Part shown: in pieces, positions 1-34,226 of the stretch
Numbering within the stretch: the first letter of the stretch is position 1
How the letters are laid out: the number at the start of each line of letters is the position of its first letter
From: Candidatus Wolfebacteria bacterium
GTDB taxonomy: Bacteria; Patescibacteriota; Minisyncoccia; Phycocordibacterales; NVSU01
NCBI GenBank assembly: GCA_002401345.1
Contig: NVSU01000012.1
Location: 1 to 34,226, forward strand
DNA: 34,226 nt
Reading direction: 5' to 3'
Made by a program: the position numbers and the translations under genes
The notes under the pieces: model-generated
What the model was told of the DNA's origin: nothing
The model's database searches: none
What the model saw: the letters and a program-made list of their open reading frames with translations, nothing else

Positions 1-38
1 CTTCAAAATAATTTTATAATTATAAAATTATTTTGAAG
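1..38. repeat. Perfect 38-bp palindrome (19 + 19)
   Basis: cttcaaaataattttataa / ttataaaattattttgaag are exact reverse complements; lies just 5' of the ATTTCACAGGGT element. Confidence 0.9.
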
Positions 39-41
39 AAT

Positions 42-92
42 ATTTCACAGGGTACTCAAATTTAATATTCACTTCGTTCACTTAAATTTCGT
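42..92 (+). promoter_or_regulatory. Leader element copy 1 upstream of rnc (ATTTCACAGGGTACTC + 35-nt segment abutting the ATG)
   Basis: Closely matches 13413-13428 + 13464-13498 upstream of the helicase, with identical 35-nt spacing to the start codon. Confidence 0.75.
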
Positions 93-800
93 ATGGATAA
101 AGATTTTTCTACATTTGAAAAGAAGACAAAAATAACTTTTAAAGATAAAAATTTACTCACACAAGCATTTGTACACAGGTCATATATAAATGAAAATCCT
201 AAACTCGGTCTTTCACACAATGAAAGATTAGAGTTTTTGGGTGATGCAGTATTAGAACTCGCAGTAACAAATTACTTATTTAATAAATATAAAAATAAAA
301 CCGAAGGTGAATTAACTGCATTTCGTTCAGCACTTGTAAATTCAGTTATTTTAGCTGACACCGCACGGGAGTTAGGGATGGGTGACTATCTTTTACTTTC
401 AAAAGGTGAATCAAAGGATATGGGACGAGCTCGCCAATACATTCTCGCAAATACCTTTGAGGCATTTACTGGAGCTATATATATGGATCAAGGATACGAA
501 GCAGCTGAGAAATTTATTGCGTCCGCAATATATGACAAAATAGATGCAATAGTTTCAAAGGGCTTATGGAAAGACGCCAAAAGTCTTGTTCAGGAAAAAG
601 CGCAAGAACAAACTGGTGTTACTCCAGAATACAAAGTAATAAGTGAAGTTGGACTTGATCATGAAAAGAGTTTTGTAGTTGGAATTTATTTTGATAAAGA
701 AAAAATAGCAGAAGGAAAAGGTGGATCAAAACAAGATGCAGAACAAAAAGCAGCAGAAAAGGCGCTCGAACTTAAGAAATGGAGAAAGAATGCTTCATAG
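93..800 (+). CDS. rnc: Ribonuclease III
   Basis: NERLEFLGDAVLELAVTNYLF signature; C-terminal dsRBD (GGSKQDAEQKAAEKALE). Confidence 0.97.
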   Translation: MDKDFSTFEKKTKITFKDKNLLTQAFVHRSYINENPKLGLSHNERLEFLGDAVLELAVTNYLFNKYKNKTEGELTAFRSALVNSVILADTARELGMGDYLLLSKGESKDMGRARQYILANTFEAFTGAIYMDQGYEAAEKFIASAIYDKIDAIVSKGLWKDAKSLVQEKAQEQTGVTPEYKVISEVGLDHEKSFVVGIYFDKEKIAEGKGGSKQDAEQKAAEKALELKKWRKNAS

Positions 801-822
801 AAACACTATTTAAAAAAAGTAT

Positions 823-3111
823 ATGTATTTAAAACGTATAGAACTTTCGGGATTTAAGTCATTCGCAAAGAAAACCACATTGGAATTTACAAGTCCAATT
901 ACTGCCATCGTGGGACCTAATGGCTCTGGTAAGTCGAATATTGTTGAGGCAATTCGTTTTGTTCTAGGTGAGCAATCCATAAAATCTCTTCGTGGAAAAT
1001 CTGGATCTGACCTTATATTTAAGGGTTCCAAAAATCTTTCAAAATTAAGCCGAGCATCTGTCTCGGCTATATTTGATAATAGAAAAAAAATTTTTAAATT
1101 AGAGTTGAGCGACAATAAATCTCTTAATCTTGATTTTGAAGAGGTGATTATATCCAGGGAAGTGTTTAGTGATGGAGGTAATAAATATTTACTTAACAAA
1201 ACTGATGTACGACTTAAGGATATTCACGAATTACTCTCTGGGGTTAATATTGGAAGCTCCGGTCATCATATTATTTCTCAGGGAGAAGCTGACAGGATTC
1301 TTTCTGCATCCATAAAAGAGCGACGAGACATGATTGAGGATGCGCTTGGATTAAAGATTTTTAAATATCGACTTCGCGAGAGTGAAAGAAAATTAGAAAG
1401 AAGCAATGAAAACCTAAAAGAAGTCGCATTGCTTCGAAGGGAAATTGCACCCCATATTAAATTTTTGAAGCGACAAGTAGAAAAAATACAAAAAGCAGAA
1501 GAGATGCGAAAAGAGCTCGGGACACTTTATAGGGAGTATTTAAAAAGGGAAGAGTTCTATATTAAAAGCGAAGGTGAGAATTTGGGTACTCAAAAAAACA
1601 GATTTCAGATTGAATTAGATGCTATTACACAGTCTCTTGGGGAGGATAATTCGCTCGTTGGTGAAGAAGATTCGACTACAGAAAAGAGTCAAAATCAGAT
1701 TGCGATAGATACTAAAGAGCAAGAGCTCAGTAGTATTAGAGACTTAAAAGATGAGCTCTCGCGTAAATTAGGGCGTATTGAAGGAATGATAGAGGTTGCG
1801 GAAGAGGGGCTTGCAGGCATAGACACGACAGAAAGCACCCAGATGACTGTTCCATATCAAGAGGTAGAAGACTTTGCTCAGACTATAAAAGAGTACTCAG
1901 ATACAATTCTGACGACAGGAAACGAGTCAGGAATTGAGACTATCATCAGATCAATTCAAGACCACATCACTACATTCTTGTCCGCATATAGAGATGTTTC
2001 AAAAAAAGAAACAAGTTTTGGGGATGCAACATCGAAATTGGAGGAGATGAAAGCTAGTAAAGAATCAATATCAGGTGAATTGCAAAAAATAGAAGATAAA
2101 GAAAACAATCTCACTACACAAGTTATTGCATTTAAAAAACTTCTCGAACAAGAGAAGGTAGAAGAAAAAGAGAAAAATAGAGTTCACTATGAATTGCTCA
2201 TGAAAAAACGTGATATAGAATCAGAAATGAACCTTATTCGAATCAAGGAAGAAAATTTTAAGAGAATAAAAAATGCATTTCAATCAGAACTCACTGAAGG
2301 AGAAGTGCTTATTGGTCAACATATCTTCGCCTATACCTCATATGAATTAGAAGAGGATCAGGTAAATGAATCACGCGCAGCACAAGAAGAACGAAGAAAA
2401 AAAATTGAACGTCTTAAAATTAAATTAGAGGATGCAGGGGCCTCAACAGGGAATGATGTACTCAAAGAATATGATGAAGTTACGGAACGCGATCATTTTT
2501 TGAAGGGAGAAATAGAAGATTTAAATAAAAGCATCGAATCACTTCAGCAGTTAATGAATGACTTGCAAGATAAACTCGATACACAATTCAAAGAGGGGAT
2601 TAATAAAATTAATGCTGAATTTGATACGTTTTTCAGATTAATGTTTGGAGGTGGGAATGCATCAATTAAAGTAATAACAGAACAAAAACGAAAAAGAAAA
2701 AAGAATGAAGACCTTGAAAGTGTATCAGAAGAAATGGAGGATGAAGTGGAAGAATTTGAAGGAGTTGAAATTGATGTATCACTTCCTCGAAAGAAAACTA
2801 GAGAACTGCATATGCTCTCAGGAGGCGAACGATCACTGGCATCTATTGCACTTCTTTTTGCAATTTCTAGAGTTAATCCTCCTCCTTTCCTCGTACTTGA
2901 TGAAACTGATGCGGCTCTTGATGAAGCGAATTCTAGAAAATATGGAGATATGCTCGAGCGATTATCTAAATCCTCTCAACTTATAGTAGTGACTCATAAT
3001 AGAGAGACTATGTCACGAGCTAACGTACTATATGGTGTTACAGTTGGCTTGGATGGTGGGTCTAAACTACTCTCAGTTCACTTTGATGAAGCAGTCCAAA
3101 TAGCAAAATAA
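823..3111 (+). CDS. smc: SMC-family chromosome segregation ATPase, short form (762 aa)
   Basis: N-terminal MYLKRIELSGFKSFA, Walker A GPNGSGKSN, signature LSGGERSL, Walker B FLVLDETDAALD; no recognisable hinge in the central region. Confidence 0.92.
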   Translation: MYLKRIELSGFKSFAKKTTLEFTSPITAIVGPNGSGKSNIVEAIRFVLGEQSIKSLRGKSGSDLIFKGSKNLSKLSRASVSAIFDNRKKIFKLELSDNKSLNLDFEEVIISREVFSDGGNKYLLNKTDVRLKDIHELLSGVNIGSSGHHIISQGEADRILSASIKERRDMIEDALGLKIFKYRLRESERKLERSNENLKEVALLRREIAPHIKFLKRQVEKIQKAEEMRKELGTLYREYLKREEFYIKSEGENLGTQKNRFQIELDAITQSLGEDNSLVGEEDSTTEKSQNQIAIDTKEQELSSIRDLKDELSRKLGRIEGMIEVAEEGLAGIDTTESTQMTVPYQEVEDFAQTIKEYSDTILTTGNESGIETIIRSIQDHITTFLSAYRDVSKKETSFGDATSKLEEMKASKESISGELQKIEDKENNLTTQVIAFKKLLEQEKVEEKEKNRVHYELLMKKRDIESEMNLIRIKEENFKRIKNAFQSELTEGEVLIGQHIFAYTSYELEEDQVNESRAAQEERRKKIERLKIKLEDAGASTGNDVLKEYDEVTERDHFLKGEIEDLNKSIESLQQLMNDLQDKLDTQFKEGINKINAEFDTFFRLMFGGGNASIKVITEQKRKRKKNEDLESVSEEMEDEVEEFEGVEIDVSLPRKKTRELHMLSGGERSLASIALLFAISRVNPPPFLVLDETDAALDEANSRKYGDMLERLSKSSQLIVVTHNRETMSRANVLYGVTVGLDGGSKLLSVHFDEAVQIAK

Positions 3112-3127
3112 AAATTCCAGATTTATT

Positions 3128-3175
3128 ATATCTAAATTAAAAAACCTACATATGTAGGTTTTTTAATTTAGATAT
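3128..3175. terminator. Bidirectional terminator: perfect 48-bp palindrome between convergent genes
   Basis: atatctaaattaaaaaacctacat / atgtaggttttttaatttagatat; A/T tracts suit termination on both strands; overlaps the 3' end of the minus-strand CDS. Confidence 0.9.
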
Positions 3176-4944
3176 TCTGTTGTAGTGAGACCGGTTTGTT
3201 TTATTGCTGCTGCATTTTGAACCCCTACGTATCTATAGTGCCATGGTTCATATATATATCCTGTGATATCTTCTTTTCCTTTTGGATAGCTTTGAATAAA
3301 TCCGTATTTGAATGCATTGGTATCAAGCCATTGATATTCTGGAGAAGATTCAAATATAGTACTTGTAGATTTGTAGTGTATAGATTTACCTGTGAGATCA
3401 ACCGTAGTCCCCAGTTGGTGCTCTGAGTGAGTAGGGGAAGCTACAGAGGGATAAGAAATGGATCCCGGATTATCAGCCCTCCAGTAATTATAGAGAGTGG
3501 CTTGATAGATTTTATCTCGAAATCCAGATGTGACTGTGAGAGAGATGTCATCATTTTTTGCACTGGTAAACATGGTTTGAAGTTGTTCCATTGTGTCTTC
3601 TTCAAGACAAATGGTTGTAACAGTTGCAGATACGCGTCCTTTTACAGATATCAGATTTGCGGGAATGTAATCACCAACAGAATTTTCACGGTTTACATTA
3701 AACAATGATAGATCCTCATTAATATTTTGGGGAGTCTGACAGAACACAGGCTTTGATTGAGCTTCCACAATTTTCCCCTCGACTGCTTTAGTATCTATGT
3801 AGCTATTATTGATTTCTATTATTTCATTTGGTTGATAGAATTCATTGAGTCGTACGATAAATTTATTAGTTTTCTGTATAGAAACTTCTTGAGTAAATGG
3901 ATTTTTTACAAGAGTAATGTCCAGCAAAAGTCCCTCCATTGTTGCTTGAGAAAAATGTTGATCGAAAATAAAATTACCAAGACTGTATGCAATAATTCCA
4001 TTTTTGTATTCTTCAGTATCCTGAATTATATGTGGATGATGTCCGATAATAAGTTTTGCACCTGCATCTATTGCTTGATGTGAGAGTTTTGTTTGACGAG
4101 AAGAGTGTGGCTTGTATTCGTTTCCCCAATGAAACGATACTACGAGCGCATCAACTTGTGCCGCGGCATTTGAAATTATTTCTTCAAAATGAGGATTATT
4201 AGCGAGAAGAATTCCTGATGTATCACCCTTAGCAGCTATCCATGATGGCCCAAGATCAGAAAAGGCGAGATATCCAACTGTGATACCATTTTTTGTGATT
4301 ATGCGAGGTTCTTCTGCTTCTTTTGAGTTTCTCCCCGCACCCGCAAAGAGCAGATTGTTTTCTTTTAATCGTTCGAGTGTGTCTTCGAATGCTGTCCGAC
4401 CCCAGTCACCCACATGATTATTGGCGAATGAAAGTATATCAAATCCAGCATTTTTTAAAGCTGGCAGTGCCTGTGGATCCATTCTGAATGAATATTTATT
4501 TCCTAAGTCAGTACCTTTATCTGATACAGGTCCTTCAAGATTTCCAAAAAGAATATCGGCTGACTGTAGAAGTACCATGTGTTTGAAGAGGGCAGATATA
4601 TCTCCATCAAAATTTTTGTCGACAGATTTTTTGACACCACGATCAAGCATAATATCTCCCACGAACATAAGAGAGAGTTCATTGTTAATATTTCTTGATA
4701 CTTGTGTTGGGAATGTAGCTGGAGCCCGTTCTATTTCTGGTGCGATTTCGATTGATTGACTTGCGGCCACAGAGGCAAGAAAGGGGACGGCTTTATTTGA
4801 AGAATAGGTGTAGGTAATTTTATTTTTTATTGAAGAGACTGAAAATGCAAAGGCCGTTCCTTGTGATATAACTGATCCGAGGAAAAACAATAATGCAAAT
4901 CCTACGAGGAAGAATATTCCATGTTGTATACGTTTGAGTGCCAT
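3163..4944 (-). CDS. Membrane-anchored CapA-like (PGA_cap) metallophosphoesterase fused to a VanY-like D-Ala-D-Ala carboxypeptidase
   Basis: N-terminal hydrophobic segment; CapA motifs (MFVGDIMLDRGV, FGNLEGPVS, FANNHVGDWG, SFHWGNEYK, IIGHHPHIIQ, YSLGNFIFDQ); VanY motifs (TSGFRD, SEHQLGTTVDL, EPWHYRYVG). Confidence 0.9.
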   Translation of the reverse strand: MALKRIQHGIFFLVGFALLFFLGSVISQGTAFAFSVSSIKNKITYTYSSNKAVPFLASVAASQSIEIAPEIERAPATFPTQVSRNINNELSLMFVGDIMLDRGVKKSVDKNFDGDISALFKHMVLLQSADILFGNLEGPVSDKGTDLGNKYSFRMDPQALPALKNAGFDILSFANNHVGDWGRTAFEDTLERLKENNLLFAGAGRNSKEAEEPRIITKNGITVGYLAFSDLGPSWIAAKGDTSGILLANNPHFEEIISNAAAQVDALVVSFHWGNEYKPHSSRQTKLSHQAIDAGAKLIIGHHPHIIQDTEEYKNGIIAYSLGNFIFDQHFSQATMEGLLLDITLVKNPFTQEVSIQKTNKFIVRLNEFYQPNEIIEINNSYIDTKAVEGKIVEAQSKPVFCQTPQNINEDLSLFNVNRENSVGDYIPANLISVKGRVSATVTTICLEEDTMEQLQTMFTSAKNDDISLTVTSGFRDKIYQATLYNYWRADNPGSISYPSVASPTHSEHQLGTTVDLTGKSIHYKSTSTIFESSPEYQWLDTNAFKYGFIQSYPKGKEDITGYIYEPWHYRYVGVQNAAAIKQTGLTTTEYLN

Positions 4945-4951
4945 TTATATA

Positions 4952-6955
4952 TTAGGCGAGGGTATAATCAATAATTTTTTTATCAATATCAGCTTTGACA
5001 ACTTTTATTCTTATTTTATCACCAAACTTGAATTCTCTTTTAGATTTTTTACCGACAACGGTTAGTGTTTTCTCATCCAGGCTGTAATAATCATCCTTTA
5101 TATCACTTAATTTTATCATACCTTCACTTTTTGACTCAGCTTCTTCTGTGTATATACCCCATCTTGTTAATCCTGTGATTACGCCATCAAATTCTTTTCC
5201 AATTCTCGTGGACATATATTCGACTTGCTTGTATTTAATAGAATCTCTTTCAGCCATCTGTGCCTCTCGCTCCCGCTCTGAGGACGAATTTGCAAGCATT
5301 TCATAATGGTGCCACTTTTCTTTTTCAATCGTATTACCTTGTAGATATTCATGAAAAAGTCTATGTACCATGACATCTGGATACCTTCGAATGGGGGATG
5401 TGAAATGCGTATAGTATTTGAATGCGAGTCCATAGTGACCGATGTTTTTTGTAGAATAAATTGCCTTTGCCATTGTTCGAATGATAAGTGTCTGTATTGT
5501 TCCTTTCTCCTCTTTACCTTCTAGTTGTTGCAATAGCTCGTTCAAGTCTTTTTGTGGAATGAGTCCATTCACTAGATTCACTTTGTACCCCAATTTTGCA
5601 AGAAATAATACAAGTTCTGCTACTTTCTTTTTATCTGGCTTGTCGTGGATGCGATACACAAACACTTTTATATCCTTCTTATTTTTGGGAGTGAGATACA
5701 TAGCGACACGTTTATTTGCCAGAAGCATGAATTCTTCAACAAGACGATGTGTGTCAGTTCGGACTTTTTTACGCACCTCAATAGGTACTCCTTTGGGATC
5801 TAGAACGAATTGAACTTCATCCTGATCAAGAGAAATTGCACCTTTTTCAAATCGCTGTTTTTTTATTTTTTTTGCGAACGTATTTAATAGTGTAAGTTCT
5901 TCAAAATATTTGTCTTCGCCGTTTTCTTGATTTAATACCTCTTGAGCTTTCTCATATGAAAATCTTTTCTTTGAATGAATGATAGTCTTACCAAACCACT
6001 CATGTACCACATTTGCATTTTTATCCAATGTAAATACTGCACTAAATGTAAGTCGGTCTACTTCAGGACGAAGACTACATAAATCATTTGATATTTCTTC
6101 TGGAAGCATCGGTATTGTTCGATCTACAAGGTACACTGAAGTACCTCGTTTGACGGCTTCCTTGTCCAGAATAGAGTTTGGTCGAACATAATGTGATACG
6201 TCAGCAATATGTATTCCTATCTCCATGTTTCCATCAGGAAGTTTTTGAACAGAAAGTGCATCGTCAAAATCCTTAGCGTCATCTGGATCTATGGTGAATG
6301 TGATCACATCTCTAAAGTCTCTTCTCTTTTTTTCTTCGATCGGGGAGAGGAATTCTTTTTTTGATTGGGAGAGTATTTTTTCTGCTTCTTTTTGAACCGT
6401 AACTGGGAATGTACTTTCAAATCCCATTTCCAGAGAGATTCCAAGCATTTCTGCATCATTGTCATGAGGCATTCCAAGTATATGTGTAATTTCTCCTTGA
6501 GGGTTCTTTTTGGGGTCGGTCCATTTTGTTATAACACCGAATACTTTTTGTCCAACTTTTGCATGTATTAGTTTTGAAGAGGGGATTATGATATCAACAT
6601 ACATTTTTTTATCAGTGGCTGATAGATAGTATGTCCCATCATCTTTTTCCAGAACTCCTGCAAATCCCAATTTTACTCGTTTTATAATTTTGATAACTTT
6701 TCCTGTTTGTTTTCGATTATCTCTTCCGCTTACTCTATGTTGCCTTGGATAGAGCTGTACTAATACAGTATCTCTATGAAGTGCAGTATTTAAATGAGGA
6801 GCATCTATTTCAATGTCATCTTTTCGGTCCTTTACACTTACATACCCCATACCTTTTGAAGTAATTCGAATCATTCCTTCTACGATCTCTGGTTTCTGTT
6901 TTTTCTTTCCACTTGACTGAGGCTTAGGTGGATCTGCCTTTTTTTGTTTTTTCAT
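4952..6955 (-). CDS. rnr: Ribonuclease R
   Basis: RNB motifs TIDPDDAKDFDDALSV, GIHIADVSHYV, YTHFTSPIRRYPDVMVHR; C-terminal S1 domain. Confidence 0.96.
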   Translation of the reverse strand: MKKQKKADPPKPQSSGKKKQKPEIVEGMIRITSKGMGYVSVKDRKDDIEIDAPHLNTALHRDTVLVQLYPRQHRVSGRDNRKQTGKVIKIIKRVKLGFAGVLEKDDGTYYLSATDKKMYVDIIIPSSKLIHAKVGQKVFGVITKWTDPKKNPQGEITHILGMPHDNDAEMLGISLEMGFESTFPVTVQKEAEKILSQSKKEFLSPIEEKKRRDFRDVITFTIDPDDAKDFDDALSVQKLPDGNMEIGIHIADVSHYVRPNSILDKEAVKRGTSVYLVDRTIPMLPEEISNDLCSLRPEVDRLTFSAVFTLDKNANVVHEWFGKTIIHSKKRFSYEKAQEVLNQENGEDKYFEELTLLNTFAKKIKKQRFEKGAISLDQDEVQFVLDPKGVPIEVRKKVRTDTHRLVEEFMLLANKRVAMYLTPKNKKDIKVFVYRIHDKPDKKKVAELVLFLAKLGYKVNLVNGLIPQKDLNELLQQLEGKEEKGTIQTLIIRTMAKAIYSTKNIGHYGLAFKYYTHFTSPIRRYPDVMVHRLFHEYLQGNTIEKEKWHHYEMLANSSSEREREAQMAERDSIKYKQVEYMSTRIGKEFDGVITGLTRWGIYTEEAESKSEGMIKLSDIKDDYYSLDEKTLTVVGKKSKREFKFGDKIRIKVVKADIDKKIIDYTLA

Positions 6956-6962
6956 ACTATAT

Positions 6963-6968
6963 ACTATA
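6963..6968 (-). promoter_or_regulatory. Candidate -10 (TATAGT) of rnr, 7 nt from the ATG
   Basis: Minus strand reads gaTATAGTatatagtATG; no clear -35. Confidence 0.45.
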
Positions 6969-6977
6969 TCATTTTTA

Positions 6978-7005
6978 TTGATTTATTTTTTCATTCTGGT
7001 AGTAT
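6978..7005 (+). promoter_or_regulatory. Promoter of rpsP: TTGATT-16-TAGTAT, 7 nt from the ATG
   Basis: ttgatt tattttttcattctgg tagtat tgggttc ATG. Confidence 0.55.
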
Positions 7006-7012
7006 TGGGTTC

Positions 7013-7486
7013 ATGTTAAAGATACGATTACAACGAACAGGACGACGAAATAACCCTTATTTCAGAGTTGTGCTTACAGATTCTAAAAACGGCCCCAAAA
7101 GTGGTAAATTTTTGGAGATCCTAGGTTCATATGATCCGAAGCCAGGTGTGGTTGAATTTAAGGATGATCGAGTAAAATACTGGATATCACAAGGTGCTCA
7201 AACATCTGACACTGTTCACAACTTCCTGGTTGATAAAAAGATTGTTGAAGGTAAGAAAATAAACGTACTTCCAAAGAAAAGTCCTACTAAAAAAAGAAAT
7301 GCTCCAGACGAAGAACCTAAAGAGGATCCTAAAGCAGAAGCAGCGAGTTCACCAGCTGACGAAGAAACACCTGCAGAGGCACCAGTAGAATCTCCTAAAG
7401 AAGAGACTCCTAAAGAGAAAGCTAAGGTAGAAGTTGATTCGCCAGCTGGGGAAGAGACACCTACAGAAGATGAAGAAAAAAAATAG
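7013..7486 (+). CDS. rpsP: 30S ribosomal protein bS16 with a long charged C-terminal tail
   Basis: MLKIRLQRTGRRNNPYFRVVLTDSKNGPKSGKFLEILGSYDPKPG; start placed at 7013 rather than the ORF start 6944. Confidence 0.95.
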   Translation: MLKIRLQRTGRRNNPYFRVVLTDSKNGPKSGKFLEILGSYDPKPGVVEFKDDRVKYWISQGAQTSDTVHNFLVDKKIVEGKKINVLPKKSPTKKRNAPDEEPKEDPKAEAASSPADEETPAEAPVESPKEETPKEKAKVEVDSPAGEETPTEDEEKK

Positions 7487-7522
7487 GGGTTATCCTTATT
7501 TTTTTTGTCATTTTTTCAATAT

Positions 7523-7548
7523 TTAAAACACACTAAAGTGTGTTTTAA
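7523..7548. terminator. Hairpin between rpsP and murD
   Basis: ttaaaacacac-taaa-gtgtgttttaa, 11-bp stem. Confidence 0.6.
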
Positions 7549-7563
7549 TGCTAAAATAATTCT

Positions 7564-8973
7564 ATGGATTTAGAAGGAAAAAAGGTATTACTGGTTGGAT
7601 TAGGTATTCTTGGAGGTGGAACAGCTACGGCAAATTTTTTGATGAAAGAAGGAGCTACTCTTACAATAACTGATCTAAAAAAGGAAAATGAAGTTTCTTC
7701 TTCATTAAAAAAACTTAAAGGCTCCCCTAAACTTGTATTAGGTGAGCATAGAGAAGAAGATTTTTTAGAAAACGATATTATTGTTTTGGGACCTGGTGTG
7801 TCATATAAAAATCATTATGTCTCTCTTGCGAGGGAAAATGGCAAGCAAATTGAAAATGATTATACATTATTTGCATCTTATTTTAAACTTAAAAATCCTG
7901 AATCATATTATATTGGAATAACAGGAACGAGGGGGAAAACAACTATTGTTCATTGGGTTCATCATTTCATATCACAATCGGTTATTGGTGGGAATATACC
8001 TGAAAAAGGCCTCCTTGATATTGTTTCTCAAAAAACAAATCTTTTTGTTTTAGAGCTTTCGTCATTTAATCTTGAATTTACTGCACAAAATACTACACCC
8101 CCACATATTGCTGCTATTACAAATATATTCAGAGACCATCTTGATCGATATAAAACAATAGAGGAATATATGGATACGAAATCTAATATATTTGAGAATC
8201 AAACCTCTGGTGATTTCTTAATATTAAATAAAGATAATGGCTATACAGACTATTTTGTTAATAAAAAACCTAAATCAGATCTGTATTTTATCTCAACATC
8301 AAAACTAGACAGTAATCTCAATGGTATATTTTTCGATAATGACGAGATAATATTTCAAAAGGAAGGAAATATAGTAAAAATATACAAGTTAAAGAATTTT
8401 ATGCCACTGCATAAAAAAAGTAATTTACTTTTTGCATTACTTATTTCATATTTTCATATTAATAGTTGGGATGAAATATTGCCTAGAATTGAATTATTAC
8501 CAGAAATTTCATTTCGACAAGAAGTTATATATAAGGATAGAGATCTAGCTATTATAAATGACTCGGCATCAACCATTCCTGAGGCAACCATTGCTGCGCT
8601 TGATAGTTTTAAAGATCAAGGAAAATCTATAGTATTAATAACAGGAGGGACTGATAAGAATTTAGAATTTCCATTATTGGCTAATAAAATTAGCCACTGT
8701 ATAAAAAAAGAAAAATTATTTTTACTTAAAGGAAGTGCAACCAATAAACTCATTGACGAGTTGGTAAAAATAGGATATCTTGAAGATGTAGAAAGTGTCA
8801 AACAATATTTATCTGTTGATGAGATAGTTTCAGATATACAAAATTTTTCAGACAAAGAATATGTAATTCTATTTTCACCCGGAGCAACAAGTTTTGAGCG
8901 TTTCAAAAATGAGTTTGATAGAGGAAATACATTTAATGAAGTTATAGATAAGTATTATAGCAAGAAAAAATAA
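7564..8973 (+). CDS. murD: UDP-N-acetylmuramoylalanine--D-glutamate ligase (MurD-like)
   Basis: Rossmann N-terminus KVLLVGLGILGGG, ATP loop GITGTRGKTT, LELSSFNLE, ITNIFRDHLDRY, FSPGATSFERFKNEFDRGNTF. Confidence 0.92.
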   Translation: MDLEGKKVLLVGLGILGGGTATANFLMKEGATLTITDLKKENEVSSSLKKLKGSPKLVLGEHREEDFLENDIIVLGPGVSYKNHYVSLARENGKQIENDYTLFASYFKLKNPESYYIGITGTRGKTTIVHWVHHFISQSVIGGNIPEKGLLDIVSQKTNLFVLELSSFNLEFTAQNTTPPHIAAITNIFRDHLDRYKTIEEYMDTKSNIFENQTSGDFLILNKDNGYTDYFVNKKPKSDLYFISTSKLDSNLNGIFFDNDEIIFQKEGNIVKIYKLKNFMPLHKKSNLLFALLISYFHINSWDEILPRIELLPEISFRQEVIYKDRDLAIINDSASTIPEATIAALDSFKDQGKSIVLITGGTDKNLEFPLLANKISHCIKKEKLFLLKGSATNKLIDELVKIGYLEDVESVKQYLSVDEIVSDIQNFSDKEYVILFSPGATSFERFKNEFDRGNTFNEVIDKYYSKKK

Positions 8974-9005
8974 CATTCTCACATTCTCAAGAATGTGAGA
9001 ATGTT
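8972..9005. terminator. Hairpin after murD (15-bp stem, 4-nt loop)
   Basis: aacattctcacattc-tcaa-gaatgtgagaatgtt, overlaps the stop codon. Confidence 0.75.
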
Positions 9006-9024
9006 ATAAAAAACAATAGGTACA

Positions 9025-9055
9025 CCCCGAACAAAATCAAAGATTTCTAACGGGG
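9025..9055. repeat. Imperfect GC-capped hairpin (ccccg...cgggg)
   Basis: ccccgaacaaaatc-aaa-gatttctaacgggg; preceded by GGTACACCCCG, which recurs at 25657. Confidence 0.5.
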
Positions 9056-9132
9056 CAGGCAAAAAACATTAATTGATCTAGAAGATTTTCTTGCTCATCC
9101 AATAAAAGAGGATTAGTTTATTTAAAAAGTGA

Positions 9133-9138
9133 TATAAT
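9133..9138 (+). promoter_or_regulatory. Candidate -10 TATAAT, 7 nt upstream of the ATG at 9146
   Basis: gaTATAATaaataacATG; -35 weak. Confidence 0.5.
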
Positions 9139-9145
9139 AAATAAC

Positions 9146-9865
9146 ATGAAAAGAGTCGGATTAACTCCTAAAAATTTACGATTACTTTTAATTGCAGCAG
9201 CTCTACTATTAGTTGCATTTGTTGGTGTAAATTCAGATAAGCTTGCAAGTATATCTTCACCGACTGGTCTTACAGCTCAAGTTATAGAAACACAATCTGC
9301 AGCTGGTCCAGCTGCTGATGTAATAGAATTTTCATTCATGAAAGCTTTTAATGCTAATGGGGAAGCATTTGAAAACTATCTGATTAATATAAGAAATAAT
9401 CGAGATGCAGTAATAGCATCATTTATGTTAAATGCGGGAACTAAATCAATTTTTGAAGTTGATAGACTTGATCCACGATTATTAAGTATTGAAAGTACAG
9501 TAAACGATGTTAGGGTGAAATTCTCAGGAAGAAATCTAAGTTTATTTGAAGAGCCTCAAGAATATAGCTTTAGTACTATGACTGCAGTTAAGGATGAAGA
9601 TGGATATAAATTTAGTAAACCTGCAATTGCAAAAAAGATAATTTCTCTTGGCTCAGTAAAGATCAACAGTGTCACATCACAACAGCGAGAAGTATCTCAA
9701 ATTCAAAATAGAGGACCCATCGCAACAGCGTTAAATAGAATACAGGTAGGATTAGAAAGGATAGCTTCAAATATAGGACGATTTATTTTTGATCTATTTG
9801 GAAGGGGAGGTGAAAGACAAGGGTTGAAAGCTACTGACATAGATAAGGGAGATTTAGATTTGTAA
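9146..9865 (+). CDS. Hypothetical exported/membrane-anchored protein
   Basis: Single N-terminal hydrophobic segment (LRLLLIAAALLLVAFVGV); no family recognised. Confidence 0.75.
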   Translation: MKRVGLTPKNLRLLLIAAALLLVAFVGVNSDKLASISSPTGLTAQVIETQSAAGPAADVIEFSFMKAFNANGEAFENYLINIRNNRDAVIASFMLNAGTKSIFEVDRLDPRLLSIESTVNDVRVKFSGRNLSLFEEPQEYSFSTMTAVKDEDGYKFSKPAIAKKIISLGSVKINSVTSQQREVSQIQNRGPIATALNRIQVGLERIASNIGRFIFDLFGRGGERQGLKATDIDKGDLDL

Positions 9866-9874
9866 ATATAAAAA

Positions 9875-9895
9875 AAGGAGCTCAATGAGCTCCTT
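9875..9895. terminator. Bidirectional terminator between convergent genes
   Basis: aaggagctca-a-tgagctcctt with flanking A tract. Confidence 0.75.
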
Positions 9896-11897
9896 ATTTG
9901 ATTCGTATTCCCATTACGAGAATATCATCAATTTGTTCTACTCCATCCATCCACCTCACAATGGTAGTGTCCAAAATTTTCTTTTGTTCTTCCATTGTCT
10001 TATGATGAATATCAAGTAGTAGTTGTTTGAATCGCTTAGGCATAAACTTTTTATTCCTAGGCCCTCCAAATTGATCCGTATAACCGTCAGAAAATGCATA
10101 GATGCAATCACCGGACTTGAGATCAATTGAATGATTAGTAAAATCATCTAATGCATCAGCATACCCTACAGGCTGCTTATCACCTTTTACTTCGAGATAA
10201 AGTTCATCGTCTCTAAATAAGTATAGTGGATTATAAGCTGCTGCCCATTCTAGAATTTTGTTCTTAATATTGAACATCATAAGCACACAATCCATACCAT
10301 CTTTTTGTTGTTCATCGTCTTCATCCTCTGAGCCTTCTAATTTGAGCGAATTAATAACACCTTTTCTTACTTCATTCAAAATAAGAGAAGGGTTAAAAAT
10401 ATTTTTCTCATTAACAGTTTGGTTTAGATGAGGAATAATTGTTTGACACATTAGTGCACCCGGAACTCCGTGTCCTGTACAATCACTTGCAGCCAGGAAT
10501 ATTTTACCTTTCTTTTTTGCAAGCCAATAGAAGTCCCCACTAACGACAGCTTTTGGTTTAAAGAGTACAAAAATTTCAAACGGTAAACTATCAATCTCAG
10601 CCTTAGATGGTAAATTTGCTCTCTGAATTCTCTCAGCATAACGAATACTCGCTGTGATATCTTTGTTTTTTTCATCAACAAGTTTCTTCTGTTCTTCAAT
10701 TATTTTCTTTTGACGTTTTGTCACTTGAAAACGACTGAAAAGCATCAATGAAAAAATAATAACTATAATCAAAATAGCACCCACTCCTAGTAATGTAATC
10801 TGACTTCGTCTTGATTGCTCTGTCTTTATTTGGTTTTCCGTTCGAAGGATCACAATTTCCTTCTGTTTCTTAACAGATTCATACTTTGTTTGCATTTCTG
10901 CAATTTTATCGATACTCTCTTTATTTAAGAGTGTATCTTTCATTTCAGTATATAGCTTGAAGTATATATATGCCGTGGGAATATCTCCCATTGTTTCATA
11001 TATGTTAGCAATATTAGAATAAGTTTCTCTTAAGAGTTTTACATTGCCAATTTGCTTTGCAATATAGACACTTTTTTCAAAATTATTCAACGCAATGCTA
11101 AAATTTTCTTCTTGCATGTGTACAATTCCAATATTCAGTAAGTCTATACCAATACCCTCCATGTCATCTATCTTCCTATCAATACTTAGGCTCAATAAAT
11201 AGTATTCAAGAGCTTCTTTAAAAGCATCTTGTCTTCTATAAATATTACCTATATTTGTATATGACGATGATACACCTTTGTCATCTTCTAAACGTCTTTT
11301 AATTTCAAGAGATTGAAAATAATAATTGAGGGCTTCTTCTTTCTTATCAGTACCGGCTAATATAATACCTATATTATTTAGCGTATTTGATAAGCTCTTT
11401 TGGTATACTTTATTCGTTGGATTTTTTACTGCAAGCCTTTCTTTAATTAGAATTGCTTTTTCATAATAATCGAGGGCTATTTCAGTATCATCTTGATGTC
11501 TATAAAATTCTCCGATGTTGTTGTACAGATTTGCTGAATTAGCACTGTCGTCTAAGTTTTCATATATTTTAAGAGACTTAAGATAATATTCAAGAGATTG
11601 TTCATTGTTTCCTTTACTACCCTGAACTGCTCCAATAATATTGAATATACTTGCAATGCCAACATCACTTGAATCTCGCTCAAATATTTTAAGACTTATA
11701 TTTAGATTAAAAAGAGAGCTGTCATACTCACTTCTGTAAAATTGAGCAACAGCCTTTTCTCTATAATCTGATGCTAATGCCGATGAATTGATTTCAATTT
11801 CTGTTTTGGAAGATGTCTTGATTTCACTATTGTCTGTAGTGCATCTCGTCAGAGAAGCAATACAAAACATAATACATATGTATTTAATTGCTTTCAT
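9894..11897 (-). CDS. TPR-repeat lipoprotein/sensor with transmembrane segment and SpoIIE-type PP2C phosphatase domain
   Basis: Lipobox-like SLTRC, multiple TPR units (YYLKSLKIYENLDDSANSANLYNNIGEFY...), TM ITLLGVGAILIIVIIFSLMLF, SpoIIE motifs LFKPKAVVSGDFYW, AASDCTGHGVPGALM, DGYTDQFGG. Confidence 0.9.
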   Translation of the reverse strand: MKAIKYICIMFCIASLTRCTTDNSEIKTSSKTEIEINSSALASDYREKAVAQFYRSEYDSSLFNLNISLKIFERDSSDVGIASIFNIIGAVQGSKGNNEQSLEYYLKSLKIYENLDDSANSANLYNNIGEFYRHQDDTEIALDYYEKAILIKERLAVKNPTNKVYQKSLSNTLNNIGIILAGTDKKEEALNYYFQSLEIKRRLEDDKGVSSSYTNIGNIYRRQDAFKEALEYYLLSLSIDRKIDDMEGIGIDLLNIGIVHMQEENFSIALNNFEKSVYIAKQIGNVKLLRETYSNIANIYETMGDIPTAYIYFKLYTEMKDTLLNKESIDKIAEMQTKYESVKKQKEIVILRTENQIKTEQSRRSQITLLGVGAILIIVIIFSLMLFSRFQVTKRQKKIIEEQKKLVDEKNKDITASIRYAERIQRANLPSKAEIDSLPFEIFVLFKPKAVVSGDFYWLAKKKGKIFLAASDCTGHGVPGALMCQTIIPHLNQTVNEKNIFNPSLILNEVRKGVINSLKLEGSEDEDDEQQKDGMDCVLMMFNIKNKILEWAAAYNPLYLFRDDELYLEVKGDKQPVGYADALDDFTNHSIDLKSGDCIYAFSDGYTDQFGGPRNKKFMPKRFKQLLLDIHHKTMEEQKKILDTTIVRWMDGVEQIDDILVMGIRIK

Positions 11898-11939
11898 GAC
11901 TAAACGTTTAAATTGTTAAAGAATTTGTATCTAATCATG

Positions 11940-11968
11940 ATTCTAGCCTTTATTTGTAACAATGTCAA
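11940..11968 (-). promoter_or_regulatory. Sigma70-type promoter TTGACA-17-TAGAAT
   Basis: Minus strand TTGACA ttgttacaaataaaggc TAGAAT, about 40 nt upstream of the ATG. Confidence 0.75.
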
Positions 11969-12022
11969 ATACATGTTTTGATTTTAAGAAGGCGTAAAAT
12001 AATGAAAAGATCATAATAATTA

Positions 12023-12050
12023 TTGACAATATTTTTAAAAATTCTAAAAT
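12023..12050 (+). promoter_or_regulatory. Promoter of khpA: TTGACA-16-TAAAAT
   Basis: ttgaca atatttttaaaaattc taaaat. Confidence 0.6.
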
Positions 12051-12115
12051 ATATAGTAAGCAGTAATGAACGGTCGACTCGCTGCACTGATTACAAGTAA
12101 GAAACGAAATACATT

Positions 12116-12439
12116 ATGGAAAAAGATCAAGAATTTCTTGAATATGTAGTTAAGGCCCTCGTAGACAAGCCAGAAGCTGTCAAAGTTAATCGAACTGTCG
12201 ATGAAATGGGTGTATTGATTACATTGGAAGTAGATCCTGAGGACATGGGTAAAATCATTGGCCGACAGGGAAATACTGCTGGATCTCTCCGAACACTTCT
12301 TCGTGTTATTGGAATGAAAAATGATGCTCGTGTGAATCTTAAGATTCTTGAGCCGGAAGGAGCAGCACCACGACCACCACGATCAGCTCCAGCTGCAAGC
12401 TCAGTTGATGAAGCAATGGAAGATCTAAAAAATATCTAA
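12116..12439 (+). CDS. khpA: KH-domain RNA-binding protein (KhpA-like)
   Basis: LVDKPEAVKVNRTVDEMGVLITLEVDPEDMGKIIGRQGNTAGSLRTLLRVIG; adjacent to trmD. Confidence 0.9.
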   Translation: MEKDQEFLEYVVKALVDKPEAVKVNRTVDEMGVLITLEVDPEDMGKIIGRQGNTAGSLRTLLRVIGMKNDARVNLKILEPEGAAPRPPRSAPAASSVDEAMEDLKNI

Positions 12440-12459
12440 ATTCTAATTTTAGAAAGACC

Positions 12460-12500
12460 GAAAAACCGTGTTATAGTACTTAGTACGAACACGGTTTTTC
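12460..12500. terminator. Terminator-like hairpin 2 nt before the trmD start codon
   Basis: gaaaaaccgtgtt / aacacggtttttc perfect 13-bp stem with T run. Confidence 0.75.
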
Positions 12501-12502
12501 TT

Positions 12503-13195
12503 ATGCGATTTCACATCATTACATTATTTCCAGAAATGTTTGACTCTTATTTACGTGAGAGCATTATTGGCCGTGCACTCAAGAATAAAAAGATTTCTGT
12601 TTCATTCTATAATCCTCGAGATTTTACGAAAGATAAGCACCGGCGCGTTGATGATAAAGCGTATGGAGGAGGTCCGGGAATGGTTATGTATGCCGAGCCA
12701 ATCATTAGAGCAGTACAAAAAGCAAAAGGAAGGCCTGTGCTGGGAGCGAAGCGAGCAGTAAAAAAGAATGTGAAAGTGATTCTCTTGTCTCCATCAGGAA
12801 AAAAATTTACAAATACATATGCAACTACTCTTTCTAAAAAATACACAGACATAATAATTATTTCAGGACGATATGAGGGAATAGATGCTCGAGTTAAGAA
12901 AATTCTCAAGGCTGATCTGTCCATGGATGTGGACGAAGTTTCAATAGGTGAGTACGTACTCACGGGAGGGGAATTACCTGCGATGGTAATGATAGATAGT
13001 ATCTCACGCCAAATAGAAGGAGTGTTAGGAAAAGAAGAATCATTAGAGGAAACACGCATATCATCAAGTGAAATGTATACTCGCCCTGAAGTAATAAAAC
13101 ACAAAGGTAAAAATTATAAAGTTCCAAAAGTGCTTCTCTCTGGTCATCATGCGGAAATCGAAAAATGGAAGCAACGTAAACATAAAAAATCGTAA
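12503..13195 (+). CDS. trmD: tRNA (guanine-N1)-methyltransferase
   Basis: MRFHIITLFPEMFDSYLRESIIGRA, YGGGPGMVM, ISGRYEGIDARV, SIGEYVLTGGELPAMVMIDSISR. Confidence 0.97.
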   Translation: MRFHIITLFPEMFDSYLRESIIGRALKNKKISVSFYNPRDFTKDKHRRVDDKAYGGGPGMVMYAEPIIRAVQKAKGRPVLGAKRAVKKNVKVILLSPSGKKFTNTYATTLSKKYTDIIIISGRYEGIDARVKKILKADLSMDVDEVSIGEYVLTGGELPAMVMIDSISRQIEGVLGKEESLEETRISSSEMYTRPEVIKHKGKNYKVPKVLLSGHHAEIEKWKQRKHKKS

Positions 13196-13200
13196 ATAAT

Positions 13201-13225
13201 CACTTAGACGTCGGACGTCTAAGTG
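13201..13225. terminator. 11-bp stem hairpin after trmD
   Basis: cacttagacgt-cgg-acgtctaagtg. Confidence 0.6.
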
Positions 13226-13241
13226 ATATATCTAATGTAAA

Positions 13242-13283
13242 AAATTAACATAAAATATGCACGTGCATATTTTATGTTAATTT
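13242..13283. repeat. Perfect 42-bp palindrome
   Basis: aaattaacataaaatatgcac / gtgcatattttatgttaattt exact reverse complements, no loop. Confidence 0.9.
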
Positions 13284-13352
13284 AGGTAGGAAATAAGCTG
13301 TGATACAATGTGGATATAGTAATTAAAAGCTGAGCGATTATATTGTTTTTTG

Positions 13353-13498
13353 ACCCCAGTGAAATATCCTTTTAAATAATTATTTAACAGGACGATCTTT
13401 CTTTAAAAGATCATTTCACAGGGTGCTCCCTGGCCGACTGCTGATGCATTCAGCTGGCTAGGCAAATTTAATATTCATTTCATTCATTTAAAATTGAC
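13353..13498 (+). promoter_or_regulatory. Leader element copy 2 upstream of the helicase: predicted three-way junction + ATTTCACAGGGTGCTC + 35-nt segment, interrupted by a 35-nt palindromic insertion (13429-13463)
   Basis: accccagtgaaat (13353-13365) pairs with atttcacagggt (13413-13424), enclosing hairpins 13368-13391 and 13394-13412; the remainder matches window positions 42-92. Confidence 0.65.
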
Positions 13499-15163
13499 AT
13501 GACACAACAAGAAGCACTCGATATTTTGAAAATGGGACATAATGTCTATCTCACAGGTAAGGCCGGCAGCGGTAAGACATATCTTATTAATAAATATATT
13601 AAATATTTAAAGGAACGAGATGTTGGTGTTGCAGTAACTGCATCAACCGGCATTGCGGCAACTCACATAGGTGGAGTGACTATTCATTCGTGGGCTGGCA
13701 TAGGAATTAAAGACAAGCTGACGGATCAGGATATTGATGCAATGGAGCAGAAACAATATCTGTGGAAACGATTTGAGAATACGGAAGTACTCATCATAGA
13801 CGAAGTATCCATGCTTCACTCTCATCTACTTGATATGATTGACCAAGTATGCAAACTCTTCAAACGAAATGATAAGCCATTTGGGGGAATGCAGATTATT
13901 CTCTCTGGTGATTTTTTCCAACTTCCACCTATTTCTCGCAATAGTGAAGATCTGAATTTTTTAAATAAATCTGATGCATGGAGCAATATGGATCTTCACA
14001 TTTGTTATCTACAAGAACAACACCGTCACACAGACTCTAGTTTTTTGGATGTATTGAATGAAATTCGCAGTAATACTGTGAGTGAGGAAACAATGAATAA
14101 ATTGCGTCGTCGTTATAAAAAAGACCCCGAGGGAATATCAGTTCCCACAAAGCTCTATACCCATAATATGGATGTTGATGAAATGAACAATAGAGAACTT
14201 GATAAAATAGACGCAGAAAAATACGAATACAATATGAACAGCAAGGGAAACAATGTATTAGTCGAAGGTTTAAAGAAGAGTTGTCTTGCACCAGCAAATC
14301 TAGTGTTGAAAAAAGGGGCGCTTGTGATGTTTGTTAAAAATAATTATGAAGAAGGATATGTAAATGGAACAACGGGTGAAGTGATCGATTTCTCTATAGA
14401 GGGGCGCCCGATCATTAAGATCCAGAATGGAAAGAAAATTATAGCAGATACTGAAAGTTGGATAATCGAAGAGGAAGGTAAGACAAAAGCAGAAATATCT
14501 CAGATGCCACTCAGGCTTGCGTGGGCGATTACAATTCATAAAAGCCAAGGCATGAGTTTGGATGCTGCTGAAGTTGATCTTTCTAAATCTTTTGTGAAGG
14601 GCCAGGGATATGTCGCGCTCTCAAGAGTGAGATCACTTTCAGGACTTAAGTTAATGGGATTAAACAGTACTGCGCTCCAAGTTGATAAAGGAATATTGAT
14701 GCTTGATGGGGAACTACTTGATAGGTCACAAAAAAATCAAGTCGAGATTTCCTCACTTGAGAACTCAAAAAAAGAAACACAACACAATGCCTTCATAGTG
14801 AATTCAGGAGGAACATTAGATGTGAAAAAGAAGAAAAATAAGGATAGATATTCAAAACTGTCGACATTCGATAAAACCAGGGAATTATTGAAGGAAAAAA
14901 AGACCATTGAAGAAATTATTAAGGAACGCGAATTGACTTTTGGCACCATCATCTCTCACATTGAAACATTACTGAAAGATGATGCTCCGCCAGATATAGA
15001 TTATCTCTATTCGAACACAAAGAAGCTCCGCGATTCACTCTCTGAAATAAAAAAGGCATTTAAGAAATCTGGAGGTACAAAACTTACAGAAGTACGTAAA
15101 ATCCTCAAGAATAAGTATTCTTTTGAAGAATTACGCTTCGCGCGACTATTTCTAGATAGATAA
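13499..15163 (+). CDS. Pif1-like superfamily 1 DNA helicase with C-terminal helix-turn-helix domain
   Basis: VYLTGKAGSGKTYL Walker A, VTASTGIAATHIGGVTIHSWAGIG, VLIIDEVSML, ILSGDFFQLPP, AWAITIHKSQGMSLD, GQGYVALSRVRSLSGL; C-terminal TRELLKEKKTIEEIIKERELTFGTIISHI resembles HTH_40. Confidence 0.93.
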   Translation: MTQQEALDILKMGHNVYLTGKAGSGKTYLINKYIKYLKERDVGVAVTASTGIAATHIGGVTIHSWAGIGIKDKLTDQDIDAMEQKQYLWKRFENTEVLIIDEVSMLHSHLLDMIDQVCKLFKRNDKPFGGMQIILSGDFFQLPPISRNSEDLNFLNKSDAWSNMDLHICYLQEQHRHTDSSFLDVLNEIRSNTVSEETMNKLRRRYKKDPEGISVPTKLYTHNMDVDEMNNRELDKIDAEKYEYNMNSKGNNVLVEGLKKSCLAPANLVLKKGALVMFVKNNYEEGYVNGTTGEVIDFSIEGRPIIKIQNGKKIIADTESWIIEEEGKTKAEISQMPLRLAWAITIHKSQGMSLDAAEVDLSKSFVKGQGYVALSRVRSLSGLKLMGLNSTALQVDKGILMLDGELLDRSQKNQVEISSLENSKKETQHNAFIVNSGGTLDVKKKKNKDRYSKLSTFDKTRELLKEKKTIEEIIKERELTFGTIISHIETLLKDDAPPDIDYLYSNTKKLRDSLSEIKKAFKKSGGTKLTEVRKILKNKYSFEELRFARLFLDR

Positions 15164-15215
15164 GAGAGATATGCTAGTTCGCAGACATGGAAGAGAAATT
15201 TTTAATAAAATATTG

Positions 15216-15254
15216 ATCCGGTAGTAGTCCGTACTAGACGGATCACTACCGGAT
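15216..15254. terminator. Long hairpin after the helicase gene
   Basis: atccggtagt...actaccggat with inner gtccgt/acggat stem. Confidence 0.6.
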
Positions 15255-15282
15255 TGACAAAAAAAGTACGATAGACTATACT
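15254..15282 (+). promoter_or_regulatory. Strong promoter TTGACA-17-TATACT in the rpoB upstream region
   Basis: ttgaca aaaaaagtacgatagac tatact. Confidence 0.75.
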
Positions 15283-15422
15283 GGTCCTCTCAGAGCGCAA
15301 GATTGAGTTACTGGTGAATGACTTTTTTATTATCAATATTCGTGAAGTGGGCGCGGATATTAAATAAATTTAGATTATCTTGCTACAATCTACAATAACG
15401 TAAACTAAACACAATTATTAGC

Positions 15423-15450
15423 CACACCTTTCCAAAAGGTTGGTTTTTTG
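15423..15450 (+). terminator. Rho-independent terminator/attenuator upstream of rpoB
   Basis: ccacACCTTtccaaAAGGTtggTTTTTT. Confidence 0.7.
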
Positions 15451-15460
15451 TTGTCTGTAG

Positions 15461-15503
15461 TCCCGACGCTTTGGTCGGGGTCCCGACCAAAGCGTCGGGG
15501 CTG
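15461..15503. repeat. GC-rich composite inverted repeat, copy A
   Basis: cccgacgctttggtcggg-gt-cccgaccaaagcgtcggg; homologous to 27122-27165. Confidence 0.85.
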
Positions 15504-15564
15504 AGTGCACGATAATTTTTTTCACTCCACATTTATTAGCATATAATTAATATCGTACATATAT

Positions 15565-18500
15565 ATGAGTACCATAAAAAGAGAAAAGAAATATTTTTCT
15601 AAACACAAAGATCCCCTTGTACCATTTCCAGACCTTCTGGAAACACAAATAAGTTCCTTTAAACATCTTTTAGAGACGGGCCTTAAAGATGTCTTTAAGG
15701 AGTTTTCTCCGATTCAGGATTACTCTGAGAAAAAATTTCAATTAGAGTTTACTGATTTCGTTGTCACAGAGCCTAAGTACGATGAAAAGTACTCAAAAAT
15801 AAATAAGCTTACGTATGAGGTTCAAATTAAAGCGAGAGTAAAACTTTTTAATAAAACACTTGGTACTACAAATGAACAGGAAATTTTCATGACCGATATT
15901 CCTATGATGACGTCTCATGGTACGTTTATTATAAACGGTGTTGAACGAGTCATTGTGCCACAGCTTGCACGAAGTTACGGAGTATTTTTTACAGATCTTG
16001 ATATAAAGGGACAAACTTTTTTTGGAGCTAAGATTATTCCTGCGAGAGGTATTTGGATTGAAATTGAGTCAGATGCGAATGGAATTTTATATGTTCGAAT
16101 CGATAAGAAAAGAAAATTCCCAGTATCTTCACTACTAAGAGTATTTGGAATGGAGACCGATAAGCAAATCCTGAAGGCATTTTCAGACAATGAGGAGCAT
16201 CAGGCATTAATGGAACAAATCCTTGAGAAAGATGCTGCAAAAAGCCAAACTGAATCATATGTTGAAATTTATAGACGATTACGTGATGGGGATATGGCGA
16301 CAGCCGATAATGCAAAAGAATTTATAGATTCGATCTTTACAGAAGAGCGTTATGATCTTTCTCCAGTTGGGCGATTCCGGTTTAATATGAGATTCGATAA
16401 AGGTATGACTCCTAAAGAATTAGAGAGAAAGACCATTTCAAAAGAGGATCTTATTACAATAGTAAAACATGTATTTGATCTTAATTCGACTCCAGGATCA
16501 AAGGCTGATGATATTGACCACCTAGGACTACGACGAGTTCGTTACGTAGGAGAACTACTTCAACAGCGAATACGAGTAGGTATGACTCAAATTAGACGAA
16601 ATATTCAAGACAGAATGTCTACCATTGATGTTGATAGTGCTATTCCTATTAATATTATCAACCAACGACCCCTACAGGCTCGAATCATTGAGTTCTTTAC
16701 TACAAACCAGTTGTCTCAATTTATGTCACAAGAGAACGTATTATATGAAATAGAACACTTGCGAACACTCTCAGCACTGGGGCCTGGAGGATTGACTCGT
16801 GAACGAGCTGGATTTGAGGTTCGTGATGTACATACATCTCACTATGGACGTGTATGTCCGATTCAAACTCCAGAGGGTCCAAACATTGGACTTATTCTTC
16901 ATCTTTCAACGTATGCAAAAATTAATGAATTTGGGATTATTGAAACTCCATATATTAAAGTAAAGGATGGAAAGATTACAAAAGAGATTGAGTATCTTAA
17001 TGCATTCGAAGAAGAAAAATATAATATTGCGCACGGTGGTATTGCATACGATAATGATGGGAATATTTTAAAGGATAAAGTTGAGGCACGTTCCGACACT
17101 CGTCCTGCAGTGGTTGCGAAAGAAGATATCGATTATATTGATGTTGCACCCAATCAAGCATTTTCAATCGCTACTTCTATGATTCCGTTTTTGGAAAACG
17201 ATGATGCGAACCGAGCACTCATGGGTTCAAACATGCAAAAACAGTCAACCCCTTGTTTACTACCTGAAGCACCACTTGTTGCAACAGGTATGGAAGAGTT
17301 GGCGTCACGATATTCAGGAAGACTTGCGATTGCTGAGGAAGCTGGAACTGTGACATATGTTGACGCGAAAAAAATAGTTGTAAAAAATAACAAAGGAAAA
17401 TCACAGACATTTGAACTTATAAATTATTTAAGAAACAATAACTTCTCTGTATATCATCAACGACCAATCGTGAATGTAGGAGATAAAGTAAGTAAAGGAG
17501 ACATATTGGCAGATACCTCAAGTACAGACAATGGTCAAATTGCGATTGGAAAGAACCTCAGAGTGGCATTTATGTCATGGGCTGGATCCAATTACGAAGA
17601 TGCGATTGTGCTTTCTGAACGACTTGTACGTGATAGTACACTTACGAGCATTCACGTAGAGGAGTTCACTGCGATTGTACGAGATACAAAACTTGGACCG
17701 GAAATTACAACACGTGATATACCTAACGTAGGAGAAATAAAATTGAAAGATCTAGACGGTGAAGGAATAGTGAGAGTGGGAGCAGAGGTACGAGAGAACG
17801 ATATTCTAGTTGGAAAAATTACACCAAAAGGGGAGACAGAGTTGACCCCAGAAGAACGTCTTCTCCGATCTATCTTTGCTGAAAAGGCTCGTGATGTGAA
17901 AGATTCATCTCTTCGGATGGAGCATGGGAAAAAAGGACGTGTGATAGGTGTGAAAATATTCTCACGAGAATTAGGACACAATCTTGAGTCTGGAATAATT
18001 AAAAAGATTGTCATTGAGATTGCACAGCTTCGAAATATATCAGTGGGAGACAAACTTGCTGGCCGACACGGAAACAAGGGTGTAATTTCAACCATTCTAC
18101 CTGTAGAAGAAATGCCTTATTCAGAAGATGGAACTCCTGTCGACATTATACTGACACCACTTGGAGTGCCATCTCGAATGAACCTCGGGCAGATTTTGGA
18201 AATGCACCTCGGAATGGCGGCTAATGAGCTTGGATATCAAGCAATTGTTCCTCCATTCTTGGGAGCTAGTCATGAAGAGATAAAGGGTGAACTTGTGAAA
18301 GCAGGCATACCAGAGAACGGACTTATTAAACTTTTTGATGGAAGAACAGGAGAAAAGTTTGATCAGGATATTGCAGTTGGATACATGTATATACTAAAAC
18401 TTCACCACATGGTGGAGGACAAGATTCACATGAGATCAATTGGACCATATTCATTAATCACACAACAACCATTGGGAGGTAAAGCTCAGAGTGGAGGTCA

Positions 18501-18741
18501 GAGATTTGGAGAAATGGAAGTGTGGGCACTTGAAGGATATGGTGCATCTCATATATTACGTGAAATGATAACTATAAAGTCAGATGATATTGTAGGTCGA
18601 TCTGCGGCTTTTGATTCTATTATTAAGGGTGAACCAATTACTCAGCCAAATCTACCAGCATCATTTAATGTGCTGTTGAGCTATTTGCGAGGACTTGCGT
18701 TGGATGTTCGTCTTGAATCGGATAAGGAAAAGGGAAAATAA
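15565..18741 (+). CDS. rpoB: DNA-directed RNA polymerase beta subunit
   Basis: GTFIINGVERVIVPQLARSYGVFF, GLRRVRYVGELLQ, VCPIQTPEGPNIGLI, GRHGNKGVIS, GGQRFGEMEVWALEGYGA. Confidence 0.98.
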   Translation: MSTIKREKKYFSKHKDPLVPFPDLLETQISSFKHLLETGLKDVFKEFSPIQDYSEKKFQLEFTDFVVTEPKYDEKYSKINKLTYEVQIKARVKLFNKTLGTTNEQEIFMTDIPMMTSHGTFIINGVERVIVPQLARSYGVFFTDLDIKGQTFFGAKIIPARGIWIEIESDANGILYVRIDKKRKFPVSSLLRVFGMETDKQILKAFSDNEEHQALMEQILEKDAAKSQTESYVEIYRRLRDGDMATADNAKEFIDSIFTEERYDLSPVGRFRFNMRFDKGMTPKELERKTISKEDLITIVKHVFDLNSTPGSKADDIDHLGLRRVRYVGELLQQRIRVGMTQIRRNIQDRMSTIDVDSAIPINIINQRPLQARIIEFFTTNQLSQFMSQENVLYEIEHLRTLSALGPGGLTRERAGFEVRDVHTSHYGRVCPIQTPEGPNIGLILHLSTYAKINEFGIIETPYIKVKDGKITKEIEYLNAFEEEKYNIAHGGIAYDNDGNILKDKVEARSDTRPAVVAKEDIDYIDVAPNQAFSIATSMIPFLENDDANRALMGSNMQKQSTPCLLPEAPLVATGMEELASRYSGRLAIAEEAGTVTYVDAKKIVVKNNKGKSQTFELINYLRNNNFSVYHQRPIVNVGDKVSKGDILADTSSTDNGQIAIGKNLRVAFMSWAGSNYEDAIVLSERLVRDSTLTSIHVEEFTAIVRDTKLGPEITTRDIPNVGEIKLKDLDGEGIVRVGAEVRENDILVGKITPKGETELTPEERLLRSIFAEKARDVKDSSLRMEHGKKGRVIGVKIFSRELGHNLESGIIKKIVIEIAQLRNISVGDKLAGRHGNKGVISTILPVEEMPYSEDGTPVDIILTPLGVPSRMNLGQILEMHLGMAANELGYQAIVPPFLGASHEEIKGELVKAGIPENGLIKLFDGRTGEKFDQDIAVGYMYILKLHHMVEDKIHMRSIGPYSLITQQPLGGKAQSGGQRFGEMEVWALEGYGASHILREMITIKSDDIVGRSAAFDSIIKGEPITQPNLPASFNVLLSYLRGLALDVRLESDKEKGK

Positions 18742-18778
18742 TAGCACTCTTACTAAAAATAACTATTACATACATATT

Positions 18779-21700
18779 ATGAACAATATAGAAAAAACAG
18801 ATTTTGATTTTATTTCACTCAAGTTGGCATCTCCTGAAAAAATAAAGGAGTGGTCATCTGGTGAAGTAGTAAAACCAGAAACTATTAATTATCGAACTGG
18901 CCGAAGTGAAAGGGGAGGACTTTTCGACGAGCGAATTTTTGGTCCTGAAAAAGACTATGAATGTTACTGTGGAAAATATCGACGAATTCGTTATAAGGGA
19001 ATCGTGTGTGAGAAATGTGGAGTTGAAGTTACTCGATCAATCGTTCGACGAGAACGTATGGGACATATAGAGCTTGCCAGCCCTGTTGCTCATATTTGGT
19101 TTTTGAGAGGAGTACCATCTCGAATGAGTATACTTTTGAATATTTCAATTACAGATTTAGAAAAAGTTGTATACTTTGCAGGCTACATTATCACAAAAGT
19201 TATAGAGAGCGAAAAAGAATCAATTCTTAAAGAACTTGAGCATGAGTACAAACAAAAGACAAAAACTACAGGAGATCAAGATACAAAAGATAAACTGAAG
19301 GAACTATTTGTTACCACAAAAAAGGAAATTGCCGAAATACGTGAAGGTAAAGTGCTTAGCGAAGCCGAGTATCATACATTTTCTCTAAAATATGGAGCAA
19401 GTTTTGAAGCGAATATTGGAGCTGAAGCTATTTATAATATTTTCAAAAATTTAGATCTGCAGAAACTAAAAGAGAAGACAGAGCAAATGATAGAAAAGGG
19501 AGGAGTTACAGAGAGGGCTAAACTTAAGAAGCGAATGAGTCTTATTCGTGCCATGATGCATTCTGATATTCGTCCAGAGTGGATGTTTCTTACCGCAATT
19601 CCAGTGATTCCGCCAGCAATTCGACCAATGGTTGCACTTGATGGGGGACGACATGCAACATCAGACCTTAATGATCTCTATCGACGTGTGATTAATAGAA
19701 ATAATCGACTAAAGAAACTAAAAGAAATTGGGGCACCAGATGTGATCTTGAGAAATGAAAAGAGAATTCTCCAGGAGGCAGTTGACGCTCTTATTGATAA
19801 CTCAATATCAAAGCAGTCAGATTCCAAGGCGATGAGTCAGTCCCAGCGTCGAGCTCTTAAGTCTCTTGCGGATAATCTTAAAAGTAAGCGAGGACTCTTT
19901 CGTCAAAACCTGCTCGGAAAACGAGTAGATTATTCAGGACGTTCAGTAATTGTAGTAGGACCACAATTGAAATTAAATCAGTGCGGATTACCTAAACACA
20001 TGGCACTTGAGTTATTTAAGCCATTTGTTATTGCAAAAATTCTTGAATCAGAAATGGCGTTTAATATTCGAGGAGCAAATAAACTTATTGAAGAGGGAGT
20101 TGCGGAAGTATGGGAGATTCTTGAAGAAATTATTCAGGGTAAATATGTATTGCTTAACCGAGCCCCAACGCTTCACCGACTTGGTATTCAGGCATTTAAC
20201 CCTATTCTCATCGAAGGAAATGCAATTCAGGTACATCCTCTCGTATGTACTGCATTCAACGCTGACTTCGACGGAGACCAAATGGCGGTATATGTACCTC
20301 TTTCTGCAGAAGCTCAATTGGAAGCAAAGGAACTTATGGCTGCTAATAAAAACTTACTGAAACCACAAACAGGTAGCGCCATCGTTGATCCTAAGCAGGA
20401 TATTGTGCTTGGATGTTACTGGATGACTAAAATTATTGACGGGGAAAAAGGAGAAGGAAAGATTTTTGCACGACCTAACCATGCAATTGCAACATATGAA
20501 TTTGGTGAATTAAGTTTTAGAGCTCGCATTAAAGTTATGGGCACTGATAGTCCTAAGTATAAGCAATTCAAAGGAGAAATATTTGAAACAACAGTTGGAC
20601 GTCTTCTGTTTAATAGTAGCTTGCCTCCTGAATTTGATTACATAAATGAAGTAATTGATAAGAGAAAAATGTCTTCACTTGTTGATGATCTTATACGTGA
20701 ATATGGAATTGATGGAACACCTAAAGTGCTTGATAAGATTAAGCAGTTTGGATTCAAATATATGACTCATGCAGGTATTACATGGGGTTTTGACAATGTA
20801 AAAGTACCAGAAGGAAAAGGTAAAATTGTTGAAAAGGGTAAAGAAGCTCAGCAGGAAATCACAAATCAATATGAAGAAGGACTTCTGTCTGAAGATGAAA
20901 AATACAGAAAAACTATAGAGATTTGGGAAAATGTAAAACAACAAATTGAAAAATTACTCCCAGATACACTTGTGAATGATAGTTCCGCACATGATATTTT
21001 GACCTCTGGAGCTCGAGGGTCTCTTGGTCAATTGTCTCAAATGGCAGGAATGAAAGGTCTTATTCAAAGCCCGACAGGGAAGATTATTGCATTCCCAGTT
21101 ATTCCATCATATACAGAAGGTCTTTCTCCTCTTGAATACTTCATTACTACTCATGGTGCTCGAAAAGGATTGGCTGATACTGCGCTTAAGACTGCCTCAG
21201 CAGGTTATTTGACTCGACGTTTGGTTGATGTAGCACAGGATGTTGTGGTTACCGAAGAAGACTGTAAAACAAAGGATACTAAAGTTATGACAAAGGAGAA
21301 TGTGTCTGGAATGGAAATTCCACTCTCTAAAATTATTAGAGGACGTACTGTCGGTGCAGATATTAAAGATTCCAAAGGTACTGTGTTGTATAAAAAGGGA
21401 GAATTAATTACTAAGAGAATTGCATTTGATATTGAAAATAAAGGTGTTGAAGAAATACAAGCACGAACTCCACTTACATGTAAAACTGTTCATGGATTAT
21501 GTAGAAAATGTTATGGATTAGATCTTGCACGTAATGAGCTGGTTAAACTTGGTGAAGCCGTGGGTATTATTGCAGCGCAAGCTATTGGTGAGCCGGGTAC
21601 ACAGCTTACGCTTCGAACCTTCCATACAGGAGGTGTGGCTGGTGGAGCTGATATCACCCAAGGTCTTCCTCGTGTAGAAGAAATTTTTGAACGAAGAATT

Positions 21701-22435
21701 CCTAAGAATGCTGCAGTGGTAAGTGAAAGTGATGGGGAAGTTATTGAAGTAAATGAAAAGGATGAGGGAGGTAAAACTATTGTAGTACTCAACGATAGTA
21801 TTGAAGAAGGTAAGACAAATCAGGAAGAATATCATATTCCAGAGATTAGAAGGTCTAGGGTAAAGGTTGGTGATAAAGTTGTAAAAGGAGAGCTTCTTAC
21901 TGATGGATCAGCAAATATTGCGTCAGTCTTCGAGTATGGAGGTAAAGAAGTAGCCGAACAATATATTGTTCACGAAATTGATAAAGTGTATGAATTGCAG
22001 GGTGCGTCAACTTCACGAAAACATATTGAAGTTATTATCAGACAAATGTTTTCTCGAAGAAGAATAAAAGACGCAGGTGAAACTCTATTTTCTCCTGGAG
22101 AAATAGTAGAAAATATACAGCTCGTTGAAGAGAATGTTCTTCTTAAGAAAGAAGGAGGAAAAGAAGCCAAGGCTGAAGAGATCGTATTAGGTATTTCTGA
22201 GGTATCTTTGACTACAAAAAGTTGGCTTTCTGCTGCTTCATTCCAAAATACCAACAGGGTTCTTATTACTAATGCAATTCGAGGAGGTGAAGATGACCTG
22301 AGAGGTCTTAAAGAAAATGTGATTATCGGTAGATTTATACCAGCTGGAACCGGATTCCGTCTTAAGAATAAATCAAAAGAAGAGAATTCGTCAGCTGGCG
22401 GAGAGGAAAAGGAAGTAAAAGAGGCAAAGAAGTAA
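18779..22435 (+). CDS. rpoC: DNA-directed RNA polymerase beta' subunit
   Basis: NADFDGDQMAVYVPLS, zinc-site CYCGKYRRIRYKGIVCEKCGVEV, GEPGTQLTLRTFHTGG; start set at MNNIEKTDFD (18779), overlapping ORF start 18695 rejected. Confidence 0.98.
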   Translation: MNNIEKTDFDFISLKLASPEKIKEWSSGEVVKPETINYRTGRSERGGLFDERIFGPEKDYECYCGKYRRIRYKGIVCEKCGVEVTRSIVRRERMGHIELASPVAHIWFLRGVPSRMSILLNISITDLEKVVYFAGYIITKVIESEKESILKELEHEYKQKTKTTGDQDTKDKLKELFVTTKKEIAEIREGKVLSEAEYHTFSLKYGASFEANIGAEAIYNIFKNLDLQKLKEKTEQMIEKGGVTERAKLKKRMSLIRAMMHSDIRPEWMFLTAIPVIPPAIRPMVALDGGRHATSDLNDLYRRVINRNNRLKKLKEIGAPDVILRNEKRILQEAVDALIDNSISKQSDSKAMSQSQRRALKSLADNLKSKRGLFRQNLLGKRVDYSGRSVIVVGPQLKLNQCGLPKHMALELFKPFVIAKILESEMAFNIRGANKLIEEGVAEVWEILEEIIQGKYVLLNRAPTLHRLGIQAFNPILIEGNAIQVHPLVCTAFNADFDGDQMAVYVPLSAEAQLEAKELMAANKNLLKPQTGSAIVDPKQDIVLGCYWMTKIIDGEKGEGKIFARPNHAIATYEFGELSFRARIKVMGTDSPKYKQFKGEIFETTVGRLLFNSSLPPEFDYINEVIDKRKMSSLVDDLIREYGIDGTPKVLDKIKQFGFKYMTHAGITWGFDNVKVPEGKGKIVEKGKEAQQEITNQYEEGLLSEDEKYRKTIEIWENVKQQIEKLLPDTLVNDSSAHDILTSGARGSLGQLSQMAGMKGLIQSPTGKIIAFPVIPSYTEGLSPLEYFITTHGARKGLADTALKTASAGYLTRRLVDVAQDVVVTEEDCKTKDTKVMTKENVSGMEIPLSKIIRGRTVGADIKDSKGTVLYKKGELITKRIAFDIENKGVEEIQARTPLTCKTVHGLCRKCYGLDLARNELVKLGEAVGIIAAQAIGEPGTQLTLRTFHTGGVAGGADITQGLPRVEEIFERRIPKNAAVVSESDGEVIEVNEKDEGGKTIVVLNDSIEEGKTNQEEYHIPEIRRSRVKVGDKVVKGELLTDGSANIASVFEYGGKEVAEQYIVHEIDKVYELQGASTSRKHIEVIIRQMFSRRRIKDAGETLFSPGEIVENIQLVEENVLLKKEGGKEAKAEEIVLGISEVSLTTKSWLSAASFQNTNRVLITNAIRGGEDDLRGLKENVIIGRFIPAGTGFRLKNKSKEENSSAGGEEKEVKEAKK

Positions 22436-22526
22436 TATATTAATTAATAATAAGTAGTGAATGGACAGTAGTGATGCATGTGCGTTACACCTCCACTTCC
22501 TACGTATTGTTATCTACGAGCCATAT

Positions 22527-24308
22527 ATGCGTTCTCCAGTGGAAAAAATAAAAGAGCGTCTCACTATAGTTGATGTCGTTTCATCATACATAAAACTCGA
22601 TAAAGCGGGTATCAACCATCGTGCATTATGTCCTTTCCACAATGAAAAAACACCATCATTTTTTGTATCTCCAGAACGAGATCATTATTTCTGTTTTGGT
22701 TGTTCTGCTAAAGGAGATATTTTTACATTTGTTCAAGAATTCGAAGGATTAGATTTTAAGGGCGCATTAAAAACACTTGCTGATAAAGCGGGAGTTGAAC
22801 TTACAAAAATTGATCCAAAAGTAAAAGATGAAATGGATAGACTCTATACCATACTTGAAGATACTACAAAATTTTTCGAACAATCACTTGAACAACATAA
22901 AGAGGTTAAAGAGTATCTGCGAGGGCGTGGAATTACAGATGAAACCATTAAAGAATTTAGAATAGGGTACATACCTAATGAATGGAGTAATCTCTCTACT
23001 CATCTTAAAAATGCCTCATTCACGGATTCTGATATAGAAAAAGTTGGACTCATAATAAAAGCACCATCTGATTCAACTTCAGAGGTGCGTTATTATGATC
23101 GATTTAGGGGAAGAATAATGTTTCCAATAATGGATAGTTCTGGAAGAGTAATCGCATTCTCGGGAAGAATTTTTAAAGACGATGAAAAATCAGCAAAATA
23201 TCTCAATAGTCCTGATACTGTATTATTTAACAAATCCGCAGTACTTTACGGAATAGATAAAGCAAAGTCTCATATTCGAAAACAAAACTTTTCAATTTTA
23301 GTTGAAGGACAGTTTGACCTAGTGTTATCTCATCAAATTGGTTTTAAAAATACAGTTGCACTGTCTGGTACTGCACTCGCAGATACACTGACACTGAAGG
23401 ATGAGAATAAGTTTAACAATTTGGGTCAAATTAAAGCGCTTTCAAAGAATTTAATTATAGCATTTGATAGCGACACCGCAGGTATTCAAGCAGCAGGACG
23501 AGCAGCCAAGATTGCGCTTTCATTTGGAATGGATGTAAAAATTACCTCATTACCGGAAGGCATGGATCCTGCTGATTACATACAGACACACGGAACAAAA
23601 TGGCAAGATATATTGAAGAATTCAAAGTATGTTATAGATTTTTATCTAGATGAAATATTGGCATCTTCCAGTGATTCGCGAGTACAGGGAAGAGCGATAC
23701 GAGAAAAAGTACTTCCATTTGTCGCATTACTTGAGAGTAGTATGGATCAGTCACATTTTATAAAGAAAATTGCTGAAAAGACAAATAATAAAGAAGATGT
23801 TATTTGGCAAGACTTTAATTCACTTAGTCAGACTACTACTTCATCTATCATAAATAGACAAGATAAAGAGACTGGATCGCGAATTGCTAAAGGAAAGCGA
23901 TCACCAGCTAAAGATTCAGTTTTAAGAAAATTGGTCGGAATATTAGTATGGCAAGAGACTAAAAATAATAATGACATTACGGTTAAATTAAAAGATTCAC
24001 TACATTCAATAGTGGGAGATGAAATGTTCGAGAAAATTAAAGCTCTTGATAAAGAAAAAAAAGATGAACTTATTTTTGAGACAGAAGTTTTTTATGAAGA
24101 TTCAGGTGGTGTTGAAGATACAGTGGAGGAATTATTATTAAATCTTGAAGAAGAATATTTAAAAAAAGAACTCGATATACTCATGAAAGATCTTAATAAG
24201 GCAGAAAAAGAAAACAATCACACACAGGCTTCTGAAATTTTAATAAAATGTCAGGAACTCACAGGAGAAATTCATACACTTAAAAATCGTCGCATTGAAC
24301 AACTATAA
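22527..24308 (+). CDS. dnaG: DNA primase
   Basis: RSPVEKIKERLTIVDVVSSYIKL, zinc finger CPFHNEKTPSFFVSPERDHYFCFGC, TOPRIM LVEGQFDLVLSHQIGFKNTVALSGTAL and AFDSDTAGIQA; start likely 22527 rather than 22461. Confidence 0.96.
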   Translation: MRSPVEKIKERLTIVDVVSSYIKLDKAGINHRALCPFHNEKTPSFFVSPERDHYFCFGCSAKGDIFTFVQEFEGLDFKGALKTLADKAGVELTKIDPKVKDEMDRLYTILEDTTKFFEQSLEQHKEVKEYLRGRGITDETIKEFRIGYIPNEWSNLSTHLKNASFTDSDIEKVGLIIKAPSDSTSEVRYYDRFRGRIMFPIMDSSGRVIAFSGRIFKDDEKSAKYLNSPDTVLFNKSAVLYGIDKAKSHIRKQNFSILVEGQFDLVLSHQIGFKNTVALSGTALADTLTLKDENKFNNLGQIKALSKNLIIAFDSDTAGIQAAGRAAKIALSFGMDVKITSLPEGMDPADYIQTHGTKWQDILKNSKYVIDFYLDEILASSSDSRVQGRAIREKVLPFVALLESSMDQSHFIKKIAEKTNNKEDVIWQDFNSLSQTTTSSIINRQDKETGSRIAKGKRSPAKDSVLRKLVGILVWQETKNNNDITVKLKDSLHSIVGDEMFEKIKALDKEKKDELIFETEVFYEDSGGVEDTVEELLLNLEEEYLKKELDILMKDLNKAEKENNHTQASEILIKCQELTGEIHTLKNRRIEQL

Positions 24309-24327
24309 GTAATTACATCACATTATT

Positions 24328-25653
24328 ATGGCAACAAAAAAGAAAAAATTAGTTCGCGCAAGCAAAAAAAAGAAAAATCCGCCAGCTGGCGGAAAGAAAA
24401 AAACTGCACCCGCTCGGGCACACAAAAAAAAGAAAAATCCGCCAGCTGGCGGAAAGAAAAAAACTGCACCCGCTCGGGCAAGCAAAAAAAAGAAAAATCC
24501 GCCAGCTGGCGGAAAGAAAAAAGCTGTCAGTGGGAAGAAAAAAAAGAAAGCAGTTAAGAAAGTTGGTCAAAAGACACGAAAAATTGATGAATTACGTGCT
24601 GACTTAGCGGTACTTGTGAAAAAAGGAGCAAAAAGAGGATTTATAACATACGATGAAATTCTCAAGACGTTTCCTAATATTGAGAATAAAGTTACTTTTC
24701 TAGATGAAGTCTACGAAATATTGTCCGATAGTGGTATTGATGTATTAGAGAGTGGTAATTTACTTGATATTGATGAGAGTCCAAAGAAAACTGAATATAA
24801 ATTTAAACAAAAACCGACTGGACGTGATTCTATCCAAATGTATTTGAAGGAAATAGGAAAATACCCCCTTCTTGTTGCTCGTCAGGAAAAAGAATATGCG
24901 CAGCGTATAGAAAAGGGGGACGCGGAAGCACGAAATCTTTTGGCTCGATCTAATCTTAGACTAGTGGTTTCTATTGCAAAAAAATATGTCGGAAGAAGTT
25001 CTGACCTTACATTACTTGATCTTATTCAAGAAGGGAATTTAGGACTTTTCAAGGCAGTTGATAAATTTGACTGGACAAAGGGATTTAAATTTTCAACATA
25101 TGCCACATGGTGGATTCGACAATCAATCACTCGATCGCTTGCCGATCAGTCACGAACGATTCGTATCCCCGTTCATATGGTAGAAACTATTTCTAAATAT
25201 AAAAAGATGTTTAGAAGACTTTCTCAAGATCTTGGGCGAGATCCATTGCCTGAGGAAATCGCGGCAGAAATGGATTTAGACGTTGAGAAAATTCATATAA
25301 TTAGAAAGATAAGTCAGGATACTATTTCTCTTGAGAAGCCGATTGGTAACGACGATGATAAGTCCACCATGTCAGAATTTATTGCTGACACAAAGATACT
25401 AAAGCCGGACCAGGACTCATCTCGGAGAATTTTGAGTGATCAAATTCGAGATATATTATCAGAAATAAGTCCTAAAGAAAGAAAGATTCTTGAAATGAGA
25501 TATGGACTCGTGAATGGGGTACAACATACACTTGAAGAAGTGGGACATGAATTCGGCGTAACTCGGGAGCGAATTCGTCAAATTGAAGCTAAAGTACAAG
25601 AAAAGCTCCGTCAGAACGAAAAAGTCATTCGATTGAGGAATTATTTTGAATAG
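24328..25653 (+). CDS. rpoD: Primary sigma factor (RpoD/SigA) with repetitive Lys/Ala/Pro N-terminal tail
   Basis: [76 protein letters not shown]; region 4 [29 protein letters not shown]. Confidence 0.97.
24361..24522 (+). repeat. 60-bp tandem repeat, about 2.7 copies, encoding [20 protein letters not shown]
   Basis: Near-identical 60-nt units beginning at 24361, 24421 and 24481, each containing tccgccagctggcgga. Confidence 0.95.
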
Positions 25654-25775
25654 CTCGGTACACCCCGTACAGACCCTTCTGGTAACTATTGAGACTCTAT
25701 AGTAATATAGAGAGAGGTCACATTATTAGAAAAATTATATGCGTGGTACGTAATATACTGCGCATTACAAGTAAT

Positions 25776-26099
25776 ATGCATAAAGGTACACAAAAATGTA
25801 GCTGGGGATCTGTTTCTATGATTTTTGTTCTCATAGGAGGAGTGAACTGGGGACTTATTGGAGTGGGAGGCTTCATAGGATCAAATCTTAATGTTATTAA
25901 TTTAATTTTCGGTGGAGCACCTGTCATAGAATGGATAATTTACATTCTCGTTGGTCTTGCCGCGCTTAAGCTTATTCTTGGATGTTCATGTAAGGCTTGT
26001 AAAGGTGGAGCATGTGGTGCAGGATGCAGTGGATGTGGAAATTGCGAAAGCAGTGAACACAAAAGTCACGAATCGGAAGCTATGAACTCAATGGAGTAA
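25776..26099 (+). CDS. DUF378-like small membrane protein with Cys-rich C-terminal tail
   Basis: VLIGGVNWGLIGVGGF and VIEWIIYILVGLAALKLI, then CSCKACKGGACGAGCSGCGNC; start placed at MHKGTQKC (25776). Confidence 0.8.
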   Translation: MHKGTQKCSWGSVSMIFVLIGGVNWGLIGVGGFIGSNLNVINLIFGGAPVIEWIIYILVGLAALKLILGCSCKACKGGACGAGCSGCGNCESSEHKSHESEAMNSME

Positions 26100-26109
26100 T
26101 ATACTCATC

Positions 26110-26154
26110 ATATAAAAAACCATTTCTCCAACTGGCGAAATGGTTTTTTTATAT
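26110..26154 (+). terminator. Terminator after the DUF378-like gene
   Basis: aaaaaaccatttc-tccaactggc-gaaatggtttttt. Confidence 0.85.
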
Positions 26155-26291
26155 GAGGTAGGGAGATTGTTGTATTTCAAACCTGAGTCATGAGGCGTAT
26201 CCATTTAATATTGCCAAATTACAACTACCATGGTACTATATATATAGATACATAATACTAATATGAGCATTAAGCTCATTTATAATTTAAT

Positions 26292-26708
26292 ATGATAACA
26301 AGAGCAATATTCGCGATACTTTCAGGTCTTTTTATAATCGGTCTGGGAAGTTTCTTTTTGTTTCTAGGATATACTCACGAGTTCGACCTCTCTGTTTTGG
26401 TTATTTATTTTGTTGGCCTTGCATTTATAGTTCGTGGATCTATTCTAATATGGAAAAGTGGTAGAGATGCAGGTTGGGGATATGGAGCTGATGAAGAGCT
26501 TTTAAAAGAATGTAAAAATTGCAATATCAAGGTTGAGACAATCATTGAAGTAAAATTTGATTTTTACAGTAGATATCTGACTACATTTGAGTTACCTGAT
26601 GGGGAGTTTAGAACATATAATCTTCGGGAAAGATATGAATTATCAGAAGTATATAGAGTGGAGGTGTCTCATGGAAAGGTTTACTTAAAAAAACTAGAAC
26701 TCACCTAA
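26292..26708 (+). CDS. Hypothetical membrane protein with two predicted TM helices and a C-terminal soluble domain
   Basis: Long ORF between regulatory hairpins; TM segments FAILSGLFIIGLGSFFLFLGY and LSVLVIYFVGLAFIV; followed by a terminator. Confidence 0.7.
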   Translation: MITRAIFAILSGLFIIGLGSFFLFLGYTHEFDLSVLVIYFVGLAFIVRGSILIWKSGRDAGWGYGADEELLKECKNCNIKVETIIEVKFDFYSRYLTTFELPDGEFRTYNLRERYELSEVYRVEVSHGKVYLKKLELT

Positions 26709-26713
26709 TCTTT

Positions 26714-26744
26714 AAGCTCAATACACATAATGTGTATTGAGCTT
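26714..26744 (+). terminator. Terminator
   Basis: aagctcaatacaca-taa-tgtgtattgagctt + T run. Confidence 0.88.
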
Positions 26745-26934
26745 TTTTTATTTTTCATTTGCGTTTGACTGTGCAATTCTATACAGATAGGGGACTTGGT
26801 CACAAGTTACTAAGTCTTTTGTCTCGTTAACTCACAAAAGTCTAAGTACCTGCGACCCCGCCTCGTCGACAAGCACTCGTCGTTCCTCCTCGTCTTGTAT
26901 ATCGCCTCCGGCTTTCAAGCCCTCTCTCCGACTA

Positions 26935-26978
26935 AAAACAAAGACACCATACACTAATGTGTATGGTGTCTTTGTTTT
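26935..26978 (-). terminator. 20-bp stem terminator downstream of tRNA-Thr
   Basis: aaaacaaagacaccatacac-taat-gtgtatggtgtctttgtttt. Confidence 0.85.
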
Positions 26979-26982
26979 ATTG

Positions 26983-27055
26983 AGCCGGAGAGAGGACTTG
27001 AACCCCCGACCTATCGCTTACAAAGCGACTGCTCTACCAACTGAGCTACTCCGGC
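26983..27055 (-). tRNA. trnT: tRNA-Thr, anticodon TGT; CCA not encoded
   Basis: Cloverleaf GCCGGAG TA GCTC AGTTGGTA GAGC A GTCGC TTTGTAA GCGAT AGGTC GGGGG TTCAAGT CCTCT CTCCGGC T. Confidence 0.93.
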
Positions 27056-27121
27056 TTATATTTTATTTGTTTTCTATTATTCTATCTTTATTTAATAAAA
27101 AAAGACATAGTAATCAACTGA

Positions 27122-27165
27122 GTCCCGATGCTTTGATCGGGACCCCGACCTTGTGCGTCGGGGCT
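27122..27165. repeat. GC-rich composite inverted repeat, copy B
   Basis: gtcccgatgctttgatcgggaccccgaccttgtgcgtcggggct aligns to 15461-15503. Confidence 0.8.
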
Positions 27166-27188
27166 ACTCCGGCGTCTATAACTAAAAT

Positions 27189-27605
27189 TTATTTTACTCG
27201 TTCCTGTTCTTCCACATCCGTGGACAGGTCTTTTTTCATTTCATTTTTTATTCTACCTAGCTCTTTCTTGTATTGGTTAATGCTAGAAAAGAAGTTAGAT
27301 ACTGTACCGTTACTGGATTTTTTTTTATTGCCTAATGGCGTTGAAACTTTGGGAAATAATTTATTCTTTATTTTTTTGACTGCATATTGAAGTTTAATCC
27401 AATATTTAAGGATAATCAATACAAGTGTATGTCCATATTTCTTAAGAGAAGTCTGTTGTTGTGGCAAAAGACGAGAAAATGTAAGACCTTCTCTATTATA
27501 GATATTAGGACTAATTGCACCTTTGCGTATTTCTATTACTCGAATATAAATGATCGCAATTATTGCAACAAGGGACACCAAAAAAGAAATGAAGGGAATA
27601 ATCAT
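27189..27605 (-). CDS. Hypothetical small membrane protein
   Basis: N-terminal TM (FISFLVSLVAIIAIIYI), Lys-rich C-terminus; immediately downstream of tsf on the same strand. Confidence 0.65.
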   Translation of the reverse strand: MIIPFISFLVSLVAIIAIIYIRVIEIRKGAISPNIYNREGLTFSRLLPQQQTSLKKYGHTLVLIILKYWIKLQYAVKKIKNKLFPKVSTPLGNKKKSSNGTVSNFFSSINQYKKELGRIKNEMKKDLSTDVEEQERVK

Positions 27606-27614
27606 AATTCTCTA

Positions 27615-28412
27615 TTATCCAATAGAATATATTTTGAAATCTTTAATTGTCAACGGACCATCTGCTGCGTGCTCCAGTAGTTGTCCCACGGTCTGATCAC
27701 CATTTTTAATAAATGTCTGATCAAGAAGAGTTCGTTCTTTAAAGTATGAATCAATCTTTCCTTGTAGCATTTTTTCCTTTATTTCTGCTGGCTTATCACT
27801 TTCGTCCACCTCTTTTTGAAACATTTCTTCGGCCATAGTTTTTGACTTTTCATCAATATCTTCTCTTCGAATATACTCAGGCTTCATTGCAGCAATATGC
27901 ATTGCAACATCTTTTCCTATTTCAGGAGTGCCCCCTGAGAGAACTACGACTACTGCATATTTTCCACTGTGTACATATGAGTTTAGTTGATCATCACCAG
28001 ATGTAGTATAGATTTCAACATCTATTAACTGAATATTTTCACCTATTTTTTGAATTACTGGATTTATGATGTCTGGTGCATGTTCACGCATTGCATCTAT
28101 GCCGTCAGCTAGAGCAGTATCAGTCAGTGAATGAGCAAGTGCAATAAAGTCATCATTTTTTGATACAAAATCAGTTTCACTTCCAAGAGTGAGAACAATC
28201 GTTTTTTCACCCTCTGTTTTAATAACGATTAATCCTTCTTTTGTAGATCGTTCAGATCTTTTTGATGCATCTACACCACTTTTTTTCTTCAATACCATGA
28301 GAGCTTTTTCTCGATCTCCCTCTGCTTCTTCTAATGCTTTCTTTATTTGCATGACTGAAATACCAGTTTCATCACGCAATTCCTTTATTTGTTCTGTTGT
28401 TATTGTAGTCAT
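27615..28412 (-). CDS. tsf: Translation elongation factor Ts
   Basis: IKELRDETGISVMQIKKALEEAEGDREKALMVLKKK, ETDFVSKNDDF, MHIAAMKPEYI. Confidence 0.96.
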   Translation of the reverse strand: MTTITTEQIKELRDETGISVMQIKKALEEAEGDREKALMVLKKKSGVDASKRSERSTKEGLIVIKTEGEKTIVLTLGSETDFVSKNDDFIALAHSLTDTALADGIDAMREHAPDIINPVIQKIGENIQLIDVEIYTTSGDDQLNSYVHSGKYAVVVVLSGGTPEIGKDVAMHIAAMKPEYIRREDIDEKSKTMAEEMFQKEVDESDKPAEIKEKMLQGKIDSYFKERTLLDQTFIKNGDQTVGQLLEHAADGPLTIKDFKIYSIG

Positions 28413-28418
28413 AATAGA

Positions 28419-29132
28419 TTATTCTTCTTTATTTTTAGATGAGAGTGCTTTTTTGTACGCATCAACTAATGAGTGAGTGAAAAAAGAAATACTTGAGATA
28501 GCCGAATCATTTGCAACAATAGGGTGCTCAATTTCTTTTATATTACAATCTGAATTACATAGTCCAAATACTGGAATTTCGAGTAATTGAGCTTCTTTAA
28601 TCGCTATGTGCTCGTGTTTGCTGTCTACTACAAATAGAGCATCAGGAAGTTTTTTGAGATTCACAAGACCAGAAAAAAGTCGATCTAGCTTGTTCATTTT
28701 ATGTTCAAGAAGCAATTGCTCTTTTTTTGTATATTTATCAAATTCTCCGGCTTCTTTTTTTGTACGCATATCAAGGAGTGTATCAACTCGTGATTTTATT
28801 TCAGAAAAGTTCGAAAGTGTACCTCCAATCCAACGCTCTGTTACGTATGGCATCTCAATAGAGGACGCTGCTTCTTTTATCACATCTTTTGATTCAGGTT
28901 TTACTCCTACAAAAAGGATAGTTTTTCCATCCTTCGCGAGACCCTCTATAAACGCTTTCGCATCTTGAAGTGACTCGTAGGTTTTTTCGAGATCAATAAT
29001 ATCTGTTTTATTCTTATGTGTGAAGATAAATTTCTTAGTAGAAGGGTGTCGCATTCGCTTGCTATAGCCAAAATGTGCCCCTGCATTGAACATTTCATCT
29101 ATCATTGTGTCTGTGTTTTTATTCTCAGTCAT
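28419..29132 (-). CDS. rpsB: 30S ribosomal protein uS2
   Basis: MFNAGAHFGYSKRMRHPSTKKFIF, TILFVGVKPESKDVI, YVTERWIGGTLSNF; start chosen at MTENKN (29132), 7 nt after a good -10. Confidence 0.95.
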   Translation of the reverse strand: MTENKNTDTMIDEMFNAGAHFGYSKRMRHPSTKKFIFTHKNKTDIIDLEKTYESLQDAKAFIEGLAKDGKTILFVGVKPESKDVIKEAASSIEMPYVTERWIGGTLSNFSEIKSRVDTLLDMRTKKEAGEFDKYTKKEQLLLEHKMNKLDRLFSGLVNLKKLPDALFVVDSKHEHIAIKEAQLLEIPVFGLCNSDCNIKEIEHPIVANDSAISSISFFTHSLVDAYKKALSSKNKEE

Positions 29133-29139
29133 AGGCAAG

Positions 29140-29168
29140 ATTCTATCAAAAATACATAGGTATTGCAA
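29140..29168 (-). promoter_or_regulatory. rpsB promoter TTGCAA-17-TAGAAT, 7 nt before the ATG
   Basis: Minus strand TTGCAA tacctatgtatttttga TAGAAT cttgcct ATG. Confidence 0.65.
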
Positions 29169-29203
29169 ACGTTTTAAGGGAGTTTTATAAAGGCCAGTGT
29201 TCT

Positions 29204-29232
29204 TTGACTGGCACCCATTTTTACTGTAACAT
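29204..29232 (+). promoter_or_regulatory. proS promoter TTGACT-17-TAACAT, 7 nt before the ATG at 29240
   Basis: ttgact ggcacccatttttactg taacat gttgtgt ATG. Confidence 0.5.
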
Positions 29233-29239
29233 GTTGTGT

Positions 29240-30502
29240 ATGCTACAGTCTAAACTATTTACAAAAACACGAAAAGAAGGTCCCTCTGATGAGGTTTCAA
29301 AAAATGCTGAACTTTTGGTTCGAGGGGGATTTATACACAAAGAAATGGCTGGTGTCTATTCTTATCTCCCACTCGGACTGCGTGTGATTGAGAATATAAA
29401 GAGCATAATTCGTGACGAGCTCAATAAAGTCGGAAGTCAAGAAATGATAATGACGGCGCTACAGGGAAAAGAGATTTGGGAAAAAACAGATCGATGGTCA
29501 GATGAGGTTGTAGACAACTGGTTTAGGACATCACTAAAAAATGATACTGAGCTGGGGTTGGCATTTACTCACGAAGAACCCATTACAAATATAATGAAAG
29601 AATTTGTTTCATCATATAGGGATCTACCATTTTATGCATATCAGTTTCAAACTAAATTCAGAAATGAATTGCGAGCAAAAAGCGGCCTTCTTCGAGGCAG
29701 AGAATTTCTCATGAAGGATTTGTATTCTTTTTCAAAGAACAAAGAAGAGCATGATGAGTTCTACGAAGCAATGAAAGGTGTGTACAAAAATATATTCGAA
29801 AGAATAGGTATTGGTGAGAATACATACTTAACAATGTCAAACGGTGCTCCATTTTCAAAATATTCTTTTGAATTTCAAACGCTTACAGACGCAGGTGAAG
29901 ATACCATTATGTATGATGAAAAAAAGAAACTTGCCATAAACAAAGCTGATTACGCTGAAGAAATATTTGCAGATTTTGGATTTAAAAAAGAAGATTTTAA
30001 TTTTAAGGAAGGCGTTGCAGGTGAGGTTGGTGACATATATTCATTGGGAACTAAATATTCCAAGGCATTAGGATTAACCTATAAAGACGAAAATGGGAAA
30101 GATCATCCCGTATATATGGGTTCATATGGGATCGGTATTCCGCGGGTAATGGGAACAGTTGTTGAAATATTCTCAGATGATAAAGGAATTATATGGCCCG
30201 AGTCAGTTGCTCCGTTTAAAGTTCATCTAATAGAGCTCTCTAGTGATGATACCAACGTATCTACACAGGCAATGGAGCTTTATAATGAACTTGAACGTAA
30301 AGGAGTTGAGGTTTTGTATGATGATCGAAGTGAGGTAAGTGCGGGTGAGAAATTTGCAGATGCAGATCTTATAGGTATTCCGTATCGAATAGTGATAAGT
30401 AATAGGAGTCTTAAAGGTGGCGGTGCCGAGTTAAAAAAGCGAAATGAGAGTGATTCGAATATTGTGTCTATTGAAGATGCAGTAAAAATGCTTTCAGAAT
30501 AA
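29240..30502 (+). CDS. proS: Prolyl-tRNA synthetase, short form without the INS editing insertion
   Basis: GFIHKEMAGVYSYLPLGLRVIENI, TFTHEEP-like AFTHEEPITNI, RFRNE-like KFRNELRAKSGLLRGREFLMKDLYSF, GSYGIGIPRVMGTVVE. Confidence 0.95.
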   Translation: MLQSKLFTKTRKEGPSDEVSKNAELLVRGGFIHKEMAGVYSYLPLGLRVIENIKSIIRDELNKVGSQEMIMTALQGKEIWEKTDRWSDEVVDNWFRTSLKNDTELGLAFTHEEPITNIMKEFVSSYRDLPFYAYQFQTKFRNELRAKSGLLRGREFLMKDLYSFSKNKEEHDEFYEAMKGVYKNIFERIGIGENTYLTMSNGAPFSKYSFEFQTLTDAGEDTIMYDEKKKLAINKADYAEEIFADFGFKKEDFNFKEGVAGEVGDIYSLGTKYSKALGLTYKDENGKDHPVYMGSYGIGIPRVMGTVVEIFSDDKGIIWPESVAPFKVHLIELSSDDTNVSTQAMELYNELERKGVEVLYDDRSEVSAGEKFADADLIGIPYRIVISNRSLKGGGAELKKRNESDSNIVSIEDAVKMLSE

Positions 30503-30512
30503 TACATACACT

Positions 30513-31559
30513 ATGCTAAATAAATTTTACAAATTATTTTCTAATGACATTGGAATTGACTTAGGGACAGTTAATACACTTGTGTATTTAAAAGGTCATG
30601 GAGTTATTCTCAATGAACCATCTGTGGTTGCGGTCAACCAAAAAACTGGTCAGGTCGTTGCAGTAGGAAGTGATGCTCGGGCGATGCTTGGACGAACACC
30701 TGGTCACATTAAGGCGGTGCGTCCTCTTGTTGATGGAGTGATTTCAGATTTCGAAGTTACAGAAGAGATGCTCGCATATCTTATAAATAAGGCAGAGAAA
30801 GTATCTAAAAAATTCTTTCGACCGCGTGTAGTCATTGGAGTTCCTTCTGGAATTACAAGTGTCGAAACACGTGCGGTGTATGACGCAGCCAAGAGCGCAG
30901 GAGCGCGAGAAATATATATTATTGAAGAACCAATGGCTGCAGCTATTGGGGTAAACTTGCCTACAAAGGAACCGGTAGGATCTATGATAATCGACATTGG
31001 AGGAGGGACAACTGATGTTGCAGTCATCTCACTTGGAGGAATTGTAAAATCAAAAAATATTAGAATTGCAGGAGATAAATTAAACGATGATATCATTTCA
31101 TATGTTAAAGATGAGTTTAAATTGCTTATTGGAGAGAGAACATCAGAAGGAGTGAAGATAGCGATTGGCTCAGTGATTGGTGGCAATAATATTGAAGCTG
31201 AGATTCGTGGTCGTGATCTGGTAACAGGTCTTCCTCGTAAAGTTATTTTGACGGATGCTGATGTTCGAGAAGCACTTTCTCACTCAATAAATGGATTAGT
31301 AGAGGGAATTAAAGAGGTACTTGAAATTACTCCACCTGAAATCTTATCTGATGTGATGAAACGAGGGATTACATTGGTTGGAGGTGGTGCACTTATTCAA
31401 GATTTAGCGGTGTTATTAAAAAATATTCTGAAAATACCGATTCATGTAGCAGATGATCCATTGAGTGCAGTTGCACGAGGAACTGGGATTATTCTTGAAG
31501 ACGTTGATGAGTATAAGGAACTATTAGTGTCAACTGAAGATGACTATCCTCTCGAATAG
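30513..31559 (+). CDS. mreB: Rod shape-determining protein MreB
   Basis: NDIGIDLGTVNTLVYLKGHGVILNEPSVVAVN, IDIGGGTTDVAVISLGGIV, GITLVGGGALI. Confidence 0.98.
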   Translation: MLNKFYKLFSNDIGIDLGTVNTLVYLKGHGVILNEPSVVAVNQKTGQVVAVGSDARAMLGRTPGHIKAVRPLVDGVISDFEVTEEMLAYLINKAEKVSKKFFRPRVVIGVPSGITSVETRAVYDAAKSAGAREIYIIEEPMAAAIGVNLPTKEPVGSMIIDIGGGTTDVAVISLGGIVKSKNIRIAGDKLNDDIISYVKDEFKLLIGERTSEGVKIAIGSVIGGNNIEAEIRGRDLVTGLPRKVILTDADVREALSHSINGLVEGIKEVLEITPPEILSDVMKRGITLVGGGALIQDLAVLLKNILKIPIHVADDPLSAVARGTGIILEDVDEYKELLVSTEDDYPLE

Positions 31560-32340
31560 AAAATCCGCTCAGCGGAAAAAAAGAACAATAGCTATTGCGA
31601 TAGGTGTACTTGTGATACTCGTGATACTTTCCCGTTTTTCTTTTTTTAGCCCGCTTTCGTCAGTATTTCATGCAATTACACTTCCGCTATGGAAGGCTAA
31701 AATTTCTATAACTGACACTGTGCGCGGAGTCACATCTTCGTTTGCATCAAAACGTTCACTTGTTGAAGAAAACGAGCTGCTTCGTGAAAGATTGAATGAA
31801 TTTGAAATTTCTTTTCAATACAACGATGTAATAGTTGAAGAAAATAAGAAATTAAAAGAATTATTTAACCGAAGCAATGAAAACGAAGAAGATCTCACAG
31901 TAGCTTCAATTCTTACCAAGCCTAATCAATCTCCCTACGGAACACTTATTATTGATATAGGATCTGATTCTGGAGTCGAAGTGGGTGATTACATAATCGC
32001 ACGTGGAAATGTAGTGCTTGGCGAAATCAAAGATGTATTTTCAAATTCATCACGAGTCACACTATTTTCAAAATCAGGTAATGAAATAGAAGGAATACTT
32101 TCTGAGTTCGATATATTTGTTACCTTAACAGGAAAGGGGTCTGGTAATTTTGAGTTTACTATACCTCGAGATATAGAAATTATAGATGGATTGGAAGTGA
32201 TCATTCCATCGATTAATTCATATCTTATAGCAGATGTAAGAAATATCGTTCGAGATCCACGTGACCCTCTTCAAAAAATAGTATTGGCAAGTCCTGTAAA
32301 TATTCAGGAACTAAGGTTTGTACAAGTACTAAAAAAATAA
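31540..32340 (+). CDS. mreC: Rod shape-determining protein MreC
   Basis: N-terminal TM, coiled coil, beta domain (TKPNQSPYGTLIIDIGSDSGVEVGDYIIA); directly after mreB. Confidence 0.92.
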   Translation: MTILSNRKSAQRKKRTIAIAIGVLVILVILSRFSFFSPLSSVFHAITLPLWKAKISITDTVRGVTSSFASKRSLVEENELLRERLNEFEISFQYNDVIVEENKKLKELFNRSNENEEDLTVASILTKPNQSPYGTLIIDIGSDSGVEVGDYIIARGNVVLGEIKDVFSNSSRVTLFSKSGNEIEGILSEFDIFVTLTGKGSGNFEFTIPRDIEIIDGLEVIIPSINSYLIADVRNIVRDPRDPLQKIVLASPVNIQELRFVQVLKK

Positions 32341-32375
32341 CTAGTGTATACATAATTTTCTAGTTGAGTCAGTTT

Positions 32376-33647
32376 ATGTCAGATTTTAATTTTAAAATTG
32401 AAAAAAAACTACCAAATAATCTTGGAAGGGCAGGAACCTACAGTACTCCTCATGGTGATATACCAACTCCAGCATTTGTGACAGTAGGTACAAAAGCAAC
32501 TATTAAATCGCTTTCACCAGAACAAGTCAAAAAACTTGGTGCTGATGTGGTGCTCGCAAATACCTATCACCTGTATCTACAACCCGGACATAAAATAGTA
32601 CAAGGTGCAGGTGGGCTTCATTCGTTTATGAATTGGAATGGTCCCATTATGACGGACTCTGGTGGATTTCAAGTGTTTTCCCTTGGTGCCGCATTTGGAT
32701 CTAATGTATCAAAAATTGCCAGTGATACGGATGAGGTTTGTACAGATACAGAAGGGGGACACTGTAAGCTCGCAACTATCGATGAAGAGGGAGTTACCTT
32801 TAAATCGCATATCGATGGAAGCTCCCATCGATTTACTCCAGAGAGCTCCATGCAGATTCAAGAAGCACTCGGTGCTGATATTATATTTGCATTTGATGAA
32901 TGTACATCACCTCAGGCTTCTGAAGCATATCAAAGAGAAGCAATGGATCGAACACATCGATGGGCACAACGAAGTTTAGATGAATTTCATACATTACAAG
33001 AAATACGAAATAAAAAAAATCTTCCACAACAAGCACTCTTTGGTATTGTTCAAGGAGGTCGCCATAAAAATCTTCGAGAAGAATCTGCTCGAATAATTAA
33101 AGAAATGCGAATTACTTCGAATAATTCGTCCCGAGCAGAGTCGGGGAAAGTGGATACCAGTGGAAGAGAATTTGATGGATTTGGTATAGGAGGATCATTT
33201 AATAAAGAAGATATGTATTCAGTTGTAGGATGGGTAAATAAGATTCTTCCAGAAGATAAACCTCGTCACTTGCTTGGTATTGGTGAGCCAGCAGATATAT
33301 TTGGAGGAGTAGAGAATGGTACTGATCTATTTGACTGTGTCGCACCAACACGTGTTGCTCGAAACGGCCAGCTTCACACAAAGGATGGAAAAATAAATAT
33401 TACTAATGCAAAATTTAGTAAAGATTTTTCCCCGATTGAATCTGACTGTGAATGTTATACATGCAAGCATTATACTCGTGCATATATCTCCCACCTTTTT
33501 AGGGCAAAAGAAATGTTCGCATCGACACTTGCGTCAATTCATAATCTTCACTTTATGGTTCAGCTCACTAAAGACATCCGTTCATCAATTATTGAAAACA
33601 CATTTGACACGTTTAAAGAGGAGTTTTTGCGGAAATATATAAAATAA
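32376..33647 (+). CDS. tgt: Queuine tRNA-ribosyltransferase
   Basis: ANTYHLYLQPG, MTDSGGFQVFSLG, FAFDECTSP, ALFGIVQGG, GFGIGGSF, CECYTCKHYTRAYISHLF. Confidence 0.96.
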   Translation: MSDFNFKIEKKLPNNLGRAGTYSTPHGDIPTPAFVTVGTKATIKSLSPEQVKKLGADVVLANTYHLYLQPGHKIVQGAGGLHSFMNWNGPIMTDSGGFQVFSLGAAFGSNVSKIASDTDEVCTDTEGGHCKLATIDEEGVTFKSHIDGSSHRFTPESSMQIQEALGADIIFAFDECTSPQASEAYQREAMDRTHRWAQRSLDEFHTLQEIRNKKNLPQQALFGIVQGGRHKNLREESARIIKEMRITSNNSSRAESGKVDTSGREFDGFGIGGSFNKEDMYSVVGWVNKILPEDKPRHLLGIGEPADIFGGVENGTDLFDCVAPTRVARNGQLHTKDGKINITNAKFSKDFSPIESDCECYTCKHYTRAYISHLFRAKEMFASTLASIHNLHFMVQLTKDIRSSIIENTFDTFKEEFLRKYIK

Positions 33648-33678
33648 AAAAAGCTCCAAAATTTTTTGGAGCTTTTTT
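33647..33678. terminator. Bidirectional terminator after tgt
   Basis: aaaaaagctccaaaa / ttttggagctttttt. Confidence 0.85.
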
Positions 33679-33689
33679 GCCACTATTTT

Positions 33690-33968
33690 TTAATCCAACC
33701 AACTTGTATCGACTCTGATATCAGACGGGGCTTTCTCAATTTTCATTGAAACACCATATGCTGATTCAAAAGAATACCTTGGATAACCAAAATGATGTAT
33801 ACGAATGTCGGTAGCCAGCGGAAAATCTTTTTTCATAAACTTAATGATTGTTTCTAAATCATCGAATGCTAGAGAATTGGCATAAACATAGTAAATAACC
33901 TTTTTGACATTAGAGGCGTAAACTTTACGCAATGACTTTTTTCCTGTAACTGGAAGTTTTATTTTCAT
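33690..33968 (-). CDS. Hypothetical protein (92 aa)
   Basis: ORF downstream of a consensus promoter; no family recognised. Confidence 0.6.
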   Translation of the reverse strand: MKIKLPVTGKKSLRKVYASNVKKVIYYVYANSLAFDDLETIIKFMKKDFPLATDIRIHHFGYPRYSFESAYGVSMKIEKAPSDIRVDTSWLD

Positions 33969-34037
33969 TGGGTTGCATTTTTAAAAGTTAAATTTTATGT
34001 ATTTAACGGACGATCTAGTCCAAACAAATCTGGGTGT

Positions 34038-34067
34038 ATTATAACATAAGATTTAGCCAATTGTCAA
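34038..34067 (-). promoter_or_regulatory. Consensus promoter TTGACA-18-TATAAT
   Basis: Minus strand TTGACA attggctaaatcttatgt TATAAT. Confidence 0.8.
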
Positions 34068-34175
34068 GCTAAGTAAAAATACATTATTTTGCTATTTTTT
34101 TATACTCAGTAAAGGAGGAAACACATACCCTAGGTTCAACAAGTAAGTGCAACACTTGGTAATATATCAAGTGTT

Positions 34176-34226
34176 ATGAAATATCAACATTTAAGCGTCA
34201 GGGAGCGCGAAAAAATACAAGAAATG
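34176..34226 (+). mobile_element. Start of an IS30-family-like transposase gene, truncated by the window end
   Basis: MKYQHLSVREREKIQEM resembles the conserved IS30 transposase N-terminus. Confidence 0.7.

Follow-up and report, generated by a model that had tools for sequence, protein, structure and literature searches.

What is the structured sequence that directly precedes a helicase gene in this Candidatus Wolfebacteria genome: a leader proper to that gene, one of a family of regulatory leaders, or a unit that can turn up in front of other genes as well? The window (the whole stretch of 34,226 nt that was analysed; coordinates given without a contig name refer to it, on the forward strand unless stated) has a 72-base cloverleaf-like repeat at 13353-13424, in the leader of a gene for a PIF1-like helicase (13499-15163; PF05970, 1.9e-41). 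The minimum free energy (MFE) and centroid structures both give a three-way junction (-21.6 kcal/mol, z -5.9, equalled by none of 200 shuffles): a left outer arm ACCCCAGTGAAAT (13353-13365) and a right outer arm ATTTCACAGGGT (13413-13424) enclose one inner hairpin at 13367-13392 and a second (GATCTTT/AAAGATC) at 13394-13412. The outer stem has 3 bp (13355-57/13421-23), an A.A mismatch (13358/13420), and 7 bp (13359-65/13413-19). The original prediction had proposed a compact junction of just this make-up around two inner hairpins; all of its pieces lie where it had placed them, and both structure calculations agree with it.

On the 3′ side, it had GCTC followed at once by a 35-nt AT-rich segment. 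GCTC is there (13425-13428, directly 3′ of the junction), but the two are not adjacent: a further hairpin of 34 nt (CCTGGCC..GGCTAGG; 13429-13462) intervenes in the fold. This hairpin is related to sequence between rplN and rplX in another genome (L273), and constitutes a separate small palindromic repeat (CCTGGCCGACTG..GGCTAGG) common to distant genomes. The segment that abuts the start codon (13464-13498) is a degenerate copy of a 39-nt terminal hairpin: it is decayed here (z 0.0) and well formed in most of 28 others, with compensatory changes in 18-28 other copies. Upstream of the junction, a candidate extended -10 (TGATACAAT; 13301-13309), read from the sequence and not called by a simple promoter scan, would put the element in the helicase 5′ untranslated region. 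Between trmD and the helicase leader there is also a perfect 19-bp AT-rich palindrome (AAATTAACATAAAATATGCACGTGC..; 13242-13283), with a terminator-like call on the minus strand. An Rfam 15 covariance-model search of the window gave a tRNA as its sole match; the element was below gathering, its best weak matches (E 0.39 and 0.62) falling far under it.

The same 3′ half had been noted upstream of rnc, at the very start of the window (1-92): hairpin 2 (1-38), right arm (42-53), and the AT-rich start-abutting segment (58-92). The sequence is present, but it is not merely a half. Another contig of the genome, C12, closes with the same 38 nt with which the window opens (one perfect palindrome, which is hairpin 2 of the rnc copy), and the C12 end carries the missing left arm ACCCCAGTGAAAT and hairpin 1; the copy appears as a 3′ half because the contig begins there, an assembly effect. 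It lacks the 34-nt extra hairpin, so that GGGTACTC leads directly into AAATTT.

These two copies are far from the only ones. About 20 were found in the host genome (897 kb, read in stretches; later scans covered 861 kb of it) by BLAST and a pattern scan, followed by R1, a covariance model built on the outer stem. The covariance-model search of Patescibacteria genomes that the original prediction had suggested as a check yielded R1 matches in 31 of 397 genomes of the order, with strongly different copy numbers, and in 12 of 384 at class level; a second model built on more diverse arms (R2) was positive in 25 of 297 genomes. In all, 119 copies were collected from some 30 genomes. Their outer arms are conserved as ACCC(C/T)..GT.AAAT and ATTT.AC.GGGT, and are near-invariant within the host genome (ACCC(C/T)AGT.AAAT and ATTT.AC(A/G)GGGT), where the left arm of the window copy is among those conserved. 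The inner hairpins are another matter: between many copies their sequences are unrelated, while the palindromic nature, and with it the pairing, is retained. On folding, 93 of 112 full-length cores have the outer stem around exactly two hairpins. The complete element is built as an optional left hairpin, ACCC..GT.AAAT, two hairpins, ATTT.AC.GGGT, and the 39-nt hairpin, which usually bridges the junction and the ATG and has its base directly against the latter.

A leader specific to the helicase is rejected, since helicase homologues occur without the element: none was seen upstream of the 14 examined by eye from outside the host genus. The genes that do carry it, named by reading their N-termini, are mostly core genes, and several recur across families: nusA four times, fusA, rplB, and mreB three times each, and also rnc, rpsN, rplX, rplK, groL, rpmE, and mraZ. 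Spacing is tight as well, with 39 nt from arm to ATG in 23 sense copies and 35-46 nt in 67. Given this fixed distance, transcribed copies would form a 5′ leader of junction plus hairpin ending at the start codon.

Recurrent targets and constant spacing are what might be expected of a family of cis-regulatory RNA leaders that make up a regulon for growth or translation. In such a regulon, the junction and start hairpin would control how core genes are translated or how their mRNAs decay (for example as an RNase III substrate or a protein-binding site) and would be kept by selection, the nuclease-coding elements described below merely resembling them or hitch-hiking. The pattern of sequence change speaks for it too. 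Compensatory changes, another check put forward at the outset, are present in both parts of the element for which covariation was counted, the outer stem and the start hairpin (the count was limited to these because MAFFT fails on the unrelated inner hairpins). In the outer stem, both-sided changes affect 4 pairs (16 cells), a level reached in none of 500 shuffles; the start hairpin has 6 of its 11 pairs changed on both sides among 18 aligned copies, and sliding the partners lowers the score. Across 28 copies, the 39 nt between junction and ATG are 86% paired (70% in shuffles). Two rnc leaders from the same genus (L113 and L233) differ by one double compensatory change, together with changes to G.U.

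Several observations weigh against selection for a regulatory RNA as the primary explanation. The stems are almost purely Watson-Crick, with 4.4% G.U pairs where shuffled sequence has 13.8%, which points to palindromes at the DNA level. Presence is patchy, and core sequence does not follow orthology. A NYN gene in one genus has unrelated cores in two genomes (G147 and G353), while the G147 NYN core is identical at 58 of 60 positions to the core before mreB in a third (G188). Identical cores stand before different genes three times in one genome (G045), as three pairs in another (G366), and as one pair in G353; in the last, identity spans ACCCC to ATG and ends at both edges, the upstream sequence being different. 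The rplN-rplX spacer is only 0-37 nt long in most readable genomes, but in two (G070 and G176) it holds an element of the ACCC-arm family, and in two others (G016 and G011) the same terminal hairpins are found around different arms. Finally, as detailed below, the arms are also the ends of nuclease-coding elements. We therefore hold the regulatory-leader explanation to be unlikely; it is compatible with a mobile origin, as mobile elements can be co-opted.

Patchy distribution, identical copies before unrelated genes, and empty sites in most relatives together indicate that the unit is mobile. No same-genus genome was found for the host itself. The element is real, repeated, structured, and mobile in evolutionary time. 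It is short, non-coding, and multi-copy, has terminal inverted repeats, and occurs as dispersed copies with empty sites among relatives, all features of miniature inverted-repeat transposable elements (MITEs). Of the two halves of the original prediction, that of a previously undescribed structured leader with a start-abutting segment holds, given the further copies, the compensatory changes, and the lack of an Rfam match; its reservation that this might be a mobile repeat proved the better half.

A MITE also has an autonomous partner with shared ends, and a candidate is found in the host genome and in others. Between frr and aspS (G000:C11:30420-30735), the same arms, including the left arm of the window copy, and both flanking hairpins enclose an intact gene for an 87-aa GIY-YIG protein (60.6 bits against Pfam PF01541, cut-off 22.6; five of five members tested match). 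In this coding form, a single-domain GIY-YIG gene of about 85 codons replaces the two inner hairpins between the arms. Among close relatives of the C11 protein, nearly all are bounded by ACCC..GT.AAAT arms, with (L/V/I)KSY(L/F)(T/I)G and a stop at the C-terminus: the right arm itself encodes the nuclease C-terminus (e.g., LKSYLTG and stop; for the arm at 13413-13424, the coding counterpart reads ..SYFTG or ..SYLTG and stop), and GGGTGA, including the stop codon of the nuclease ORF, is retained in many junction copies. Six further coding elements (L278, L282, L311, L314, L316, and L321) share this build and have start-abutting hairpins like those of the junctions. More generally, inverted arms (score at least 11) flank 43 of 78 GIY-YIG ORFs and 5 of 300 size-matched control ORFs (p 2e-29). 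A group I intron carrying a GIY-YIG ORF is ruled out for the coding form, where about 15 nt between left arm and ORF is too short, and the window copy has no Rfam intron match.

GIY-YIG matches as such occur in 234 of 297 genomes of the order. When presence of the type-A nuclease is defined as a best A2 score of at least 119 bits, the two are associated: 12 of these 297 have both nuclease and junctions and 254 neither (p 2e-7, uncorrected for kinship). There are, however, 19 genomes that have junctions and no strong type-A match and 12 with the reverse, which counts against a mobile-element reading. So do the absence of a clear target-site duplication at ACCC-arm elements and the recurrence of target genes across families, which purely neutral insertion does not predict. 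The latter leaves two options: the starts of strongly transcribed genes are the preferred places for elements to enter or survive, or recruitment has occurred for some of them. On balance, we put at roughly 70% the probability that this is a MITE-like, non-autonomous mobile palindromic element, paired with an autonomous GIY-YIG form that shares its arms. The junction element is, then, probably a derivative of the GIY-YIG element that has lost autonomy and now serves as a 5′ leader, and the nuclease is, from the shared sequence, the putative agent of its movement.

The sites occupied by coding elements give some idea of how insertion might proceed. Those with a second kind of arm, CCCG, are often bounded by direct repeats of 5-7 bp that contain the start codon: ATGGA at typA (L202), GATGAAA (L287), and ATGTAT (L304). 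Duplications read from flanks are ATGAG (L194), ATGCAA (L215), ATGCA (L193), and ATGAAT at a leuS/murJ overlap (L034). For the ACCC-arm type, to which the window copy belongs, 15 GIY-YIG cases yielded only two duplications of at least 5 bp, which is near chance; a single offset repeat, AAATGAT, is found at ligA/gatC (L200). Other GIY-YIG elements are in or beside tRNA genes, and one (L197), with inverted arms of 20 nt, lies within a 16S rRNA gene.

At six loci (L036, L201, L204, L205, L207, and L210) the GIY-YIG gene adjoins a tRNA gene, and upstream there is an incomplete second copy of the 5′ part of the tRNA, which suggests that tRNA genes were the insertion targets and that the tRNA was restored. 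The window has a 35-nt inverted repeat of part of a tRNA (26907-26941 and 26975-27009) beside the tRNA at 26983-27055; it may be the remnant of a tRNA-targeted insertion. A palindrome, CCGCCAGCTGGCGG, which has 18 occurrences in the genome and also flanks the GIY-YIG gene at the tRNA locus L036, is found in the window (24354-24533, 22375-22410) within three 60-nt tandem repeats inside an ORF, and looks like a palindromic element within coding sequence. Another dispersed repeat of the window is a 34-nt GC-rich inverted pair (GGTCGGGGTCCCGACC..; 15473-15506 and 27117-27150), 88% complementary.

A possible sequence of events is as follows. The GIY-YIG nuclease would recognise the arms or the terminal hairpins and cut at or near a gene start; repair would then copy the element in, immediately 5′ of the ATG, leaving the gene intact and turning the element into its 5′ leader. 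In mRNA, its fold would be a three-way junction stacked on the terminal hairpin, whose end lies at the start codon. By analogy with the Correia elements of Neisseria, such a leader might affect translation or decay, for instance through RNase III, whose own gene bears a copy.

Mobilisation by a different enzyme has also to be considered. The element might be REPIN-like and have been moved by the resident RAYT/Y1 transposase instead of the GIY-YIG nuclease: of 11 element-bearing genomes, 9 have genes for a Y1 transposase, that of the host among them. However, the other two element-bearing genomes have no Y1 match, none of 21 Y1 loci has an ACCC-family arm pair adjacent to it, and most have palindromes of their own. 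The host RAYT is flanked by CTTAGACGTC.GACGTCTAAG, which is also found inside its ORF and has 11 copies genome-wide. This explanation is rejected as very improbable, and Y1 loci with their other palindromes provide a useful negative control for the association with GIY-YIG. The palindrome CTTAGACGTCGGACGTCTAAG that follows trmD in the window (13203-13223) is a REP of the resident RAYT-like Y1 transposase, and further copies of this REP are at G000:C12:1225, 1439, and 1907 (three at the transposase gene, one within its ORF). Slightly less probable still is that the sequence is a promoter, a terminator, or a fold arising by chance: the original prediction had allowed that TTGACC-17-TAAATA (13350-13378), which overlaps the left arm, might be a promoter, but the bases 5′ of ACCC vary between copies, the promoter scan makes no call there, no T-run follows the stem of the window copy, and dispersed, structured copies 39 nt before ATG codons, with a fold at z -5.9, refute it.

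Among known systems, the closest kinds are MITEs and REPINs; what is new is the enzyme, the coding of its tail by the arms, and the placement at start codons. REPINs and their RAYTs (PMC3116915, PMC8266576) likewise combine short, palindromic, non-autonomous intergenic repeats with one small single-domain enzyme that shares or is flanked by the palindrome. Here, in contrast, the enzyme is a GIY-YIG nuclease whose ORF is enclosed and partly encoded by the arms, the repeat is a three-way junction at start codons, and the host's true RAYT has a different palindrome. The Correia elements or NEMIS of Neisseria are inverted-repeat units of about 100-150 bp, often 5′ of genes like the element here; once transcribed, they form hairpins to which RNase III can bind or which it can cleave (PMC2649163). 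The terminal repeats printed there are unrelated to those here, and Correia elements have no nuclease-coding relative, whereas in the present case rnc itself bears a copy. Free-standing GIY-YIG homing endonucleases (PF01541) have the same catalytic domain; unlike them, the elements here have no visible intron, and do have inverted arms, many non-homologous sites per genome, and non-autonomous derivatives.

Small GIY-YIG genes in Patescibacteria are usually taken to encode repair enzymes or stray homing enzymes. In rRNA genes of the candidate phyla radiation (CPR), insertions with small GIY-YIG ORFs have been described for which there is no match to group I or group II introns and which the authors place outside homing (PMC11270868). 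The 16S rRNA insertion at L197, inverted arms included, resembles these; the text of that paper makes no reference to inverted repeats or palindromes, nor was a mention found in it of insertion at gene starts or of non-autonomous forms of the GIY-YIG type. The literature on GIY-YIG proteins or MITEs in Patescibacteria, covered for journal papers to the exclusion of preprints and sparsely for subscription titles, gave no description of this element class.

More than half of the GIY-YIG ORFs examined have inverted arms, and in one arm family the start codon is duplicated; together, these observations suggest a widespread transposon-like class of very small gene content. In its fullest form, which we consider evenly poised between right and wrong, the proposal is that Patescibacteria harbour minimal mobile elements whose sole protein is a GIY-YIG nuclease of about 85 aa, which insert at start codons (duplicating ATGNN) and at tRNA and rRNA genes, and spawn three-way-junction leaders of dozens of core genes. 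If true, this class would account for GIY-YIG insertions that lack introns in the rRNA genes of CPR bacteria, and among the most reduced bacterial genomes there would be some in which nusA, fusA, rplB, mreB, rnc, and other genes have mobile DNA as their 5′ leaders; whether such a leader is a parasite or a recruited regulator would then be a directly testable question.
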